In this document: positions 1 to 64,000 of the stretch, piece after piece
Layout: each line of letters opens with the position of its first letter
Numbering within the stretch: the stretch's first letter is position 1
Assembly: GCA_018883755.1 (NCBI GenBank)
Contig: JAHLFR010000007.1
Location: 1 to 64,000 of the forward strand
Reading direction: 5' to 3'
Source of the DNA: Candidatus Methanocorpusculum faecipullorum
GTDB lineage: Archaea > Halobacteriota > Methanomicrobia > Methanomicrobiales > Methanocorpusculaceae
Length of the DNA stretch: 64,000 nt
Position numbers and translations under genes: made by a program
Notes under the pieces: generated by a model
Database searches by the model: none
Told to the model about the DNA's origin: nothing
The model's input: only the letters and a program-made list of their open reading frames with translations

Positions 1-543
1 GGTGAAAACGTGTTCTATCTTTGTAATACGATCGCCGTTTCTCCACCGATTCATGATCCCAAGACCTGAGATAACGGTTCCAAGGATAGCTCCTCCAGAA
101 GCTGCCCCGTGATCTCCCATGTGCTGAAGGCGGGAGAACATCAGATAGGAAGTCCCAGAGTCGTAACCGCCGCATCCAAGACAGAGGACACCGCGATCAT
201 AGCGGTATGATTGGTGATCGGGAATGAAATCAGCCCTGAAAGGACCAAAAGCAACGGCGTATTTGTCTTCCCAGTGAACCCGGAGATTTGCATTGGAAAC
301 ATCCCCGGTCGGAACGGGAAGAACTACACCTGGCAAGAGCTCAACGACGATATCACCCGCCGTTGTGGTAAACCGGAGGTGCGAGGTGTCGCGTGGCGTT
401 TCCACATCTCCGGATGCAGTGACACCGGGTCTGAGGATGGCAACACCACATCCTGCCGGATGGGAGGGAAGAAGGGTAGAAAGCGTGGTTCCCTGCGGAA
501 CATCCTTCGCCTCCCCATTGAGGAATATCTGCATGTTTGTCAC
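1..543 (-). CDS. Methanogenesis marker protein 3 (UPF0288), 3' end outside window
   Basis: The visible 181 codons read as the start of the methanogen-specific marker 3 family, with the conserved SRLQHMGDHGAASGG stretch and the following SG-GIMNRWRNGDRI segment. The role of the family is not established; it occurs in methanogens and is linked by context to methyl-CoM reductase maturation. The first 20 or so residues (MQIFLNGEAKDVPQGTTL) have the strand pattern of a ThiS/TGS-like beta-grasp module, which is inference. Start: a GTG at 543 lies 5 nt after AGAGAG, better spaced than the in-frame ATG at 534. It follows atwA by 21 nt on the same strand, so the two are probably co-transcribed. The gene runs off the left edge and is not broken. 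Confidence 0.85.
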   Translation of the reverse strand, partial: MTNMQIFLNGEAKDVPQGTTLSTLLPSHPAGCGVAILRPGVTASGDVETPRDTSHLRFTTTAGDIVVELLPGVVLPVPTGDVSNANLRVHWEDKYAVAFGPFRADFIPDHQSYRYDRGVLCLGCGGYDSGTSYLMFSRLQHMGDHGAASGGAILGTVISGLGIMNRWRNGDRITKIEHVFT

Positions 544-564
544 AATAACTCTCTTTTTCAGATT

Positions 565-2358
565 TTACATCTCAAACATCTCATCAGTACTGGCGTGAAG
601 CGTTCCGGCATTCTGTTTTGGAACATCCTCACCTTTAGGATCAGCCTGGGTCGGTGCAGATTTCGGAGTGTTGTCTGCGGCGCGTTCACGTTCATTTGCA
701 ACCGCACGTGCCATGATGTCCTTTTCTGCGTCAGTGAGTTCTGCAAGTACTTCATGGGTAGGTCCAATCTTGATGATCTTTCCTCCCCGCATAAACATAC
801 AGCGGTCACAGACATCACGGACAAACTCCATATCATGTGAAACGATGACAAAAGTTTCATCCATCTCTTCCCTGGCATGAATGATAGAGTGTTTGACATC
901 CACCTTGGTGATTGGGTCCATCGTGCCTGTCGGCTCATCCAAAAGGATAATGCGGGGTTCACGGATGAGTACCTGCGCCAGTGCGACACGGTGCTTTTCA
1001 CCTTCCGAAAGGCTTGCAGGATAGCGGTGAAGGACATCTTTTGCCTTCTTTTCAGTAAATCCTGCCATCTGAAGAGTGATCATGGCCTTACGGGTGGCAA
1101 GCTCTTTTGGAAATTCCAGGCCGATCGCATCAGTCAGGTTGTCAATGATGGTCCGGTGAGGATAGAGATCATACTCCTGATGCAGAAGACCGATGTACTT
1201 CTTTGCCCGGCCGCGATAGAGGTATCCGGGTTTGGTCATATCGATCCACTCATCTCCAATACGTACCTCAAGCTTTCCTGCAGTGGGCTCGTAAAGTCCT
1301 GCAATCATTTTTGACAGAGTGGTTTTTCCGCCACCGGAAACACCAATGATACCGAATATTTCGCGTTCGTTTATCTCAAAACTGATCTTGTCTACTGCAT
1401 TGATGACGCCACGGTCAACCGCGATGAATTTTTTGGAGAGGTTTTCCGCCCGGACGATTGGAGTACCGATCTCCTGATCAGCGTAAACCAGATCGTCATG
1501 ATAACCTTCCATAAATGCGGCAATGATCTCTTCGGGTGTGCCGATTTTGGTAATCTTTCCGTCATCAAGCAGCACGGCACGATCGGCGACATCTTCTAAA
1601 ACCTGTGAGAAGTGGGATGTGATCAGCATACCCATATTCTTCTCGCGGGATGCATTCTTGAGAAGGTCGTGGACAACCTTAGCGGTTTTTGGATCCAGAG
1701 TACCGGTCGGTTCATCTGCGAAGAGGAACATGGGATCGCGGGCAAGCTGGCGGGCGAGGACGACACGCTGTTTTTCTCCACCGGAAAGGTCGCGGGCGAT
1801 ATGCATCATGCGGTGGGTGAGACGGACTTCGTCAAGAAGATCGGCTGCCCTTGAGATGGCTTTTTCAGACGGATAGTCGATATCATCCAAGGCCCGGAGG
1901 ACGTTTTCAATGACGCGATCGTCTCCGTACAGGGCAAATGTCCGCTGGAACATGATCGCAGTCCTTGCCATGATACGGGTTTTGAGTGTTTCATTTTCCG
2001 GCGCCCAGAAATCCACATCCTGTGCTTCAAGCACAGCACCGCAGTTACTGCATGCTGTTCCCGCATGACCGGGAAGTTCAATTCTGCCGCATTTGGGACA
2101 GACAGCAACGTGATAAATGATCTGTCCGGATGTAGGGGGCTGGTCAATACCACGAACAAGATGGATGAGTACGGTCTTACCACATCCGGATCGTCCGATG
2201 ATACCAACGATCTCTCCTTCGGCTATCTCAAGATTGATGTTGTCCAAAACCCTTACTGACTCCTGCGCGGCTGCACAGGGCGTAGTATCGGAAGGACCTT
2301 CAGGATTTGCAGGAAAATCCATGCAGAGGTCCTTTATGGTGATAAACGGTGTCGTCAT
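565..2358 (-). CDS. atwA: Methyl-coenzyme M reductase activation component A2 (AtwA), twin ABC ATPase
   Basis: 597-residue soluble protein with two ABC ATPase domains and no membrane segments. Domain 1 has Walker A GRSGCGKT (about 55-62), an inserted zinc ribbon with cysteines near 87, 90, 103 and 106, the signature LSGGEKQR (about 191-198) and Walker B ending FADEPTG. Domain 2 has GVSGGGKT (about 340-347), the variant signature LSEGEKHR and LLDEPTG. The zinc ribbon inside domain 1 separates AtwA from ordinary transporter ATPases. In the family, A2 supplies ATP-dependent activation of methyl-CoM reductase by reducing the F430 nickel. ATG at 2358 is preceded by AGAGGA. It sits directly upstream of mmp3, consistent with a methyl-CoM reductase maturation operon. 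Confidence 0.93.
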   Translation of the reverse strand: MTTPFITIKDLCMDFPANPEGPSDTTPCAAAQESVRVLDNINLEIAEGEIVGIIGRSGCGKTVLIHLVRGIDQPPTSGQIIYHVAVCPKCGRIELPGHAGTACSNCGAVLEAQDVDFWAPENETLKTRIMARTAIMFQRTFALYGDDRVIENVLRALDDIDYPSEKAISRAADLLDEVRLTHRMMHIARDLSGGEKQRVVLARQLARDPMFLFADEPTGTLDPKTAKVVHDLLKNASREKNMGMLITSHFSQVLEDVADRAVLLDDGKITKIGTPEEIIAAFMEGYHDDLVYADQEIGTPIVRAENLSKKFIAVDRGVINAVDKISFEINEREIFGIIGVSGGGKTTLSKMIAGLYEPTAGKLEVRIGDEWIDMTKPGYLYRGRAKKYIGLLHQEYDLYPHRTIIDNLTDAIGLEFPKELATRKAMITLQMAGFTEKKAKDVLHRYPASLSEGEKHRVALAQVLIREPRIILLDEPTGTMDPITKVDVKHSIIHAREEMDETFVIVSHDMEFVRDVCDRCMFMRGGKIIKIGPTHEVLAELTDAEKDIMARAVANERERAADNTPKSAPTQADPKGEDVPKQNAGTLHASTDEMFEM

Positions 2359-2478
2359 GCAAACATCCTCTATAATGCTAAATGTATGTGCTTTGAGGTG
2401 TTATTAGTGTTTAGAAGAATGCATTCTGGCGGGATTATTCACAATGTGACATCCCAGCCTTGAAAAAGAAAAAAAAGT

Positions 2479-4389
2479 TCAAACCAGACGGTAAGTCTCA
2501 AGATTCTGTGGTGCAACCGTCTGAATGTGGTATTTCTTGTAGATTGAACTTGCCAGATCAATTGTCTTTGACTCTTCACCGTGAATGGTGAACACCCGCT
2601 CAGGTTTGGGCTGGAGGTACTGCACATAGTTCATAAGCTGACGGCGGTCTGCATGACCGGAGAATCCTTCCACTGTCTGGACTTCCATGTTGATGACAAT
2701 ACTGCCTTTTTTGCCGACCGGAACTTCACGCCATCCTTTCTGAATGCGGCGACCGTACGTACCTTCAGCCTGATATCCAACAAAGATGAGCATGTTCTTC
2801 TCTGACTCCGCAAGGTTTCCGAGATACTCCAGGACCGGTCCTCCGTTCAGCATACCGCTTGTTGAGATAATCACACACGGGTCTTCCGAGAAGATAACTT
2901 GCTGACGTTTCTCCTGTGAATCTACCTGTTCAAAACACTCGGCAAGGAAGGGATTGTAGTTGTCACGGAAGATGAGGTTTCGAAGATCGTTGTTCAGGTA
3001 CTCAGGATATGCAGTGTGCAGGGCAGTTGCTTCCTTAATCATTCCGTCAAGGTAGATCTTACACTGAGGGATGCGCTGGTTTCTGAACCCTTCCTCAAGA
3101 GCAAGCATCAGTTCCTGTGATCTGCCAACGGCGAATGCAGGAATCAACACCTTACCGCCGCGGGCAAGGGTCGTGTTAATAACTTCATAGAGGTGATCTT
3201 CTGCATCCTTTCTTGACGGGGAGAAATCCTCAGAGCCTCCATATGTACTCTCCATAACCAGTGCTTCCAGGCGCGGGAACTGTGAAACAGCCGGGTTGAA
3301 CAGACGGCTTTTGCTGTAGAAGAAGTCACCGGTAAATGCAATGTTGTAAAGACCATTCCCAACATTGAAGTGGGCAATGGCTGAACCGAGAATGTGACCT
3401 GCGTTGTGCAGTGTCAGTTTCATATCAGGCGCAATATCCGTTACATCCCCATAACCGAGAGCAATGGTGTGCTTCACAAACTCACGAATTTCATTTGAGG
3501 AGTACGGCGGGACTTTGTCCTCTTTGTTGTTCACATCAAGATAGTCAAGCTGAAGCATTGCAGCGGTGTCGCGGGTTGCGGGTGTTGTGTAGACCGGACC
3601 GTCATAACCATAACGGTAAAGCAGCGGGATATAGGCCGAGTGATCCAGATGTGCGTGCGTAAGGACAACCGCATCAAGCGAGGTGAACGGATAAATCTCC
3701 GGAACGTTCAGGAACGGTGAAGAAGCACTGCCTGTGGCCCCAGGAGACTCCCCGCAGTCAATCAGAACCTTGCTTTCCGGAGTGGTGAGCAGAAATGCCG
3801 CACGGCCAACCTGCCGGCAGCAGCCGAGTGTGGTGATACGCAGCCACTGTTCCTTATCACGTCCAGTGTATATCGAGTCACGGTGAATACGACGTCCGCA
3901 TTTGCGCAGGAACTCCTTTCGCTCGTCACGGGTTTCGCGCAGGAACTGACGCACCTGCTTGATTGTCACAGAGGGAATCGGCGGAGTTCGTACAACCTTC
4001 GGTGTCCAGCCAACCTTCATCGTAATGTCACGAAGTGTCGATCCGTTTTTACCGATGACAATACCCGGCTTTTCCGCCTCTATCAGAACCTCACCGGTAT
4101 CGGTGTCGAAGAAAATATCAGTAATCCCCGCACTCTCCGGAACAACACTCTTGATCATATCGTATGCCTGTTCCGTATCGCCAAGAATATTCGGGCGCAC
4201 CACAATTCTCTTGCGCAGATCACGTGCAAGAGTGCGGATCAGATCCTGCTCTTCAGCAAACCGTTTTGGATCATCGGTGTATATTACCATCTCCGGGCCT
4301 TCGTACTCAACATCAGTTACGGTAACGCCGCGGGGGACTTTCCGGTTTATAGTATCTTTCAGTTCTTTGAGTCTGTCTTCAACCTGCAT
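2479..4389 (-). CDS. FttA/aCPSF1: KH-domain beta-CASP ribonuclease and transcription termination factor
   Basis: About 636 residues. The N-terminal KH region carries GKNG near 113-116. It is followed by a metallo-beta-lactamase domain with THAHLDH (about 244-250), then the beta-CASP part with further metal and catalytic segments such as GHILGSA, MESTYGG and GFSGHAD. Archaeal CPSF1 family members cleave nascent RNA and terminate transcription. The longest frame would use TTG at 4404, but ATG at 4389 fits known family N-termini and has GGAAA about 8 nt upstream, so it was chosen. psmB ends 29 nt upstream on the same strand. Confidence 0.93.
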   Translation of the reverse strand: MQVEDRLKELKDTINRKVPRGVTVTDVEYEGPEMVIYTDDPKRFAEEQDLIRTLARDLRKRIVVRPNILGDTEQAYDMIKSVVPESAGITDIFFDTDTGEVLIEAEKPGIVIGKNGSTLRDITMKVGWTPKVVRTPPIPSVTIKQVRQFLRETRDERKEFLRKCGRRIHRDSIYTGRDKEQWLRITTLGCCRQVGRAAFLLTTPESKVLIDCGESPGATGSASSPFLNVPEIYPFTSLDAVVLTHAHLDHSAYIPLLYRYGYDGPVYTTPATRDTAAMLQLDYLDVNNKEDKVPPYSSNEIREFVKHTIALGYGDVTDIAPDMKLTLHNAGHILGSAIAHFNVGNGLYNIAFTGDFFYSKSRLFNPAVSQFPRLEALVMESTYGGSEDFSPSRKDAEDHLYEVINTTLARGGKVLIPAFAVGRSQELMLALEEGFRNQRIPQCKIYLDGMIKEATALHTAYPEYLNNDLRNLIFRDNYNPFLAECFEQVDSQEKRQQVIFSEDPCVIISTSGMLNGGPVLEYLGNLAESEKNMLIFVGYQAEGTYGRRIQKGWREVPVGKKGSIVINMEVQTVEGFSGHADRRQLMNYVQYLQPKPERVFTIHGEESKTIDLASSIYKKYHIQTVAPQNLETYRLV

Positions 4390-4417
4390 AGAAATCGTTT
4401 CCAAAAAAGTGTAAAAA

Positions 4418-5065
4418 TCAGAGTGATGGCGCGGGTGCCTGAAGCAGCTCTGCTATTTTTGTCTCCGGAACATACTCAAATTTGTCCCGGGTGATGACCA
4501 CCACATTGTATCCTTCGCCGGATGCTGCATCGCGCCGCATTGCTGCACGAAGTGCTCTGACTGCAAGATCAATGGCTTCAGTTTCATTCATATTCGGCCT
4601 AAACCGATCCTCCAGAACACCATAGGCGGTAAGAGATCCGGAACCGGTTGAAACAAAGTCCTCCTCAAGCGTTGCACCACCGGCAGCATCCACCGAGTAA
4701 ATGGAGGAGCCGTTTGCGTCAACACCTCCAACGAGGAGCTGGACATAGTACGGTGAGAACCTGTTCTGGTTCAGATAGTTGGACAGAATGGTTGCAGCTG
4801 CACCAACACTGATCTCCTTTCCGCGGCGGATCTGGTAGAGGTTGCACTCAACATTGATGATTCGAACCAGCTGCTGGGCATCGCCGACCCCTCCGGCAAT
4901 AGTCATACCGATGCGATCCGTGATGCTGTGTACTTTCTTTGCCTTTTTGCTGGCGATGAGGGTACCCATAGTGGCACGCCGTTCGGTCGCAAGGACAACA
5001 CCGCCCTGGAAAACAATACCGACAGTGGTAGTTCCCGTTTTAACGTCCTGATATTCCTGTGACAT
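4418..5065 (-). CDS. psmB: 20S proteasome beta subunit
   Basis: 215 residues. The sequence KTG followed by TTTVGIVF marks the self-cleavage site: the catalytic threonine becomes the N-terminus after removal of a propeptide of about 10 residues. The rest matches archaeal beta subunits, including the GTLIASKKAKKV and AGGVGDAQ segments and the SGSGS-like loop (STGSGSLTAYG). It forms the inner proteolytic rings of the 20S core with alpha subunits encoded elsewhere. ATG at 5065 has GAGGT 4 nt upstream; an in-frame GTG at 5086 has no such site and would only lengthen the propeptide. It lies upstream of fttA on the same strand. Confidence 0.96.
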   Translation of the reverse strand: MSQEYQDVKTGTTTVGIVFQGGVVLATERRATMGTLIASKKAKKVHSITDRIGMTIAGGVGDAQQLVRIINVECNLYQIRRGKEISVGAAATILSNYLNQNRFSPYYVQLLVGGVDANGSSIYSVDAAGGATLEEDFVSTGSGSLTAYGVLEDRFRPNMNETEAIDLAVRALRAAMRRDAASGEGYNVVVITRDKFEYVPETKIAELLQAPAPSL

Positions 5066-5293
5066 GGAGACCTCGTACTTGGACACCTGTTCTGCTGTTC
5101 CCTCAAAGGGCTGCTATTTGCAGGTAACGCTTGAGAATTTTTGAGTAAAGCCGCAAGGTATAACCCTGCTCCACTCCCCGCACCCGGGGTCGTGACCGCA
5201 TGCATATCTGCAGCAGTGAAAAGCGCTATTATGTAATGTGCATGGGATGAGATAAAGTTGCCGACCGTGATACGAAAAAAAACGAAGAAGGGG

Positions 5294-6574
5294 TCACTCC
5301 CCGCTGATGTCCTGCTCGTCGGTTTCCTGTTGGGGAAGGATAAGTTTTAGTTTGAGAATCTGACGCCCACGCATCTTTGTGACGACAATGGTAATATACT
5401 GCTCGGCAATCGTAATCGACTCACCGAGGCGGGGGATGTGGCCCAGCCGTGAAAAAACAAGACCACCAACCGTTTCATAATTGCTGGGATCTTCCGGAAG
5501 CGCGATCCCAAAATGCTCATTGAGCAGAGTAACGCGTGCCTGAGCATCCACCAGATAGAGACCCTCACCAATCTCAATGATATCGGCAACCTCATCAGTA
5601 TCCGATTCGTCCATGATATCGCCGACCAGTTCCTCAAGGATGTCTTCAAACGTCACTACACCGGAAAATCCTCCGAACTCATCCAGGACAATTGCCATGT
5701 GCATACGGCGCAGTTGTAACTCACGCAGAAGGTCATCGATCTTTTTGGATTCCGGTACACAGTAGACATCAAACATCAGCGTCTTTACAAACGCACGATG
5801 ATTCCCTGCGGTGTAGGCATTGAACAGATCTTTGATGTTGAGTGTTCCGACAATGTTGTCAGTGTGCTCGTGAAAGACCGGGACGCGAGAGTAACCGGTA
5901 TCGCGGAAATGGGCAACCGCATCCTCAAGAGATGCAGTATCCTCAATCACCGCAACGTCAGGACGGGGTGTCATGATCTCCCGTGCAGTTGTGTCATTAA
6001 ACCGGAGGACAGAGTAGATCATCTCTTTCTCATCCTGTTCAATCGCCCCTTCCATCTCACCTACATCAATCCACTCGCGGATTTCCTCCTCAGTTACAGC
6101 GGGAACATCGGCAGTACCATTTTTACCAGTACGCCGGAGACGGTCATACACCCAGAAGAATGGGGAGAGCAGAAGAGTCAGATAATAGATCGGCGTTGCA
6201 ACAAACAATGCGACAGACTCGGTCTTCCGTGTTGCAAAGGTCTTCGGACCGATTTCGCCGAAGATTAACAGCAACAGTGTTACCACACCTGTTGCAATAG
6301 CAACACCAGCATCCCCGAAGATACCAAACGCTACCGCGGTAGCAATTGCTGAAGCACCAACGTTGGCGATATTATTGCCGACAAGAATTGTAATCAGGAA
6401 ATGATCCGGATTATTCTTCAGTTTTTCAAGACGTTTTCCTGCAGCCCCCCCTTCTTCGGAAAGAATGCGAACCTTCGCACGGGTAATCCCGACAAGTGCA
6501 ACCTCGGATGCCGAAAAAAAGGCGGACAAGATCAGCAGGATTACAAAAATAACAATATCTGAGTATTCTATCAT
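5294..6574 (-). CDS. CNNM/CorC-type membrane protein (DUF21, CBS pair, transporter-associated domain)
   Basis: About 426 residues. The N-terminal DUF21 region (about 1-150) has several hydrophobic helices and conserved ASEVAL and GNNIANVGAS segments. A CBS pair follows at about 195-325, including MTPRPDVAVIEDTASLEDAV and EFGGFSGVVTFEDILEELVG, and then a CorC/HlyC-type C-terminal domain. Family members are implicated in magnesium or cobalt efflux; the substrate here is not known. An in-frame GTG at 6583 has no ribosome site, whereas ATG at 6574 has a GTGA element about 6 nt upstream and was chosen. No operon partner is obvious: it is separated from psmB by about 230 bp. Confidence 0.88.
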   Translation of the reverse strand: MIEYSDIVIFVILLILSAFFSASEVALVGITRAKVRILSEEGGAAGKRLEKLKNNPDHFLITILVGNNIANVGASAIATAVAFGIFGDAGVAIATGVVTLLLLIFGEIGPKTFATRKTESVALFVATPIYYLTLLLSPFFWVYDRLRRTGKNGTADVPAVTEEEIREWIDVGEMEGAIEQDEKEMIYSVLRFNDTTAREIMTPRPDVAVIEDTASLEDAVAHFRDTGYSRVPVFHEHTDNIVGTLNIKDLFNAYTAGNHRAFVKTLMFDVYCVPESKKIDDLLRELQLRRMHMAIVLDEFGGFSGVVTFEDILEELVGDIMDESDTDEVADIIEIGEGLYLVDAQARVTLLNEHFGIALPEDPSNYETVGGLVFSRLGHIPRLGESITIAEQYITIVVTKMRGRQILKLKLILPQQETDEQDISGE

Positions 6575-6669
6575 ATATTTCACGCCGCAGGTGCGGCAGA
6601 TCTATTCCGGTGTCCTGAGCCCGTAATCATCATTCGCAAATCTCTTTCTTAATATATGGATGATCGTCC

Positions 6670-7494
6670 TTAAATTGATCGGAGACCCGAAAACCATGCG
6701 GCTTCCGCAGCAAGTACGGACGTTTTTTCTGCGTAATCAAGAGTCTTCCGGAAGTTGAGATCTTCAAGTTCAAAGGTCATGAGCCCAGAGTATTTTGCTG
6801 CGGCAAGTTCGTATCTGAGCTGCTCCCCCGCAGATGTACCTGAGAGGGGCATGTGCATCATCTCGGCGGTTCCAAGACTTGCATGGATGTTAACCATGCG
6901 ATCTTTGCACTCACGAAGAAACGCAAACGGATCATCAGGCAGTGCTGCCTGAGCATGGGCATAGTCCCAGGTAAACGAAAGCCATGCATATTCATCCAGA
7001 ATATCCCGTACCGCATCAGGAGTGACAAGCTGGGCATTTACTGCCGGAGGCATATTTTCTATTGCAACAGTAACACCAGTACCAAACGCAGATTTAGAGA
7101 CAGCATCCAGATAAACAGTGAGGCGCGCACGGTCCAGCGGACCAACCGGACGTTTTGCTGTACGCTTCCCGGGATGAATGGTAACAACGCCGCCGCCAAG
7201 CTGATCCAGCATTTCGATCGTTTTGCATGTATAGTCTGCCGAAAGTTTTGCAACACCCGGGTTAAAGGAACACGGATTCAGATCAAAAATCGGCGCATGC
7301 ATTGCGATGGGGGCAAGATGCGGGTACTGTTCTATCAGATTCTCGAGTACTGAGATATCTGCTCCCTGCATCCAGAACTCCGGTGTTTCCATCCAGAACT
7401 CAATATGATCCAACCCTGCAGAATACATCGCGGAGAAGATCTCTGCGGGCTGATACTCGTGGAAAAACATGCTGGATGCGCCAAGCCGGATCAT
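6670..7494 (-). CDS. Sugar-phosphate isomerase/epimerase-like TIM barrel (xylose isomerase/AP endonuclease 2 family)
   Basis: About 274 residues with the scattered metal-binding positions of this superfamily: VTIHPGK, VAIENMPP, SFTWDYAHAQ, MVNIHASLG and FELEDL at the ends of successive strands. These are typical of divalent-metal isomerases, epimerases and endonuclease IV relatives; substrate and reaction cannot be told from sequence. ATG at 7494 (MIRLGASSMFF) matches the usual family opening and has TGATC just upstream; an in-frame ATG at 7518 would add eight residues. It is divergent from xseA with only about 65 bp between starts. Confidence 0.8.
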   Translation of the reverse strand: MIRLGASSMFFHEYQPAEIFSAMYSAGLDHIEFWMETPEFWMQGADISVLENLIEQYPHLAPIAMHAPIFDLNPCSFNPGVAKLSADYTCKTIEMLDQLGGGVVTIHPGKRTAKRPVGPLDRARLTVYLDAVSKSAFGTGVTVAIENMPPAVNAQLVTPDAVRDILDEYAWLSFTWDYAHAQAALPDDPFAFLRECKDRMVNIHASLGTAEMMHMPLSGTSAGEQLRYELAAAKYSGLMTFELEDLNFRKTLDYAEKTSVLAAEAAWFSGLRSI

Positions 7495-7560
7495 GGTGAT
7501 CAGATAGTTTTCTTTCATCCAAATACCAATCTATGGGTAATGGCAGGAAAAGGGCAGCAG

Positions 7561-8952
7561 ATGCTGCTGACATTCTGTGACACAGAACCGGATGAAAGGA
7601 CAAACACAGCCATCAGCCCGGTTCTGGAAAACTCAACACTTGTGCCGCATGAGCCCGAGGCCCCAGCGGAGCCTGCAGTTCTCAGTGTGTCCGAACTCGC
7701 TGAACGGATACGTGACGCGATCGATACACCTCTTCTTACTAACATCTGCGTTCAAGGTGAGATAACCGGATACCGCCCTCACTCATCAGGACACATGTAC
7801 TTCTCACTGTCCGAACACAGTGACGATAAAGCAACGATGCCGTGTGTTATGTGGAAGTATGCAGCGAAAACCGTTGCATTTCCGGTAAAGGACGGGATAC
7901 TGGTTCGTGCAACCGGGTATGTGGACTTTTATCCGCCATATGGCAAGATGCAGTTCGTGATCAAAAAACTCGAACCTGCTCACGCAGGAAAGACCGGCCT
8001 GTATCTCCTGAAAGAAGAATGGAAAAAACAACTGACAGAGGAAGGTGTGATCCCCAGACCTCCGTGCGATCGTCGTGATCCTCCGGCATTTCCTTGCTGT
8101 GTTGGAGTAGTAACCTCACGAACAGGATCTGTTTTGCAGGATATCAGAAATGTCCTGTCACGGCGGTATCCCCTGCCGGTCCTTCTTGCGCACACCGCAG
8201 TACAGGGAGAGGGGGCGCATATCCAAATTGCTGCAGCAATCAGATCACTTCAGAAAAAAGTGGATGTGATCATCGTGGCAAGGGGAGGAGGAAGTTTTGA
8301 GGATCTGTTCGAGTTTAATCATCCTGACGTGGTGAGAGCAATTGCAGAGTCGGAAGTTCCGGTAATCAGTGCCGTCGGTCATGAAACCGACACAACACTT
8401 GCAGATTATGCAGCAGATATCCGTGTTCCAACACCATCGGCAGCAGCGGAGACGGTTGTCCCGGATCGGACAGTACTTTTGCAACAGCTGGAAGAGATGC
8501 GGCGCACAATCCGTGACACTGTAGTCGGGAGATTTGCAGCAGAACGAAGTACGCTTGCGGATCTTGCCGAGCGGGTTGATCCTTCAAGACTTTCGCGGAA
8601 ACTGGATCAGATGCATCAGCAGACGGCAGACTTTGCGGAAAGAATTACCTCAGCTCTCCTTCGAAGAATTTCTGCCGAGCATATATTGTGTGAAACGCTT
8701 CGAGAAACTGTGGCAAAATCTGCCCGAACGAGGATTACAACCGCACGACTGGAGTTTCTTGCCCTAAAAGAGATCGTTGTTGGAAGAGATCCGTACAAAC
8801 CACTCGAACTTGGTTACGCCCTTGTATGGAAAGACGGGACAGTTGTCCGTTCGGCAAAAAATATCAGTACTGGAGACCACCTGTCACTCCAACTCTCGGA
8901 TGGAGATGCGGTCACCGTCGTGGAGAATGTTACCTATGACAGAGACACCTGA
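7561..8952 (+). CDS. xseA: Exodeoxyribonuclease VII large subunit
   Basis: About 463 residues. The N-terminal OB fold contains VQGEITGYRPHSSGHMYFSL. The catalytic domain has the family landmarks CCVGVVTSRTGSVLQDI, IIVARGGGSFEDLFEFN, VISAVGHETDTTLADYAAD and RVPTPSAAAE, followed by a long helical arm. ExoVII degrades single-stranded DNA from both ends. The enzyme is of bacterial type and is patchily found in archaea, so ancient lateral acquisition is likely (inference). ATG at 7561 lies 6 nt after AGGG; ATG at 7540 is a possible longer start. xseB begins inside its 3' end, so both subunits are translationally coupled. Confidence 0.93.
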   Translation: MLLTFCDTEPDERTNTAISPVLENSTLVPHEPEAPAEPAVLSVSELAERIRDAIDTPLLTNICVQGEITGYRPHSSGHMYFSLSEHSDDKATMPCVMWKYAAKTVAFPVKDGILVRATGYVDFYPPYGKMQFVIKKLEPAHAGKTGLYLLKEEWKKQLTEEGVIPRPPCDRRDPPAFPCCVGVVTSRTGSVLQDIRNVLSRRYPLPVLLAHTAVQGEGAHIQIAAAIRSLQKKVDVIIVARGGGSFEDLFEFNHPDVVRAIAESEVPVISAVGHETDTTLADYAADIRVPTPSAAAETVVPDRTVLLQQLEEMRRTIRDTVVGRFAAERSTLADLAERVDPSRLSRKLDQMHQQTADFAERITSALLRRISAEHILCETLRETVAKSARTRITTARLEFLALKEIVVGRDPYKPLELGYALVWKDGTVVRSAKNISTGDHLSLQLSDGDAVTVVENVTYDRDT

Positions 8953-9136
8953 AGCTCAGACGTATGAATCGATGATTGCCGAGTTAAAGGCAATTGCAAA
9001 GCAGTTGGATGACCCTGAAACCCCAATCGAGGAGGCAGTGCGCCTGCACCAGCGGGGACTTGCACTGATTCGCAGTTGTGAAGAGTTCTTGCAAACAGCA
9101 GAACTGACGATCACGGAAGTTCAGCCCGAAGAGTAA
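8936..9136 (+). CDS. xseB: Exodeoxyribonuclease VII small subunit
   Basis: 66 residues, mostly two helices, with the family pattern SMIAELKAIAKQLDDPETPI, then EEAVRLHQRGLALIRSCEEFL. XseB multimers wrap the helical arm of XseA to make active ExoVII. ATG at 8936 overlaps the last 17 nt of xseA; a GGAG lies about 10 nt upstream inside xseA, and an alternative ATG at 8927 is possible. The last 26 nt overlap the convergent DUF371 gene. Confidence 0.9.
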   Translation: MTETPEAQTYESMIAELKAIAKQLDDPETPIEEAVRLHQRGLALIRSCEEFLQTAELTITEVQPEE

Positions 9137-9536
9137 CGATCATCTCTTCCTCATTCTGCAACTTTTCGATCAGTTCACGCGGAAGCTGACATGCGGTGTG
9201 ATCGCTGTAAACAGCGATGGTCCGTGGACAAAGGAAGGTACTGCGTCGCCAGACGAGATCCGTCCCGTGCGTGAGTGTAATACCAGGACAACCTTCGGAT
9301 CTGACAGTTGCTGTTACACCACCGCAGGAGAGCGTAGTCGTGAGAATTGTTCCGTCGCGGGAGAGTGCGTCGCGGAACGCAGGAGAAAGATCTGCTGCAC
9401 CACGATCGGCACCGACCGCAATGATGCAGTCACCGTTGGGAGAGAGATCTGTTTCTTTGGTGATCTCAAAAGTGCTTTTGTGCAGTGCCCGGACGTTTTT
9501 ATGGCCGCGACAGTGGATAGTTTCGATGATCTCCAT
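9111..9536 (-). CDS. DUF371 family protein
   Basis: About 141 residues. The pattern CRGHKNVRALHKSTFEITKE, followed by LSPNGDCIIAVGADRG and a late LRAEL, is typical of the archaeal DUF371 family, whose function is unknown. No membrane segment or catalytic motif is evident. ATG at 9536 was chosen because the longer reading requires TTG at 9569; no clear ribosome site precedes it. The 3' end overlaps xseB tail to tail by 26 bp. It is divergent from the zinc-ribbon gene that follows. Confidence 0.8.
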   Translation of the reverse strand: MEIIETIHCRGHKNVRALHKSTFEITKETDLSPNGDCIIAVGADRGAADLSPAFRDALSRDGTILTTTLSCGGVTATVRSEGCPGITLTHGTDLVWRRSTFLCPRTIAVYSDHTACQLPRELIEKLQNEEEMIVTLRAELP

Positions 9537-9635
9537 TGTTTTTGCTATGATCTTGTTGCACACAGACAAATAACTTATCTTGGCACCCAGGTCAGCAGTA
9601 GCTTAACTATCTCAAAAAGCAACATGATTAGCACA

Positions 9636-10217
9636 ATGGATACCGATATGATAATTCTTGACTGTCCCATCTGTGGTGAGGAGACGGATTTCGAAATTCT
9701 CAAAGAACCACCCGAGGCAGTTGTGCGCTGTACCGAATGCGGCCACACCATGCGAGTCACGCTGAAAGAACCGAGAGTCATCACCGTCAAGACCATCGTT
9801 AGCTACGGAACAGAGTCGCACACGGGAACTGTCGAGCTTATGGAAGGAGATGTCTGTTCCGTTGGTGATTTCCTTGTAGCAGAAGTAGGTGACGAATCTT
9901 ACGGTGTTGAGGTTATGTCCATCGAACGAGACAATGCCCGACGAGCAAAACTCCCTGCAGAAGAAATTGATGTGCTCTGGACACGGCTCGTAGATAAAGT
10001 CATCATCCGCGCTTCCTTAAACAAAGGTGCGGTCACCATCCCGCTTTATGAGCAGGTACCAGGAGACAAAGTGTACACAGTGGATCACATCACCTCAGTT
10101 GGCGGAAAACAGTTCCGGATTACCCGGATCAAACTGCGGAAGGGAAACATCATTCAGCGGAAAGACAAAACTGCCCAGGCACATGAGATCAAACGGATCT
10201 ACGGCGAGCGGTCCTGA
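9636..10217 (+). CDS. HVO_0476 family zinc-ribbon protein
   Basis: About 193 residues. An N-terminal zinc ribbon (CPICGEE followed by CTECGHT) leads to a conserved basic domain with KTIVSYGTES, LMEGDVCSVGDFLV and HITSVGGKQFRITRIKLRKG. This is the archaeal HVO_0476-type family; it resembles a nucleic-acid-binding regulator but its function is not established. Three in-frame ATGs at 9624, 9636 and 9648 are possible and none has a strong ribosome site, so the start is uncertain by a few residues. Confidence 0.78.
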   Translation: MDTDMIILDCPICGEETDFEILKEPPEAVVRCTECGHTMRVTLKEPRVITVKTIVSYGTESHTGTVELMEGDVCSVGDFLVAEVGDESYGVEVMSIERDNARRAKLPAEEIDVLWTRLVDKVIIRASLNKGAVTIPLYEQVPGDKVYTVDHITSVGGKQFRITRIKLRKGNIIQRKDKTAQAHEIKRIYGERS

Positions 10218-10246
10218 AATCTATCACTTTTTTTCAAAAAATAGGA

Positions 10247-10693
10247 TTATGCCTGCATCTCAGCGGCAGGCACAAGGGAAAGACCTGAGTGAAGAATCCT
10301 TTCAACGGCGGTCTCCAGAGGAATGTCAGGGTTGGAAACATACACAACCAGTGTCGGAACAGCTGCACTGCGTGATGCATATGCATACTCAATATTCAGA
10401 CCAGCTTCACCGAACTTTGATGCAACCTCATACAGGCCTCCAGGTACATCCGACATCTTCACTGCAAGAACGTCCGTAAACTTCAGCAGATAGTTTTTCT
10501 TCTCAAATGCAGCAAACGCAGCATCCGGCTGATTCACAACCGCCCGGACCACTCCGAAGTTCTTCGCTTCTGCAATGCAGAACGCTGAGATGTTCACCCC
10601 GTTGTCCTGGAATATCTTTGCAATTTCTGCCAGGGTCCCCGGCGTATTCGGAGCAAAGATCGAAAGTTGTTTGATAATATATTCATTTGTCAT
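10247..10693 (-). CDS. ACT-domain protein B (tandem ACT)
   Basis: 148 residues made of two ACT-like halves: IKQLSIFAPNTPGTLAEIAK with DNGVNISAFCIAEAKNFGVV (about 8-55), and VLAVKMSDVPGGLYEVASK with GLNIEYAYASRS (about 75-120). ACT domains bind small ligands, commonly amino acids. It is clearly paralogous to the protein encoded at 10765-11202. ATG at 10693 has a strong AGGAGTGATC 5 nt upstream. It is last in the PaaK/ACT run, 71 nt after its paralogue. It probably senses a ligand linked to the neighbouring acyl-CoA ligases, such as an aromatic amino or keto acid; that is inference. Confidence 0.85.
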   Translation of the reverse strand: MTNEYIIKQLSIFAPNTPGTLAEIAKIFQDNGVNISAFCIAEAKNFGVVRAVVNQPDAAFAAFEKKNYLLKFTDVLAVKMSDVPGGLYEVASKFGEAGLNIEYAYASRSAAVPTLVVYVSNPDIPLETAVERILHSGLSLVPAAEMQA

Positions 10694-10764
10694 GACGCGA
10701 TCACTCCTACTGTCTATCTCCCACTGGATAGCGTATTAAGTTTTTGATGTACTCAAAAAAGAAA

Positions 10765-11202
10765 TTAGAAGTTATAATCTGTGGCCGGAACAAGTTCAAG
10801 TCCTGCGGCGAGGATCTTCTCCACTGCATCTTCGGGATTTGATACCTTCACGATCAGGGTACCAAACGTTCCAGTTCTGAATGCATATGCATACTCGATG
10901 TTGATGCCGATACTGCCTAAAACATTTGCCACATGATACAGACCACCGGGAACATCATTCATTTTGATTCCCAGAACATCAGTGTACTGCAGAGCATAGT
11001 TCTGTTTTGAGAATGCATCAAAGGCAAGTTCCGGCTTATCGACAATCGCCCGCACCACACCGAAACTGTTCGCCTCGGCAATGCTGAACGCATGAATATT
11101 GACCTTACATTCCTCAAAGACCTTGGCAATTGCTGCAAGTTTCCCGGACTTGTTCTCGGAGAAGATCGAAAGCTGTTTGATGAAGTACTTATTTCGCGTC
11201 AT
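10765..11202 (-). CDS. ACT-domain protein A (tandem ACT)
   Basis: 145 residues, two ACT-like repeats: FIKQLSIFSENKSGKLAAIA with VNIHAFSIAEANSFGVV, then VLGIKMNDVPGGLYHVAN with GINIEYAYAFRTGTFG. Its ATG directly follows the TAA stop of the upstream ligase gene with no gap, and GGGTG lies inside the ligase end, so translation is probably coupled. ACT proteins next to phenylacetate-CoA-ligase-like enzymes are a recurrent archaeal arrangement, often tied to aromatic amino acid metabolism. The ligand is unknown. Confidence 0.87.
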   Translation of the reverse strand: MTRNKYFIKQLSIFSENKSGKLAAIAKVFEECKVNIHAFSIAEANSFGVVRAIVDKPELAFDAFSKQNYALQYTDVLGIKMNDVPGGLYHVANVLGSIGINIEYAYAFRTGTFGTLIVKVSNPEDAVEKILAAGLELVPATDYNF

Positions 11203-12504
11203 TTAGAACACCCGGTGATCCACAACACGTTTTGCTTTTCCTTCAAACCGCGGGAGAGAGTTTGGCGGACACAGCTCAACTTTTGCGGAGACGTTCAGGG
11301 CGTCACGCAGGGTCCGCTCAACTCTCGCCTGAAGGCCAATGAGGCCGTTGATACTGTCCGTCATCGCATCCGGTTTTAACTCAACCTTCACCAGCATATC
11401 ATCAAGCGGTCCGGTACGGGTAACTTCCAGCATGAAATGACTTGTCAACTCAGGCACGCGGAGAAGTGCATGCTCCACAGCAGACGGGAACACGTTAATC
11501 CCGCGGATGACCAGCATGTCGTCAACTCTTCCCTGTAAACGATCAATGCGCGGAGAAGTTCTGCCGCAGGGGCAGTCTCCCTCAAGAATAGAGGTAATAT
11601 CACCGATACGGTAACGAATCATGGGAATTGCCTCTTTCTTCAGAACCGTCATTGTCAGCTCACCCTTTTCTCCGGCGGGTAGTGATTCGCCGGTCTCTGG
11701 ATCTAGAATTTCTGTATAGGCGATATCACCGCAGATGTGCATACCGTTCAGTTCACTGCAGTCGGTAAACATCGGTCCAGAGATCTCAGATGTTCCAAAG
11801 ATGTTGTGGGCCGTAACTCCTGACTGCTCGTGAATGTACTGCCGCATCGACTCGGACCACGGCTCGGCACCGAGAATAGCAGTTCTCAGCTTCGTATCCT
11901 TTGCAATGTCGACACCCATCTTCTTTGCAACATCGATTAAATGGATGAAGTACGAGGGCGTGCAGGCAACTGCTGTTGTGCCCAGATCCTGAATGAGCTC
12001 AATCTGTCTCTCAGAGTTACCAGTTGAGGCCGGAATCACCGTTGCACCCAGCATTTCTCCGCCGTAGTGCAGGCCAAGACCGCCGGTAAACAGACCATAC
12101 CCATAGGCGACTTGGAGAACGTCGCCACGACCAAGACCACAGGAAACCAGGGAACGTGCAACCGCCTCAGACCAGAGCTCTACATCATTTTTCGTGTAGG
12201 CAACCACCGTTGGTTTACCGGTTGTACCTGAGGAGACGTGATAACGAACAAGATCCTCTTTCGGGCAGCAAACGAGTTTGTCCGGATAGTTATCACGCAG
12301 ATCCGTCTTTTTCATCGTTGGAAGTTTGACGATATCTGCAATGGATTTGATATCAGACGGGAGCACGCCTGCAGCTTTCATCTTGTCATGATAGAAGACA
12401 GATGTTGCATAAAGGCGTTCAACAAGGACTTTCAGTTCCTGGTACTGCAGTTTTTCCAGCTCTGCTTTGGGAAGTGTTTCAATTTTTTCGTTATAGTATG
12501 CCAT
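11203..12504 (-). CDS. Phenylacetate-CoA ligase-like adenylating enzyme (paralogue 2)
   Basis: 433 residues, AMP-forming acyl-CoA synthetase of the PaaK type. The ATP-binding loop SSGTTGKPTVVAYT is near 92-105, the adenylate region is NIFGTSEISGP, the hinge region is MIRYRIGDI with RIDRLQGRVDDMLVIRG, and a PaaK-type C-terminal domain begins at INVFPSAVEHAL. It activates a carboxylic acid (arylacetate in characterised relatives) to its CoA thioester. A zinc-like cysteine pair CPCGR is present. It lies 2 nt after paralogue 1 and directly abuts ACT protein A. Confidence 0.9.
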   Translation of the reverse strand: MAYYNEKIETLPKAELEKLQYQELKVLVERLYATSVFYHDKMKAAGVLPSDIKSIADIVKLPTMKKTDLRDNYPDKLVCCPKEDLVRYHVSSGTTGKPTVVAYTKNDVELWSEAVARSLVSCGLGRGDVLQVAYGYGLFTGGLGLHYGGEMLGATVIPASTGNSERQIELIQDLGTTAVACTPSYFIHLIDVAKKMGVDIAKDTKLRTAILGAEPWSESMRQYIHEQSGVTAHNIFGTSEISGPMFTDCSELNGMHICGDIAYTEILDPETGESLPAGEKGELTMTVLKKEAIPMIRYRIGDITSILEGDCPCGRTSPRIDRLQGRVDDMLVIRGINVFPSAVEHALLRVPELTSHFMLEVTRTGPLDDMLVKVELKPDAMTDSINGLIGLQARVERTLRDALNVSAKVELCPPNSLPRFEGKAKRVVDHRVF

Positions 12505-12506
12505 AA

Positions 12507-13793
12507 TTAGATTTTCCTCCGATCTACAACCCGCTTTGCCTTGCCCTCAAACCGGGGGAGAGAACCCGGCTCTACGAGCTGGACGTTTGCACGAAGGGTA
12601 AGAGTTTCATGCAGGGCTTTACCGATTTTGTTCTGGAGCCTGGCGAGATCGCTCAGTTCACCGCTGAAGAGATGTTTGTTAATCTCAACCTCAATTGTCA
12701 TCTCATCCAGATGGTTCAGGCGATCAATGTACACCATAAACTGATCGCCAACCTCGGGGATATTCTTGAGAACATGCTCAATCTGGGACGGGAAAACGTT
12801 AATGCCGCGCACCGTAAGCATATCGTCGCTTCTGCCAAATAGACGGGCAATCTTCTGACCGCGACCGCAGGGACAGTCATCCTCCATGAGCATGGTAATG
12901 TCTCCCGTGCGATACCGGAGAAGCGGCATTGCCTCTTTAACGAGAGGTGTCACCACCATCTCACCTTTTTCACCAGGACCAAGCGTCTCACCGGTCTTTG
13001 GATCGATAATCTCTACAATGTAGCAGTCATGCCAGATATGCAGACCATCCTGTTCGGGACACTCAAATGCAACACCCGGACCAAACAGCTCGCTCATACC
13101 ATAACTGTCGTAAGCTTTGATGTTGAGACGGTTCTCCAAGTCCCGGCGCATGTTTTCGGACCATGCCTCAGCACCAAATACCCCTATTCGGAGTGACTCA
13201 AGATTTGCGTGCATATCCTCGGCAACCTCGGTGAGATGCATTGCATAGCTTGGAGTACAGTGAATGGCATTAACCCCAAAGTCCTGAATCATCTCGATCT
13301 GCCGTTTTGTATTACCAACACCAGCCGGAACAACCGCACAACCGATCTTTTCTGCACCATAATGGAATCCAAGACCACCAGTAAACAGAGAGTAGTTGGA
13401 AGCATTCTGGAACATGTCGCCTTCGCGGAGTCCAACCATCGTCAGATTGCGGGCAATCAGTTCCGACCAACTGTTCAGATCATTTTTGGTATATGCAACA
13501 ACCGTCGGTTTACCGGTAGTACCGGACGTTGTGTGAATCCGATTGATGCGGTTCATCGGAACCGCAAGGAATCCAAACGGATATCCGCCACGGAGATCGG
13601 ATTTTTTGGTAAAAGGGATCTTTGACAGATCATCGAGTGTTTTGATGTCTTCTGGACGAATCCCTGCCTCAGCAAACATCTTCTGATAGAAACCGATATT
13701 CTGCGTTCGTGCAACAGTTTCCTTCAATCTTTTCAGCTGAAGTTCCTGCAGCTCTTTTCCACGCAGGGTTTCCATTTTTTCATTCCAAAACAT
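12507..13793 (-). CDS. Phenylacetate-CoA ligase-like adenylating enzyme (paralogue 1)
   Basis: 428 residues, closely parallel to the next gene: TTSGTTGKPTVVAYTKNDLN loop, YDSYGMSELFGPG, LLRYRTGDI, CPCGRGQKIARLFGRSDDML and the C-terminal INVFPSQIEHVL domain. It is the first gene of the ligase-ligase-ACT-ACT run. ATG at 13793 has AGGA about 9 nt upstream. Two inverted repeats (13839-13857 and 13882-13898) lie in its upstream region and may control the operon. In methanogens such ligases are thought to permit incorporation of exogenous aryl acids through indolepyruvate oxidoreductase; the true substrate here is unproven. Confidence 0.9.
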   Translation of the reverse strand: MFWNEKMETLRGKELQELQLKRLKETVARTQNIGFYQKMFAEAGIRPEDIKTLDDLSKIPFTKKSDLRGGYPFGFLAVPMNRINRIHTTSGTTGKPTVVAYTKNDLNSWSELIARNLTMVGLREGDMFQNASNYSLFTGGLGFHYGAEKIGCAVVPAGVGNTKRQIEMIQDFGVNAIHCTPSYAMHLTEVAEDMHANLESLRIGVFGAEAWSENMRRDLENRLNIKAYDSYGMSELFGPGVAFECPEQDGLHIWHDCYIVEIIDPKTGETLGPGEKGEMVVTPLVKEAMPLLRYRTGDITMLMEDDCPCGRGQKIARLFGRSDDMLTVRGINVFPSQIEHVLKNIPEVGDQFMVYIDRLNHLDEMTIEVEINKHLFSGELSDLARLQNKIGKALHETLTLRANVQLVEPGSLPRFEGKAKRVVDRRKI

Positions 13794-13838
13794 AAGGCAG
13801 TCCTTACAATTCCTGTGCAGTCAGGCCCCGTAATACTC

Positions 13839-13857
13839 CATGATACCATGTATCATG
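13839..13857. promoter_or_regulatory. Perfect palindrome upstream of PaaK/ACT operon
   Basis: CATGATAC, then 3 nt, then GTATCATG: an exact 8-bp inverted repeat beginning 46 bp before the ligase start. Its size and place fit a dimeric repressor site. A hairpin in the mRNA leader is the alternative reading. Confidence 0.5.
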
Positions 13858-13881
13858 TCAGGGCTTAGCATCCCACTATGT

Positions 13882-13898
13882 ATGTTTTCTGTAAACAT
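13882..13898. promoter_or_regulatory. Second inverted repeat between PaaK operon and small membrane gene
   Basis: ATGTTT-5 nt-AAACAT, about 90 bp upstream of the ligase start and a similar distance before the plus-strand small membrane gene, so it could serve either direction. Confidence 0.35.
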
Positions 13899-13986
13899 AA
13901 GGATTATCATAAGCAGACAGGATCTCTCCGATCAATTCTTCCAAAACTAAAAGTAAGGTTATTAGGATTCACGGGCAATATGGTGT

Positions 13987-14166
13987 ATGGACAAAACAGG
14001 TCTTGCAACTCTGATCCTTGGTATTGTTCTACTAATTGCCGGTGTTATTCTGATGTGGTACTGGCTGCCTCAGTTTATTCAGGTTCTGCTTGGCGGTATT
14101 GGAATCGTTCTTGCAGTTGCCGGTCTTTGTGGAATTGTGCTTGGGTACTTAATGATCAAAGAATAA
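13987..14166 (+). CDS. Small two-helix membrane protein (59 aa)
   Basis: Begins MDKTGLATLILGIVLLIAG and ends GYLMIKE. Two hydrophobic helices (about 6-24 and 31-55) are separated by a short WYWLPQF hinge. Glycine-rich helices and the lack of other motifs leave its function open. It lies 11 nt before the glycosylase gene on the same strand, with a T7 run between them, so it may be a separate transcript. The reading frame is open, of membrane-protein composition and out of frame with any neighbour, which supports it as a real gene. Confidence 0.6.
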   Translation: MDKTGLATLILGIVLLIAGVILMWYWLPQFIQVLLGGIGIVLAVAGLCGIVLGYLMIKE

Positions 14167-14177
14167 CCTCTTTTTTT

Positions 14178-15029
14178 ATGCAGACATTTCCGCTTGATGG
14201 ACGTTGGTTTAACCTGGAATTAAGCGTATCCTGTGGCCAGGCGTTTCGATGGAGAAAATACGGTAACACCTGGTATGCTCCATCTCCCTATGGAGAAAAC
14301 GTAGTCTGGAAAATACAGCAGGAAAAGGATCTTCTCAGATATGATGGAATGAGTGAGAGAGAACTTATCCACTACTTTTCACTGGATCATAATCTTGCCG
14401 GAATCTTATCCAGTATTGATCGCGATCCGCTGATTCATGATGCAACATCCCGATGGCGAGGGTTACGAATTATGCGCCAAGATCCCTGGGAGTGTCTCAT
14501 ATCCTATATCTGCTCCAGCTGTGCCAACATCCCTGGGATTCAAATGAGAATAGAAAATCTTGCTAAGAAGTACGGCACGAAGATTGTTTGTGACAACAAA
14601 CCATTTTACTCATTCCCTTCGCCCGAGACAATCGCAGATGCCCCCGTTTGTGACATTCGAACCTGCAAGGTTGGTTACCGAGACACATATATTTGCAAGG
14701 CAGCAGCAATGGCATCAGAAAACCCATCATGGCAGACGAATATACGCGACCTTCCCTATCTTGAGGCACAAAAAAAACTCCGTGAACTGGATGGAGTCGG
14801 ACCAAAGGTTGCGGATTGTGTGCTGTTGTTTGCGTTTGAAAAATTAGAGGCAGTACCCGTTGATGTCTGGATAGAACGAATCCTGCGTACCAAATATCTT
14901 GGCGGAGAAAAGAAACTTGCCTATGCAAAAGCAGGGGCATATGCACGTGAACATTTTGGGATGTTTGCCGGATATGCACAGGAATATCTGTTTGCATCCC
15001 GCGAACTCATCAGCAGAAAAGGAGAATAA
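14178..15029 (+). CDS. 8-oxoguanine DNA glycosylase, OGG1 type
   Basis: 283 residues. The N-terminal OGG-type domain starts MQTFPLDGRWFNLELSVSCG with the GQAFRW signature. The HhH-GPD module LRELDGVGPKVADCVLLFAF carries the expected catalytic lysine (GPK) and is followed by PVDVWIERIL with the conserved aspartate. The enzyme excises 8-oxoguanine from DNA and nicks by beta-elimination. ATG at 14178 is the natural start because the reading frame upstream overlaps the small membrane gene. A possible 27-codon frame starts 4 nt after its stop. Confidence 0.9.
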   Translation: MQTFPLDGRWFNLELSVSCGQAFRWRKYGNTWYAPSPYGENVVWKIQQEKDLLRYDGMSERELIHYFSLDHNLAGILSSIDRDPLIHDATSRWRGLRIMRQDPWECLISYICSSCANIPGIQMRIENLAKKYGTKIVCDNKPFYSFPSPETIADAPVCDIRTCKVGYRDTYICKAAAMASENPSWQTNIRDLPYLEAQKKLRELDGVGPKVADCVLLFAFEKLEAVPVDVWIERILRTKYLGGEKKLAYAKAGAYAREHFGMFAGYAQEYLFASRELISRKGE

Positions 15030-15032
15030 CCA

Positions 15033-15116
15033 GTGCCTGAAAGACTAGGTATGAGATACGCAGGAGAGACAGCACAAGCAAAGCGGACCTCAATACCCAA
15101 CATTCAGGAAAAATAA
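15033..15116 (+). CDS. Possible 27-residue peptide downstream of the glycosylase
   Basis: A GTG-started frame of 27 residues, highly basic and polar (MPERLGMRYAGETAQ at its start). It begins 4 nt after the glycosylase stop and has a good GGAG about 8 nt upstream, the layout of a translationally coupled small gene. No family is recognised. A frame of this length could easily arise by chance. Confidence 0.25.
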   Translation: MPERLGMRYAGETAQAKRTSIPNIQEK

Positions 15117-15407
15117 TCTTGTGATATCAGAAAGCCTGTCCTACAGAAAAACAGATCTGTTGGCCAATTCGTCCGACAAAACATGACTCCCCATCATGTT
15201 TGGTCCAGGAATACAGACTTTTTTTATATCCGTGGACTTGCGGAAACATCTTTTCTGTTGGGCAGACTTTTTTCCGTCACCGGAGAGTAAATGGAAAAAT
15301 TCTGAAATACACCAGTTTCCCTCCGCAATGCCTTGCCTGGAAGAATTATTCTTTTTCCCTTTGCAACAGACGATCGGGACGAATAACTATCTTTTGACTA
15401 TGCAAAT
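15117..15407. other. Non-coding stretch before the RHH/coiled-coil gene
   Basis: About 290 bp without a convincing gene. Frames of 65 to 115 codons cross it but their residues look random and they run into the following gene in another phase. The segment is AT-rich toward its end, where the direct and inverted repeats begin. Confidence 0.5.
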
Positions 15408-15452
15408 TATACCTATTGACTATCCATATACTTATACCTATCCATTAGGATA
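15408..15452. promoter_or_regulatory. Direct and inverted repeats upstream of the RHH/coiled-coil gene
   Basis: TATACCTAT occurs at 15408-15416 and 15433-15441; CTATCCAT occurs at 15420-15427 and 15438-15445. TATCC-ATTA-GGATA forms an inverted repeat at 15439-15452, ending 11 bp before the ATG. This repeated, operator-like layout suits autoregulation by the adjacent putative DNA-binding protein. Confidence 0.45.
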
Positions 15453-15463
15453 CCTGTTATCTA

Positions 15464-15895
15464 ATGACGGGCAGTCCCCGGAAACGTCCACCAGATCAGA
15501 TGAACTTGCGGCTCGGTGCCAGTTTCATTCAGAAATTCAATAAGTACATGGAAGGACGGCAGGAGACAAAAGTCCATTTTATCCGTGCTGCAATGGAGTA
15601 CTGGATGTCTGTGGATGGGGACATCGAGAAAATTGCTGAGAGACTAAAGCAGGCAGAACAGGTCATTGCACTTCAGCAGGAAAGAATCGATGAACTCCGT
15701 ACATTTCAGGAACGGTGCATTGCGTACCAGCGTGAGATCATCGAAGAAAAAAACAAAAGAATCCAATACCTTACAGACCAGCTGAAAAAGAGCCCTAAAG
15801 CAGACATATATTATCCCGAAAATCTTCTTGAAGAGCCGACCGTCGCCGAGCCGGAGCCTGCATACCAAAACCAAGATGCGCCTACTGAAAAATAA
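15464..15895 (+). CDS. Putative ribbon-helix-helix/coiled-coil regulator
   Basis: 143 residues. The stretch about 13-48 (MNLRLGASFIQKFNKYMEG, then TKVHFIRAAMEYWM) has the strand-helix-helix spacing of ribbon-helix-helix DNA-binding domains. Residues about 55-105 form a long heptad-rich coiled coil full of Glu, Gln, Lys and Arg, and the tail is acidic and proline-rich. No named family is recognised. ATG at 15464 lacks a ribosome site; ATG at 15500 would start right at the RHH-like segment. Repeats immediately upstream suggest autoregulation. It converges on srp54. Confidence 0.6.
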   Translation: MTGSPRKRPPDQMNLRLGASFIQKFNKYMEGRQETKVHFIRAAMEYWMSVDGDIEKIAERLKQAEQVIALQQERIDELRTFQERCIAYQREIIEEKNKRIQYLTDQLKKSPKADIYYPENLLEEPTVAEPEPAYQNQDAPTEK

Positions 15896-15925
15896 TTTTT
15901 TCAAAAAAGATAGTGGCAAGGAGAG

Positions 15926-17281
15926 TTACATAGGACCCATTGGGCCCATGCCGCCGAGATCTCCGCCGCCTTTACTCATCTGTTTCATCATCTTGTTCAT
16001 CGCCATCCGGTTTCCGCGGAAACCTTTCAGCGTTTTTTGCATCATCTTGTAGTATTTGATAAGCTCTCGAACCTCATCAACAGAAGAACCAGATCCTTTT
16101 GCGACTCTGGTCATCCGTGATGTATTGATCAGCGAGGGATCATCAAGCTCTTGGGGCGTCATCGAGTCCATAATGATGCGGAACCGTTTCATCCTATCAG
16201 CAGTACCATCCAGAGCTTCAGAGGGAACATTCAACCCGCCAAGCGGCAGCATGGAAAGGACCTGTTTTAACGGCCCCATCTTCTGCACTGCTTCAAGCTG
16301 CTTGTACATATCATTCAGCGTGAACTTACCCCGCAGCATTGCGTTGACATCCACATCCTCCGGCTTGATGGCTTCTTCGGCCTTTTCAACAAGTGCTTTC
16401 AGATCGCCCATGCCAAGCAGACGGGAGATGAACCCATTTGCATCAAACCGCTCCAGATCCTCGATCGTTTCACCATTACCGATGAACACGATTCCAGACT
16501 CGGTCTCGGAAACCGCAGACATGGCACCTCCACCTTTTGCCGTACCATCCATTTTGGTAACGATCACACCATCAATACCGATAGCCTCATGGAACCGCTT
16601 CGCCTGCTCGCGTGCAGCCTGTCCCAGTGCTGCATCAATCACCAGCCAGCGGTGATCCGGTTTGAGCAGATCATTGATCTGCATAATCTCTTCAATGAGA
16701 TCATCCTCCAATGCATGACGACCGGCCGTATCCACAATAATAACTTCGACATCCTTGAGTGCCGCAAGACCGTCACGGGTAATCTTCACCGCGTCTTTCT
16801 CATTGGGATCACCATAACAGGGAACATTGATCTTTTTGCACAGAGTTTCCAACTGTGCATAGGCACCAGGCCGGAAATTATCTGCACCTATTGCTCCAAC
16901 TTTCAGTCCTTTTCGCTGGAAGTAACGACAAAGTTTTCCGGTTGTTGTTGTTTTACCAGAACCCTGAAGACCTGCCATCAAAATTTTTTGGGGACGCAGG
17001 CTGAACTCTGCCTCCTTACCGACGAGGTTGACCAACTCCTGATACACAATCCGCAGTACATGTTCGCGGACATTCATTCCCTTGGGAAGATCCTCGTCCA
17101 ACGCCCGCGACTTAATCGACTGTGACAACTGCATCACAAGTTTCACATTCACATCCGCAGACAACAGGGCACGCTGAAGATCACGAACCAACTCATCCAC
17201 TGCTGCACGATCAATAACCGTCTTCCCGGCAAGTTTCTTCATCGCATCCTTGAGCGAATTGGAAAGATTATCAAGTCCCAT
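15926..17281 (-). CDS. srp54: Signal recognition particle 54 kDa protein
   Basis: 451 residues in the usual order: N domain (1-85), G domain with [10 protein letters not shown] near 106-115, DTAGRH and [12 protein letters not shown], then a methionine-rich M domain (about 300-430) that binds signal peptides and 7S RNA. The C-terminus is an unusually long Gly-Met tail. It targets membrane and secreted proteins co-translationally with FtsY. The ATG shares one base with the ftsY stop (TAATG), so the GTPase pair is translationally coupled. Confidence 0.97.
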
Positions 17282-18441
17282 TACTCCTCATCCCCAAAAA
17301 TTTCATCGATGATCAAAGCTGGCGTAAAGGGCTTCATATCCGAGTACTCCTGACCAACGCCAAGGAACACCAGAGGTTTGCCGATTGTATAAGCGATTGA
17401 TATTGCGGCACCGCCTTTGGGATCCATATCCACCTTTGTCAGAATCACACCGTTTGTTGAAACAGTCTTCTCGAACTCCTCAGCACGAATCACTGCATCG
17501 TTTCCGGCAACCGCCTCATCCACATAAAAGACGAGATCCGGCTTCATCACGCGCTTGATCTTTTCCAGCTGATTCATCAGGTTGACACGGTTGTGGAACC
17601 TGCCTGCAGAATCAGCCAAAACGACATCAATATTGTGAGCCTTGGCATACTCCACAGTATCATAAAGTACTGCGGATGGATCAGCTCCCTCCTGATGGGC
17701 AATAAGTTTGATGCCAAGTCTATCGCAGTGAACACGGATCTGTTCAATCGCCCCTGCCCGGAACGTATCACCTGCACCGACAACAACAGACAACCCCTGA
17801 CTCTGGAGATAATAAGCGATTTTTGCAACGGATGTGGTCTTGCCAGTACCATTCACACCAGTAAAGAGTATCTTCACCGGTTTTTCGTGTGCTTTAATGT
17901 AGCCAACCAAATCAAATCCGTCGCCGAGAACATCTTCGATTGCATGTTTAAGTGCATTTGTAACGACCTCTTCTGGGGATTCCCGAATTTTTCTGTGGGT
18001 TCCGACCAGTTCTTTTTTCATGTGATCGGTAATTGCTTCTGCAACTGGAAATGCAACATCGGATTCAAGCAGAACCATCTGCAGTTCGAACAAGGTTTCA
18101 TCGATATCCTTTTCCGAGAGAACAAACTCCCGTTCGACAACCAGTGTTTTTAATTTTCCAAAGAAACCAGGGGCCTTTGCAGGACGTTCCACTGGTTTTT
18201 CTGCGGGAACAGGAGATACAGTTTCAACCTCAAAAGAGGGTGACGGAACCGGGGAAGGAGTAGAATCTGATATTGTAGATTCCGTTTCCAACACCTCAAC
18301 TGGTTCAGGAATACTGGGTGCGGCAGGGGCTTTGAGCAGAGACGAATCAGCCTCAACCTCAGTTGTCACCGAGGCAGACTCCACGCTCTTGCCCAGTTTT
18401 TTTGTAATGCCGCTGAGTTTTTTCTTCAGCCCTTCAAACAT
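17281..18441 (-). CDS. ftsY: SRP receptor FtsY
   Basis: About 386 residues. An acidic Pro/Ser/Val-rich N-terminal region (about 25-90) precedes the NG domain, with [29 protein letters not shown] and [12 protein letters not shown] motifs. It docks ribosome-SRP complexes at the membrane. The longest frame starts at 18486, but a TATA-like TTTATA lies inside that extension about 25 nt upstream of ATG 18441 (MFEGLKKKL), so the shorter start, near-leaderless, is preferred. ATG 18453 just after AGGAGG is a further option. Confidence 0.94.
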
Positions 18442-18707
18442 TATCCTATTCATTCCTCCTGAGAGTATAAATTGCCTCTGCTCCATCTCTCACACAGAAT
18501 AAAATCAGATATTATCCGACATTTTAAAGAGAAAAAACGTGAGTACCGGAGAATGAAAAAACAGAGACAAAGAGATTTCAGATGATTGAAGAATACTCTT
18601 CCCTTACAGATACAGGTATTTCATAAATTTGCATTTGTGAAAATCTCCCAACGAAAATGAATAGACCGATGAAAAAAATACACACTGAATGAATAAAAGA
18701 GAAAATG

Positions 18708-19157
18708 TCAGCGGTTCTGCTGCTGTGCAGAAGCATAGATCTCCTGCATACGCTGCTCAACTGCTGCCATCTGACTCTGCAGTTTTCCAAGAGACTCAGA
18801 AAGCCGTTTACCGGATGCATCCATCTCGGTGATCCGATCACGCAGGAAGGAGATAGCCTCCTCGGTTGACTTCTCAACCGTAACACCTGCACCAATCCCA
18901 ACAAGCATTTTCTTTGAGTCCACTACAGTTGCACGAACGGACACACCGCCGCCCAGGCCTAAGAGGGTGGAAACCTCGCCGTCTGCGGCAGCCAGTGCTT
19001 CTAGTGCCTCAATAGAGGCAAGAGACTCGGCGCGTGCCGTTTCGATAAACCTCAACTGCTGGGACAGAAGCTCAAACTGCTGGGAATACTCTGCGGCATA
19101 GGAACGGAGGGCCTGTACCTCCTGTTCCAACGTTGCCTGATTTGCATTACTCGCCAT
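18708..19157 (-). CDS. pfdA: Prefoldin subunit alpha
   Basis: 149 residues: an N-terminal helix, a beta-hairpin core (VSTLLGLGGGVSVRATVVDS through LVGIGAGVTVEK) and a long C-terminal helix forming the tentacle coiled coil. Two alpha and four beta subunits form the jellyfish-shaped holdase chaperone that hands nascent proteins to the thermosome. Its ATG overlaps the L18Ae gene end by 11 nt. It is the last gene of the ribosomal run before ftsY, which appears to have its own promoter after a 266-bp gap. Confidence 0.94.
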   Translation of the reverse strand: MASNANQATLEQEVQALRSYAAEYSQQFELLSQQLRFIETARAESLASIEALEALAAADGEVSTLLGLGGGVSVRATVVDSKKMLVGIGAGVTVEKSTEEAISFLRDRITEMDASGKRLSESLGKLQSQMAAVEQRMQEIYASAQQQNR

Positions 19158-19332
19158 TGATAGCCTTTACAGAATCAACAGTAATATATTTGCGTTCAAG
19201 CCGGTGCTTGCTTCCAATCGTTGCAAGAGTAAACTCTCCTGCAAGACGCTCACTTGGCGCATCGACTATTTTTGTGTAGGGCTTCATCTGTCCGTCATTT
19301 TTGAACGTGCCCTTAACCTCAAATTTCGGCAT
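19147..19332 (-). CDS. rpl18a: 50S ribosomal protein L18Ae (LX)
   Basis: 61 residues, the short archaeal LX form: begins MPKFEVKGTFKND, central IVDAPSERLAGEFTLATIGS and ends with VDSVKAINGE. It is a small large-subunit protein. It sits between aIF6 (11 nt upstream) and prefoldin alpha (11-nt overlap), the standard archaeal order L39e-L31e-aIF6-L18Ae-PfdA. Confidence 0.96.
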   Translation of the reverse strand: MPKFEVKGTFKNDGQMKPYTKIVDAPSERLAGEFTLATIGSKHRLERKYITVDSVKAINGE

Positions 19333-19343
19333 ATTATTTCACC

Positions 19344-20012
19344 TCACAGAAATCCAAATACATCTTCAATTCTACCGAGTTCAAAACCCGTGGTCGCGTT
19401 TCCCGCCAGATAACCCTTGCTGTTCACGAGCAAACCGGTTCCAATCAGACCGGAACCCATATTCACGGATCCGGTACCGATGGAAACGTCCGCTGTCGGA
19501 AGACTGTTTTCGAGATGAACCAGCTCATCAGGACTGCTCCGGGCAGGTAACAGAACACCTGCATTTGTACAGGCTCCTGCCATACCAACCGTTCCAACGC
19601 CGCCAAATGACATAGGAATCGTCTCGACTTTCAGGAACTCGCCAACCATCCTGCGCATCTCAGACGACATGTCCGGATGCACAACCGCGAATGAATCATT
19701 GGTAAGAATAACGTTCCCTGCCGCATTCATCTCTTCACCGAGAAGCAGGACATCACCATACTCCTGCAGAAGATCAAGTTCTGAATCGTGAATGAGACCG
19801 GAAACAACAAAACCGCGGGAATTGCCGGTGAGGAGAAGACCAATCACGGATGATCCCTGAATAAAGGTAGGAATGACCTCTACATCAAGAGCTTCCGCTA
19901 TCTTTGTTCTGAACTCCTCCGGAGAGTCGAGCGGAACAAATGCAATATCTTCAAAGACACGGGCAAAGACACCGATGTTCGGGTCTCCATTCAGTGACAG
20001 GGTGTGGTCCAT
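19344..20012 (-). CDS. eif6: Translation initiation factor aIF6
   Basis: 222 residues, the pentein-fold anti-association factor with five repeated alpha-beta blocks. Conserved stretches include GDPNIGVFARV, NSRGFVVSGLIHDSEL, GVGTVGMAGACTNAGVLL and GSGLIGTGLLVNSKGYL. It binds the large subunit and prevents premature joining with 30S. It immediately follows L31e (stop and start abut) in the conserved cluster. Confidence 0.97.
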   Translation of the reverse strand: MDHTLSLNGDPNIGVFARVFEDIAFVPLDSPEEFRTKIAEALDVEVIPTFIQGSSVIGLLLTGNSRGFVVSGLIHDSELDLLQEYGDVLLLGEEMNAAGNVILTNDSFAVVHPDMSSEMRRMVGEFLKVETIPMSFGGVGTVGMAGACTNAGVLLPARSSPDELVHLENSLPTADVSIGTGSVNMGSGLIGTGLLVNSKGYLAGNATTGFELGRIEDVFGFL

Positions 20013-20276
20013 TTATTCCTCAGCAAGTTCTGCCTGGACCTGTCCGTCTTCGAACTTCATTGCACGAACACGAATGCGTCTTGGCGGTTTCTGGGATCCA
20101 CGTGCCCAGACTGCTTCGTTAATGCTCTTGTCAAGCTTAACGTCATCACTTTTCATGTGATGCTCAAGGTAGCTGCGGATGTCTTTGATTGCAGCGTTTG
20201 CACGCTTGTAGCACGGGACACGCTTGACATCACGGAGCGGAATAACATATACCTGTTCCTTTTGTGCTTCTACCAT
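20013..20276 (-). CDS. rpl31e: 50S ribosomal protein L31e
   Basis: 87 residues with the L31e pattern [41 protein letters not shown] and [15 protein letters not shown]. It lines the exit-tunnel rim of the large subunit. It lies 4 nt after L39e and directly abuts aIF6. Confidence 0.97.
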
Positions 20277-20280
20277 TTTC

Positions 20281-20433
20281 TTACACCTTCAGAGTGCTGC
20301 GTCTCCAGTTGCGTCTGCACGGGTGAGACACAACGTTACGCTTGGTTTTGATCATGACCCAGGCAGGAACACGGCGGTTCTGCTGGGTTGCCTTTGCAAG
20401 ACGAATCTTACGAGCTTTAGTAAGTTTGCTCAT
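20281..20433 (-). CDS. rpl39e: 50S ribosomal protein L39e
   Basis: 50 residues, extremely basic: [20 protein letters not shown] at the start, then [13 protein letters not shown] and [11 protein letters not shown] at the end. This small protein threads into the exit tunnel. It lies 2 nt after the PP-loop gene and 4 nt before L31e. Short length and 17 or so Arg/Lys residues are normal for the family. Confidence 0.97.
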
Positions 20434-20435
20434 GG

Positions 20436-21029
20436 TTAATCACCATTCTTTTTTCGAATGATCAACGACTGTTCATGGTTTTTCGGGAAGAGCGGCACAT
20501 AGTCAATTCCCCGGCGAACCATTTCAGCCCTGATCTCACTTTCGAAATCACCGTTTGGAATCGTCCCGGTTTCGCCGTAGGCGATCTCAAAGGACCGTTC
20601 ACACAGACGGATAATTTCTCTTTTTCCAATGCCAAGCAGAGGCCGCACATAGCTGACCCCGTACTTCATCTCAAGGCTCTGTACTTCGGACTGTGTCCGC
20701 ATCGGGACCCGGTCATCACGACGGGTTCCATCGGCGACCACCTCATATTCCTGTGCAAGTGCACAGAGAGACCGTCGGTGGATTTCATTGATGGCATTTG
20801 CAGGATGCCCGTCCTCAACAATCATGTTGACGACTTCATCAAGGAAACCTGGCGCAAAGACCTGTTTCTTCCAGGGGAAACCGGTTGCCTTTGCCGCCGC
20901 CTCAATGGAAGGGACAGCATGGTTTGGATCGAATACGAAGGTTATCAGCTCCACCTCATAGTCCCGCGCAAGCAGAACTGCGGCAAGCGTACTGTCTTTG
21001 CCGCCGCTGTAGAGCACACCTGCTTTCAT
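20436..21029 (-). CDS. PP-loop ATPase (adenine nucleotide alpha hydrolase family)
   Basis: 197 residues. The pyrophosphatase loop YSGGKDST is at about 7-14, followed by an HUP-type fold with [11 protein letters not shown] and a C-terminal segment [17 protein letters not shown]. This archaeal family sits regularly in the L39e/L31e cluster; it resembles tRNA-modifying or diphthine-ligase-type PP-loop enzymes, but the substrate is not known. Its start overlaps the PDCD5 gene by 4 nt. Confidence 0.82.
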
Positions 21030-21358
21030 CCAACCCTGCGGATATTGAATTCCTTTTTCTGCGGTACAATCTGCGAAAGCAACTGCTTGAGTTGGTCATC
21101 AGTAATTTTCTGACGCAGGCGTCCTGACTGGGCAAGAGCGACAATCTGCTGCTCGACTGCTGCGGCAAACTCAGGTTTGGTCAGCTTGATAGTGTTCAGC
21201 CGTTCGCGGGCTTCAGGTTCCATTACCTGCATAAGAACAGACTGGATCTGAGCCTGCATCTGCTGCTGGCGCTGGGCCTGTTCCTGTTCAGCCATCTGCT
21301 GCTGCTGGAGCTGCATCATGCGCTGCCGGCGAAGTTCTGCGAGTTCATCGTCTCCCAT
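21026..21358 (-). CDS. PDCD5-type DNA-binding protein (MTH1615 family)
   Basis: 110 residues. A long Gln-rich N-terminal helix (about 8-40, QQQQMAEQEQAQRQQQMQ) precedes the three-helix core with EPEARERLNTIKLTKPE and ends [10 protein letters not shown]. Archaeal members bind DNA; the eukaryotic homologue is involved in cell death and tubulin-chaperone control. The long polyglutamine-like helix is family-typical. It lies between S19e (33 nt upstream) and the PP-loop gene (4-nt overlap). Confidence 0.92.
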   Translation of the reverse strand: MGDDELAELRRQRMMQLQQQQMAEQEQAQRQQQMQAQIQSVLMQVMEPEARERLNTIKLTKPEFAAAVEQQIVALAQSGRLRQKITDDQLKQLLSQIVPQKKEFNIRRVG

Positions 21359-21391
21359 TTCTGGTCACCACATTCTGTTGTCAGATATTCT

Positions 21392-21841
21392 TTAGTACTT
21401 TGCAAGACCCGGAGCTTCCTTGACAGCCTCTTCCTTTAAGGAGTGGGCAATGTTGTCGAGGAACTTGCGGCCTTTTGCGGAGACACTACGGCCGCCGGTA
21501 ACTTTCTCAATGTAGCCGGCTGCTTCGAGCTGCTGCATAACTTTTCTTGCAATGCTGCCGCTTCCCTTTCTGAAGTGGGACGGCTTAGAGCCGCGGTCCT
21601 GCATACCACCATAGACCGAGCGCATGCGCTCGACTCCAATCGGGCCGTCAACATAGATACGACGCAGCACTGCTGCGGAACGGATGTACCACCAGTCTGG
21701 ATTCTCTGGCGGCATCTGCTTGTGTACTCCCGTTTTTACGTACTCAGACCACTCGGGTGCCTTGATCTCGGACTCGTTCTTGAGTTCCTCGGCAACCTTT
21801 GCGATGAGTGCATTGGCTGGGATGTCAAATACTGTAGTCAT
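21392..21841 (-). CDS. rps19e: 30S ribosomal protein S19e
   Basis: 149 residues with the S19e signature [41 protein letters not shown], and [10 protein letters not shown] near the end. It is needed for small-subunit maturation. ATG at 21841 has GAGG 8 nt upstream; a longer frame to 21910 is not homologous. It heads the S19e-PDCD5-PP-loop-L39e-L31e-aIF6-L18Ae-PfdA run. Confidence 0.97.
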
Positions 21842-22079
21842 AGACTTTTCCTCACTGTAAGCCCGTGCCTTTCGGCACGATTTGGTTGCACGAGACTTTC
21901 TCTGCAACACATGACATTAACAGTCTGTATGAATTGGTTCCCAGACAATAAATAAGTTCGTGAGAAAAAATTGCAATTATTCTTCTGGAGTACCGAGGGG
22001 TTAGGGTCAAGAGATCCTCAACATAGTCTGGATAAGATATTGAGTGAAATTCTGAAAAACAGAATTAGTCTTGGAAGAA

Positions 22080-22430
22080 TTATTTTTTCTCAAGATAGAA
22101 GGATTTTATTCTGTCGCGTGCCGACTGTTTTTTGGGAGACGTTTTTCCTTTGACCGGAGTGGTTACGGGAAGTTTCCCCCGGTTCTTCGCACCAAGCACT
22201 ACCATTCTACCGCGCGAGTCCAGTACTTCTGCTGATGTTTTCTGGGCAAGCTCGAGAATCTCTTCTTCATCAAGATCACAACTCTGCAGCCATTTAATCT
22301 TGATGACTTTTCTTGCCTCAAGCTGACGGCGCGTTTCTTCCACCAGATCCTCGGTGCAGCCGTTTTTACCAACCCAGATTGTGGGTTTTAGTGTTTGAAT
22401 ATAGGAGTTTGTATCGGATGAGTTGGGCAC
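22080..22430 (-). CDS. YhbY/CRM-domain RNA-binding protein
   Basis: 116 residues. The CRM fold spans about 10-85: LKPTIWVGKNGCTEDLVEE, KVIKIKWLQ and the strand GRMVVLGAKNRGK; a basic tail follows. Bacterial relatives associate with pre-50S ribosomes. The start is GTG at 22430: a TATATATT element at 22451-22458 is centred about 25 nt upstream, so the mRNA probably begins at the start codon (leaderless). Confidence 0.88.
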   Translation of the reverse strand: MPNSSDTNSYIQTLKPTIWVGKNGCTEDLVEETRRQLEARKVIKIKWLQSCDLDEEEILELAQKTSAEVLDSRGRMVVLGAKNRGKLPVTTPVKGKTSPKKQSARDRIKSFYLEKK

Positions 22431-22450
22431 GTGTGGTATCCCTCGTGCCG

Positions 22451-22458
22451 TATATATT
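22451..22458 (-). promoter_or_regulatory. TATA box of the YhbY/CRM gene
   Basis: TATATATT centred about 25 nt before the GTG start, the archaeal TATA-to-transcription-start spacing. It implies a leaderless transcript. Confidence 0.6.
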
Positions 22459-22607
22459 GATCAGTTCTGGGGATAAGAGTTCCCCTGTCAAAATGCCATA
22501 ACATTGTTTTGAAACAAATCAATCGATGTCTCCCGGACACAAATAAAAAAGGATCAATCCGAAAAACTCTTGTAACCACCTGAAAAACACAGCGAGACAG
22601 AAGATAC

Positions 22608-22910
22608 TCACCTCACGGGAAAGCGTATTACGGCACCACAGTTCTTACAGGTGGAGATGACTTTCCCGTGCTGGATGCGGACACGAATATTTTCCCCCGG
22701 TACAAAATATGCATGACAGGCAGGACAAAACGAATGGCGGAACTTTCTTGGCATCCGAAGACGCCTCCGCATTGCAATCTCGCGAGCGAGCGCAACATAC
22801 CGGTTAGCAAGATCGGGATTGTCACGGTTCTTGTGTGCCTGAGTAAAAAGAATTTCAATTCTTTCAAGCGCAATCCCGTTTGCAGCAGGATTTTTTTTGT
22901 GTTGTGCCAT
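22608..22910 (-). CDS. rnp4: Ribonuclease P protein component 4 (Rpp21)
   Basis: 100 residues. Two N-terminal helices (ERIEILFTQAHKN, RYVALAREIAMRRRLRMPRK) are followed by a zinc ribbon FCPACHAYFVPG with partner cysteines in STCKNCG. It is one of the archaeal RNase P subunits that support the RNA in pre-tRNA 5' processing. It follows purN by 5 nt on the same strand. Confidence 0.95.
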   Translation of the reverse strand: MAQHKKNPAANGIALERIEILFTQAHKNRDNPDLANRYVALAREIAMRRRLRMPRKFRHSFCPACHAYFVPGENIRVRIQHGKVISTCKNCGAVIRFPVR

Positions 22911-22915
22911 GTAAC

Positions 22916-23530
22916 TCAGGGTGTCTCCGGCAAAATTTTCACATGACGGCCGGACACGACAAGCCTATCAGCACAGAACAGGGCAACAGCTTCGGGAAAT
23001 GCAATGTGCTCCTGCTCAAGGATCCGCTCATCAAGTGCTTCTTCGTCATCATCATCTAGGACAGGGACTGCTTTCTGCAGGATGATCGGTCCGGAGTCTA
23101 GTCCCTCATCCACAAAATGTACGGTACACCCTGCAATTTTGACACCATACTCCAAAGCCTGACGCTGACCATGAAGACCCGGAAACGCAGGCAGCAAGGC
23201 CGGGTGGATGTTGATCATTTTCCCGGCAAATGCCCGGATAATTTCTGTACCAATTATGCGCATGTACCCAGCACAGACAAAAAGATCAGCATTTACCGAA
23301 TGCATGGCTGCAAGAAGATCAGTCTCAAAATCAGCTTTGGTCGGGTAGTCACGGAAATTCACCACTATCGCAGGAACTCCGGCACATTTTGCCCGTTCAA
23401 TTGCATAGGCATCCTTATTGTCTGTGATGAGAGCAACACACTTTCCATTGATCTCCCCGCGTGCAAGGGCATCCAGTATCGCCTGAAAGTTTGAACCGCG
23501 CCCCGAAGCAAGTACCACAATCCGCTTCAT
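22916..23530 (-). CDS. purN: Phosphoribosylglycinamide formyltransferase
   Basis: 204 residues. It starts MKRIVVLASGRGSNFQAIL (phosphate-binding loop). The catalytic set is in INIHPALLPAFPG (Asn, His) and VHFVDEGLDSGPIILQ (His, Asp). It transfers formyl from 10-formyltetrahydrofolate to GAR in purine synthesis. Methanogens often use PurT instead, so a folate-type PurN implies a formyl-folate or formyl-tetrahydromethanopterin donor; that point is inference. Confidence 0.94.
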   Translation of the reverse strand: MKRIVVLASGRGSNFQAILDALARGEINGKCVALITDNKDAYAIERAKCAGVPAIVVNFRDYPTKADFETDLLAAMHSVNADLFVCAGYMRIIGTEIIRAFAGKMINIHPALLPAFPGLHGQRQALEYGVKIAGCTVHFVDEGLDSGPIILQKAVPVLDDDDEEALDERILEQEHIAFPEAVALFCADRLVVSGRHVKILPETP

Positions 23531-23632
23531 GTTACAGGTATATTAGATGCAAATGGATTATTACATTTTGGCAAAGGAGAGTGTACACAAAGGGCAGATC
23601 CTCATCATGAATCCCACGGAAAAAGTTTCAAC

Positions 23633-24568
23633 TTACTCTCCTGACTCCACGGATCTTTGCTCCGAGACATTCCCAGCTCCAAGGTAGGGATAAGCAATTC
23701 CAAAGAAGATCAGAGCAATCCCAATCCACTGTACCCAGGAGACCGCCTCGGAAAGTATAAGCACAGCACAGATGATCGATGCCGGAAGCTCTGATGAACT
23801 AAGAATGGTTGCAGCACCTGTTGAGATACGGGGAGTTCCAATCGAAAACAGGAACATCGGAAGGGCACACCCAAACAGGCCGAGGATTACCCCATAAATC
23901 CAGATGCCGGAAAAAGCAGTACCGCTCACAATATAGGAAGGTGAGAGAATACAAAGCAAGAGAGCAAGTGAACAGGACATGATCACAAAACTCCGCGTCA
24001 GTGGATGCATCTCGGGTTCTGTATGACCGAGCAGAAACATATAGAGCGCATAGAACAAAGCCGATAACATACCGAATATGACACCATCAGCAGTCAGCAG
24101 AACATTACTGCCCACCAGACCTGCGGCAAGAATTGTTCCGATGATCAGGATCACAACTGCGGCAATTGTTCTCCGCGAAGGAAGTTTTCGTTCCACAAGA
24201 GCCTGAATGATCACACCGATCCACGTAAACTGAAACAACAGAATAACCGATACCGATGCAGGAACACTTTGGAGAGAGAAACAGTAGCAGACACTTACGA
24301 GTGCGATTGAAGCACCGGTCGCAAACATCCGCCCCAGCCGTTTGATCGTCCATGGAGTTGGTGAGACTGGTCGGTGTAAAGACCCTCGAAAAAATCCAGC
24401 ACCGATCAAAACCAACAGAATCAGCCATCCATAAAAGTACTGGCTCATCACCACATCGTTTGCTGTAAATCCTGCCTCATAAGCCAGTTTTATTGTGGGG
24501 GATGACGGTCCGTAACAACAACCTCCAAGAAACACCAGAAACGGAAACAGGAGCCAGCGGACGTTCAT
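23633..24568 (-). CDS. DMT/EamA family transporter
   Basis: 311 residues with ten predicted transmembrane helices in two EamA repeats, for example WLLFPFLVFLGGCCYG at the start and LGLFGCALPMFLFSIGTPRI with SSSELPASIICAVLILSE in the second half. Drug/metabolite exporters of this family carry amino acids, nucleotides or drugs; the substrate is not predictable. It stands alone. Confidence 0.88.
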   Translation of the reverse strand: MNVRWLLFPFLVFLGGCCYGPSSPTIKLAYEAGFTANDVVMSQYFYGWLILLVLIGAGFFRGSLHRPVSPTPWTIKRLGRMFATGASIALVSVCYCFSLQSVPASVSVILLFQFTWIGVIIQALVERKLPSRRTIAAVVILIIGTILAAGLVGSNVLLTADGVIFGMLSALFYALYMFLLGHTEPEMHPLTRSFVIMSCSLALLLCILSPSYIVSGTAFSGIWIYGVILGLFGCALPMFLFSIGTPRISTGAATILSSSELPASIICAVLILSEAVSWVQWIGIALIFFGIAYPYLGAGNVSEQRSVESGE

Positions 24569-24617
24569 AATGTATACTCATATGAGGGTTTTTCCCTCAT
24601 AAGTGCTGTCTTTTCAC

Positions 24618-25949
24618 TCAACGGAAAAAGTACGGCATGATAATGGGGATGATGATCACAACAATCAGCAAATTGGTGATCACACTGCAGAGAGGTAGAG
24701 CATACTCCTCTTTGCCGCGTTTGGCAAGGAAACTCTTGACACCCTCGCGCAACATCTGACCCCCGTCCAGAGGACCAATTGGCAGTGCATTAAAGGTACC
24801 CAAGAGAATGTTAACCCAGGCACACCAGTACAGCACGTGAATTATTTCCCAGAATCCATCAAACGGAGCGGAGAGGAATGCAGGGTCCGGTGTATCTGTT
24901 ACCAGCATGCCAAAGGAACTACTACCTGCAAGAGAGGAGAACGGCAGAACAAGGAAGTTCAAGGCGGACACAAGTACGTCTCCAAGCGTCTCCGGGTGTG
25001 TCCATGCATGCAGAGTATCAGTTATCGCCTGAGGGTCACCATACAGAACGCCCATGAATCCAGAGGTAGTATTTCCTGCTGATAAACCAGTAATATCCGA
25101 AGGTACAGAGGTCAATGTGATGTCATACATCTGCTGCACACCTTTGTACTCACCGAGTACCTGAATTGTCTGACCGGGGATCGTCCCTGCGAGAAGCGTA
25201 GAGATGTCCGTGGTATTTGCAACAGGGACGCCGTCAATTGCAAGAATCACCGTTCCAGGCTGCATGCCTGCAAGATCTGCAGGATATCCTTCATACACCC
25301 CCTGCACAAACGGCACTGTTCCCGGAACAACCATCCCAAGCAACAGAATAAGCGCAAGAATACAGATCGCACCAACCACCAGATTGTTTGTAATGCCCGC
25401 AGCAAACATACGAAGTTTTGTTGCAAGAGGAGACTTTTCGATCTCCTCTTCGTCGGGTTCAACAAAAGCACCAATCGGGATTACCAGAGCCAGGATTCCA
25501 GTATATTTTACACGAATTTTTTCCACACGGGAAAGCAAACCGTGACCAAACTCATGGATAACCACCGCAAACACCAGTGCAAACCACACTGCAAACGTGG
25601 ATGGGACAAAATCGTTCACCCCCGGAATAAGGAGTAAATTCTGCGGCTGAATAATCGGAGAAGGATCAGGTTGAATCAGCATCGTCAGATATGCGGTAAC
25701 GATAATCATTACCGTCATCAGGACACTGCAGGCTGCAACAACAACAACACCAAGCGTTCCGTACACCAGAAATGTTCTGCGAAAACGTGCCAGTACGTCA
25801 AAGATACCCGTCCGAGATGTCCGAACCATCAGGCACGGCCCCATAAAAGCAAATATCTCCGGGTGGAAATTACTCTTTTTAATTTCCCAGCATACCACTG
25901 CGTACACAATCACGCAGATGATCACCAGGGCAACCCATCCGAACTCCAT
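24618..25949 (-). CDS. Site-2 protease family membrane metalloprotease (M50) with PDZ domain
   Basis: 443 residues. Membrane helices at the N-terminus lead to the zinc motif HEFGH (132-136). A PDZ domain spans about 205-280 (VYEGYPADLAGMQPGTVILA and following), and the third zinc ligand lies in NALPIGPLDGGQ (near 396), with terminal helices after it. Such enzymes cut transmembrane anchors within the bilayer, releasing regulators. The substrate is unknown. Confidence 0.9.
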   Translation of the reverse strand: MEFGWVALVIICVIVYAVVCWEIKKSNFHPEIFAFMGPCLMVRTSRTGIFDVLARFRRTFLVYGTLGVVVVAACSVLMTVMIIVTAYLTMLIQPDPSPIIQPQNLLLIPGVNDFVPSTFAVWFALVFAVVIHEFGHGLLSRVEKIRVKYTGILALVIPIGAFVEPDEEEIEKSPLATKLRMFAAGITNNLVVGAICILALILLLGMVVPGTVPFVQGVYEGYPADLAGMQPGTVILAIDGVPVANTTDISTLLAGTIPGQTIQVLGEYKGVQQMYDITLTSVPSDITGLSAGNTTSGFMGVLYGDPQAITDTLHAWTHPETLGDVLVSALNFLVLPFSSLAGSSSFGMLVTDTPDPAFLSAPFDGFWEIIHVLYWCAWVNILLGTFNALPIGPLDGGQMLREGVKSFLAKRGKEEYALPLCSVITNLLIVVIIIPIIMPYFFR

Positions 25950-26096
25950 TGTTCTGTATTGTTCTGCGGTGAAAGGCTAAGAAGTTGATCGTAGGTGTTC
26001 AGCTGAATACTCGTGAACGAAAACAGAAGATGGAGATGAGAAGAGATCACATCCTGCAATGCTCATCGAACAGTTTCCAATCCAAGCTGTATCCAA

Positions 26097-26738
26097 TCAG
26101 ATAAAATCCGTGAGAGCTTTCTGAGACATACGGGCACTGATCTCATCAACCGTCTTCCATGTCTTGCGGGCACACGACGGTGGGCATCCGTTCTCACGAA
26201 GGTACGTTTCCAGAAACCGGATTGTTACAGGATCAGATGGATAGCCGCTGCCTATATCACCAAACTCATTGGAAAGTTCAGTAACAAGCCGATCACGAGT
26301 AACTTTTGCCACAATGCTTGCAGCTCCCACAATCAGAAATTTGTCGTCCGCCTTATGTTCTGAGATCATCTGAAGATCTGTCAGACCAGACAGTTCACGT
26401 ACATGCGATCCGAATCTTACTGCATTGACATCACAGGCATCCACATATACCACGTCCGGCACAAGAGATTGTATCACTGCAGCATGACAGGAAGCAGTGA
26501 ACTCATTCATTGATCCTGACCGGGCGTCGATCTCTGCAGGAGTTCGCACCACGACAGCTGTTTTCCACCGGCATGTAATCTCCTCATAGAGCTCTTCGCG
26601 ACGGTGCGGCGTCAGCTTCTTGGAGTCACGAAGACCAAGACCCGCAAGTTCTGCGGTGTCTAAAACCAGCACACCGGCAGTTACCATTGGCCCGAGAACC
26701 GAACCTTTTCCCGCTTCGTCGACACCGCAGATTTTCAT
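26097..26738 (-). CDS. rnhB: Ribonuclease HII
   Basis: About 213 residues. Catalytic acids lie in CGVDEAGKGS, then VYVDACDVN, and EHKADDKFLIVGAASIVAKV. It removes RNA from RNA-DNA hybrids and single ribonucleotides from DNA. ATG at 26738 (MKICGVDEAGKG) was chosen over GTG at 26756 because the latter would sit only about 14 nt from the TATA element at 26765-26775. It is divergent from the TrkA-type gene and shares its promoter. Confidence 0.95.
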   Translation of the reverse strand: MKICGVDEAGKGSVLGPMVTAGVLVLDTAELAGLGLRDSKKLTPHRREELYEEITCRWKTAVVVRTPAEIDARSGSMNEFTASCHAAVIQSLVPDVVYVDACDVNAVRFGSHVRELSGLTDLQMISEHKADDKFLIVGAASIVAKVTRDRLVTELSNEFGDIGSGYPSDPVTIRFLETYLRENGCPPSCARKTWKTVDEISARMSQKALTDFI

Positions 26739-26764
26739 CAGATCAATATCTATCACAGGGAATA

Positions 26765-26775
26765 GGTATAATACC
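26765..26775. promoter_or_regulatory. Symmetric TATA element shared by rnhB and the TrkA-type gene
   Basis: GGTATAATACC reads almost the same on both strands (arms GGTAT/ATACC). Its centre is about 28 nt before ATG 26798 on the plus strand and about 32 nt before ATG 26738 on the minus strand, so one box could drive both, leaderless to the right. Confidence 0.5.
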
Positions 26776-26797
26776 CCACGATCCCAAACGATTCAGC

Positions 26798-27454
26798 ATG
26801 TATCTCATCATCGTAGGTCTTGGCGGCATCGGCAGAAGTCTTGCCGGCATCGCCTCCGAGAATGGTCACAGCGTGGTTGTCATCGATCGTGACGAGGAAC
26901 GTTGTGCTGAAATTCTTACCCAGTATGATCTCCTTGCCATAGCAGGCAACGCCACTGACAAAGCGGTGCTTGAGGACGCAGGAGTGGACCGGGCAGATGC
27001 TCTTGTTGCAACAACAAGTGATGATGCCCTCAATCTGATGGCATGCTGGCTTGCAAAGCGCTACAATGTGAGAACGCTTGTCTCTATTGTGAACCAGAAG
27101 GAACATTCGGAACTGTTCAAAGAGGTTGGTGTCCGCATTAGTGAAAACCCAGATGAGATCGTTGCCCGCAGCCTCTACGTCTGGTCGGAAAACCCCAATA
27201 CCCAATTACTTGCATCCATTGCCGGCGGCAGTATTTTCGAGATCAAAGTCAGCGAGGGGGCACAAGGGGTTAATAAAACGGTACGTGAAGTATCTGACGT
27301 GAAAGATATGCTGTATATTGCGATTCAGAGAAACGGGAAACTCATCATTCCTTCTGGAAACGTCACATTCCAGCCAGACGATGTCATCACAGTCTTTACC
27401 AAAAAAGAATCGGAAGGAAGATCTGTGGAGTATATGGACAGCCTGTTCCACTGA
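26798..27454 (+). CDS. TrkA-type NAD-binding potassium channel/transport regulator
   Basis: 218 residues: TrkA-N Rossmann domain (MYLIIVGLGGIGRSLAG, with VVIDRDEERC near 30-40 and AIAGNATDKAVLEDAGV near 47-65) and a C-terminal RCK/TrkA-C domain from about 135, including IPSGNVTFQPDDVITVFTK. It gates potassium uptake subunits by binding nucleotides. No Trk membrane subunit is nearby. The ATG follows the shared TATA element at the spacing expected for a leaderless transcript. Confidence 0.9.
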   Translation: MYLIIVGLGGIGRSLAGIASENGHSVVVIDRDEERCAEILTQYDLLAIAGNATDKAVLEDAGVDRADALVATTSDDALNLMACWLAKRYNVRTLVSIVNQKEHSELFKEVGVRISENPDEIVARSLYVWSENPNTQLLASIAGGSIFEIKVSEGAQGVNKTVREVSDVKDMLYIAIQRNGKLIIPSGNVTFQPDDVITVFTKKESEGRSVEYMDSLFH

Positions 27455-27519
27455 CAAAAAATCATTTTTATTAGAACAGTATCTATTGGAAAAAAAGGTG
27501 TCAGAGGTAAATGGGATGA

Positions 27520-28608
27520 TTATCCAAGTTCATCCCAATCATTTTCGTTTCTGCGGCGAATAACTATAATTGCACCAACAATTACCAAAACGGCAACAAC
27601 GGCGATAACAATGTACATTGCATATGGGCCCACTGCATCAAGTGGGGACTTCTGCGCTTCTTCCCAGAGGGCATTTGATGTCTCAAGCGTACTGGTCGAT
27701 TTGTTCAGTGCCTCAAGTGACTGACTCTTCAAGGAGCTGGATACAGAACTAGGCAATGCATCATATGCAGATTTTGCAGTGTTGTAGAGATTCTGCGCAG
27801 TCTCTTTAGACGTGGACAAAAGGATTACTCTGTTGTCATTCCATCCTTTTGCATTCAGGTTTGCGATGTTCTGTTCGATTGCATCGAGATTACTCTTTGC
27901 CTTGGTCAGAGCGGCACTGACCATCTCTTTTTCTGCTTCCACTAAAGCTGCACTTGCGGAAACAAGTTCACTGGACGCAGTGGCAACGTCATTTTTATGA
28001 TTGTCAGCAGCATCCAGATAATCCCGTGCAGTTTCCAGTTTGGAAATAGCGGTCGAAACATCAGCACCCTGCTTGGAAAGCTCGGTAATTTGGGAATCCA
28101 GTTCATTGATCGCGTTTTGAACATCCTCAATCTGATCGGGAATATCATCCGGATTATACACCATCTGTTTGTCAGATTGATAACTGCTGATAACGGTATT
28201 TGAATCAGTGATCTGTTCTACTTTTATAACTGTAATTTCCATCCCAGCTTTGTTCTCTGGGACCTTTCCATCAAGATAAATAGTGAGTTTCACATCCTGG
28301 GGCAGATCTGAAAGACTATATCCATCAAAATAACGCTTTCCTGCAGGGAACTCAGTAATTGGAGTACCATCTAGGGAAGTGAGAGATCCTGTCCATACTG
28401 CAGAGGTAAGATCAGTAGTAAGATCGATCCGATCGACATCAGAATTTGCAGCAAAGGTGATCGTCATGGTTGCGGAGACCGAATCCCCCGGCATCAAGCT
28501 TCCCGACGGATTGATGTTTGCTTCAGTATTACTGTTCCAAGCACTTACAGTACCGACCAGTGCGGCACAGAACAGAAGAGCAATCAAAAAATATGTGATT
28601 TTTTTCAT
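27520..28608 (-). CDS. Secreted, C-terminally membrane-anchored helical protein in the CetZ operon
   Basis: 362 residues. A signal peptide MKKITYFLIALLFCAALVG with a cleavage-like VSA is followed by a beta-rich domain (about 23-140), a long helical coiled-coil region (about 145-320: QIEDVQNAINELDSQITEL and following), one transmembrane helix (about 332-352) and a basic cytoplasmic tail RRRNENDWDELG. The bulk would face outside with the tail inside. The family is not recognised. GAGGTG lies 4 nt before ATG 28608 and the gene starts 8 nt after the CetZ stop, so they form one operon. Confidence 0.75.
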   Translation of the reverse strand: MKKITYFLIALLFCAALVGTVSAWNSNTEANINPSGSLMPGDSVSATMTITFAANSDVDRIDLTTDLTSAVWTGSLTSLDGTPITEFPAGKRYFDGYSLSDLPQDVKLTIYLDGKVPENKAGMEITVIKVEQITDSNTVISSYQSDKQMVYNPDDIPDQIEDVQNAINELDSQITELSKQGADVSTAISKLETARDYLDAADNHKNDVATASSELVSASAALVEAEKEMVSAALTKAKSNLDAIEQNIANLNAKGWNDNRVILLSTSKETAQNLYNTAKSAYDALPSSVSSSLKSQSLEALNKSTSTLETSNALWEEAQKSPLDAVGPYAMYIVIAVVAVLVIVGAIIVIRRRNENDWDELG

Positions 28609-28616
28609 ATAACACC

Positions 28617-29825
28617 TCATTCAAAGAGTGGATCGATCCCGTCATCAAACATAGCAGTATGGGACCGCTCACGGGATCGTACAACCTCCTCCTTTGCCTC
28701 TTTTGCAAGCTCCATCAGTTCACGAATACGTGGAGCATCACCAATACTTGCAAGCAGAACAACTGCCGCCACATATCCGCTGTCCACCGGATAATCACCA
28801 CCACGAACCTCAACGCCTGCAATATTTTCTTCAACCCAGCTCTTAGACTTCTCAACGCCTTTTCTATCAAGTTCACTTGGCGGACCTGCAACCAGTACAA
28901 GAGCACGCTCTGCAGTTGAGTAGTCGCAGGGAAGCGTAAGACGGCCTAACATTGCACGGCGGACCAAGCCAATGATCTTTGCAGATTTATCCTCACCTGA
29001 TGCAATATCGACATGTGGTTCGGCTTTCTTTTCCTTCTTTCCAAGAATACTGGAGAGAAGACCTCCATTGTTGTCCTTCTTTGAAGACGGCTTTCCCCCA
29101 CCCTTGACGACTGGAATAGCCTCACTGATGGCATAACCAACTGATGAAATACCTCCGCCACGGAGGGTGTTGATGATTTCACTGGAGTCAACAACCATTT
29201 CACCAACGCCATATTTACCGACCTCTCCTGCACGGAACAGAACACCAAACCGGCGGACGATTTCTTCATTGAGACGCTCATATGCACTCTTTACACTTTC
29301 ACCATCATTTTTCCAAGCACTGTTGTCGAATACGATGACATTGTCCGCTTCGTTAACCAGCGTTGAAAGACTGCGTGCAGCGTTTAAAGAATAGAGACGA
29401 CCTTCTTCAGGTGCAGGAATAATACCTACTGCGTATACCGGCTCGCGATAGATACGCTTTAAGTGACGACAGAGAACCGGGGATCCTCCAGATCCCGTTC
29501 CCCCACCAAGACCGGCACACACAACGAATGCATCGATGTCATGCGTACCGCGGCGATCGATTGCACTAATAATAGTGTCAATCTCATCTGCTGCTACTTT
29601 TGCACCGGTCACGTTATCAGTACCGACACCGTGGCCTTTAACCATTGTCTGACCGATCAGCAGGCGATCTTCCATGGGAATGTTCTTAATTCCCATCAGA
29701 TCGGTTCGGGCAGTATTGATAACAATACCGCGGAAGCTTGTAGATCCTAACTTTCTGTCCTGTGCGAGGAACATATCCACGAGCTTCCCTCCTGCCTGTC
29801 CGAATCCTATAAAAAATACCCGCAT
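28617..29825 (-). CDS. CetZ-type tubulin/FtsZ superfamily GTPase
   Basis: 402 residues. The tubulin signature GLGGGTGSGGS is at 105-115. The N-terminal MRVFFIGFGQAGGKLVD nucleotide loop and the loop NTARTDL are as in CetZ, which differ from FtsZ1/2. A Lys/Gly-rich insertion (about 241-272, KGGGKPSSKKDNNGG and KKEKK) interrupts the C-terminal domain. CetZ proteins act in cell shape and surface organisation rather than division. It is the first gene of an operon with a secreted coiled-coil protein. ATG at 29825 has AAGGTG 9 nt upstream. Confidence 0.9.
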   Translation of the reverse strand: MRVFFIGFGQAGGKLVDMFLAQDRKLGSTSFRGIVINTARTDLMGIKNIPMEDRLLIGQTMVKGHGVGTDNVTGAKVAADEIDTIISAIDRRGTHDIDAFVVCAGLGGGTGSGGSPVLCRHLKRIYREPVYAVGIIPAPEEGRLYSLNAARSLSTLVNEADNVIVFDNSAWKNDGESVKSAYERLNEEIVRRFGVLFRAGEVGKYGVGEMVVDSSEIINTLRGGGISSVGYAISEAIPVVKGGGKPSSKKDNNGGLLSSILGKKEKKAEPHVDIASGEDKSAKIIGLVRRAMLGRLTLPCDYSTAERALVLVAGPPSELDRKGVEKSKSWVEENIAGVEVRGGDYPVDSGYVAAVVLLASIGDAPRIRELMELAKEAKEEVVRSRERSHTAMFDDGIDPLFE

Positions 29826-29872
29826 TTACACTGACACCTTTTTTGTTGAGTGTATGTATGTCATTTCTTGGA

Positions 29873-29879
29873 TATATAT
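29873..29879 (-). promoter_or_regulatory. TATA box of the CetZ operon
   Basis: TATATAT read on the minus strand, centred about 50 nt upstream of the CetZ ATG. That places the transcription start about 25 nt before the ATG and gives a short leader containing the AAGGTG ribosome site. Confidence 0.55.
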
Positions 29880-29946
29880 GACTGCATTAGTTATACGGCT
29901 ACGTTAGTCAAAAACTTTCTTATGATGCAGGTGTACTAAATAGTGT

Positions 29947-31194
29947 ATGAAGATCGGTATTCTCGGTGCAGGCCTGACAGGACTTGCCGCTGCCCTTCGT
30001 CTGGCAAAAGCAGGTGATGTCGTTGTATTTGAGAAGAATGAAATGGCGGGGGGTTGTCTTGCTTCCAAACAATATGGATCTTATATTCTGGAGACCCTGT
30101 ATCACCACTGTTTCTCTGGCGATACCGAGCTGTTTTCTCTTTTAAAAGAACTCGACCTCAAAGACGATCTGATCTGGTTGAAAGGATCAACTGGATATTA
30201 TATGAACGGAAAACTGCATCCTCTCACCACACCCATGGAAATTTTCCGTTATCCCTGCCTGAGTTTTTTTCAAAAGGTACGACTCGGGATGTTCGTCTTA
30301 AGTTCCCGCAAAATTGACATGGCAGTACTTGACAACATCACCGCAAAGGAGTATCTCTACGAAAAAGTCGGTGAAGATATCTATAATGTATTTTTTGCTC
30401 CGCTTCTTGCAAGCAAGTTTGGGCCGATGAAGGATGAGGTGTCTGCAGCATGGCTGATGAGCAGAATTGCAATAAGATCTGATCGCGGTGCAGAGGGAGA
30501 GCGGCTTGGATACCTGAAAGGAGGGTGGCACCGGCTGATCGATTCTATGGTGCATCGGTTGAAAGAGGCCGGTGCAGATCTGAGGTTTTCCACCCCGGTA
30601 CAGAGACTCCAATTATTGGATGGAAAATGGATCATCAACGGAGAGGAATTTGATGCAGTTATTTCCACTCTTCCACCACAGATAACAATGTCTTTGATGA
30701 ACGAAGAGACGGCAGAAAAGTTCTCCCTACCCATGTTACCATACCAAGGAGCGGCTTGTATGACGTTGGGACTCGCCAAGGATCCGTCAGCAGGAATTTA
30801 CTGGACCAATATGGGAGATCCCGCACCGTACGGGGCGGTGGTTGTTCACACGAACTTTGTCCCTTATGACTGGTACGGCGAACATGTAGTGTATCTCGCC
30901 TCGTACTTCAAAGACAACCCAGCAACCGATCTCAAAGAGAAGATGATTGATGATTTCTGTGACAGGTTTGGAATAGGAAAAGAGATAATTCATCACGCCG
31001 ACCTGTACATTGACAAGTTCGCGGGGCCCGTATATGTGACCGGTTATCGGAACATGATACCCAATACCGATGCCGGACACAATCTGTTCATTGCTGGCAT
31101 GTACTCAGTGGAGAACTATCCCGAACGGAGCATGGAAGGTTCTGTTCGTGCAGGACACCGCGTGGCTGCCCTGCTTAAGGAGAAAATTTCGTGA
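29947..31194 (+). CDS. FAD-dependent oxidoreductase/amine-oxidase-like (protoporphyrinogen oxidase type)
   Basis: 415 residues. The FAD dinucleotide loop is at the N-terminus: GILGAGLTGLAAALRLAKAG, with the ribose-binding Glu in VVFEKNEMAGG. Late residues NLFIAGMYSVENYPERSMEG match the C-terminal FAD contact of the PPO/amine oxidase group. Its neighbours are sugar transfer genes, so it may act on a sugar nucleotide or lipid precursor rather than a porphyrin; that is inference. ATG at 29947 has AGGTGT about 11 nt upstream. It leads the five-gene plus-strand locus. Confidence 0.82.
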   Translation: MKIGILGAGLTGLAAALRLAKAGDVVVFEKNEMAGGCLASKQYGSYILETLYHHCFSGDTELFSLLKELDLKDDLIWLKGSTGYYMNGKLHPLTTPMEIFRYPCLSFFQKVRLGMFVLSSRKIDMAVLDNITAKEYLYEKVGEDIYNVFFAPLLASKFGPMKDEVSAAWLMSRIAIRSDRGAEGERLGYLKGGWHRLIDSMVHRLKEAGADLRFSTPVQRLQLLDGKWIINGEEFDAVISTLPPQITMSLMNEETAEKFSLPMLPYQGAACMTLGLAKDPSAGIYWTNMGDPAPYGAVVVHTNFVPYDWYGEHVVYLASYFKDNPATDLKEKMIDDFCDRFGIGKEIIHHADLYIDKFAGPVYVTGYRNMIPNTDAGHNLFIAGMYSVENYPERSMEGSVRAGHRVAALLKEKIS

Positions 31195-31907
31195 ATCCCG
31201 TACAAATAACCGTAGTGTTGCCTGTCTATAATGATGTTGAGGCATTACGATCTGCAATCCCAAAATCGCTTGAAGCGTTGACTGAGTTCGGAAAAAGTTT
31301 TGAACTGATTGTCGCCGAGGATGGGAGTTCCGACGGGAGCCGCGAGTTAGTTGAGGAATGGGAACGGAAAGATCCGCGTGTCCGTCTGCTGCACAGCGAC
31401 GAACGGCAGGGACGGGGACGGGCACTGAACCGTGCACTTGCGGAGTCAAATGGCAAAATATTCTGTTACTATGACGTGGACCTTGCAACAGACATCAAAC
31501 ATCTTCCTGAACTCCTGACTCGAATCGAAGATGGTGCAGCAGTTGCGACCGGATCGCGTTTGATGCCGGAGAGTAAAATTATCCGGAGCGGTGACCGGGA
31601 GTTTGCGAGCCGCAGTTACAATACACTGGTCCGGCTGTTTCTTGGAAGCCGTCTCCGGGATCATCAGTGCGGATTCAAGGCATACCGGGCAGATGTGCTG
31701 CGGGAACTGGTTCCAAAGATCCGTGCGCCTCACTGGTTCTGGGATACCGAGTCAGTGGTACTTGCACAGCGTGCAGGACTCCGCGTGGACGAATTTCCGG
31801 TTGTTTGGACACAGGGACCGGGAACAACAGTCCGGTTCAAGGACGTGTACGGGATGGGAATGGATATTCTAAAAATGTGGTGGCGGCTACATGTGGAAAA
31901 AAATTAG
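31191..31907 (+). CDS. GT2 glycosyltransferase, dolichyl-phosphate sugar synthase type (paralogue A)
   Basis: 238 residues of GT-A fold. VLPVYNDVEALRSAI at about 6-20 begins the nucleotide-binding sheet. VAEDGSSDGSRE and YYDVDLATD carry the metal-binding Asp residues, with DHQCGFKAYRAD and FWDTESVVLAQRAG after. The last features are typical of the DPM1/ALG5 group that makes polyprenyl-phosphate sugars. GTG start at 31191 overlaps the preceding stop by 4 nt, with AAGGAG 8 nt upstream. It is paralogous to the gene at 34875. Confidence 0.88.
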   Translation: MNPVQITVVLPVYNDVEALRSAIPKSLEALTEFGKSFELIVAEDGSSDGSRELVEEWERKDPRVRLLHSDERQGRGRALNRALAESNGKIFCYYDVDLATDIKHLPELLTRIEDGAAVATGSRLMPESKIIRSGDREFASRSYNTLVRLFLGSRLRDHQCGFKAYRADVLRELVPKIRAPHWFWDTESVVLAQRAGLRVDEFPVVWTQGPGTTVRFKDVYGMGMDILKMWWRLHVEKN

Positions 31908-32871
31908 TGCTGTACTTATCCCCACTCTTATTGCTGCTGCACTGATTGTGGTTATGCTTGCAAGAGTCTGGGATGATCTGCTGATCGCAGTCCAACATTT
32001 GGTTCCCGCCTACCTTATCGGAGCGATTCTGATCTGTCTTGCCGCATGGTACCTGCGTGGCTGGCGGTACCAGTATATCCTAAAGAAATTAGGGACGCAA
32101 ATAGGTCTTAACTTTTCCACCGCCTGCATTTATGTATCCCAAACAGCGAATCTGATCATTCCCGCACGGCTGGGTGACTTTGTTCGGCTCTTTATTCTAA
32201 AACACGAGAAAGAAACGCCTTATACAAACAGTTTCACCTCAGTTGTCGCAGAGCGTGTGTATGATGTTATCATCATCGCAGTTCTTGGACTATTTGCATT
32301 GCCAATGCTGATTAGCCTCGTTCCCGCATGGTTTGTCTGGATGATCGTTTTCGTTCTGGGAGCAGGTGCAGTATTTTTCCTTTTTCTTCTTCTCTCACGC
32401 AGACTCCATGCGGAAAATAAAATCTTCAAAAAAATTTTGGAGGTGTTAGATCAGCTCAGACAGGTGTCTTCAACGCCAGCATCACTTGCAGCGTTATCAC
32501 TTTCATCTGCTATCATCTGGATGATGGATGTGACCATCTGTTATCTTGTCTCGCTGATGTTTGGAGTGACAATCCCGTTTATGCTGGTACTGCTTGCAAT
32601 TGTGATCGGAAATCTTGTGAAAGCGGTACCGATCACTCCCGGTGGTATTGGAACGTATGAACTTGCACTCGTAATTACGTTTGAGATAGGCGGAGTGCCT
32701 GCGGCGACGGCTACTCTGATCGCAGTGGTAGATCATCTGATCAAAAATCTTGTTACCCTCGCTGGAGGAGTGGTCTCCCTGTACTACTTCGGCGACTGGG
32801 CAGTGTCACTGTTAAAACGGTTGTTCCATGAGGATGCAAAAAAACTGAAGGAGGAGCATGGTTCCTCCTGA
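31891..32871 (+). CDS. LPG synthase/UPF0104-type membrane protein, putative flippase
   Basis: 326 residues with about eight transmembrane helices. The family motif YVSQTANLIIPARLGDFVRL (about 71-90) and the late GNLVKAVPITPGGIGTYELA region place it with UPF0104/lysylphosphatidylglycerol-synthase transmembrane proteins. AglR-like relatives act with dolichyl-phosphate mannose in haloarchaea. It starts 17 nt inside the end of the GT2 gene (GGTGG 6 nt before ATG), so the two are coupled. Flipping of a polyprenyl-phosphate sugar is the likely role. Confidence 0.82.
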   Translation: MWKKISAVLIPTLIAAALIVVMLARVWDDLLIAVQHLVPAYLIGAILICLAAWYLRGWRYQYILKKLGTQIGLNFSTACIYVSQTANLIIPARLGDFVRLFILKHEKETPYTNSFTSVVAERVYDVIIIAVLGLFALPMLISLVPAWFVWMIVFVLGAGAVFFLFLLLSRRLHAENKIFKKILEVLDQLRQVSSTPASLAALSLSSAIIWMMDVTICYLVSLMFGVTIPFMLVLLAIVIGNLVKAVPITPGGIGTYELALVITFEIGGVPAATATLIAVVDHLIKNLVTLAGGVVSLYYFGDWAVSLLKRLFHEDAKKLKEEHGSS

Positions 32872-34861
32872 AGTACAGATACTGACGGTCGTTCTCTGGC
32901 TGATTGTGATGAAGTTCTGCCAGATGACCACCTATCCGTATCTAAAACCTGCGGTGGGCAACCTTTCATATGGTCTTGCCTACCCGTTTTCAATTCTTGT
33001 ACTGACCTTTGTCACTTGGTATCTTGGTCTGGTTGGTCTACCGGTACAGCTTGCCCTGTTAGTATTTGTAACTTCAGGAGCGTATGCCTTTGTCTCAAAA
33101 AAGTATGATAAAACAGAGATACTTAAGAACCTGAAATGGGATCTGGTGTTCTTCGGGGCATTTGCACTGATGTTGATCTCACGGTTCCTGACACCAGGAA
33201 TTATTCCAAGCGGAGAGAAGTTTATGGACGCTGCATTTCTGGGAAGCATTATGCTGAGCCCAACAGTTACGCCGCTGGATCCCTGGTATGCAGGCGGAGA
33301 ACTGTCCATCTATTATTACCTCGGCCATTGGATGTGCGGAGTGCTTGGTATTCTTTCCAACGGTACACCTACAGTTGTGTTCAATCTGATGCTGCCGACC
33401 GTGTTTGCGCTTGCGGCTGTGTCAGCATATGCAATAGGTGTTCTCCTGTTAAAGCGTCATCAGTGGATATCAATGCTTGTCCTAATCCTCCCCAACGCTG
33501 CTCTAATCTGGCATACTATTGTTGGTGGAGGAGCTGTCGGGATCTGGTGGGCATCAACACGGGTGATCGAGAATACAATCAACGAGTATCCAATGTTTTC
33601 GTTTCTCTGGGGAGATCCCCATGCCCATGTACTTGGATGCTTTAACCAGTTGTTCTTCCTCTGCTTGCTTGCAGTGCTGCTGGTAAGATGGAGTACACTG
33701 TCCAGAACAGGGAAATATCTGCTTTGCGTAATGCTTGCGTTATCACTTGGGACAATGCCCGCAATGAACTCATGGGATGTGATGGTGTACGCCAGTGTGT
33801 ATCTCGTTACAGCAGCAGTTTTGTGGATTAAACAGGGGCACAGTCTCCATGACGCTGTGCCGTTAGCCCTGGTCCCAGTACTTTCACTTGCATCCTATGC
33901 GCCGTTCCTGTACACAATGCTGTCTGGCGGAGGCACCAGTGTACAGGGATTTTTCCTGGTAACAACTCCGTCACCGTTCAATGAGTTTCTTGGAGTGTAC
34001 CTGTTCTTTGTAGCAGTGTTTGTGGTTTTCTGTTTCTCTGTCCTGAAAAAATATCCGTGGCTGATTGCAGTGCCAGTGATATTTGCGATCGCCGGATATG
34101 CTAGTGCAGGTGTTGCACTGTTTTGTATTCTGTTGCTGATTGGAAAGCGAAGTTCATCCCCGGAGGTATTGTTTGGAATACTTGGAATGGTGATCGTGTT
34201 CCTGATGGAGTTCATTTATCTGAAGGACTATATGGGAGATGTAAACTACCGGATGAACACGGTGTTTAAGTTTGGATTCTGTGCATGGTTCATGCTGGGA
34301 ACATCCATTCTTCTGATGATTGGAAAATATGCAGAGAACCGGTTTGCAGAGATTCCAAAAGGTCGTGCTGTTGCGATTGCTGCAATAATTTTCGTGGTAC
34401 TTGCAACACTTATCGGATGCTGCGGGATCCAGTTAGGTTACCCAGGAGGAACACTGGACGGTGCAGCATGGCTGGAAAGCCATCATCCAGCAGATGCAGC
34501 GGGTATTGCGTATCTTGCAGGTATCGCATCTCCCGGAGATATCGTCGTAGAGGCGGCAGATGGATCGTATGCCTACAACGGGCGTGTATCAGCAATGACT
34601 GGGCTTCCCACGATTGTTGGCTGGGTGGGACATGAATCTGGGTGGCGAAGTGGTGTCGGTGATGCAGGAACACGGTGGAGCGATGTTCGAATGATCTACG
34701 AAGATCCATCCAAGACGATTTCTTTGATGGATCAGTACGGTGCAAAATATCTCTTTGTTGGAGATGTAGAACAGGAGTTGTACACGGTGAACCTGCCTGA
34801 TGAAGGATTAACAGAGATATTTACAGCAGACGGTGTGAGTATTTATCAACGCAACAACTAA
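32858..34861 (+). CDS. DUF2298 (YYY-type) large membrane protein, possible GT-C glycosyltransferase
   Basis: 667 residues with about a dozen or more transmembrane helices and a short soluble tail. The landmark GGELSIYYYLGHWMCG (about 147-162, with the YYY) and WGDPHAHVLGCFNQ belong to DUF2298. This group has GT-C-like topology; the catalytic role is unproven. Start ATG 32858 overlaps the flippase gene by 14 nt with AGGAGG upstream. The C-terminal part (from about 530) has a non-membrane GYPGGTLDGAAWL stretch that may lie outside. Confidence 0.8.
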   Translation: MVPPEVQILTVVLWLIVMKFCQMTTYPYLKPAVGNLSYGLAYPFSILVLTFVTWYLGLVGLPVQLALLVFVTSGAYAFVSKKYDKTEILKNLKWDLVFFGAFALMLISRFLTPGIIPSGEKFMDAAFLGSIMLSPTVTPLDPWYAGGELSIYYYLGHWMCGVLGILSNGTPTVVFNLMLPTVFALAAVSAYAIGVLLLKRHQWISMLVLILPNAALIWHTIVGGGAVGIWWASTRVIENTINEYPMFSFLWGDPHAHVLGCFNQLFFLCLLAVLLVRWSTLSRTGKYLLCVMLALSLGTMPAMNSWDVMVYASVYLVTAAVLWIKQGHSLHDAVPLALVPVLSLASYAPFLYTMLSGGGTSVQGFFLVTTPSPFNEFLGVYLFFVAVFVVFCFSVLKKYPWLIAVPVIFAIAGYASAGVALFCILLLIGKRSSSPEVLFGILGMVIVFLMEFIYLKDYMGDVNYRMNTVFKFGFCAWFMLGTSILLMIGKYAENRFAEIPKGRAVAIAAIIFVVLATLIGCCGIQLGYPGGTLDGAAWLESHHPADAAGIAYLAGIASPGDIVVEAADGSYAYNGRVSAMTGLPTIVGWVGHESGWRSGVGDAGTRWSDVRMIYEDPSKTISLMDQYGAKYLFVGDVEQELYTVNLPDEGLTEIFTADGVSIYQRNN

Positions 34862-34874
34862 CGAGTTAGGAAGA

Positions 34875-35606
34875 ATGGATCATCCAGTACTTACTGTAGT
34901 AATTCCTGTCTATAATGATGCAGCTGCTCTACGCGAGGCAGTACCCGCATCAATAGAGATACTGGAAGGGCTCGGGCTGTCGTTTGAGATGATCCTCTGT
35001 GAGGATGCAAGTACCGACGGAAGCCGTGAGGTCGCCGAAACATTTGCAGCAACAGACAACCGTATCAAACTCAACCACAGTGATGTCCGCAGAGGAAAAG
35101 GAGGAGCACTCTCAGATGCACTTGCCCAGTCCCGCGGTGACATCTTTTGTTTTTATGATGTGGACCTCTCAACAGATCTTGCAGACCTGCACACCCTCAT
35201 CGAGAAAATCCAGGCGGGTGCAGACATTGCAGTTGGATCACGGTTCCTTGAAGAAAGTACCGTACTGCGTTCAGGCGATCGTGAGATGACCAGTGTTGGA
35301 TTCAATACAATGGTACATCTGCTCCTTGGAAGCAATATCCGTGATCATCAGTGCGGGTTTAAAGCATTTCACCGTGACCGACTAGCAAAACTGATTCCGT
35401 ATGTGCAGGCGCGCGGTTGGACCTGGGACACTGAGGTTCTCGCAATTGGACAAAGATGCGGTTATACCATTGAAGAGATACCAATCACCTGGACAGAGGG
35501 TGAAAAGACGAATATCAGAACCAGAGACATTTTTTCCATGGGTTGGGCGGTACTGGGACTTGCATGGAGGATACGCATTATTGGCAGGTATCCGAAGGAT
35601 GTCTAA
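34875..35606 (+). CDS. GT2 glycosyltransferase, dolichyl-phosphate sugar synthase type (paralogue B)
   Basis: 243 residues, the same architecture as the gene at 31191: VVIPVYNDAAALREAV, CEDASTDGSREVA, FYDVDLSTDLAD, DHQCGFKAFHRD and WTWDTEVLAIGQRCG. Paralogues at the two ends of the DUF2298/flippase unit suggest two related donors or a duplicated locus. It begins 13 nt after the DUF2298 stop, with AGGA just upstream. It ends the cluster; the L7Ae promoter follows. Confidence 0.88.
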   Translation: MDHPVLTVVIPVYNDAAALREAVPASIEILEGLGLSFEMILCEDASTDGSREVAETFAATDNRIKLNHSDVRRGKGGALSDALAQSRGDIFCFYDVDLSTDLADLHTLIEKIQAGADIAVGSRFLEESTVLRSGDREMTSVGFNTMVHLLLGSNIRDHQCGFKAFHRDRLAKLIPYVQARGWTWDTEVLAIGQRCGYTIEEIPITWTEGEKTNIRTRDIFSMGWAVLGLAWRIRIIGRYPKDV

Positions 35607-35654
35607 CCTGCAGATCCTAAGGTTCTGTCCAAACCTTTATGGCAAACTCTGACC

Positions 35655-35757
35655 CATATATAGAGTTACGCCAGCAACGGTCTGTTACCTTACCAGGAGA
35701 GCCGCTGATGAGCGATGACGGATGGTCAGAGAATCATCCCGAGTGAAGTGAGTCATT
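35655..35757 (+). promoter_or_regulatory. TATA box and leader of the L7Ae operon
   Basis: ATATATAG at 35656-35663 sets a probable start near 35685, leaving a leader of about 73 nt. GGATG and CATCC (near 35721-35740) can pair in a hairpin, and CTGATGA (near 35711) resembles a box C. L7Ae binds kink-turns and regulates its own mRNA in other archaea, but no complete kink-turn is evident here. Confidence 0.4.
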
Positions 35758-36126
35758 ATGGCAAAGATTTACCAGATGTTTGAAGTCCCTGAAGAACTTC
35801 AGAACAAAGCACTTGAAGCTCTTGAGCTTGCACGTGACACCGGAAAGATTAAGAAAGGCGCAAATGAGGCAACCAAAGCCGTTGAGCGTGGAACCGCAGC
35901 TCTCGTCCTGATCGGTGCTGATGTTGCACCCGAAGAGATTGTCATGCACATTCCGGGACTTGCAGATGAAAAAGAGATTCCGTTCGTTTTTATCAACAAG
36001 CAGGCAGACATCGGTGCTGCATGCGGTCTTGACGTCGGATGCACTGCTGTTGCAATTGTAAAAGTCGGCAAAGGCAAGGAGATCGTTGAGGACCTTGCAG
36101 GCCAGATTAAGGCACTCAGAGGATAA
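35758..36126 (+). CDS. rpl7ae: 50S ribosomal protein L7Ae
   Basis: 122 residues with [20 protein letters not shown], the kink-turn-binding signature, and [17 protein letters not shown]. Besides the ribosome it is a core protein of box C/D and H/ACA RNPs and RNase P. It heads the operon L7Ae-S28e-L24e-Ndk. Confidence 0.97.
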
Positions 36127-36131
36127 ATACC

Positions 36132-36340
36132 ATGCCTGATGATGCAACGCCAGCAGAAGTCATTGAGGTCATCGGCCTTACGGGCATGCACGGTGAGGCA
36201 GCCAGATCAAGTGCCGTGTCCTTGACGGCCCGAACAAGGGGCGGATTATCACCCGGAACACCTTCGGCCCTATCCGCGAGGGTGACATCCTGATGCTCCT
36301 TGAGACAGAACGTGAAGCAAAGAAGCTCTCAAGACGGTGA
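36132..36340 (+). CDS. rps28e: 30S ribosomal protein S28e, frameshifted in this sequence
   Basis: Codons 1-24 read [24 protein letters not shown] in frame. After 36203 the expected [18 protein letters not shown] segment and the end [14 protein letters not shown] lie in the -1 frame, ending at TGA 36338-36340. One base, most simply a C in GCC/CAG, is missing near 36203. Uninterrupted, the protein would be 69 residues, the normal length. As S28e is essential and its neighbours are intact, a sequencing error is the likeliest cause. In the frame as given the start reads through to a stop near 36293. Confidence 0.85.
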
Positions 36341-36347
36341 GTAAGAG

Positions 36348-36539
36348 ATGGTCGATATCTATACCTGCAGCTACTGTGGCAAACAGCTTGAGCCGGGAAC
36401 CGGCAAACTGTTCGTCAGAAAGGATGGTGCAGTCTTCTACTTCTGCTCCTCCAAATGCCAGAGCAACTACAACCTCGGTCGTATCCCGCGCCGTGTTGCC
36501 TGGACGGCAGCCGGGCGCAAGGCACGCGGCAAGGAGTAA
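36348..36539 (+). CDS. rpl24e: 50S ribosomal protein L24e
   Basis: 63 residues. The zinc finger has [14 protein letters not shown] with partner cysteines in [10 protein letters not shown], then a basic end ([16 protein letters not shown]). It is an archaeal large-subunit protein. It starts 7 nt after the S28e stop and ends 4 nt before ndk. Confidence 0.96.
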
Positions 36540-36543
36540 AATC

Positions 36544-36993
36544 ATGGAGCGCACCTTTGTTATGATCAAGCCGGACGGTGTCCAGCGTGGTCTGGTCGGT
36601 GAGATCCTTTCCCGCTTTGAGAAGAAGGGATTCAAGATCGTCGCCGCAAAGTTTGGCGTGCTTCCTGAAGCAATTGTGGACAAGCATTACGAGGAGCACC
36701 TCGCAAAGCCGTTCTACCCGGGTATGAAGGCATACATCACCTCCGGCCCTGTGTTCCGCTTTGTTCTTGAAGGCGACAACGTTATTGCAACTGTTCGCAA
36801 GATGAACGGTGCAACTAACCCAGCAGAGGCAGCACCCGGAACTGTCCGCGGTGACTATGCATTGTCCATTGGGAAAAATGTAATTCACGCGTCCGACGCT
36901 CCCGAGAGTGCAGCACGCGAGATTGACATTCACTTTACTGCAGACGAGCTCGTTGCATACGAAAAGATCGACGAGTCACAGCTCTACGAGTAA
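36544..36993 (+). CDS. ndk: Nucleoside diphosphate kinase
   Basis: 149 residues. The start [20 protein letters not shown] and the active-site segment [12 protein letters not shown] with the phosphorylated histidine identify the enzyme, which equalises NTP pools from ATP. It is the last gene of the ribosomal operon, a standard archaeal placement. A CCGG hairpin and a T7 run follow. Confidence 0.97.
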
Positions 36994-36996
36994 ACA

Positions 36997-37025
36997 CCGG
37001 TATTCTCCGGAATCCTTCTTTTTTT
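36997..37025 (+). terminator. Hairpin and T run after ndk
   Basis: CCGG-TATTCT-CCGG followed 8 nt later by seven T. In archaea the T run is the stronger part of such signals. Confidence 0.5.
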
Positions 37026-37117
37026 AAAAAAACAGATTATATCGACTTGTCCGAATAGTAAAAGAAGAACTCCAGAATCATTCCAGGGATGTTGTGTTAA
37101 AATAAAAGAGAGGTGGA

Positions 37118-38335
37118 TTATTTTCTCAGATAGTCATAAGCGGAAAGTAATGCCTTTACACCTTCGCCAACGGAAGATGCAATCTGTTTTGCTGCAACCG
37201 ATGTAGAATCACCGGCCGCAAAGAATCCAGCAACGCTCGTTTTACAGTCAATATCCACAATGATCTCTTTCTCTGCATTCATGGGAGCAAAACCCTCAAA
37301 CATTGCAGTGTTTGGATCAAGACCGACACCGAGGAATGCGCCATCCACTTTGAGCTTCTTCTCAGGAGACTGCCGTAAAATGCTGGAAAGGAATCCCTTC
37401 TTTTGTTCCGGTTGAGCATCAACTGGCAGCATCTTGACATATTCAAGCATTTGGCCGCCGCCAAACTCGGTGATCGTAAATCCGGTATGGAAGGTGACAT
37501 TTTTCATTTCAGTCAGACGGCCGATAAGGACGGCATCCGCATCAAGTGGAGTTGCAGAGATAACATGCACCTGTGCGGCAATTCCTGCCATCTCGATTGC
37601 CATATCCATAGCAGTGTTGCCGCCGCCAAGGATTGCAACCGTTTTACCTTTATACATCGGACCGTCACAGGTGGTACAGACAGCAATCCCCTTTCCCAGG
37701 TACTCAGCTTCACCTGGAGCCCCAGAGAGACGCGGGGATCTCCCGGTCGCGGCAATCACTGCTTTTGCAGTATATTCCTTTTCGGAAAGTGTAGAGATAG
37801 TGAAGAGGCCATTATCCTTAGTAATTGATAGACCGACATCCTCAATGATTACAGCACCTGCATCACGGGCATGCTGCGCGAATTTCTGCATGAGATCATC
37901 GCCCGGAATATCAGGAATGCCAGGATAGTTCTCAACCGAACTACTCTTAGTTGCCATGCCACCTACGGCACCCCCAATAACAAGGGTTTCAAGGCCTTTC
38001 CGTCCCGCATACATCGCAGCAGAGAGTCCTGCTGCACCAGAACCGATAATGATCAGTTCGTGATCTCGCGGAACATCTTTTGTCTCATCAACAGGTGAAG
38101 GAGCATCCAGAAGCATTGCAACTTTCATGAGGTCATCACCGATGACGATCTGTCCATCTATGATCGTTACGGGAACACCACGCTGACCGGTAAGCTCGAT
38201 CATTTTGTTTGCAGCTGCTTCGTCCTCTCCCACGTCATAATTAGTGTAGGGGACGTGCTGTTTGTCCAGAAAACCCTTAAGATTCCGGCAGTGTGGACAT
38301 CCAGTCAGAGAGTAAACAATCACTTCATGAGACAT
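37118..38335 (-). CDS. Glutaredoxin-thioredoxin reductase fusion
   Basis: 405 residues. Residues 1-80 form a glutaredoxin/NrdH-type domain (VIVYSLTGCPHCRNL; Cys13, Cys16). From about 92 a thioredoxin-reductase-like flavoprotein follows with FAD loop IIGSGAAGLSAAMYAG, redox pair CTTC (Cys220, Cys223), NAD loop ILGGGNTAMD and C-terminal FAAGDSTSVAAKQI. The fused dithiol domain probably receives electrons from the reductase in cis. An EQKKGFLSSILRQSPEKK insertion lies in the NAD domain. It stands apart from its neighbours. Confidence 0.9.
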   Translation of the reverse strand: MSHEVIVYSLTGCPHCRNLKGFLDKQHVPYTNYDVGEDEAAANKMIELTGQRGVPVTIIDGQIVIGDDLMKVAMLLDAPSPVDETKDVPRDHELIIIGSGAAGLSAAMYAGRKGLETLVIGGAVGGMATKSSSVENYPGIPDIPGDDLMQKFAQHARDAGAVIIEDVGLSITKDNGLFTISTLSEKEYTAKAVIAATGRSPRLSGAPGEAEYLGKGIAVCTTCDGPMYKGKTVAILGGGNTAMDMAIEMAGIAAQVHVISATPLDADAVLIGRLTEMKNVTFHTGFTITEFGGGQMLEYVKMLPVDAQPEQKKGFLSSILRQSPEKKLKVDGAFLGVGLDPNTAMFEGFAPMNAEKEIIVDIDCKTSVAGFFAAGDSTSVAAKQIASSVGEGVKALLSAYDYLRK

Positions 38336-38393
38336 ATACTGATTGTTTCGATTGCTGATGATTAATACTCTCGGTTATCGGCGAAAAAGAGAT

Positions 38394-38951
38394 TTAATAT
38401 TTTTTAATTCGGATCTCTTCAGGGGGAACAGATGCTTCCTCTTCGAGTGGGGTGAGATTTTCCACTTTTTTAATACCAATCGCATGAACCAGCACATCAC
38501 CAAAGATGGTAAAGCGGCGGACCACCATACCCACGACCTCGACATTGTCTCCAACGACAATGTCCTCGTCAAGGGGTACGGATTTTTTTGCAACAATTGC
38601 CGCGGAACCGTCGAAGATGGTAAGTGCTGGGCGGCAGAGCCAGACACCCTTGACCGCCTGAACAACACCTTCAACACGAACAGGCTTCCCAAGCATAGTG
38701 AGGTTGATCTGTTTTATCCGAACACGTTTAGACTGTTCCTCATACTCAGGCAGGAGCTTAACATACTGGGATCCAACGCTGTAACTGTTGAAAATGGGGA
38801 TAACCAGAAGGACAAGTGATAAGGGAATCCCCCAAAGGAGGTACATCAGATCGGATGTGGCAAAGTATGATGCACTAAACAGTACCAGAAAGAAAACCAC
38901 TACAAGGACATGCAGTGGAGAGATGCCGATTGTTACGCCATGAATTTTCAT
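38394..38951 (-). CDS. Membrane protein with C-terminal OB-like domain
   Basis: About 185 residues. Two hydrophobic helices (about 12-34 and 38-55) are followed by a soluble part (about 75-165) with a repeated strand pattern (VRVEGVVQAVKGVWLC, then DIVVGDNVEVVGMVVRRFT). This resembles an OB fold, as in NfeD or DUF-type membrane anchors, and the end is acidic and basic. The family is not firmly recognised. ATG 38951 was chosen; a longer frame would need TTG at 38963. Confidence 0.65.
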   Translation of the reverse strand: MKIHGVTIGISPLHVLVVVFFLVLFSASYFATSDLMYLLWGIPLSLVLLVIPIFNSYSVGSQYVKLLPEYEEQSKRVRIKQINLTMLGKPVRVEGVVQAVKGVWLCRPALTIFDGSAAIVAKKSVPLDEDIVVGDNVEVVGMVVRRFTIFGDVLVHAIGIKKVENLTPLEEEASVPPEEIRIKKY

Positions 38952-39108
38952 ATAGTTACACAAACCCCCGGGATGCCGGAACTATCTTACTGTAAATGCA
39001 TTCCGCCCCCATAAATACTTGTATGCTTTGATGTTGGTAAAAGAAAACAAAAAGAGGTAGATTGAGAAAGCGTAGGATTTAATCGCTTTTCAACCTTGGT
39101 CTGCCCAA

Positions 39109-39969
39109 TTACTTGGTTTCGCAGAGTGCACAGATCTCACTCTTGTAGCAGTAGTAGTAGATTACTGCCATGAAGATGACTGCACCAACGATGTTTCCAA
39201 GGGTGGACCAGATGATGTTGTTTGTCCACATGGTTCCCCAGTTCAGAACCGCCGTGTCAGCACCACCATTTGCGATCATGTTTGTGATGATACCTGCCGG
39301 GATGAAGTACATGTTTGCAACACAGTGTTCAAATCCGGTGGCAACGAAAGCCATGATTGGGAACCAGATTGCAAGGATCTTGGAAACAACTTCATCGGCT
39401 GCAAGACCGAGGAACAGAGCAAGGCACACAAGCCAGTTACAAAGAATACCCTTGAAGAAGACCGAGAGGATACCCATCGGGCCGAAGTAGGATACCTTTG
39501 CCGTTGCGATTGCAATGGCACGGGTTCCAAATGCGGTTGCCGTTGCAACACCTGCTGCATCCCATGCAGTGTATGGACCGTAGCTGACAAGGAATGCCAT
39601 GAAGAGAGAACCAATGAGGTTACCAATATACACAACAATCCACAGATATATGAGGCCTTTAAGACCAGTGTGGCCCTGAAGGACTGCCATTGGGGCGAAC
39701 ATTGCATCACCGGTGAACAGCTCTGCACCAGTGAGAACCACGAGAACTAAACCAATCGGGAACAGTGCTCCAAGAATGAACTGAGCAATACCTGCACCGA
39801 GTACATCTGCAACACCGGTCGAGCCAACCGTTGCGAGTGCCGCACCCATTGCGATGTAGGCACCTGCGAGGAAGGCACGGACAAACATGTTGCCTGCCGG
39901 CAGACAGCACTTGGTTTTACCTGCCGATCCAACTTTGACGCAAACCTGCGCCGGGCTAAATGTTACCAT
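39109..39969 (-). CDS. fdhC: Formate/nitrite transporter family channel, formate transporter
   Basis: 286 residues, six membrane helices. The region MFVRAFLAGAYIAMGAALAT and the FNT motifs GAELFTGDAM and GILCNWLVCLALFL match the family. It is the likely formate entry for methanogenesis. ATG 39969 has GAGGTG (39977-39982) 7 nt upstream; a longer frame to 40053 is not homologous. No formate dehydrogenase subunit lies beside it in this window. Confidence 0.9.
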   Translation of the reverse strand: MVTFSPAQVCVKVGSAGKTKCCLPAGNMFVRAFLAGAYIAMGAALATVGSTGVADVLGAGIAQFILGALFPIGLVLVVLTGAELFTGDAMFAPMAVLQGHTGLKGLIYLWIVVYIGNLIGSLFMAFLVSYGPYTAWDAAGVATATAFGTRAIAIATAKVSYFGPMGILSVFFKGILCNWLVCLALFLGLAADEVVSKILAIWFPIMAFVATGFEHCVANMYFIPAGIITNMIANGGADTAVLNWGTMWTNNIIWSTLGNIVGAVIFMAVIYYYCYKSEICALCETK

Positions 39970-39990
39970 GAATACACACCTCACATCCCT

Positions 39991-40005
39991 CCCGATTTTG
40001 ACGGG
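39991..40005 (-). promoter_or_regulatory. Hairpin in the fdhC leader
   Basis: CCCG-7 nt-CGGG lies 8 nt upstream of the GAGGTG ribosome site, within the predicted leader. It could modulate translation or mRNA stability. Confidence 0.35.
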
Positions 40006-40039
40006 TAGAGCTGTGTTAATTGGAAATTGGAGGGAGGCA

Positions 40040-40048
40040 TATTTATAA
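40040..40048 (-). promoter_or_regulatory. TATA box of fdhC
   Basis: TTATAAATA on the minus strand, giving a start near 40018 and a leader of about 50 nt. Confidence 0.6.
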
Positions 40049-40300
40049 CCCAACTATTGATTCTGATGCATATACGCCGTTATTTGGTGTCTTGTCAGCC
40101 AGTTGTTAATCAAATATAATTTATATTTAAATTTTGTAAATAATATTTTGAATTTTTGGCAGAGACCAAATACTGCGCGGTATCTGAGGAAACAGAAAAT
40201 CAGGCACGCAGCGATATTCTCCAATGCAAATCGGGAAATGTATCCCAAGGAAAAAGTATTTCTACGGAAAAAAGGAAGAGACTGAAAGAATATTTTCGTC
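40049..40300. other. Non-coding stretch upstream of fdhC
   Basis: About 250 bp with no supported gene. A very AT-rich block at about 40106-40155 holds further TATA-like sequences that might serve as an upstream promoter or activator-binding region of fdhC. Frames of 60-80 codons on the plus strand here have no recognisable content. Confidence 0.5.
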
Positions 40301-40316
40301 CTGTTGGGCACAACAG
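40301..40316 (-). terminator. Hairpin 6 nt after the argS stop
   Basis: CTGTTG-4 nt-CAACAG is a perfect 6-bp stem, with a T6 run about 28 nt further downstream on the minus strand. It is a terminator or 3'-end stabiliser candidate. Confidence 0.45.
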
Positions 40317-40321
40317 TGTGG

Positions 40322-41998
40322 CTACATTGACTCCAGTGCTTCAATACCCAGTACATCAAGTGCTGCGGCAAGCGTATTCCGGCTGGCATCGACCAGGGTG
40401 AGACGGGCATCACGAACAGAACCTTCAGCCTTCAGCACCGGTGCGAAACGGTAGAAGGAGTTGAACAGATCCGCAAGATCCCGGACATAGGTTGCAAGGA
40501 GGTGAGGGCGTAACTCAACGACAACTTTCTCAATCACATATGGGAACTGGGCAAGATGTTTTGCCAGCGCGATTTCATAGGGATCAGTGAAGGTATAGTT
40601 CTCTGCAAACCCACCCTCGGCTTTTGCCTTCTCAAGGATAGAGCAGGCACGGGCGTGTGCATACTGGATATAGGGTGCACTCTGTCGTTCAAAATCAAGT
40701 GCTTCTTTCCAGTCAAAGACTGTTGATTTTTCAGCAGAGACTTTAACGATATCATACCGCACGGCTCCGACCGCAACAGCAGATGCAATCAGTTCACGCT
40801 CGGCCTCATCAAGTTCGGGGCGGCGGATGGTAACTTCCTCAAGTGCCCGCTTTTTGGTCTCAGCAAGTAGCTCATCTGCAGTGATGAACACACCACCACG
40901 AGTGGTCATCGACCCTTCCGGAAGGGAGACAAACTCAAAGTGTACAATCTCAGGAGGACGCTCACCAATCATGGAAAGTGTCGTCTGGAGCTGTGCACCG
41001 ATCAGTTTGTGATCGGCACCAAGGACGTCAATACTCCTATCACACTGACTGTTCTTCCAGAGATGGAATGCAAGGTCGCGTGCTGCATAAACAGAAGTAC
41101 CATTGCTTCTGCGCAGTACATAGCGGTTCCCGAAACCTTTGTCCGAAAGATCAAGGTACATCATCTGCCCATCATGTTGGGCCTCGGGAAGAGCTTCAAC
41201 TCTTGCAAGAACATTCTGCATATCACCATTCCAGAGGAAAGTGGTCTCGCGAACGAACCGATCATGATGAACGTTCATCGCAGCAAGAGTCTGTTTGATA
41301 CCTTCGGCACAAATATCCACTGAGTCGTGGAAAAGTTTGACCGTTTCCGGATCGCCGGCTTCGATCTTTTCCATCATCTCATCAAACTCAGGTTCAATCT
41401 CCGGCTTTTCCTTTGCAATTTTGTTTGCCTCGACATAATGGCGCACAATGAACTCGTCGCCCTTTTCATTTGGCTGTCGCTCATAGTGGAGGTGTTTAAC
41501 ACCCCACGCAACAATTGCAATCTGGCGCCCCATATCATTCAGGTAATACTGCGCTTCAACTGGGTACCCGGCCTTACGGAACACCCGGACCAGCGTATCG
41601 CCAATGACCGTATTTCTGATATGACCAACATGCAAAGGACCATTCGGGTTGGCACTGGTATGTTCAAGAATAACCCGTTCGGTTCTTGTCGGAAGCTGAC
41701 CGTAATCCGGATGCCGAGCAGCACGAACAGATGCAGCTACATAATCCCCTCCAAAGATGAAATTGATGTATGGGCCCTTTGCCGAGACGTCAAGACCAAC
41801 AGCATCCGGATGCTCAGTAATCTTGGCAACAATCTCAGCTGCAATGACACTGGGGTTCTTCCGTTCTTTTTTTGCCAGGGCAAATGCAACCGTTGAGGCA
41901 ATGTCTGCATGATCTCCGCCGTCTGTGAGCAGTACATCATTTTCTCCCGTGATCTCACGGAGAAGATGTTCAACTTTGTGAATATATTCCCGATACAT
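40322..41998 (-). CDS. argS: Arginyl-tRNA synthetase
   Basis: 558 residues of class I synthetase: N-terminal additional domain, SANPNGPLHVGHIRN (HIGH motif form HVGH, about 122-125), and the C-terminal DALR-type anticodon-binding helix set ending LDVLGIEALESM. The KMSK counterpart is GSMTTRGG, without the lysine, which is common in ArgRS. It starts 5 nt after prf1 on the same strand. Confidence 0.97.
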   Translation of the reverse strand: MYREYIHKVEHLLREITGENDVLLTDGGDHADIASTVAFALAKKERKNPSVIAAEIVAKITEHPDAVGLDVSAKGPYINFIFGGDYVAASVRAARHPDYGQLPTRTERVILEHTSANPNGPLHVGHIRNTVIGDTLVRVFRKAGYPVEAQYYLNDMGRQIAIVAWGVKHLHYERQPNEKGDEFIVRHYVEANKIAKEKPEIEPEFDEMMEKIEAGDPETVKLFHDSVDICAEGIKQTLAAMNVHHDRFVRETTFLWNGDMQNVLARVEALPEAQHDGQMMYLDLSDKGFGNRYVLRRSNGTSVYAARDLAFHLWKNSQCDRSIDVLGADHKLIGAQLQTTLSMIGERPPEIVHFEFVSLPEGSMTTRGGVFITADELLAETKKRALEEVTIRRPELDEAERELIASAVAVGAVRYDIVKVSAEKSTVFDWKEALDFERQSAPYIQYAHARACSILEKAKAEGGFAENYTFTDPYEIALAKHLAQFPYVIEKVVVELRPHLLATYVRDLADLFNSFYRFAPVLKAEGSVRDARLTLVDASRNTLAAALDVLGIEALESM

Positions 41999-42003
41999 AA
42001 TTG

Positions 42004-43290
42004 TTACATCCCCGTTGGATAGCGCAGGATTGCGGCAATACCACCAAATGCACTAAAGAGCATGGAACCCTCCTCGAAATCATCAGAGATGATTTCAACA
42101 CGGGTGTTGGAGATATCTGCAAGGCTGGTCAACTCCTCAATGATATCCGTCTCATCTGCAAGATAAAGCGGAGACTGACATTTTGGACAGTGACCAAACG
42201 GAAGATCCTTGAACTTTTTCCCTGCTTCAACCTGCAGAGTCTTTACTTCCTGATAACCGCAGTTACCACATTCAATGGTAAGCCGAGCTTTGCGTAACTT
42301 CTCTGAAAGAAGAAGAGTATCAACGGCTCCCGCCTCAAGGTTCGCACGAACACTTTCCTCACCATATGCCGCACATCCATTCTCTTTGATGAGCTCTTTG
42401 AAGAACCGTGTCATCTCTTTCTTTTCGTCCATGATGTCAACGCCGCGGAGCGCATCCTGGGCATTATCCACCAGTTCACGAAGACCGAACTCATTGGTGT
42501 AAGATGCATCAAAGAGACCGATGATACGTTTCTTTACCTCGTGGTGGAGGAAGTCTCCCTCAGCAAACTCCTCTTTGGTCGGCATCGGCCCACCAATTAA
42601 AACTCCCTTAAACTTTTCAAAGAAGTTTGGTTCGGCCAAAAATGCCTCAGATGCGCGCTCACCGACTTTTTTGTAGAACTCATGAATTGCAATAAGCCGG
42701 AGACGTTCGAAACGAATACTGGACTGACCACCTTTCCGCTGCTTTCCGGGAACGGTCGAAGTAGTACCATTGATAGGCTCGATGCGGGTTCCGCGCAGGA
42801 AACCCCAGTATGCTTCACGGCGGTCAATGACCAGCAGACCATAAACGAACTTGTCATCAAGCATCGCCTTAAGCGGCTCAAGTTCGAAGTTGGAACTACA
42901 CCGGTAACTGTAGGTACGTATAGCTTCCGGCGGCTCAACAATAATGGATTCGAGATCGGTTTTATCTCCACCAACGTTGATTGCTCCGCAAAAGACTGCC
43001 ATTCCGTTTTCCGGCGGCGTCTTATAGTATTTGAGCCGTGCAAGAATTGAGGAGATCGCACTTTGTACGTTTGTCCGCGTCTGTTTGCTCTTAATGTTAG
43101 CGCACTGACCATACTCATCTCTCAGCTGGGCAGTCACGTCATAGATCTGTTTGTCCGGCGGAATATACAGTGAAATTAACTCAGTACCGGATCCTTCTTT
43201 TTCCTCAAGCTTTTCCAGTGCTTTTTTGAATTCATATCGCTTTCGCGCTTCGTCCTTTTCAATTTGTGCCTGGGGTATTTCCTCTGCCAT
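42004..43290 (-). CDS. prf1: Peptide chain release factor aRF1
   Basis: 428 residues. The stop-codon-reading NIKS motif is at 65-68, the peptidyl hydrolysis motif GGQ at 187-189 (KQRKGGQSSIRFE), and a C-terminal zinc-binding part near 325-395 has IECGNCGY and GHCPKC. It ends translation at all three stop codons in archaea. The long stretch before NIKS is helical, as usual. It is co-directional with argS. Confidence 0.97.
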   Translation of the reverse strand: MAEEIPQAQIEKDEARKRYEFKKALEKLEEKEGSGTELISLYIPPDKQIYDVTAQLRDEYGQCANIKSKQTRTNVQSAISSILARLKYYKTPPENGMAVFCGAINVGGDKTDLESIIVEPPEAIRTYSYRCSSNFELEPLKAMLDDKFVYGLLVIDRREAYWGFLRGTRIEPINGTTSTVPGKQRKGGQSSIRFERLRLIAIHEFYKKVGERASEAFLAEPNFFEKFKGVLIGGPMPTKEEFAEGDFLHHEVKKRIIGLFDASYTNEFGLRELVDNAQDALRGVDIMDEKKEMTRFFKELIKENGCAAYGEESVRANLEAGAVDTLLLSEKLRKARLTIECGNCGYQEVKTLQVEAGKKFKDLPFGHCPKCQSPLYLADETDIIEELTSLADISNTRVEIISDDFEEGSMLFSAFGGIAAILRYPTGM

Positions 43291-43430
43291 TGTATATACA
43301 AATCCTCAAAATCTTATTCGTTTATAGAATGTGGTGTACCATTGGTCGGGCAACCTGATTAATGATGAGGTAGCAACCACCCGATACAAAAAGGAACACT
43401 CAAATTTGTGTCATGCGTAAGATCTAAGTT

Positions 43431-44948
43431 ATGAACAAGAGTATTGGGCTGATACTTGGCATTGCGGTATTCATTGCCTTGTTGTTAATCCCGATAGATC
43501 CTGAGGTTCTCCCAACCGCTGCACGATATGCTGCGGCAGTTACGGTGCTGATGGCTATTTTCTGGATCACCCAGCCCATTCCTATTGAAGCAACTTCCCT
43601 TATCCCAATTGTTGCGTTCCCGCTCCTGGGGATTCTCACTCCCGCAGAGGCCTGTGCGCCGTATGCGGACAAAGTCATCTTCCTCTTCCTCGGCGGTTTT
43701 ATTATTGCAATGTCGATGCAGCGCTGGGGTCTGCATAAACGGATTGCACTAAAGATTATCGAATTTACTGGGACCAGCCCGCGCCGCCTCATTCTTGGGT
43801 TTATGATCGCAACTGCATTTTTGTCAATGTGGATGTCCAATACAGCTACCGCAATGATGATGGTGCCAATCGCAATTGCGATCATTGCAACGGTGCTTCC
43901 AACCAAGGTTTACAAAGATATGTCCGACGAGCACAAAGCATTCGCCGGATGTATTGTTCTTGCAGTTGCCTATGCGGCAAGTATCGGAGGAATTGCGACA
44001 CTGATCGGAACTCCTGCAAACGGAATTCTCGTTGCACAGATGCAGACAATTTTCCCGGACGCACCTGCGGTTGATTTCTTTACCTGGCTGAAGTTTGGAA
44101 TTCCGCTGCTGCTGATTTTCATCCCGGTTACCTGGGCATGGTTAACGCATGTTGCATATCGTAAGATGCCAAAGACGCTTGAACACGCAAAGGAAGCGCT
44201 TGCTACTGAAGTTGCAGCTCTTGGCCCGATGTCACGCGGCGAAAAGAATACACTTGCGGTCTTTCTGCTGACAGCATTTTTGTGGATTTTCGAGAAGAAC
44301 AAAGACTTTGGAACATTCACGATTCCGGGACTTGAGATGATATTCCCCGGCATTGATGATTGTACCGTTGCCATTTTTGGTGCTCTTCTACTGTTCCTGC
44401 TCCCGGTCAACTGGAAGAAACAGGAGTTTACCATGAACTGGCAGTGGGCAGTACGGATCCCGTGGGGTATTCTGCTTCTCTTTGGCGGAGGTATGTGTCT
44501 GTCTGCTGCATTTATTGAGAGTGGTCTTGCCCAGGCAATTGTGGATTATTTCACGGTGTTAAACGGTGTGCCGGTTGTTCTCCTGATTCTGATAGTTGCG
44601 CTGGTGGTCTGTTTCCTGACCGAGGTTACATCAAATACAGCTATCGCATCGGTAATGATGCCGATTCTTGCGGTAACCGGTCTGTCACTTGGCATTAACC
44701 CATGGATTCTGATGATGACCGCAGCGGTCTGTTCGAGCTTTGCATTTATGCTGCCGGTCGCAACACCGCCAAATGCGATTGCTTACAGTACAGAGTATGT
44801 TGAGATGAAGGACATGGTGAAGGCGGGATGGGCGATGAACCTTCTGGGTATTGCAATATTCATGATTCTGTTGTACACGGTGGTTCTGTGGGCATTTGGG
44901 TTCACGATGGATCTGCCGGAGTGGGCATTCACAACCACAATAAACTAA
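43431..44948 (+). CDS. SLC13/DASS family anion:sodium symporter
   Basis: 505 residues, about 12 membrane helices. Two repeats carry SNTATAMMM (about 128-136) and TSNTAIASVMMP, the sodium/substrate signature of the family, with the second-repeat PVATPPNAIAYSTEY. Likely substrates are dicarboxylates, sulfate or phosphate. Absence of an ATPase fits secondary transport. It starts at ATG 43431 with no strong ribosome site. Confidence 0.9.
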   Translation: MNKSIGLILGIAVFIALLLIPIDPEVLPTAARYAAAVTVLMAIFWITQPIPIEATSLIPIVAFPLLGILTPAEACAPYADKVIFLFLGGFIIAMSMQRWGLHKRIALKIIEFTGTSPRRLILGFMIATAFLSMWMSNTATAMMMVPIAIAIIATVLPTKVYKDMSDEHKAFAGCIVLAVAYAASIGGIATLIGTPANGILVAQMQTIFPDAPAVDFFTWLKFGIPLLLIFIPVTWAWLTHVAYRKMPKTLEHAKEALATEVAALGPMSRGEKNTLAVFLLTAFLWIFEKNKDFGTFTIPGLEMIFPGIDDCTVAIFGALLLFLLPVNWKKQEFTMNWQWAVRIPWGILLLFGGGMCLSAAFIESGLAQAIVDYFTVLNGVPVVLLILIVALVVCFLTEVTSNTAIASVMMPILAVTGLSLGINPWILMMTAAVCSSFAFMLPVATPPNAIAYSTEYVEMKDMVKAGWAMNLLGIAIFMILLYTVVLWAFGFTMDLPEWAFTTTIN

Positions 44949-45024
44949 ACTCTTTTTTTACTAGAAACCGGCGGACGAAGATAAGGAAATATAGACGACG
45001 AGCTTTGTTCCATAAGGTTGTTAA

Positions 45025-45042
45025 TGTATAGTGTCCTATACA
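45025..45042. promoter_or_regulatory. Perfect inverted repeat before the lipoprotein gene
   Basis: TGTATAG-TGTC-CTATACA, 7-bp arms, ends 6 bp before ATG 45049. It could be a repressor site or a leader hairpin that hides the start. Confidence 0.4.
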
Positions 45043-45048
45043 TCTTGC

Positions 45049-45699
45049 ATGAAATATCTCGCAGCAGGACTTGCTGCTATTTTGGCATGTTGTTTTGTGT
45101 TTTCCGCAGGATGTATCAATACAACACCATCTGGACCAATAGCAGCAGGTGATAATGTCACCGTTGAGTTTACCATGTATATCGGCGATACCGTAATGGT
45201 GACGTCGAACGAAACAAAGTATAATCAGATTTTAACATCAGGACAGATGCCAGTCCCACTTATTTTAACCGAAGATCCGATTGTTACTGCGGGTTCCACC
45301 ACTGATAACGACGATCTTACTATCCCTACAAAAACCCACTCAAACCCTTACTGGTTCCTGATTGGTGAGTACAATGTAATTGCAGGAAACATTGTTGGTC
45401 TCGAAAAAGGTGATACAATCTGTATTCCAATCTATGCGGAGGGAACTGAAAAAACGGGGTTCTGGACAAATGAGCAGTGTGATGAACAGGGACTCAACAA
45501 ACAACTGTTAAAAGCAGGGGACCGCCTGACGTATACACGAACGATCGGAGATGCAACCAGTACGGAGGACGGAAGCTATGATCAGAATAACCTCACAAAT
45601 CAGCAGACGATGATTCATCAGCTTCTGGTCATTGATGTAACTGCTGAAGGAGTTACCTATCAAGAACTCTATGATACAGTTGAAATTACAGTTGTCTAA
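45049..45699 (+). CDS. Putative lipoprotein
   Basis: 216 residues from ATG 45049. The signal sequence MKYLAAGLAAILACCFVFSA ends in a lipobox SAGC. The mature part starts with a strand GDNVTVEFTMYIGDTVM, resembling FKBP-type or archaeal surface beta folds, and ends with GVTYQELYDTVEITVV. No clear enzymatic motif is seen; the FKBP-like reading is weak. A longer frame to GTG 45031 would run through the inverted repeat. A terminator-like hairpin follows its stop. Confidence 0.65.
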   Translation: MKYLAAGLAAILACCFVFSAGCINTTPSGPIAAGDNVTVEFTMYIGDTVMVTSNETKYNQILTSGQMPVPLILTEDPIVTAGSTTDNDDLTIPTKTHSNPYWFLIGEYNVIAGNIVGLEKGDTICIPIYAEGTEKTGFWTNEQCDEQGLNKQLLKAGDRLTYTRTIGDATSTEDGSYDQNNLTNQQTMIHQLLVIDVTAEGVTYQELYDTVEITVV

Positions 45700-45714
45700 G
45701 TAATACAGCAGTGC

Positions 45715-45753
45715 GCGGCAGGAATTCTTACTTGCCGCAGGAGATCTTTTTTT
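45715..45753 (+). terminator. Terminator after the lipoprotein gene
   Basis: GCGGCA and TGCCGC (45733-45738) pair with a 12-nt loop, and a T7 run ends the element 9-15 nt downstream. Confidence 0.55.
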
Positions 45754-46017
45754 GTTAAATGATTTTTCCCATAAATTCTTTGTGGGGTCGGGTATAAGGA
45801 TTTCAGACTCAGTCCACTGAGTTTGATGAAAAAATGTCAGGATTGAGACTCCAACAACTATCCCACCCATTATCAATTCATAGGTCTTAGGAGGGACATA
45901 TTTAAGAAACAAAAAGGGCAACTACCATAACGTAATACGTGTGTTGTCACGAGTGTATCGGACAGTGAGTATTCCTGTAAATTTCCCCCCCCCTCTATAG
46001 ATATAGGTGTGTAGTCT
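45754..46017. other. Non-coding stretch with C9 tract before the symporter gene
   Basis: About 260 bp without a gene. A run of nine C lies at 45985-45993, followed by CTATAGATATAG, itself an imperfect dyad, and by the AGGTG ribosome site of the symporter gene at about 46005. No sizable coding frame with family content occurs here. Confidence 0.55.
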
Positions 46018-47700
46018 ATGGGTTTAGAGCAAATAAATGAGTTCATCATCAACAATCTCATTCTCTTGATTGTTGTGATCTACATGGCGGCAATGATCGC
46101 CATAGGGTACTTTGTTCAGCGTAAGGGTGCGGATAAAAGTGCAGAAAATTACCTGATTGCAAACAAGGGCGTAGGACCTCTCATGGTAGGCGGCACGGTC
46201 TTCTCCACGAACTGGTGTGGCGGAGTGCTACTGGGAGCTGCCGGTACAGCATACACAGGATATGTGGTGTCCACGATTGCTGATCCATGGGCAACCTGTC
46301 TGACCCTTGTACTGATGGCAATATTCTTCTGTGCAATTCTGCGCAAATTAAAGATTGCATCTCTGTCAGAGATGTATCGGCTGAGATTCGGAAAACGCGG
46401 GGCAACAGTTGCAACAGTGATGTGCATTCCGTCGATGATCACGTGGACCGCGGCAAACATAGTTGCACTGACAACGATTTTCAAGCTGTTTTTAGATTTT
46501 GATCCCCTGATCTGTGCAATTATTGCCGGGTTGATTGTTGTATTGTACACGTATCTCGGTGGAATGCTTGCGGTTGTGTATACAGATAACATCCAGGCGG
46601 TGATGATCATGCTTGGTCTTATTATTCTGATTCCAACCGGAATTGCGTTTGTCGGAGGATTTGATGTACTAGCTGCAGCAACGCCTGAGAACTTCTGGAA
46701 CCTTCTGCCAAATGACGGAGCGGGAGCAGTTGCAACAGGCTTCACTGTGGATCCGCTTGGAATCTTTACATGGCTTGCAGGCCTATCTGGAATGGGATTT
46801 GGATACCTTGCATCAGTTGAGCTGACACAGCGGGTTTTGTGTGCCCGTGACACGAAGGCTGCACGTCAGGGCCTGCTCATCGGATCAGGCATGTACGCAC
46901 TTGCAGGGTTCTTCTCGATGATGATTGCACTGATCGCAATTGTGATGGTTTCACAGGGTACAACAACGCCCGCGGGCGTCCCTATGGGAGAAATTCTTGC
47001 AGAAGACGGAAATTATGTACTGTTAGTACTTGCAGAGCGCTTGTTTGATCCAAGCGTGATGGGAATCATTGGCGTTGCACTAATGGCAATCTTCATTGGA
47101 TCGCTTCTTGCAGCGATTATGTCAACATCAAGTTCGACAATCTTTGCCGCCTCTGCAGCTCTTTCAACACTGATGCTGCACGGATCACTGTCGAAGTATG
47201 CAACGACCTCATTACAGGTACTTCGGCTGACACGTATGCTGGTACTGGTGATAGGAGTATTCTGTGTATTCTTCAGCTTTGTGATAGACAGTCTGTACTG
47301 GATGATGATCTTTTCGTTTACGATCCTGTTCAACTGCATGTTCTGGGCACTTGTTGGCGGCCTGTTCTGGAAACGGTGTAATGCATCAGCTGCAATTGCC
47401 TCAATTGTTGTAGGTTTTGCTGGGGTAATTCTCTGTATTATTGCCCAGTCGCTCTACTTCGGCCAGATTGCAATCGAGCCGCAGGACAACCTGTGGATTG
47501 GTATCCAGACCTTTGTTCCGTGGGCAATGGGTGGAATTGCAATGCTGATTACAGCACTCCTTACACAAAAATCAGATCCTCCAGTGGCATTGTGTGATAC
47601 GGATGGAGAACTGGTAAAATGGGAAGATCTTCCGCTTTCAGCAGATACGATTGAGGTTCGCAGACGTATCGAGGAGATTAAAGCACGAGAAGAGGAGTAA
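46018..47700 (+). CDS. Sodium:solute symporter (SSS family)
   Basis: 560 residues, 12-13 membrane helices with the SSS pattern: KGADKSAENYLIANKGVGPL near 38-57, LGGMLAVVYTDNIQAVMIML (about 181-200) and IMSTSSSTIFAASAALSTL near 368. It belongs with pantothenate/proline-type carriers; the substrate is unknown. The C-terminal tail is acidic and charged (RIEEIKAREEE). ATG 46018 has AGGTG 9 nt upstream, preceded by a C9 tract. Confidence 0.9.
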   Translation: MGLEQINEFIINNLILLIVVIYMAAMIAIGYFVQRKGADKSAENYLIANKGVGPLMVGGTVFSTNWCGGVLLGAAGTAYTGYVVSTIADPWATCLTLVLMAIFFCAILRKLKIASLSEMYRLRFGKRGATVATVMCIPSMITWTAANIVALTTIFKLFLDFDPLICAIIAGLIVVLYTYLGGMLAVVYTDNIQAVMIMLGLIILIPTGIAFVGGFDVLAAATPENFWNLLPNDGAGAVATGFTVDPLGIFTWLAGLSGMGFGYLASVELTQRVLCARDTKAARQGLLIGSGMYALAGFFSMMIALIAIVMVSQGTTTPAGVPMGEILAEDGNYVLLVLAERLFDPSVMGIIGVALMAIFIGSLLAAIMSTSSSTIFAASAALSTLMLHGSLSKYATTSLQVLRLTRMLVLVIGVFCVFFSFVIDSLYWMMIFSFTILFNCMFWALVGGLFWKRCNASAAIASIVVGFAGVILCIIAQSLYFGQIAIEPQDNLWIGIQTFVPWAMGGIAMLITALLTQKSDPPVALCDTDGELVKWEDLPLSADTIEVRRRIEEIKAREEE

Positions 47701-47789
47701 ATTTCCTTTTTGGATTTCTTTTTTGCAACAACCCTAAAAATGTACTAAAAAAGGAATGGTGCAGATTACACTGCATTTTCCTGAAAAAA

Positions 47790-48761
47790 TTATACTAACT
47801 CAGCAGTCTTGGCAAACTCCTTTGCACAGGAGACACGTCCGAACAGTTTCAGCATCCACTTCTCTTTCCACCCGTACGCAAAACTCCCACCCGATGCATT
47901 TGGGTGTCCACCCCCGTTAAACTGTTTGGCAATCAGATGGCTCACAGGTGCAACGCTTCGGAGAGAGAACTTGCCGGTATCAAATACCAGTAACTCCATA
48001 TCACACCCGAGTTCTTTTCTCGCTTCTGCTGCAGTTTCACTAGGATAACCATAGGCAGGCATTACCGCAATCGTGTACTTTCCCCGGAATATCTTTGCAC
48101 GTCGGATGCTCTTTTGCATACACCTGTTCTTATCTCGCTCGATCTCCGCAAAAATTTCAGAGATCTCATCATCAATGATAATCCCCTCTGTCAGCTTATT
48201 CCGGACCAGCTCAAGGTACTCCCTCTTTGAGGTCACCATTCCCAAAACTGCGGAACGCGAATCCTCATGTTTCCACAAATCATAATCACACACAACCCGC
48301 GCAACCTCTGTGGCCACAGGATTTCCCTGGGCAAATGCACGACAAACAACACCAGTGGCACAGACAGATGTATCCACGGTAAGAGAGATCACAAACGGCC
48401 GGACGCGTTCCATCTCCTCTTCCGTCCATTTGTGATGATCATACCATTCAATTTTCCATCCTGCCGCGTGCGCCTTGCGGATCTGATCCTCAATCCCTTT
48501 CTGATACCCAAGATCCGAAATGATCAGACGATCCCCTTTTCCGTTACACCCCCCAACCTGCCCGACAAACCAGCCAAACCGGTTTACCGACGAGAACAGG
48601 GTAAGAATCTCTGTGCCAAACATCATCCGGCAGACGGCGTCACTTCCTGCAGCGTCCAGATCGTTGTGGGTAAGATGTACCACACATGCTGTTCTTCCCA
48701 CAATCTTTTCCTGCAGACTCGGTTTTTTTTCAGCGGATTTTTTACGCAGACAGAAAGGCAT
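47790..48761 (-). CDS. DHH-family phosphoesterase
   Basis: 323 residues. HNDLDAAGSDAV (about 32-43), ISDLGY and WYDHHKW are the DHH metal-binding set; the C-terminal DHHA1-type motif GGGHPNASGGSF is near 286-297. The enzyme is soluble and manganese-dependent, with relatives cleaving nano-RNA, cyclic dinucleotides or single-stranded DNA. The substrate is unknown. It stands alone, upstream of the tRNA-Phe promoter on the other strand. Confidence 0.88.
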   Translation of the reverse strand: MPFCLRKKSAEKKPSLQEKIVGRTACVVHLTHNDLDAAGSDAVCRMMFGTEILTLFSSVNRFGWFVGQVGGCNGKGDRLIISDLGYQKGIEDQIRKAHAAGWKIEWYDHHKWTEEEMERVRPFVISLTVDTSVCATGVVCRAFAQGNPVATEVARVVCDYDLWKHEDSRSAVLGMVTSKREYLELVRNKLTEGIIIDDEISEIFAEIERDKNRCMQKSIRRAKIFRGKYTIAVMPAYGYPSETAAEARKELGCDMELLVFDTGKFSLRSVAPVSHLIAKQFNGGGHPNASGGSFAYGWKEKWMLKLFGRVSCAKEFAKTAELV

Positions 48762-48820
48762 TGGCTACTATGTTGTATCTTTGACAAAATAAGATAACAT
48801 GATGGATAAATCAGAATACT

Positions 48821-48827
48821 TATATAA
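48821..48827 (+). promoter_or_regulatory. TATA box of tRNA-Phe
   Basis: TATATAA, about 33 bp upstream of the mature tRNA start. Confidence 0.65.
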
Positions 48828-48856
48828 TTCTCGCGTCAACATTAATGACGCACAGC

Positions 48857-48929
48857 GCCTTTATAGCTCAGTAGGGAGAGCGCCAGACTGAAGATCTGGT
48901 TGTCGCCGGTTCAATTCCGGCTGAAGGCA
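48857..48929 (+). tRNA. tRNA-Phe (anticodon GAA)
   Basis: 73 nt with complete cloverleaf: acceptor GCCTTTA paired with TGAAGGC (one U-G), D arm around AGCTCAGTAGGGAGAGC, anticodon stem CCAGA/TCTGG with GAA in the loop CTGAAGA, and T arm GCCGG-TTCAATT-CCGGC. Discriminator is A. No CCA is encoded, so it must be added post-transcriptionally. Confidence 0.97.
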
Positions 48930-49046
48930 CTCTTTTTGTACAGTTATGTAATTTTTCTAAAAGAATAGAGACATCTGTCAAAAGACTATTTTTCAAAACA
49001 CAATTCTGAGTATCAAAAAATTTAGAGCTGGAAAAAGAGGGGACGC

Positions 49047-49652
49047 TCACTCAATCAGCAGGAGCATCACTGTTGTCATTGGAGAAACCAGCACCGATCC
49101 TCCTTCCACCTCATTACACTCCAGAACATCCAGATTCCATCCTACGTTTGCACAGGTTGCATACACATCGATTCCCGCAGCCTCCATACTTGGGCGCATC
49201 TTTCTGCGGTTCTTACAATCCGTAATTACTGCCCCCTTCTCTTTTGCAACACACTTTCCACACCAGCCGCACTGGTGCCCGGTGTACCCAAACGCCTTGT
49301 AAAAGCCATCATAAAATGCCATCTCTTCCAACTCAAACATCACTGTTTGTACATACCGCGTCATCTCCCGTGACACTAATCGTTCTGGTGTTGTTTCCCC
49401 CACATCCCCTTCAAATCTCACCAGAAGAGCGCAAGAGTAACAGTCAAGGGCTGCCCGAGTTTCTGCAGGAGTTGGTGTATACGGCGGACAGGAAAACCTC
49501 CGGCCGAACCCATTACAACCAAACAAACACTTCATTCTCACCCACTCCCCTGTCACAATCTGATCAGCAGAGATCTTTACTGCATCACCGCCTTTTTCAC
49601 GGATAAAATGAGTCAGTCTGTCAACTTCCTCATCGATAGAGTATTTTTTCAT
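49047..49652 (-). CDS. DUF2284 metal-binding (cysteine-rich) protein
   Basis: About 201 residues with clustered cysteines: VRMKCLFGCNGFGRRFSCPP near 40-60 and GHQCGWCGKC, followed by ITDCKNRRKMRPSMEAAGID. This matches DUF2284, presumed to bind a metal cluster. ATG at 49652 was chosen because GGAG is 9 nt upstream; it overlaps the ribL stop by 4 nt (ATGA). It is the last gene of the operon JAMM-ribL-DUF2284. Confidence 0.83.
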   Translation of the reverse strand: MKKYSIDEEVDRLTHFIREKGGDAVKISADQIVTGEWVRMKCLFGCNGFGRRFSCPPYTPTPAETRAALDCYSCALLVRFEGDVGETTPERLVSREMTRYVQTVMFELEEMAFYDGFYKAFGYTGHQCGWCGKCVAKEKGAVITDCKNRRKMRPSMEAAGIDVYATCANVGWNLDVLECNEVEGGSVLVSPMTTVMLLLIE

Positions 49653-50074
49653 TGTGAACATCTCCGTTTCAATGCTTCTTCAATAATCCTTGTTGATGAA
49701 TTAAAGGCACACCCGCAGAACGGCCCGATACGAACAACATCCGCCCGAATACCACGCTCCCGCATCTGGGCTATCAGCTTCTCCTCCGAAAACTTCTGAT
49801 TAAACCCAAGTGTGACTACCTCTGGATCAATATCTGCAATCGGCCGGAACATATCCTCCATATCTCCTAAAAGTGCATGATCCACACATCTGAGACCGGA
49901 GATCATTTTCAGACGCTGTTCTTCTGGGACGATCGGTCGCGGTTTATGGACGACATTCCGTTCCCGGGCGACAATCACCCACAGCTCATCACCCAACTTC
50001 CTTGACTCCTCAAGATAAAACAAATGTCCGGGATGCAGAATATCAAACGTCCCGGTTGCAACGATTTTTCTCAC
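49649..50074 (-). CDS. ribL: FAD synthase RibL
   Basis: 141 residues, a nucleotidyltransferase of the archaeal air-sensitive FAD synthase family: TFDILHPGHLFYLEE (HPGH near 14-17), DELWVIVARERNV, and RADVVRIGPFCGCAFNSSTR with its conserved cysteines. It makes FAD from FMN and ATP or CTP. It overlaps the JAMM gene by 4 nt at its start and the DUF2284 gene by 4 nt at its end. Confidence 0.9.
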   Translation of the reverse strand: MRKIVATGTFDILHPGHLFYLEESRKLGDELWVIVARERNVVHKPRPIVPEEQRLKMISGLRCVDHALLGDMEDMFRPIADIDPEVVTLGFNQKFSEEKLIAQMRERGIRADVVRIGPFCGCAFNSSTRIIEEALKRRCSQ

Positions 50075-50445
50075 GAAGAAACAACCTCCAAAGACTTTTC
50101 ATGACCTTCGCGATCGAAGCAGCGCCACGAATCTGCCTCAAATGGATCACCCACGATAATATGACACTGACCCGTTTCCGCAAACGTCTGCAGATCCGCA
50201 GCAGACGGACGCAGTACACCGTTTGGGTGACTGTGTGCAGTACCTGCAATCTGCATTCCAAGCGGCACCATATCCATGAAGATAGTGGCACTATCGGTCG
50301 TAACCGTTGTTCCCGCAATCGGATACACCGTTGTAATCACACCTTTTTCTGATCCGAGCATCACGATGAACTCATCGGGAGAACTTGACCTCCCCATTTC
50401 AAGAAGGAGATCCAGAACTTCCCGATCAATTGCGCGAACGAACAT
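50071..50445 (-). CDS. JAMM/MPN+ isopeptidase-like protein
   Basis: 124 residues. The metalloprotease motif is complete: Glu25 (PDEFIVML), HSHPNGVLRPSAAD with His71, His73, Ser81 and Asp84. Archaeal JAMM enzymes remove ubiquitin-like SAMP modifiers or act on cysteine-type sulfur carriers. The overlap with ribL hints at a sulfur or flavin link (inference). It is transcribed away from the YgjP-type gene, whose start lies 41 bp from its own start. Confidence 0.87.
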   Translation of the reverse strand: MFVRAIDREVLDLLLEMGRSSSPDEFIVMLGSEKGVITTVYPIAGTTVTTDSATIFMDMVPLGMQIAGTAHSHPNGVLRPSAADLQTFAETGQCHIIVGDPFEADSWRCFDREGHEKSLEVVSS

Positions 50446-50485
50446 ATTCTATTTATGTTGGCGTGACGGAGAGATAATCATTCAC

Positions 50486-51223
50486 ATGCGGTCCGGAAAA
50501 GCAACCTGCCCTGGGACGGTCACCTGCAACGGGCAGGAAATCCCGTATACCATCATATACAGTGACCGCAGCAGATCGTGGGCCATAGAAGTTAAGGCCG
50601 ATGCATCTGTCATAGTCCGCATGCCGCAGAATATTCCTCCCGAAAAAGTCAGAACACTTGTTGAAACCAAAAGTGAGTGGATATACCAGCAGGTACAAAA
50701 ATACACATTGCGTCCCCAAATATCCCGCAGATATACTGATGGTGAAACCCTCCCGTTCCTTGGACAGGACTATCCTGTTGTCCGTAAGACTGGTGATCAT
50801 GCAAAAGCAGAGTTTACAGACGGACAGTTTTACATTACTCTCCCTGATGGTTTTACTGAGTCTGATCAGACAGCCATTGCCCGGGATCTCATCATAATGT
50901 TGTACCGGAGAATTGGTACTTCACCTCTTGAAGAGATTATCCGCCACTACTCTCCTCTTGCAGAGGTAGATCCTCCGAGACTCCGGATACGGATGCAGGA
51001 ACGAAAATGGGGGTGCTGTACTCCAAAAAATGGCATCATTGTCAATGCCCGCACCCTGCTTGCTCCAAAGATTGTTGCTGAGTATATTGTTGTCCACGAA
51101 CTTGTCCATCTCAGATTCCGCCACCACCAAAAAACGTTCTGGAATGAGGTTGAGAGACTTATGCCGACATACCGCGACGCGGAAACAATTCTCAAAAACG
51201 ACGGATGGAAGTTTGTATTCTAA
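50486..51223 (+). CDS. YgjP-type metallopeptidase (M48-like, DUF45)
   Basis: 245 residues. The zinc motif HELVH is at 204-208 with further histidines at 213-214 in RFRHHQKTF; the conserved segment RKWGCCTPKNGIIVNAR precedes it. YgjP-like proteins have been assigned to UTP pyrophosphatase or peptidase roles. ATG 50486 was chosen; an upstream frame overlaps the JAMM gene on the other strand. It stands opposite the JAMM/ribL operon. Confidence 0.87.
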   Translation: MRSGKATCPGTVTCNGQEIPYTIIYSDRSRSWAIEVKADASVIVRMPQNIPPEKVRTLVETKSEWIYQQVQKYTLRPQISRRYTDGETLPFLGQDYPVVRKTGDHAKAEFTDGQFYITLPDGFTESDQTAIARDLIIMLYRRIGTSPLEEIIRHYSPLAEVDPPRLRIRMQERKWGCCTPKNGIIVNARTLLAPKIVAEYIVVHELVHLRFRHHQKTFWNEVERLMPTYRDAETILKNDGWKFVF

Positions 51224-51280
51224 CGTCGCAAAAATTAGAAAATAGAGATGGGAGATAACTCCCTCATCGAGCTAACAGCA

Positions 51281-51613
51281 TTATCCGGTGATGAAGTCAT
51301 CGGTCCGCACCCATGCAGCTGCCTCAACAGGCAGCACAAAGATACGGCCGTCCCCTTTCTTCCCCGTCCGTGCATGTTCACGGATAGTCTTGATGATAGT
51401 TTCAACATCTTTGTCTGGGACCACGATCTCCAGCTTTGTTTTGGGCAGGGTATGAATCTGCATCTTGCCTGCACGGTACTGCAGGCAGATACCTCCCTGT
51501 TCACCACGTCCGCGGACATCGGTAATGGTAACTCCCGGAACATTTACTGCTTCAAGGGCATCAACCACGTCATCTACCTTTTCGGGTCTGATAACTGCTA
51601 CAACCATTTTCAT
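51281..51613 (-). CDS. glnK: P-II nitrogen regulatory protein GlnK
   Basis: 110 residues: MKMVVAVIRPEKVDDVVDAL, a T-loop with GRGEQGGICLQYRAG (Tyr46) and the C-terminal TGKKGDGRIFVLPVE element. It senses 2-oxoglutarate and ATP/ADP and plugs AmtB. It is downstream of amt in one operon, 19 nt after the amt stop, with GGAGGAG before its ATG. Confidence 0.95.
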   Translation of the reverse strand: MKMVVAVIRPEKVDDVVDALEAVNVPGVTITDVRGRGEQGGICLQYRAGKMQIHTLPKTKLEIVVPDKDVETIIKTIREHARTGKKGDGRIFVLPVEAAAWVRTDDFITG

Positions 51614-51632
51614 ACTGTATCATCTCCTCCAT

Positions 51633-52835
51633 TTAGTTTGTCAACTGCTCACCGTGCTGTGCGATGTCGAGACCAACATACTCCTCATCATCAGTGACCC
51701 GCAGGCCTATAACTTTGTTGATAATCCATGCAAGGACAAGGGTTACTACAAAGGAGTAGACAACTGCAACACAGGCATCCAGAATCTGAATTCCAAACTG
51801 TGTTACATTTCCTTCGAGAAGGCCGCCAACACCGCCAATTGCTGCAACTGCAAACACACCGGTCAGGACCGCACCAGCAAATCCACCCATTCCGTGGATA
51901 GCCCAGGCATCAAGGGATTCATCAAGACCTTTCTTGATTCTCCAGGTAAGGACCGTGTAGCAGACAACTGCTGCAATGATACCGATAGCAAGAGCACCAA
52001 GCACATTGACGAAACCCGCAGCAGGAGTGATGCCGACAAGACCGGCGATAGCTCCTGAAATGAAACCAAGCGAGTTTGGTTTACCTCCTTTCCAGGAAAG
52101 AGCCATCCAAGTCAATGCACCGGCTGCGCAGGCAACCGCAGTCACCAGGAACGCACTTGCCGCAAGACCATTCGCCGCAAGTGCACTGCCTGCGTTGAAT
52201 CCAAACCAGCCAACGATCAGAAACACACCGCCAAGAAGTGTCAGCGGAATGTTGTGAGGACTCATTGTCTGGGTTCCGTAACCAAGCCGTTTCCCAATCA
52301 CAAGCGCAAGTGCCAGTGCTGCAAATCCTGAACTAATATGAACCACCGTTCCTCCGGCAAAATCCAAAGCACCAAGCTGACCAGCCCATCCTCCTCCCCA
52401 TGCCCAGTGTGCAAGCGGGGCGTAAACGATGGTCAACCAAATGGCACCAAAGATGAGGAACGCAGACATCTTAATTCTGCCAACAACACCAGAGGTCAGG
52501 ATGGCGAGTGTCAGACATGCAAACATCATCTGGAAACAGACGAACAACATGTCGGGAATACCTCCTGACACACCATCAACTGTGATACCGTTTAAACCAA
52601 AGTACTCCAGGTTTCCAATGAATCCGCCAACATCACTGCCAAAGGCAAGTGAATAGCCGATGATAATCCACTGGATCACGCCAAGGGCAAGAGCCACAAG
52701 GGATAGCATCATAGTTGCGATAACGTTCTTTTTTCTTACCATTCCACCGTAGAACAAACCTACTGCGGGAACCATCAGCAACACTAATGCGGCTGAAATA
52801 AGTACCCAGGCTGTCGCACCAGTATCAAGATCCAT
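51633..52835 (-). CDS. amt: Ammonium transporter
   Basis: 400 residues, 11 membrane helices. Conserved segments include ALVLLMVPAVGLFYGGMVR, APLAHWAWGGGW and the pore histidine region VHISSGFAAL, with WAIHGMGGFAGAVLTG later. It brings ammonium into the cell and is gated by GlnK. ATG 52835 has GGTGA 7 nt upstream. The 281-bp leader and intergenic region carries inverted repeats. Confidence 0.96.
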   Translation of the reverse strand: MDLDTGATAWVLISAALVLLMVPAVGLFYGGMVRKKNVIATMMLSLVALALGVIQWIIIGYSLAFGSDVGGFIGNLEYFGLNGITVDGVSGGIPDMLFVCFQMMFACLTLAILTSGVVGRIKMSAFLIFGAIWLTIVYAPLAHWAWGGGWAGQLGALDFAGGTVVHISSGFAALALALVIGKRLGYGTQTMSPHNIPLTLLGGVFLIVGWFGFNAGSALAANGLAASAFLVTAVACAAGALTWMALSWKGGKPNSLGFISGAIAGLVGITPAAGFVNVLGALAIGIIAAVVCYTVLTWRIKKGLDESLDAWAIHGMGGFAGAVLTGVFAVAAIGGVGGLLEGNVTQFGIQILDACVAVVYSFVVTLVLAWIINKVIGLRVTDDEEYVGLDIAQHGEQLTN

Positions 52836-52910
52836 AGTAATTCACCAATTAGCACTGCACAGATACAAAAGCCCAAAGCAGAAAAGAATCCCCAAAATCC
52901 CATGGTTTAA

Positions 52911-52960
52911 ACACCACAGGCAGAGGAAAATCCCATTCTACTCTAAACCTTTTGTGGTGT
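52911..52960. promoter_or_regulatory. Inverted repeat upstream of amt
   Basis: ACACCACA at 52911-52918 and TGTGGTGT at 52953-52960 are exact reverse complements 34 bp apart, between the TATA region and amt. They could form a leader hairpin or paired regulator sites. Confidence 0.35.
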
Positions 52961-52988
52961 CTTGTGCTAGTACCAATGTTGATGGTTT

Positions 52989-53029
52989 AGATATATAAAA
53001 TAACATGTCTCATGCTAACGTGTGACATG
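52989..53029. promoter_or_regulatory. TATA-like element and 26-bp palindrome between amt and the nucleotidyltransferase
   Basis: ATATATAA lies near 52991-52998. Starting 6 bp later, CATGTC at 53004-53009 pairs with GACATG at 53024-53029; in the whole 26 bp only two of twelve arm positions mismatch. For the plus strand the predicted start (about 53022) falls inside the palindrome, a repressor-type arrangement; for amt it would lie upstream of the TATA box. Confidence 0.5.
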
Positions 53030-53116
53030 ACACAGTGTGTATTTTAGAGATTTCCAATACCTACGCGCAGAAGGAAGGATACAACCAATAGATACCAGCG
53101 CATATTATAGAGTAAT

Positions 53117-54295
53117 ATGAAAGCCTGCATTATGTGCGGCGGCGAGGGAACGCGTCTTCGCCCTCTGACATTTGAACGGCCAAAGCCGTGTATTCCAATA
53201 GTAAACCGTCCGTCTATTGCCCATCTGGTTACACACCTTGCCAATCTTGGTTTTACCGATATTGTCATCACCATTGGATATCTCGGTGATGAGATTCAGA
53301 AAGCACTTGGTGACGGATCACTTTACGGAGCAACTATCACCTATGTTCCCGAAAAGATCAAACTCGGAACAGCGGGGTCTGTCAAAAATGCTGAAGAGTA
53401 TCTCAACGATGCTCCGTTCCTTGTGGTCGGCGGAGATCACATGACCGATCTCAACGTTCTCGAGTTCTATCGTGAACATATGAACTCCTCTGCGATCACC
53501 TCGATCGGTCTTATCAGCATTGAAGACCCCCGCGAATTTGGTATTGCCGAGATAGACGCATCCCTTCGTATCCGCAGATTCCGTGAAAAACCCTCTCCAG
53601 GAGAGATATTCTCAAACCTTGCAAGTACGGGAATTTATGTCTGTGATCCAAAGATCTTTGAGTTCATCCCCAAAGACACCAAGTTCGACTTTGCCAAAGA
53701 CCTCTTCCCGCTTTTAATGGAAAAGGGGTATCAGCTCAATGGCTGGCTCGCACGCGGCAACTGGACAGATGTCGGCAATCCTGCAATGCTCCGCGCGGCA
53801 GAAAAATGGAAACTCCAGGAGAATGCAACAACCAGCATTGCAGGAACGCTCAACGTCAAAGATGCACATATCACCGGCCCGGTGCGGTTCGGAGACGGCA
53901 TCACGCTTGGAGCAGGTTCACGTATTGTAGGTCCAGTCTTCATCGGCAGTGGTGTAACCATCGGAGAGAATGTTATCATCGGTCCTTACACCAGCATCGG
54001 AGAAAATGTTCTGATCAAAAACAATGCGAAGATATTCTCCTCATCTATTTACAACGGTGTTGTTATCGGTGCAAACACAACCATCTCGGGAAGCATCGTT
54101 GACATTGACACCATCATCGGCGACAACTGTTCCATCGAACACAACACTGTGATTGGTCCGAGATCAGTTCTGCGCAACAACGTAACTATCCACTCAGGTA
54201 CCAGGCTCTGGCCGGAGGTCATCGTACCGGAAAAATCGATTGTTAAAGAACACATGCTCAACGAAAAGTTCGACACCCGTTGTGAAGGATCATAA
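53117..54295 (+). CDS. Sugar-phosphate nucleotidyltransferase with left-handed beta-helix
   Basis: 392 residues. The N-terminal transferase has GGEGTRLRPLTFERPKPCIP (about 8-27) and the sugar-binding VGGDHMTDLN region. From about 240 hexapeptide repeats follow (GSRIVGPVFIGSGVTIGENV and so on) to a trimer-type beta-helix with a short tail. It belongs with glucose-1-phosphate thymidylyl-, mannose-1-phosphate guanylyl- and UDP-GlcNAc-type enzymes; the exact sugar is uncertain. It precedes an SDR gene on the same strand by 47 nt. Confidence 0.88.
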   Translation: MKACIMCGGEGTRLRPLTFERPKPCIPIVNRPSIAHLVTHLANLGFTDIVITIGYLGDEIQKALGDGSLYGATITYVPEKIKLGTAGSVKNAEEYLNDAPFLVVGGDHMTDLNVLEFYREHMNSSAITSIGLISIEDPREFGIAEIDASLRIRRFREKPSPGEIFSNLASTGIYVCDPKIFEFIPKDTKFDFAKDLFPLLMEKGYQLNGWLARGNWTDVGNPAMLRAAEKWKLQENATTSIAGTLNVKDAHITGPVRFGDGITLGAGSRIVGPVFIGSGVTIGENVIIGPYTSIGENVLIKNNAKIFSSSIYNGVVIGANTTISGSIVDIDTIIGDNCSIEHNTVIGPRSVLRNNVTIHSGTRLWPEVIVPEKSIVKEHMLNEKFDTRCEGS

Positions 54296-54342
54296 ATCCT
54301 ATTCCCACACTCTTTTTTCACCCGAAAACCAAACACTCACGT

Positions 54343-55107
54343 ATGAAATTTTCCGGAAAAGTTGTCGTTGTCACCGGAGCCGCAAAAGGTATCGGCAAAG
54401 CAGTTGCACTTCTCTTTGCTGAAGCTGGTGCAAAAGTTGCAGTTGTTGACATTGATGAAACCGAAGGGAAAAACACCTCAGACGAGATCATCAAAGCAGG
54501 AGGAGAGGCCTGTTTCATTCACTGCGATGTTGGATCCGAATCTAATGTTCTCCGGATGATCGCAGAGGTCACACAGACCTTTGGGACCATTGACATCCTC
54601 ATAAACGATGCTGCGCTCCAGCTCAACAAAGGTCTTCTGGATACGAGCACGGAAGAGTTCCAGCGTGTTCTGGACGTAAACGTCACAGGCACATTTCTCT
54701 GTACCCGGGAGGTAGCAAAACTCATGATTGCACAGAACAAAGGCGGTGCGATCGTCAACTTTTCCTCGACCTTCGCCGTAGTCGGCTCCCCAGGCTACCT
54801 TGCTTACCATGCTTCTAAAGGAGCAATTGCATCATTCACCCGTGCAGTAGCTGTCGCACTCCTGCCGTATGGAATCCGTGTTAATGCAGTTGCACCGGGA
54901 ACTACCGAGACTCCCGGTCTCTATGACGGTGCGCGAGATACCGGCAATTTGGAGACAGGTCTTGCCGGGTTCCTTGCACTTCAGCCACTCAAAAGATTCG
55001 GCAGACCGGAAGAGATCGCAGAGGTGGTACTTATGCTCGCAAGTGATGAGGCATCCTTTGTCTACGGAGCAGTATGGATGGCTGACGGTGCCTACACTAT
55101 AATCTAA
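54343..55107 (+). CDS. Short-chain dehydrogenase/reductase
   Basis: 254 residues of classical SDR: cofactor loop VTGAAKGIGKAVAL (about 9-22), NDAAL, catalytic NFSSTFA Ser and YHASK (Tyr, Lys near 148-152), and C-terminal APGTTETPG and MADGAYTII. Probably NAD(P)-dependent. Its position after the nucleotidyltransferase suggests a role in sugar metabolism, which is inference. Confidence 0.9.
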   Translation: MKFSGKVVVVTGAAKGIGKAVALLFAEAGAKVAVVDIDETEGKNTSDEIIKAGGEACFIHCDVGSESNVLRMIAEVTQTFGTIDILINDAALQLNKGLLDTSTEEFQRVLDVNVTGTFLCTREVAKLMIAQNKGGAIVNFSSTFAVVGSPGYLAYHASKGAIASFTRAVAVALLPYGIRVNAVAPGTTETPGLYDGARDTGNLETGLAGFLALQPLKRFGRPEEIAEVVLMLASDEASFVYGAVWMADGAYTII

Positions 55108-55120
55108 ACCTCAAAAAAAG

Positions 55121-55435
55121 TTAGTCGTGGAGGTGCATTCCGGCACGCCGGATTTCAAGCTCCTCCTCCACCTTTGCAAAATCCACGTCCGCGGCCTTGA
55201 GGGCAACCATCAAATGGAACAGCAGATCCGCAGCCTCACCAACAATCGCCTCCTCACGTCCGTTTTTCACCGCAAGCACAAACTCACAGGACTCCTCGCC
55301 AACCTTTTCAAGCGGTTTGTCAATCCCTTTCTCATGAAACAAAAGATGACGGACATACGATTTTTTGCCCGGATCCTCTGTTGCACGCTGGCAGATAACC
55401 TGCCACAACTCATCAAACACGTGTGCATCTGTCAT
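55121..55435 (-). CDS. hisE: Phosphoribosyl-ATP pyrophosphatase
   Basis: 104 residues with the MazG-like helical core DKPLEKVGEESCEFVLAVKN and EAIVGEAADLLFHLMVAL carrying the acidic metal ligands. It performs the second step of histidine synthesis. Its start overlaps the NusA-like gene by 4 nt. Confidence 0.93.
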   Translation of the reverse strand: MTDAHVFDELWQVICQRATEDPGKKSYVRHLLFHEKGIDKPLEKVGEESCEFVLAVKNGREEAIVGEAADLLFHLMVALKAADVDFAKVEEELEIRRAGMHLHD

Positions 55436-55905
55436 GTTGTCTCAGCATCTCCCGGAACTGCAATGTTTCCGATATCTTTACAGTAAAATCTGCGAACCAG
55501 CTGACGCGCCTTTTCGATGGTTGATCCACCTTTACCGATGGCAAGACCAACATCACTTTTCTCAGGAACAAGGACCGTTACCGGACCGTCATCTCCGCCG
55601 AACTGTACATCCAGGATCTCAGCAGGCTTGAACATGTTGGCAATAAAGTGATCCGGCTCCTCGGAAAACTCGACCATCTCGATCCGTTTTCCGAGAACCC
55701 GTGACATCTTTTTGATATTATCACCGCTCTTTCCGATTGCAAGTCCCATGTCACCCTGCTTAATCACATAGATGATCCGATCAAATCGATCATCAATCAG
55801 GCAGTCAATCGCAGTAGCCTTTGTTAAAATCCGGAGCTCCTCGATATACCGGCGTTCTTTAAATCCGATAGTCCGCTCCATTGCATATTTGTCAATAATA
55901 TCCAT
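55432..55905 (-). CDS. NusA-like KH-domain transcription factor
   Basis: 157 residues with two KH-type domains: DMGLAIGKSGDNIKKMSRVL (about 52-71) and DVGLAIGKGGSTIEKARQLV (about 117-136) with the GxxG pairs. Archaeal NusA-like proteins are made of KH domains only and bind RNA near transcription termination signals. It is followed by hisE (4-nt overlap). Confidence 0.92.
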   Translation of the reverse strand: MDIIDKYAMERTIGFKERRYIEELRILTKATAIDCLIDDRFDRIIYVIKQGDMGLAIGKSGDNIKKMSRVLGKRIEMVEFSEEPDHFIANMFKPAEILDVQFGGDDGPVTVLVPEKSDVGLAIGKGGSTIEKARQLVRRFYCKDIGNIAVPGDAETT

Positions 55906-55978
55906 ACGTATCAGAAATTTACCTATTGCAACAATTGATGCGGGGACATGCCCCGCAGTATTCGAGAATGATTTTGGG

Positions 55979-57412
55979 TTAGTAGGATCTTCCTACAAGA
56001 GCCGCTTTACCCTTCTTACCGCAGATGATACATGGGCCCTCATCATCGACCACGTACTTGCTGCGGACCTCAGTTCCTAACAGACTTGAGTTCGTCAGCT
56101 CCTCGAGCTTGTCTGCACAGTCACGACAGCCGCACCAGTGAACAACCACTACGTTTCCATCGAGTTTCTCGTTACACTCTTCAGGAGTTACAGCAGTCAT
56201 CAGATGGCTTTCCAGATGATTTTCCGCACGTTCAAGGATTTGATCGTGGGCTTCGTCAAGGAGTTTCTTTACCGACTCTGCAGCATTTTCACGTGGAATA
56301 ACCGTTTTCACACCAAGACGATTCACACAGACAAGCTGGTTGTTGTCAAGATCACGGGGACCGAGCTCAACACGGAGCGGGACACCGTGCAGTTCCCAGT
56401 GGTAATATTTTGCACCGGGACGCATGTCACGGGAATCAGTCTTCACGCGAAGACCGGCAGATTTCAGTTCACTCTCCAGAGTTTTTACTGCAGCAAGAAT
56501 CTCATCACCGCGCTTTCCCACGATGACCGGAATGATAACAACCTGTGTTGGGGCGACCGTTGCCGGAAGTACCAGTCCTTTGTCATCCCCGTGCACACCA
56601 ATGATTGCAGCAATACACCTCTCGGAGATACCGTAACAGGTCTGTGATCCAAATTGCTGCTCACCATTCACATCCTCATAGGTGATGCCAAACGTCTTGG
56701 AGAAGTGATCTCCAAGATGGTGGACAGTTCCTATCTGGAGTGTGCGTCCATCCGGCATTACAGCATCAATCGCCATGGTAAAGTCAGCTCCCGGGAACTT
56801 ATCCCAGTCCGGACGCTTGGAGATGATGATTGGAACGCCGAGATCGCGATAAAATTCCTGAGAGAGAGCAAGTTCATACTCAACCTGCTCATTCGCCTCA
56901 TCCCAGGTTGCGTGGACTGTGTGAGACTCCATGAAAGAGGTGATCTCACGAAGCCGGATGAGCGGACGTGTGTGCTTTGTCTCATACCGGAAGGTGTTCA
57001 CGATCTGATAGAGTTTCAGCGGGAGATCAGCATGAGACCGGATCCACAGCGCATACATTGGATAAATTGCTGTTTCAGAGGTTGGACGGAGGGCGAGTTT
57101 CACATCCAGAGGGGAGAGACCGCCATGAGTAACCCAGTACACCTCATCCTCAAAACCTTTGATGTGTTCCGCCTCTTTCATAAACTCCGTCTCGGGAATC
57201 AGGAGCGGGAACAGTGTCTCTTCATGATCTCTGTTTAAGAGGCTGCGAAGCAGTGTGTAAGTATGGTTGCGGAGTGCAAATCCAAACGGGTACCACACAT
57301 ACAGACCTTTTACCGGGTAGCGGACATCCATAATCTCCGCGCGCCGAATAACTTCATTGTACCACGCGCTGAAATCACTTCGCGGCGGTAATCCTTCCGT
57401 ATCATCTGCCAT
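55979..57412 (-). CDS. proS: Prolyl-tRNA synthetase (archaeal type)
   Basis: 477 residues of class II synthetase: motif 1 near [16 protein letters not shown], then motif 2 in [20 protein letters not shown], an anticodon-binding domain with [14 protein letters not shown] and a C-terminal zinc-type domain with [12 protein letters not shown] and [17 protein letters not shown]. The last Tyr is conserved in the archaeal/eukaryotic type. It lies 73 nt upstream of the NusA-like gene. Confidence 0.97.
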
Positions 57413-57590
57413 GTTGTATATACACCTGAAGCAGTAGATCTATGCGTCGAGAGAGTATTAAGATAACCAACAGGATTTGTCCAAAAAATTGGAACTCATA
57501 CAGGAGAAGTACACACGTCACGTTATGGTTTTGAAGTACAACAGTTGGAACAGGAGCGTAGCGAAACAATAACCACAGGGAAGGGCAGAA

Positions 57591-58781
57591 TCAAATCTCA
57601 AGAACCGATCGTCCGCCGCCGGTAATACACTCACCTCCGGATCTTCCGACCACATAGGTATCCTCAACGCCGACCGTCCCGACTCCAGGAACACCGGATT
57701 TTGGTTCAAGTGCAATAACCATATTCTCTGTAAGCGGTGAATCAAAACCCAGCGCAATCACCGGCCATTCGTTTACCACAAGACCAATACCGTGACCAAG
57801 GAAGGACACACGGCGGCTTTTATACCCCATGAAATTCTCGGAGAGCTCTGGACTGATAGAGTTAAGAATCTCTGCATAAATTTCAGATGGAATGTTTCCT
57901 GCGGCAAGGAGGGATGCAGCCTTTCTCTGCACTGCAATACACTCTTCATGCAGCTTCAGGGCATGGTCCGGCAGTTTTCCCTGAAAGGAGTAGACCTGTG
58001 TTTTATCTGTGTGATATCCATTGTACCCATAGCCGATATCAACAAACACGAGATCTCCTTTTGCAAGCAGACGATCTCTGCTACCTACCGAGGGGACAAT
58101 CGCAGATGCACCCAGCATTCCCCCAGGGCCGTCAAAGCAGGTTGCTTCAAGGGTCGTTGTGCCAAAACCCATCTGACCGATCTGCATCTCTGTTCCAAAA
58201 CCGGAAAACCGTACCACTCCTTGATAGTGCAGATCCATCATTGCGTGATAGAGTTCCCCAAATAACTGTGCCTCACTCATCCCCTCATACAAAATCTCCG
58301 GCACAATCTTCATCAGAAGGTGATCGTGTTCCCTCCCTGCACACCGCAGAAACTCCAGTTCATACTGACTTTTCACCGCACGGAGACTGAGCATCACCGG
58401 GTCAAGGGCAAGCACTGTCTCGAACCGGAAGTACTTTTTCAACCGGTCAAGTACAGCTACCGGGACCTGATCCGTTTCAACAAAGATTCTCCCCAAATCC
58501 GAGGGGAGATAGTCCCTCATATCGCGGTAGCTTTTCATTGGATAAACAGTACCAAGCGGGGACTCAGCCTGTGCCCGCTCGAAACTCCTTCGAACAAAAA
58601 ACAGCACATCCCCGTTTCTGCGTAAAACAAGAACACCGTCCTGAATCGTTCCAGTGAGATAGTACATATTGATTCTTCCAAAAATGAGGGCTGTGTCCCA
58701 GGACGAGTCAGACATTTCAAGTGCGGAGAAGAGGTGCGCAAGCCGCATCTCCGACTCAGATTTAGGAAGTTTCAGATACAC
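57591..58781 (-). CDS. M24 family Xaa-Pro peptidase
   Basis: 396 residues with a creatinase-like N-terminal domain and a C-terminal pita-bread domain. Metal ligands are in FVDIGYGYNGYHTDKTQVY (two Asp), FLGHGIGLVVNEWP (His), MVIALEPKSG (Glu) and VGVEDTYVVG (Glu). Aminopeptidase P/prolidase-type; the precise substrate is uncertain. It is co-directional with SpoIIM and DUF63, but 112 nt after them. Confidence 0.9.
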   Translation of the reverse strand: MYLKLPKSESEMRLAHLFSALEMSDSSWDTALIFGRINMYYLTGTIQDGVLVLRRNGDVLFFVRRSFERAQAESPLGTVYPMKSYRDMRDYLPSDLGRIFVETDQVPVAVLDRLKKYFRFETVLALDPVMLSLRAVKSQYELEFLRCAGREHDHLLMKIVPEILYEGMSEAQLFGELYHAMMDLHYQGVVRFSGFGTEMQIGQMGFGTTTLEATCFDGPGGMLGASAIVPSVGSRDRLLAKGDLVFVDIGYGYNGYHTDKTQVYSFQGKLPDHALKLHEECIAVQRKAASLLAAGNIPSEIYAEILNSISPELSENFMGYKSRRVSFLGHGIGLVVNEWPVIALGFDSPLTENMVIALEPKSGVPGVGTVGVEDTYVVGRSGGECITGGGRSVLEI

Positions 58782-58893
58782 GAAAAATCTCCATCCGTAA
58801 AATTACTGATGTGATATGTTGCACCAGAGATTAATACTGAGGGATTAGGGAGATGTCCTCAGAAATTACCCACTCTATGGTTTGTAGACGAAA

Positions 58894-59472
58894 TCAGACA
58901 CCTGAAAGAACGAGCATTGCAATCTCCGGCGTCACAAAGGACTCTACCAATGCTGCAATGACCAAAAGCGGAACAACAACAAGCAAAAAACGTGTCCCAT
59001 ACCATAGACATGTTTTCCCAGCATTGTCTCTTCCCTGTGCATCCAGATAAAGAGAACGTCCTGTCTGCAGACCAAGTGCTGCAGCCATGAGAATTGCTGC
59101 AATCTCAAAAATTCCGTGAGGGACAAGTGTTGCCGCAAAAACTGATACATCATACCCGCGCAGCATAACACTTGAGATGCTACCGATCACATAGCCATTT
59201 GACACCAGAACAAACAGGGTGACGACCCCAAACGTCACTCCACCGATAAACAGGATTAAGCAGACCTTCAGATTATTGAAAAAGATCTGCCAGGACAGCA
59301 ATGCAGGCATCGAGGAATCCAGTTCTGTAGTAGAGCTCTGGAATGTCACAACAATCTCGTCAGCCATAGCCGGCATCTCGATGGACTCGGCATACCCATA
59401 TATACAGGAGCCAAAGAATACCACCACAACAACCGCAAGTGCAATGATATAGAGACATCTATCTGACAACAT
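58894..59472 (-). CDS. SpoIIM-family (stage II sporulation protein M-like) membrane protein
   Basis: 192 residues with several membrane helices: an early helix (LYIIALAVVVVVFFGSCIYG) and a helix pair around LSWQIFFNNLKVCLILFIGG, the family core, then GTLVPHGIFEIAAIL-like sequence. Despite the name, archaea do not sporulate; a membrane-remodelling or transport role is guessed. ATG 59472 shares its first base with the DUF63 stop, so the pair is translationally coupled. Confidence 0.85.
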   Translation of the reverse strand: MLSDRCLYIIALAVVVVVFFGSCIYGYAESIEMPAMADEIVVTFQSSTTELDSSMPALLSWQIFFNNLKVCLILFIGGVTFGVVTLFVLVSNGYVIGSISSVMLRGYDVSVFAATLVPHGIFEIAAILMAAALGLQTGRSLYLDAQGRDNAGKTCLWYGTRFLLVVVPLLVIAALVESFVTPEIAMLVLSGV

Positions 59473-60329
59473 CAGATGAACAGCACCATCCGCAGAATAT
59501 CCCGAACGCCCGGTGCAAATCCGACCGTGATCATAGCAAGCAGTACCAGATGCCAGACCTCATCCATACCCTCTTCGTTCCGGAACTTCTCCAGAACCCA
59601 GATGGCAGGGATCAGGACTACCATTTTGAGAGGAAACATCACAAATGCCGTTCCCGTAAGCTGGATAAGTGCATCTCCCAAGACGTGCTGTTCAATATAG
59701 TGCATCGGATGCAGATCCAGTGCAAAACTTGTGGCCGACGCATCCAGAAGCTGACCAAATATCAGAATCTTGTACAGTGGATGTGTCACGTATTCCCAGG
59801 AAAAACCATAGCGGAGTAAGGCCCAGAACAGAGACGCCACAACCGTTGCCATCACCAGAATACATCCTGCAACCCACAGCGCAAGCTCCGTCTGAGTGAT
59901 TCCCCACCAGCAAAGGAACACTAAACACGCAAGATTTGATATGACACCAACCCAGAAATACGGTTTTGTATAGGAGGCGACAATCCCGTGATTTTCCAAG
60001 GTGCGGGAGAGTACCAGAACGAAAATCGTGTACAACAACACCAGGAAAAAGATTGGAGGTGTAACAAACAACACCCACCATGGCTCGGGGATAAATCCGG
60101 TATCCTCCACAACCCGGAGTACTCCGCCGAAGATGACAAACGGCATCGATGCCAAGATAAGCTGCGTATCAACCCTGATGTTATTCGCCCGTGCCCAGCG
60201 GTAAAGAAGATAAAGGGTGACGAGTAACAAGATTGCACACGTAATCGTCAGATAGATATTGTACGGCTGGTCCTCAAGGACTGCATCGATATAGTATTTT
60301 TGTATGAACGCACCTATTTCATTAAACAT
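59472..60329 (-). CDS. DUF63 membrane protein
   Basis: 285 residues with about eight helices. RVDTQLILASMPFVIFGGVL (about 54-73) and DASATSFALDLHPMHYIEQH are the landmarks of the archaeal DUF63 family of unknown function. It is translationally coupled to the SpoIIM gene and divergent from egsA, whose ATG at 60330 adjoins this start. The promoter for both must lie within the other transcript, so the annotated start may be off by some residues. Confidence 0.87.
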   Translation of the reverse strand: MFNEIGAFIQKYYIDAVLEDQPYNIYLTITCAILLLVTLYLLYRWARANNIRVDTQLILASMPFVIFGGVLRVVEDTGFIPEPWWVLFVTPPIFFLVLLYTIFVLVLSRTLENHGIVASYTKPYFWVGVISNLACLVFLCWWGITQTELALWVAGCILVMATVVASLFWALLRYGFSWEYVTHPLYKILIFGQLLDASATSFALDLHPMHYIEQHVLGDALIQLTGTAFVMFPLKMVVLIPAIWVLEKFRNEEGMDEVWHLVLLAMITVGFAPGVRDILRMVLFI

Positions 60330-61427
60330 ATGGGGGTCCCGACCGTGAACGTAGACAATAATAGGATACTAAAGGATAAAACCTTTGACAAATCCCGTTG
60401 GATTCAGATGCCACGCAATGTCGTGGTCGGCCATGACGCACTACTGCAAATCCCAGGAATTATCGACGACCTCGGTGTTGCAGGACCCATCATGCTCCTG
60501 TCAGGCCCTACAACTATGCAGACCGTTGGCGCACGGGTTGCAGAGCTCCTAGTGGGGCACTCTATCACCACCTGCCTTGTTGGACGAATCACCTATGATG
60601 AGATTCAACGCATTGAAGACGAGGCAAAGAAAACAGGAGTCGTTCTCATCATCGCAGTAGGGGGAGGACGTGTCATTGACACTGCAAAAGTTGTTTCCTA
60701 TAATCTTGACATTCAGTTTGTCAGTGTCCCTACGGCAGCATCCCATGATGGTATTGCATCTTCCCGCGCTTCGGTTGTAACGGATTCTGGGAATGTCAGT
60801 GTTGCAGCCCAACCACCGCTTGCAATTGTAGCTGATACAGGTATCATTGCAACCGCCCCGCACCGACTGCTTGCTGCAGGATGTGCAGACATCATTGCAA
60901 ATTATACTGCTATTCTTGACTGGGAGCTCTCCCATCGTCTTACGGGTGAGACAATTAGCGAGTATGCGCTGACCCTCTCAAAGATCACTGCAGAGATTCT
61001 GGTAAACAACACAGATCTTGTCAGCCACAATGATGAAACTGCTGTGTGGATTGTAGTAAAGGCACTTTTTTCCTCAGGGATTGCCATGAGCATTGCCGGA
61101 AGTTCCCGCCCTGCATCCGGCGGTGAACACAAGTTTGCCCACATGCTTGAACGTCTTGCACCGGGATCAGCTTTGCACGGTGAGGCTTGTGGACTCGGTA
61201 CTATCATTGGCATGTATCTTCACGGAGGGGATTGGAAAGGTATCCGGACCTCACTCAAACGCATCGGGGCCCCGACCACACCACAGGACCTTGGTATTAG
61301 TAATGAGATCTGCGTTGAGGCAGTCCTCAGGGCCTGTGAGATCCGACCCGAACGATTCACAATCTTTGACACAGGAATCACGAGAGAAGCAGCGGTTGCG
61401 GCAGTAGAAGCATTGTATGAGGTGTAA
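60330..61427 (+). CDS. egsA: Glycerol-1-phosphate dehydrogenase (NAD(P)+)
   Basis: About 365 residues of Fe/Zn-dependent dehydrogenase. NAD motif AVGGGRVIDTAK, zinc ligands in TAASHDGIASS, GEHKFAHMLER and LHGEACGLGT. It makes sn-glycerol-1-phosphate from dihydroxyacetone phosphate, the stereochemical signature of archaeal ether lipids. Starts at 60300, 60330 (ATG), 60345 (GTG) and 60408 are in frame; homologous sequence clearly covers from KSRWIQMPRNVVVG, so the choice is uncertain by up to about 25 residues. It is divergent from DUF63. Confidence 0.93.
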   Translation: MGVPTVNVDNNRILKDKTFDKSRWIQMPRNVVVGHDALLQIPGIIDDLGVAGPIMLLSGPTTMQTVGARVAELLVGHSITTCLVGRITYDEIQRIEDEAKKTGVVLIIAVGGGRVIDTAKVVSYNLDIQFVSVPTAASHDGIASSRASVVTDSGNVSVAAQPPLAIVADTGIIATAPHRLLAAGCADIIANYTAILDWELSHRLTGETISEYALTLSKITAEILVNNTDLVSHNDETAVWIVVKALFSSGIAMSIAGSSRPASGGEHKFAHMLERLAPGSALHGEACGLGTIIGMYLHGGDWKGIRTSLKRIGAPTTPQDLGISNEICVEAVLRACEIRPERFTIFDTGITREAAVAAVEALYEV

Positions 61428-61433
61428 TACAGA

Positions 61434-61895
61434 ATGGACGATACAGAAAAAATAGTCACCATCGTTGGATCCGTGCTTGCCCACGAGGGAGCCGAGTTCG
61501 TCTATGCGGGAAAGATAACCGAATGTGATAATTGTAAAGTCGGCAAAGTATGCCACAATGCAAAACTCCGGGAAGGACGCAGATACCGTGTGATTGCAGT
61601 TCGTCCAACAAAACACGAATGCTTTGTTCATGCCGGCGGAGCAGTTGCAGTGGAGGTGGCAGAAGCGCCAATCACTGCGGTAATTCCAACAAGCCAGGCA
61701 ACCCGCCGGACCCGAATTACTTACACACCAGTTTGTGACGATCGGTTCTGTAAAGGCTATGCATTTTGCCATCCTGATGGGATGACAGACAAAGGACGTT
61801 ATGTTGTGCTTGAGGTTCTTGGATCCTACAATGAAATGTGTCCGATGGGAAAGAAAAATCTCAAACTCGTTGAGCTGCGCCACGTGCCAACATAA
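61434..61895 (+). CDS. UPF0179 family protein
   Basis: 153 residues with conserved cysteines in ITECDNCKVGKVCHNAKL, VCDDRFCKGYAFCHP and NEMCPMGKKNLKLVE. This archaeal family is likely to bind metal; function unknown. It starts 6 nt after egsA on the same strand and its 3' end overlaps the convergent ADP-ribosylglycohydrolase gene by 35 bp. Confidence 0.88.
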   Translation: MDDTEKIVTIVGSVLAHEGAEFVYAGKITECDNCKVGKVCHNAKLREGRRYRVIAVRPTKHECFVHAGGAVAVEVAEAPITAVIPTSQATRRTRITYTPVCDDRFCKGYAFCHPDGMTDKGRYVVLEVLGSYNEMCPMGKKNLKLVELRHVPT

Positions 61896-62733
61896 GGGCA
61901 TTGGCACACTCAGTGATCTTTTTTCGGATATTGATCCGGCAAACCCATTCCGTTGGCAGATCGTTTATGCCGAAGTACAGTCCAGCAAGTCCCCCGGAGA
62001 TAGATGCAATTGTATCCGTGTCACCGCCAAGTGTTACCGCGCATTCAATACAGTCACGGACCGAATCAGATTCCAAGAAACAGGAAAATGCACATCGTGT
62101 GGCCTCCAGAGCATCGACCGATGGGATGAGTTCCCCGGAAAACAGATCCGATCTCCCTGATGCATCCCGAGCGGCTACAAGGGCTTCATCTTTGTCACCC
62201 CCTGCCAATAATACTGCGGCAGCAGCGGAAACCGCTGCACAACAGTCTCCTGCAACCGGATCATAGTGGGTGAACGCCGACACTCGCCGCGCTTCAGAGG
62301 CTACCGTTTCAGGAGTGCAGATCATACCTACGGGAAGTGTCCGCATGACACTGCCATTTGTTCTGCTCCCAAAAAGTAAATCTACCACTTTAACTGCCTC
62401 ATCAGAAACGCATCCCTGTTCCAAAAGTACACATAGTGTCTTTGTGGTCCTGCCGAATGTTACTGGATTCTGCAGAACAACCCTTGTCATACGCAGGAGA
62501 AATGCATCCCGATCAAACGTACCATAGGAAAGATACGTTTCAAGCAGGGAAAGTGTCATCATTGTGTCGTCGGTTACCGCACCGGCAGGAAGGGAAAATT
62601 GTCCACCCCCAGTAACCGAGAGGTTGTAACGTGGCCCTGGCATCATTCCCTCAAAGGTAAGACCAACCGCATCACCTGCTGCCACACCGAACAGCCCTCC
62701 AAAGATCCTTTCCTTCTCAGATATAAACGTCAT
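61861..62733 (-). CDS. ADP-ribosylglycohydrolase family protein
   Basis: About 290 residues. The family signature is complete: GVAAGDAVGLTFEG near 14-27, VTDDTMMTLSLLETYL (about 51-66) and GGDTDTIASISGGLAG. The enzymes remove ADP-ribose from proteins or related substrates using two magnesium ions. ATG 62733 has GAGGG 6 nt upstream; longer starts to 62766 lack it. The N-terminal region contains a 20-nt sequence repeated upstream at 62859-62878. Confidence 0.9.
   Translation of the reverse strand: MTFISEKERIFGGLFGVAAGDAVGLTFEGMMPGPRYNLSVTGGGQFSLPAGAVTDDTMMTLSLLETYLSYGTFDRDAFLLRMTRVVLQNPVTFGRTTKTLCVLLEQGCVSDEAVKVVDLLFGSRTNGSVMRTLPVGMICTPETVASEARRVSAFTHYDPVAGDCCAAVSAAAAVLLAGGDKDEALVAARDASGRSDLFSGELIPSVDALEATRCAFSCFLESDSVRDCIECAVTLGGDTDTIASISGGLAGLYFGINDLPTEWVCRINIRKKITECANALMLARGAAQRV
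62713..62732. repeat. 20-nt direct repeat, copy 1 (inside the hydrolase start)
   Basis: CTTCTCAGATATAAACGTCA, identical to 62859-62878, coding for the first residues of the hydrolase on the minus strand. Confidence 0.7.
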
Positions 62734-62773
62734 CCAAACCCTCATATGTGAGTGATGTACTCCCAAGAGAAAA

Positions 62774-62853
62774 CCCGGTTCGCACAGGTTATTTTGGAAA
62801 ATTACGCTTGTAGCGAGCAGAACTAAGTCACATACCTGGGGAACTAAACCGGG
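62774..62853. other. Possibly folded RNA element upstream of the hydrolase
   Basis: CCCGGTT at 62774-62780 pairs with AACCGGG at 62847-62853, and CAGGT/ACCTG nests inside. Between them ATTT-TGGA-AAAT and GCTTG-TAG-CGAGC can each form a hairpin. In the minus-strand transcript it would be in the leader of the hydrolase gene, beginning 40 nt upstream of the start. Confidence 0.35.
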
Positions 62854-62858
62854 AGTTT

Positions 62859-62878
62859 CTTCTCAGATATAAACGTCA
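62859..62878. repeat. 20-nt direct repeat, copy 2
   Basis: Exact copy of 62713-62732. On the minus strand it follows GTG and would code MTFISEK, then runs to a stop after 11 codons, so it looks like the relic of a duplicated gene start. Confidence 0.6.
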
Positions 62879-62947
62879 CCAATAACCTATATCAGTAAAT
62901 GAACAGACAAATGTAAGTAATCTTTTGATACGAGGTGTTTTGAAAAT

Positions 62948-63211
62948 ATGCAGAAAGAAGAGTTGCTTCACTTACATATGCTAATGGTTCAGATCAAGAA
63001 ATACTATGAGTCTGTATCCGGTAACACTGTTCCGACAGCCGAGTATGACGCAATGCAGATATCCCCTATCCATATCCATAAAAATAAGAATCTTCACCGT
63101 GTCGCCCTCCTTACGCTTGGCAACGAGATCGTTACCGAGATGAACGTCCACAAAAAGCCCCAGACTTCATTTCCCCAAGAGTCCGGTGCGGGCGTCGTTG
63201 CAGAACACTAA
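62948..63211 (+). CDS. UPF0058 family protein
   Basis: 87 residues. The helical start MQKEELLHLHMLMVQIKKYY and HKNKNLHRVALLTLGNEI are family hallmarks. UPF0058 is widespread in euryarchaea with unknown function; it looks like a small helical bundle with clustered histidines. GAGGTG lies 11 nt upstream. It precedes elp3 by 16 nt. Confidence 0.88.
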   Translation: MQKEELLHLHMLMVQIKKYYESVSGNTVPTAEYDAMQISPIHIHKNKNLHRVALLTLGNEIVTEMNVHKKPQTSFPQESGAGVVAEH

Positions 63212-63227
63212 CTCTTTTCCTTCAAAT

Positions 63228-64000
63228 ATGGACGAGCATACAATTCACCGGGAGATAATCTCCCTCATCTTTGCCTCGTCAGACCCAGACATTCAAAGCA
63301 TCAAGTTATCCGTCTGTCGGAAATATTCCCTTGATGCCATGCCAAAAAACTCGGCAATTCTTGCAGCGGCAACCCCGGATGAGTACGAGGCAGTCCGTCG
63401 GGTACTTCAGGTAAAACCGACGCGAACACTATCCGGAGTTGCACCAATTGCTGTCATGACCTCCCCGTGTGCATGCCCGCATGGAAAATGTCTCCCCTGT
63501 CCAGGAGGACCGGAACATGAGTTCCGATCACCGCAGAGTTACACTGGAGAGGAACCAGCCGCTCTTCGTGCCAGGCAAAACGAGTATGACCCCTACCGCC
63601 AGGTAACAGCACGGCTTGGACAGTTCAAACTCCTCGGACACCATGTGGATAAAGCCGAACTGATCGTCATGGGAGGAACCATGACCGCACGTGAACCCGC
63701 ATACCAGGAATGGTTCGTCTCCGAGTGTCTTCGCGGGATGAACGAGTTCTCAGGAAAAACATCTGTTGCACATAATCTCGCAGAACTCATGGATGAGAAC
63801 GAGCACGCAGCAGTACGGTGTATTGCAACCACCTTTGAGACAAGACCGGACTGGTGCCGGGAAGAGCACATCAATCGAATGCTCGAACTCGGAGTCACCA
63901 AAGTCGAACTTGGGTTCCAGCACACCGATGACGAATTACTGACGCAAAACAAGCGCGGTCACACCGTGGCCGACAGTGTTGAAGCGAACCGCCTATTGCG
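63228..64000 (+). CDS. elp3: Elp3: tRNA wobble-uridine modification radical SAM/acetyltransferase, 3' end outside window
   Basis: The 257 codons visible start MDEHTIHREIISLIFASSD. The radical SAM cluster motif is in SPCACPHGKCLPCPGGPEHE, with the Elp3-type cysteine spacing; then AELIVMGGTMTAREPAYQEW and GVTKVELGFQHTDD. The enzyme starts cm5U formation at tRNA U34 using acetyl-CoA. The GNAT part lies beyond the window edge. No ribosome site precedes ATG 63228. It follows UPF0058 by 16 nt on the same strand. Confidence 0.95.
   Translation, partial: MDEHTIHREIISLIFASSDPDIQSIKLSVCRKYSLDAMPKNSAILAAATPDEYEAVRRVLQVKPTRTLSGVAPIAVMTSPCACPHGKCLPCPGGPEHEFRSPQSYTGEEPAALRARQNEYDPYRQVTARLGQFKLLGHHVDKAELIVMGGTMTAREPAYQEWFVSECLRGMNEFSGKTSVAHNLAELMDENEHAAVRCIATTFETRPDWCREEHINRMLELGVTKVELGFQHTDDELLTQNKRGHTVADSVEANRLL

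Follow-up and report, generated by a model that had tools for sequence, protein, structure and literature searches.

In the 64,000-nucleotide stretch analyzed here (the window), which belongs to an archaeal genome of 1.25 Mb that is about 80% complete, the ORF list and translation place the gene P0001 at positions 15464-15895 of the plus strand, encoding 143 amino acids. The gene has orthologs (orthogroup 'a') and paralogs (other letters), described below. On its 5' side lies a plus-strand gene for an OGG_N/HhH-GPD glycosylase (ogg, 13878-15029), and on its 3' side the convergent, minus-strand gene for SRP54 (15926-17281), both assigned by Pfam. An earlier note, made from the letters alone, had described a 143-residue ORF preceded by repeats, and both were confirmed, the repeats being located upstream of the ORF. 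No conserved divergent neighbor was found among the compared 'a' loci; upstream of 'a', the first gene of any size runs in the same direction (ogg in the window), and in some species short ORFs on either strand lie between. In G007 (L074), two additional genes separate ogg from the 'a' gene, and one of these is related to the Cache lipoprotein that faces the d-type regulator of G004. The glycosylase is a single frame in the window, and in G004, G021 and G017 its N-terminal 100 residues are in a frame other than the remainder, so that the start or a frameshift differs among species. Between ogg and P0001, a partly conserved segment (15120-15285, plus strand) may be closed by a stem (AAGUCUGUC/GGCAGACUU) and contains a hairpin whose loop carries an invariant CCC core; its RNAalifold covariation term was slightly unfavorable (0.64), no Rfam match was found, and that it is an RNA is only a guess.

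P0001 is very likely a divergent ribbon-helix-helix (RHH) protein joined to a coiled coil, as judged through its family. Codons 9 to 52 (15488-15619) comprise the domain and, after it, the family-invariant Trp47 and Gly52. P0001 alone matched no RHH model in Pfam. Among 15 family rows, 6 matched RHH_1 at an E value of ≤0.1 (best 9.6e-8) and 8 matched a PHROG of transcriptional repressors (best 3.6e-5); none of the 11 j-p paralogs matched RHH_1 at an E value of ≤0.001. Profiles were then restricted to the N terminus, so that the coiled coils cannot contribute. A profile of five 'a' and two 'b' members matched the c-h paralogs, several of which match RHH_1, at an E value of 1.1e-12 (probability 97.8); j-p matched c-h at 1.6e-14 and 'a'/'b' matched j-p at 2.6e-6. 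The RHH-like N terminus proposed in the earlier note is thereby supported. Against the PDB, the 'a'/'b' N-terminal profile found no RHH chain, the c-h N termini found one chain, the antitoxin EndoAI (E value of 0.011), and the other profile searches returned mostly weak coiled-coil matches and a few weak RHH chains with E values of 0.08 or more.

The predicted DNA-reading ribbon, QMNLRLG at codons 12 to 18 (15497-15517), was delimited from alignments, with its contact positions set by analogy with Arc. It shows the alternating polar residues of the RHH superfamily (Q12-x-N14-x-R16), which every one of the six intact 'a' orthologs retains; 'b' likewise retains N and R. Codons 54 to 109 (15623-15790) form a long helix or coiled coil near the end of which I100 and L103 are invariant in 15 of 15 aligned family rows, and codons 110 to 143 (15791-15892) a Glu/Pro-rich tail of low pLDDT that is probably disordered. 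AlphaFold2 was run twice on the monomer, with an input of one row and of three rows, and such models neither prove nor disprove an RHH fold. The first run gave helices at 12-28 and 33-109, and the second at 12-29, 36-49 and 54-109 with block pLDDT values of 93 to 97 across residues 61-100. The fold prediction called for at the N terminus yielded the helices from residue 33 or 36 on, while in both runs the ribbon at 12-18 was modeled as helix rather than strand. The long coiled coil and acidic tail that had been described agree with the models (a long helix to residue 109 and a low-confidence, Glu/Pro-rich tail). The earlier idea that the combination is peculiar to P0001 is not supported, since 36 such genes were analyzed.

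Relatives of P0001 were found in 12 of 61 genomes searched, all of the same genus. A 15-member profile matched in 14 of 25 genus genomes at an E value of ≤1e-3 and, among 199 genomes of the order at ≤1e-6, in 12 genus genomes and one other, G103. A search across the phylum (392 genomes) gave matches at ≤1e-5 in 14 that do not belong to the genus (best 7e-7). Eleven of these matches span just the N-terminal 40 to 47 positions and mostly belong to longer frames, which is what a common RHH domain would produce. The family is thus nearly confined to one genus, and P0001 is an orphan within it. An intact 'a' gene was found in 6 of the 25 genus genomes, some of which are incomplete. From 45 profile rows 35 were kept, which with G103 make up the set of 36: 6 'a' members, 29 others and G001:C176, which is at a contig end and was excluded from the head-to-head counts and the tree. 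The rows set aside were other RHH types (G019:C3, G017:C4, G022 and G006:C14), weak matches with E values above 4e-4 (G019:C2, G019:C5 and G017:C6), the decayed G015 copy and both halves of the G021 'a' gene, which is split by a frameshift. P0001 had no match in plasmid and phage records, and a viral origin was rejected when three scans of viral contigs gave none that was confirmed. The own genome contains one clear paralog (G000:C26:2147-2503, L002), head-to-head with the gene of a DUF4352 secreted protein, and the same regulator/DUF4352 pairing is also present in another genus (L079).

Upstream of P0001, a putative operator/promoter element was delimited from a six-ortholog alignment at 15393-15445 on the plus strand, which corresponds to -71 to -19 from the start codon. 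The alignment comprised the intact-frame 'a' orthologs of G000, G004, G007, G001 (cut by the contig end), G019 and G017, which share invariant runs of 15 bases (15393-15407) and 32 bases (15414-15445). The element holds two copies of each of three plus-strand repeats. TATACCTAT occurs at 15408-15416, a copy that varies among orthologs, and at 15433-15441, within the invariant 32 bp; CTATCCAT occurs at 15420-15427 and 15438-15445; and TTGACTAT, unmentioned in the earlier note, occurs at 15394-15401 and 15416-15423. From the end of the last repeat to the ATG there are 18 bp rather than about 11 bp as had been stated. Such repeats are not rare in themselves, 8-mer direct repeats 8 to 40 nt apart amounting to 82 pairs per 64 kb. 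The pattern CTATNNAT-N4..14-CTATNNAT occurs once in the window versus 0.06 expected, a pattern composed after viewing the sequence. When the proposed check of repeat conservation was made, the 32 bp and 15 bp were invariant in the six orthologs while the first TATACCTAT copy varied. P0001 therefore has a conserved operator-like element at its own promoter, as an autorepressor would, and the autoregulatory layout suggested earlier holds to that extent.

The conservation of this element is far beyond chance. The five full-length 'a' proteins are 39 to 74% identical over ten pairs. Between the two 'a' subclades, third codon positions agree at 0.29 to 0.43, and the 72 bp before the ATG agree at 0.88 to 0.89. 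SRP54 next door is 96 to 98% identical in the five other 'a' loci in which nearly its full length aligns (a G012 piece is 87% identical), which indicates fast evolution of the protein but not of the element. When the entire upstream region served as blastn query, G017, G019 and G015 matched over only the last 60 to 78 bp. A 23-bp core of the element was present as one copy in each of 8 of the 25 genus genomes, always at the 'a' promoter, versus no matches of a reversed-pattern control in the 25 genomes. In two of these eight the gene is broken, and there the core has 3 differences (frameshifted gene of G021) and 2 differences (decayed gene of G015); it was not found at the decayed copy of G012.

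Searching the own genome for the core with up to 3 mismatches returned its own promoter only and no second full site. The genome search for clusters of the repeat, also proposed earlier, accordingly found a single site per genome and no cluster, and a genome-wide regulon was rejected on the same grounds, the core being at a single place in each of the 8 genomes. The element was not seen at the promoters of the paralogs (at least 13 mismatches). Paired CTATCCAT with up to 2 mismatches occurred at 23 places, 8 of them 'a' promoters, versus 19 in a reversed control. Away from 'a' promoters, exact CTATCCAT pairs occurred only once each in G002 and G018, in which no 'a' gene was found, and these were considered as targets of 'a' and taken as unrelated. 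These pairs, of the form CTATCCAT-N10-CTATCCAT, are at the related loci L088 (1501-1526) and L089, near genes that by eye resemble secreted-protein and tail-like genes.

The arrangement of the other family members was examined with ORF starts, and hence distances, that are approximate. Of 29 non-'a' members with upstream sequence, 27 have a divergent ORF start within 400 bp, and G000b has a DUF4352 protein opposite it at a distance of about 300 bp, giving 28 of 29 head-to-head; for 26 the distance is within 250 bp. The remaining member, G021m, faces an opposite-strand GT2 frame that contains an in-frame TAG. To count as a partner, an ORF needed a length of 60 aa or more and a position within 400 bp, even with a small ORF between (G004m). 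As a heuristic background, the nearest ORFs with 100 aa or more were taken from seven stretches that include 'a' loci; 54 of 142 were divergent, 28 of 142 within 250 bp. Fisher tests gave p values of 1e-9 (divergent) and 1e-12 (within 250 bp), which overstate independence because orthologs were counted separately among the 29.

By Pfam, 19 of the 29 partners are glycan- or envelope-type enzymes: GT2 (five, one with the TAG), PMT_2 (three), Acyl_transf_3 (three), FkbM (two), TylF (two), hexapeptide transferases (two), core-2 branching (one) and UbiA (one). Three are secreted proteins or lipoproteins (DUF4352 twice and Cache once), and two belong to restriction-modification, a type ISP enzyme and an MmeI-like methylase just below the Pfam cut-off. 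The other five have no clear class, namely, three of group c (G007c unscanned), G008i and G017f, the last with a weak zinc-ribbon match. GT2 matches numbered 71 in ten genomes, and the p values for the GT2 and acyltransferase partners assumed 16,000 genes in ten genomes. Judging from the family names, the partner enzymes probably act on the cell surface. The c-type regulator of three genomes (L034, L046 and L055) has opposite it a conserved protein about 350 aa long; that protein has no Pfam match in the two scanned and by eye resembles a membrane-anchored SGNH/AlgJ-type envelope enzyme.

Comparison of the upstream regions revealed that the motif class follows the ribbon class at fixed distances. 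The 'a' motif was located at -50 in 6 of 6 'a' members. All nine c/d/f/h members carry YTTKACCWARNMTAAT at -41 to -44 (the three of group c with 2 mismatches), and all ten j/k/l/n/p members carry TRTAAGYNATTNNCTTAC at -78 to -81, never with more than 1 mismatch. Since the motifs were derived from the sequences later scored, only the fixed position and class specificity give independent support. In shuffled upstream regions, matches with at most 1 mismatch arose in 0.14% for YTTKACCWARNMTAAT and 0% for TRTAAGYNATTNNCTTAC, and a further 3.6% had 2 mismatches to YTTKACCWARNMTAAT. Group e has YTTKACCWARNMTAAT with 2 mismatches at -43. None of the three motifs was found at its class position with fewer than 3 mismatches in b, g, i, m, G000b or G103; in G004m, the opposite strand carries YTTKACCWARNMTAAT at -107 with 2 mismatches. 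Across the 25 genomes, the TRTAAGYNATTNNCTTAC-type motif with up to 3 mismatches occurred at 13 separate places versus 1 for the reversed control. Nine of these are family promoters (2 at the 3-mismatch limit), with G009n missed, and the other 4 are all at that limit. In the tree, which drew a long-branch warning from the program, i and m fall with j-p in a supported group (97/97). Groups c/d/f/h form one group (88/81) only if five unlabeled rows (e, two g, G000b and G103) are passed over, and 'a' and 'b' are jointly supported at 100/100, with 'a' alone unresolved as a clade.

The facing genes were compared in 11 locus pairs, for which Blast edges are approximate, and differed in 4. These were n in G002/G009 (PglD-like versus core-2 branching), n in G002/G008 (two hexapeptide transferases whose DNA does not align), j in G007/G021 (PMT_2 versus TylF) and b in G007/G004 (UbiA versus GT2). 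Both flanks were shared around different partners in two pairs only. For n in G002/G009, identity was 96% outside and then 93% from -83 through +1776; for j in G007/G021, it was 94% outside and then 91% from -84 to +406. Elsewhere, the homologous facing gene of the g pair differs in its promoter-near part, the break in the f and m pairs is mostly intergenic, and the TylF genes of j/l (G021/G018) are related. Three pairs (k/p, j in G007/G004 and j in G007/G001) had no break. In the eight pairs with a break, homology resumes 71 to 124 bp before the regulator ATG, and in the j-p class at -81 to -86, which is at the motif or immediately beyond it. The family may tentatively be viewed as an operator-anchored exchange system, a reading we regard as possible but rather doubtful. 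The regulator and its private operator would stay fixed at the site, and the facing gene would be swapped between species by recombination bounded inside by the operator; P0001 would then be an orphan that lost its cargo and kept its operator. The homology edge could also be explained by selection on the regulator promoter alone.

The gene, its family, the element and its conservation, the head-to-head layout, the motif classes and the differing partners are observations, and we propose from them that P0001 is an RHH transcription regulator and most likely a repressor of its own promoter, acting through the putative element at 15393-15445 (probability of about 0.7). Two P0001 chains would form an RHH dimer whose ribbon residues Q12, N14 and R16 are predicted to read the CTAT-type boxes of the element, and the long coil would probably join dimers into a larger complex across the direct repeats. 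The archaeal TBP, TFB and RNA polymerase are expected to assemble at about -71 to -19, where the element lies, so occupancy by P0001 would block transcription and set its own level. By analogy, the head-to-head members of the family would be local switches of the facing gene. Since the orphan P0001 has no conserved divergent neighbor, a second target, if any, would be in trans, reached perhaps via weaker sites or by mixing with paralogs through the coil. Against the proposed reading, the element could be a core promoter instead of an operator, and an autorepressor without another target serves no obvious purpose.

In an extension of the autorepressor reading that we consider a real possibility, if the lesser one, the conserved site would be only the best among several, with P0001 acting at further promoters too or forming mixed coils with paralogs. 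The missing divergent partner speaks for it, and mixed coils are thinkable given that I100 and L103 are invariant in all 15 rows. Against it, the own genome has no second 23-bp core at up to 3 mismatches, and the exact CTATCCAT pairs off 'a' promoters are confined to the two genomes in which 'a' was not found. Moreover, at an E value of ≤1e-6, G019 has besides 'a' only a stop-interrupted match to another RHH type, so 'a' is not simply the master of the other members. It appears unlikely that the frozen element instead serves as core promoter, encodes a 5' leader RNA or extends P0001 at its N terminus. TATA-like stretches do occur within it, and the frame upstream of the ATG is open in 5 of the 6 intact orthologs. 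TATA and BRE alone, however, should not require 32 and 15 invariant bases, and the sequence is absent from the paralogs' promoters at the mismatch level given above. An N-terminal extension is blocked by an in-frame TAG in the window, and every position of the would-be frame is invariant over the 32 bp. An RNA element was likewise rejected, the folding z-score (0.11) being no better than that of shuffles, with no Rfam match at gathering thresholds.

Many type II antitoxins are RHH proteins, and the sole PDB chain found with the c-h N termini, EndoAI, is an antitoxin. We nevertheless consider it highly improbable, more so than any other alternative, that P0001 is the antitoxin of a type II pair: its window neighbors by Pfam are ogg and the convergent SRP54 and nothing toxin-like, PADLOC gave no match to P0001, and a long coil stands in place of a short toxin-binding tail. 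The earlier note had also offered an architectural or partition-like role, which would involve spreading over DNA by means of the coil. A coil together with direct repeats would suit such a role, and plasmid-maintenance RHH proteins, ParG and Omega, are named in passages of PMC4175270. With one site per genome and no cluster, an intact gene in only 6 of 25 genus genomes (some incomplete), no ParA-type gene beside P0001 in the window, where it sits between ogg and SRP54, and no match in plasmid or phage records or viral contigs, this role is very unlikely, and most relatives are laid out as local regulators.

RHH autorepressors are already known, and P0001 would be a known fold in a new lineage-specific variant. 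Like the Arc/CopG (MetJ-Arc) proteins, it has a probable RHH domain by family profile, a Q-x-N-x-R ribbon and direct repeats before its own gene; passages of PMC12645479 give the DNA contacts of Arc as Gln9, Asn11 and Arg13. It differs from them in its long C-terminal coiled coil and acidic tail, in being archaeal and nearly restricted to one genus and in matching no RHH model when taken alone. TraM is an RHH protein with a C-terminal oligomerization part, of the same type as MobC. For MobC of RA3, the relevant part of PMC4175270 describes an N-terminal RHH that binds the operator of its own promoter and a C terminus that stabilizes oligomers, an arrangement like the one proposed here for P0001. 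Unlike these two, P0001 has no relaxase or conjugation gene among the window neighbors scanned and no plasmid match. aCcr1 of the Sulfolobales is likewise an archaeal RHH regulator, and 4 of 15 family rows resemble it in NCBIfam at an E value of ≤0.1; the best value (0.0066) is not significant, and aCcr1 is not known to have a coil. In Bacteroides, UpxY and UpxZ are locus-specific regulators of surface polysaccharide loci, with one paralog per locus. The head-to-head relatives of P0001 similarly appear as one paralogous regulator per surface-glycan locus, but the proteins are unrelated, and any cross-regulation within the RHH-coil family is hypothetical. In a mostly title-level survey of literature on archaeal RHH/CopG proteins, surface glycans and Methanocorpusculum, no description of the family was found. 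PMC10035134 reports an enrichment of GT families 2, 39 and 83 in Methanocorpusculum species from marsupials, and the words CopG and ribbon are absent from its main text.

If the proposed reading is true, methanogens of this genus would control single surface-glycan and restriction genes by a multiplied set of RHH-coil proteins with subfamily-specific operators, and those genes would be exchanged beside the operator. If the exchange reading is true as well, incoming surface-glycan or defense genes would fall at once under the local switch. The pairs of operator and ribbon would be a ready set on how RHH ribbons choose their DNA. The family would then be an archaeal counterpart of bacterial surface-locus switching and would offer a way to study how methanogens vary the surface that they present to host and virus.

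Follow-up and report, generated by a model that had tools for sequence, protein, structure and literature searches.

The window, by which we mean the whole 64,000-nucleotide stretch of Candidatus Methanocorpusculum faecipullorum DNA that we analyzed, contains five closely packed reading frames that raise the question of whether they encode one pathway and, if so, what it makes. A reading of the sequence alone (the sequence-only reading) had located these frames and assigned each to a family; our analysis agreed on both counts. The first gene of the conserved operon, at 29947..31194 (+), encodes an FAD oxidoreductase (FADox; NF005560/PRK07233) of the amine-oxidase superfamily. It is followed on the same strand by GT2a, a polyprenyl-phosphate-sugar synthase-like GT2 (31191..31907; PF00535, 98.7 bits), a UPF0104/LPG_synthase_TM integral membrane protein (31891..32871; PF03706, 201 bits; TIGR00374, 110 bits), the DUF2298/TIGR03662 (YYY) membrane protein (32858..34861; PF10060, 313 bits; TIGR03662, 571 bits) and a second GT2, GT2b (34875..35606; PF00535, 91 bits). 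Successive frames among the first four genes overlap by 4, 17 and 14 bp, and a 13-bp gap separates DUF2298 from GT2b. The reading that we favor, with a probability of about 0.62, is that the first four genes form a dedicated extracytoplasmic glycosylation cassette, in which a lipid carrier is charged with sugar, flipped and used by a GT-C transferase, with a flavoenzyme tailoring the donor. Its in silico basis comprises conservation of the operon, co-inheritance and co-loss of the genes, the predicted GT-C fold of DUF2298 and the AglD-type residues of the GT2; the enzymatic steps, the flipping and the outward topology are what we infer from them.

The locus had been described as one of five genes. 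Its first four held up as a unit, with the order FADox-GT2a-UPF0104-DUF2298 retained in 35/35 loci order-wide in Methanomicrobiales, and the same operon was found in those named Methanomicrobiales contigs whose length could accommodate it. Since the order recurs in every one of these loci, the arrangement is not due to chance. GT2b, on the other hand, lay behind DUF2298 only in six loci of the window's own sub-lineage of the genus and is an accessory to the four-gene unit. The claim that the 2 GT2 proteins are paralogous was borne out by their 50% identity over 234 residues. In our tree, some branches of which are long, GT2b did not fall within the GT2a clade, which otherwise had full support, indicating an older paralogue; an origin by recent tandem duplication was rejected, subject to the same caveat. 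In the window's lineage, GT2b may supply a second or alternative lipid-linked sugar. A GT2b-type gene also adjoins a second DUF2298 in one locus, and an FkbM methyltransferase gene interrupts the operon in 3 others.

Among 229 genomes of the Halobacteriota phylum outside Methanomicrobiales, DUF2298 and FADox were both present in 104, both missing from 119 and split in 6. When Agl23 (TIGR03663) was included, all three were present in 101 genomes and none in 119; p-values for these co-occurrences ignore shared ancestry. Agl23 is a sixth partner, separately encoded and either unlinked or nearby: in seven genomes it lies ~240-360 bp from FADox on the same strand. The whole operon was cleanly lost from five related genomes, while in a sixth its genes had decayed jointly to remnants. 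An intact Agl23 was missing from 6/6 of these genomes, the gene being gone or broken, and STT3/AglB was retained in all six. The sequence-only reading had staked its case on the genes co-occurring in related genomes and on FADox and DUF2298 being linked to glycosylation. The core genes proved to be strongly co-occurring and jointly lost, and in several families the immediate neighbor of FADox is Agl23 or a fusion resembling AglD. In Methanosarcina, in other members of the Methanosarcinales and in Archaeoglobaceae, a GT2-UPF0104 fusion with the AglD layout adjoins DUF2298. One locus without DUF2298 has FADox flanked by a GT2-UPF0104 fusion on one side and a PMT-like protein on the other; haloarchaea show no linkage of the FADox gene to DUF2298.

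The AglD connection is also visible in the proteins themselves. The catalytic residues of AglD have been mapped to D110/D112, R139, D173 and D201 (PMC2877612), and with one gap these align with D95/D97, R123, D157 and D185 of GT2a, which thus has the DXD motif, the conserved Arg/Asp and the catalytic Asp of an AglD-type GT2. Matches to GT2a in the PDB included ArnC (E 3.9e-16) and the P. furiosus Dol-P-Man synthase (E 2.7e-12). AglD is a GT2-UPF0104 fusion, and the UPF0104 family is homologous to both its C-terminal domain and the flippase domain of MprF (PMC5898192). In the window, UPF0104 is not fused behind the GT2; the two are separate overlapping genes. Judged by sequence, GT2a appears to correspond to the catalytic domain of AglD, detached from the membrane half; it is similar to polyprenyl-phosphate-sugar synthases and would charge polyprenyl (dolichyl) phosphate with one sugar at the cytoplasmic face. 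The UPF0104 protein, for which a PDB sequence search returned nothing significant, is proposed to be the flippase that would move this lipid-linked sugar across the membrane, aided in most genomes by Agl23.

These likenesses raise the possibility that the cassette is the equivalent of AglD/AglR/AglS, which in Haloferax volcanii N-glycosylation likewise relies on a GT2 that charges DolP with one sugar inside, outward delivery and a membrane transferase; the sugar that AglD adds by way of DolP is the final mannose of the N-glycan. According to this explanation, the cassette would add one terminal sugar to the N-glycan transferred by AglB. The matching catalytic residues of GT2a and the presence of the AglD-type fusion in relatives both fit. 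Nevertheless, the window encodes the GT2 and UPF0104 in two genes, the transferase would be DUF2298 and an FAD oxidoreductase is added. The earlier suggestion that the locus resembles this end step with other members fits the AglD-type GT2 and UPF0104; the operon contains no Wzx-type AglR flippase. Retention of STT3/AglB after loss of the cassette agrees with an optional addition without establishing that the target is an N-glycan. We regard this explanation as possible rather than probable; it is a narrower form of the cassette reading, and our confidences in the two overlap.

FADox belongs to NF005560 (449 bits; curated cut-off 252), a family itself listed as 'hypothetical protein', and matched PF01593 with 107 bits. 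Its AF2 model had a pLDDT of 94.6, and in 47 homologues the glycines of the FAD motif (G7, G9 and G12) were invariant, as were 30 polar or aromatic positions. Membership in better known families was rejected for HpnE (78.6 bits; cut-off 283), phytoene desaturase (PDS; 47.7 bits; cut-off 569) and protoporphyrinogen oxidase (PPO; 41.2 bits; cut-off 97.9). Foldseek singled out no reaction, since it returned the whole amine-oxidase superfamily. We propose that FADox is the donor-tailoring enzyme, with the lipid-phosphate(-sugar) as its most likely substrate and a nucleotide sugar as a less likely one. The second of these substrates would make it a mutase-like or oxidase-like nucleotide-sugar enzyme that provides GT2a with an unusual sugar, placing the novelty in the sugar instead of the lipid. 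UDP-galactopyranose mutases are among the sequence and structure matches of FADox, and the large number of basic and polar residues that are invariant in it is compatible with a substrate that bears phosphate. However, the UDP-galactopyranose mutase domain was absent among its Pfam matches at E <= 0.01, which led us to reject membership in that family as well, and the best named relatives (HpnE, phytoene desaturase and protoporphyrinogen oxidase) act on isoprenoids or porphyrins. We entertain a nucleotide-sugar enzyme only tentatively; it would be compatible with the remainder of the cassette model.

DUF2298 exceeded the cut-off of 300 for TIGR03662. The window's protein matched PF10060/TIGR03662 only, and no characterized GT-C family, by sequence; a PDB sequence search found no significant relative of solved structure. 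Its single AF2 model (pLDDT 93.6; pTM 0.94) had as its best nine Foldseek matches GT-C enzymes exclusively (AftA, STT3, PglB, AftD, Pmt4 and Pmt1-2), led by AftA at E 4e-7; the non-GT-C matches ranked below them had probabilities of ~0.2 or less. The similarity to the GT-C folds is distant, with TM values of about 0.25-0.5 and a large rmsd. The comparison supports in silico a GT-C membrane fold for the window's DUF2298, in keeping with its earlier description as GT-C-like. Residues E120, Y153, Y154, H255, E451, N467, K471 and E638 were invariant in 61 homologues, and D141 was conserved in 60/61. Loop 107-160, which holds E120 and D141, is placed outside by hydropathy and charge alone. We propose that DUF2298 is an extracytoplasmic GT-C glycosyltransferase, which would attach the sugar to a glycan or glycoprotein of the cell surface.

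Possession of a GT-C-like fold is not proof of transfer, since Agl23 (TIGR03663), whose sequence itself matches PMT families, is reported as a putative Glc/Gal-P-Dol flippase and translocates the lipid-linked oligosaccharide M5GN2-PP-Dol in liposomes (PMC11182771). By analogy, DUF2298 might be a translocase of lipid-linked sugar, alone or with Agl23, leaving Agl23 or another GT-C to transfer the sugar, and the near-perfect co-occurrence of DUF2298 and Agl23 is consistent with such a partnership. We consider this unlikely, given that the operon already includes a flippase candidate in UPF0104 and that DUF2298 combines its invariant acidic residues with a C-terminal non-membrane domain, as in GT-C transferases. 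Least of all do we credit the idea that the genes are ancestral neighbors without shared function, which draws on the likewise conserved order of the flanking CetZ and L7Ae genes across Methanomicrobiales, without a likely link, but is largely refuted by block loss of the four genes between intact CetZ and L7Ae, by co-occurrence even where the genes are unlinked, and by gene fusion and re-association in distant families. Because CetZ and L7Ae remain on either side where the operon is cleanly gone, both are neighbors only, and we rejected the idea that the divergent CetZ gene is functionally tied to the operon.

Taken together, the cassette reading retains the earlier model of a polyprenyl-phosphate sugar made inside, flipped outward and used by DUF2298, and adds to it the predicted GT-C fold, the AglD residues of GT2a and the fusion to UPF0104 in relatives. 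Its membership changes from five genes to a core of four, joined by an Agl23 gene that is either nearby or unlinked, with GT2b set apart. The product may be novel, as had been suggested earlier. GtrA/GtrB/GtrC-type and GT136 pentofuranose systems have in common with it a polyprenyl-phosphate-sugar synthase, a flippase and a GT-C, and may also include enzymes, such as DprE1/E2, that modify the sugar while it is lipid-linked (PMC11127046). By family and predicted fold, the window has such a linked synthase, flippase candidate and GT-C; its flippase gene, however, is PF03706/TIGR00374 (UPF0104) rather than GtrA/SMR or MATE, and its GT-C family is DUF2298. The window's flavoenzyme comes from the amine-oxidase superfamily, whereas DprE1 belongs to another flavoprotein family. 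AftA, the closest solved fold to DUF2298, is with AftD a mycobacterial arabinosyltransferase, to which DUF2298 has no detectable sequence relation. The element shared with the Agl22/Agl23 pathway of Haloarcula hispanica is Agl23, tied there to use of hexose-P-Dol (PMC11182771); the open literature searched does not describe DUF2298 or the oxidoreductase for that pathway. That literature does not mention TIGR03662, TIGR03663 or PRK07233, and DUF2298 appears in two papers only, once or twice in each.

The DUF2298 (TIGR03662) and PRK07233 families both occur widely and have no assigned function, and the link to an AglD-type lipid-sugar module and Agl23 offers each a specific role. More speculatively, the flavoenzyme might catalyze an FAD-dependent reaction, as yet undescribed, that has a polyprenyl-phosphate sugar or its isoprenoid tail as substrate, DUF2298 might be the founder of a new GT-C family acting on that donor, and with Agl23 they might constitute a surface-glycosylation pathway found throughout Halobacteriota and in some bacteria, Chloroflexota among them. 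It would be unexpected for lipid-linked sugars to be tailored by an FAD enzyme from outside the DprE1 family. NF005560 scored above its cut-off in 2/2 bacterial genomes checked, and in a Chloroflexi contig the NF005560 gene was unlinked to DUF2298. The control searches found members above the cut-off in two control genomes, which for TIGR03662 were those of H. volcanii and Methanosarcina acetivorans; both organisms are genetically tractable, making the idea testable soon.

All five genes of the glycan or glycolipid locus proposed in the sequence-only reading are present on the forward strand of the window, namely an FAD oxidoreductase (FADox; NF005560/PRK07233, 29947-31194), a first GT2 enzyme (GT2a; PF00535, 31191-31907), the proposed flippase UPF0104 (PF03706/TIGR00374, 31891-32871), the proposed GT-C glycosyltransferase DUF2298 (PF10060/TIGR03662, 32858-34861; 88% identical to that of Methanocorpusculum petauri, the closest named relative) and a second GT2 enzyme (GT2b; PF00535, 34875-35606). 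Scores passed the curated cut-offs of NF005560/PRK07233, TIGR00374 and TIGR03662, and the M. petauri match points to a Methanocorpusculum genome. However, the conserved unit comprises the first four genes, whose neighbors overlap by 4, 17 and 14 bp. Their order was identical in 35/35 Methanomicrobiales loci (families f1-f6), with a divergent CetZ gene on one side and L7Ae on the other, and in named Methanomicrobiales contigs of sufficient length for the operon. GT2b follows after a 13-bp gap, and lies downstream of DUF2298 only in the window and in loci L037-L039, L168, L169 and L328. In the tree it falls outside the GT2a clade (25 rows, 100/100 support), to which the Methanosarcina and Archaeoglobaceae fusion genes also belong, and a GT2b relative (57%) adjoins a second DUF2298 in L071. 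GT2b is an older paralogue that was recruited to the operon.

Among 296 Halobacteriota genomes, TIGR03662, NF005560 and TIGR03663 (Agl23, a separately encoded partner) exceeded their cut-offs in 170, 176 and 170, respectively. Co-occurrence, which the sequence-only reading had left to be checked, was borne out for DUF2298 and FADox across 229 genomes outside Methanomicrobiales (both in 104, neither in 119, split in 6), presence being strong matches hand-picked from listed E-values (Fisher p 7e-58, a value that ignores shared ancestry). Presence of the two switches in step inside several families: genus g72 of f8 carries the pair, with neither gene in any other listed genus; g57 of f22 lacks DUF2298, with FADox at most below cut-off or borderline, and the other genera carry the pair; within f16 the pair occurs in g56, and g39 is without either gene. 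Family f10 is mixed. The whole operon is gone from G002, G006, G009, G018 and G023 (loci L322-L325, L329), where CetZ directly faces L7Ae a few hundred bp away, and G015 (L327) retains decayed remnants of all four genes. Agl23 is likewise absent from these five genomes and fragmentary in G015; it lies some 43-71 kb from the operon in relatives of the window's genus, yet was lost alongside it. STT3/AglB was retained in all six genomes, indicating that the core N-glycosylation enzyme is independent of the cassette. GT2a and UPF0104 are fused beside DUF2298 in Methanosarcina (L239, L240), Methanosarcinales (L237, L238) and Archaeoglobaceae (L244). In G307 (L254), which lacks DUF2298 and a strong Agl23, the immediate neighbors of FADox are a GT2-UPF0104 fusion on one side and, on the other, a membrane protein that matches PMT_2 at a borderline level. 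Co-occurrence, joint loss and fusion or re-association mark the four operon genes as one functional unit. The proposed extension to bacteria is based on 2 genomes, both with NF005560 above its cut-off.

Most likely, this unit charges, exports and transfers a sugar whose donor is adjusted by FADox. GT2a would charge polyprenyl phosphate with sugar on the inner side, UPF0104 together with Agl23 would carry the lipid-linked sugar outward, DUF2298 would perform the transfer step and FADox would modify the donor. The closest solved relatives of GT2a are ArnC-type undecaprenyl-phosphate transferases and the Pyrococcus Dol-P-Man synthase, and in alignment its D95/D97, R123, D157 and D185 correspond to AglD D110/D112, R139, D173 and D201, residues of described function (PMC2877612). 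UPF0104 is the family of the AglD C-terminal domain and the MprF flippase (PMC5898192). A confident model of FADox places it in the amine-oxidase superfamily. Among named relatives, HpnE, phytoene desaturase and protoporphyrinogen oxidase come closest, all far under the curated cut-offs, and a Pfam search (E <= 0.01) found no UDP-galactopyranose mutase domain. Its 30 invariant polar or aromatic residues include K157, R173, R177, R180, H53, H54 and H301, and we infer a phosphate-bearing, possibly isoprenoid substrate.

The window DUF2298, the sole member modelled (AF2; pLDDT 93.6, pTM 0.94), found GT-C glycosyltransferases as its best nine PDB matches, with mycobacterial AftA first (E 4e-7), then human STT3, PglB, AftD and Pmt; transporters followed at a probability of about 0.2 or less. 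Distant members are probably GT-C as well, given their shared family membership. The search for GT-C acidic residues suggested in the sequence-only reading gives candidates: E120, E451 and E638 are invariant, as are H255 and K471, and D141 occurs in 60/61 homologues, the E120/D141 loop being placed outward by hydropathy only. The strongest rival for DUF2298 is a translocase role, since resemblance to transferases is shared by Agl23. The family name of TIGR03663 is 'flippase activity-associated protein Agl23', and the Haloarcula hispanica protein is a putative Glc/Gal-P-Dol flippase that translocates M5GN2-PP-Dol in liposomes (PMC11182771). Agl23 adjoins FADox on the same strand at about 240-360 bp in G100, G179, G200, G216, G218, G252 and G286; in most Methanomicrobiales the distance is a few kb, with Agl23 upstream. 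No copy was found in the window's own assembly (1.25 Mb, 80% complete), whose incompleteness could explain the absence.

The charge, export and transfer scheme shares its logic with Gtr-type and GT136 three-component systems (PMC11127046) and with AglD/AglR/AglS (PMC3871713), but the cassette uses different parts. Among the open-access papers searched, none names TIGR03662, TIGR03663 or PRK07233 and two touch on DUF2298 in passing; a prior description elsewhere is possible.

In several Methanomicrobiales loci DUF2298 occurs twice, the additional copy lying in tandem or at another site. Tandem duplicates within the operon (L158:6983-11074; also L196, L199, L213, L233 and L134) suggest diversification of acceptor or sugar. 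In three Methanocorpusculum-like genomes, an FkbM-family methyltransferase gene (PF05050) lies between UPF0104 and DUF2298 (L032:6888-7841, also L034 and L035), possibly a further glycan-modifying enzyme that O-methylates sugar in those strains. In G021 (L328:4894-6900), DUF2298 is broken into several frames and the remaining operon genes are intact, reflecting either recent pseudogenization or faulty assembly. In G073 (L339:7164-9263), which possesses NF005560 without a strong DUF2298 match, FADox and a PMT_2-like gene overlap, and a protein matching a D-glucuronyl C5-epimerase domain is encoded nearby. Within the window, a divergent pair at 27520-29825 encodes the CetZ tubulin and a coiled-coil protein whose N-terminus is signal-like and whose C-terminus carries a membrane anchor; the pair is kept beside the operon across Methanomicrobiales and persists where the operon is lost. 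Finally, 37118-38335 reads in translation as a glutaredoxin-like domain (CPHC) apparently fused to a thioredoxin-reductase-like flavoprotein (CTTC).
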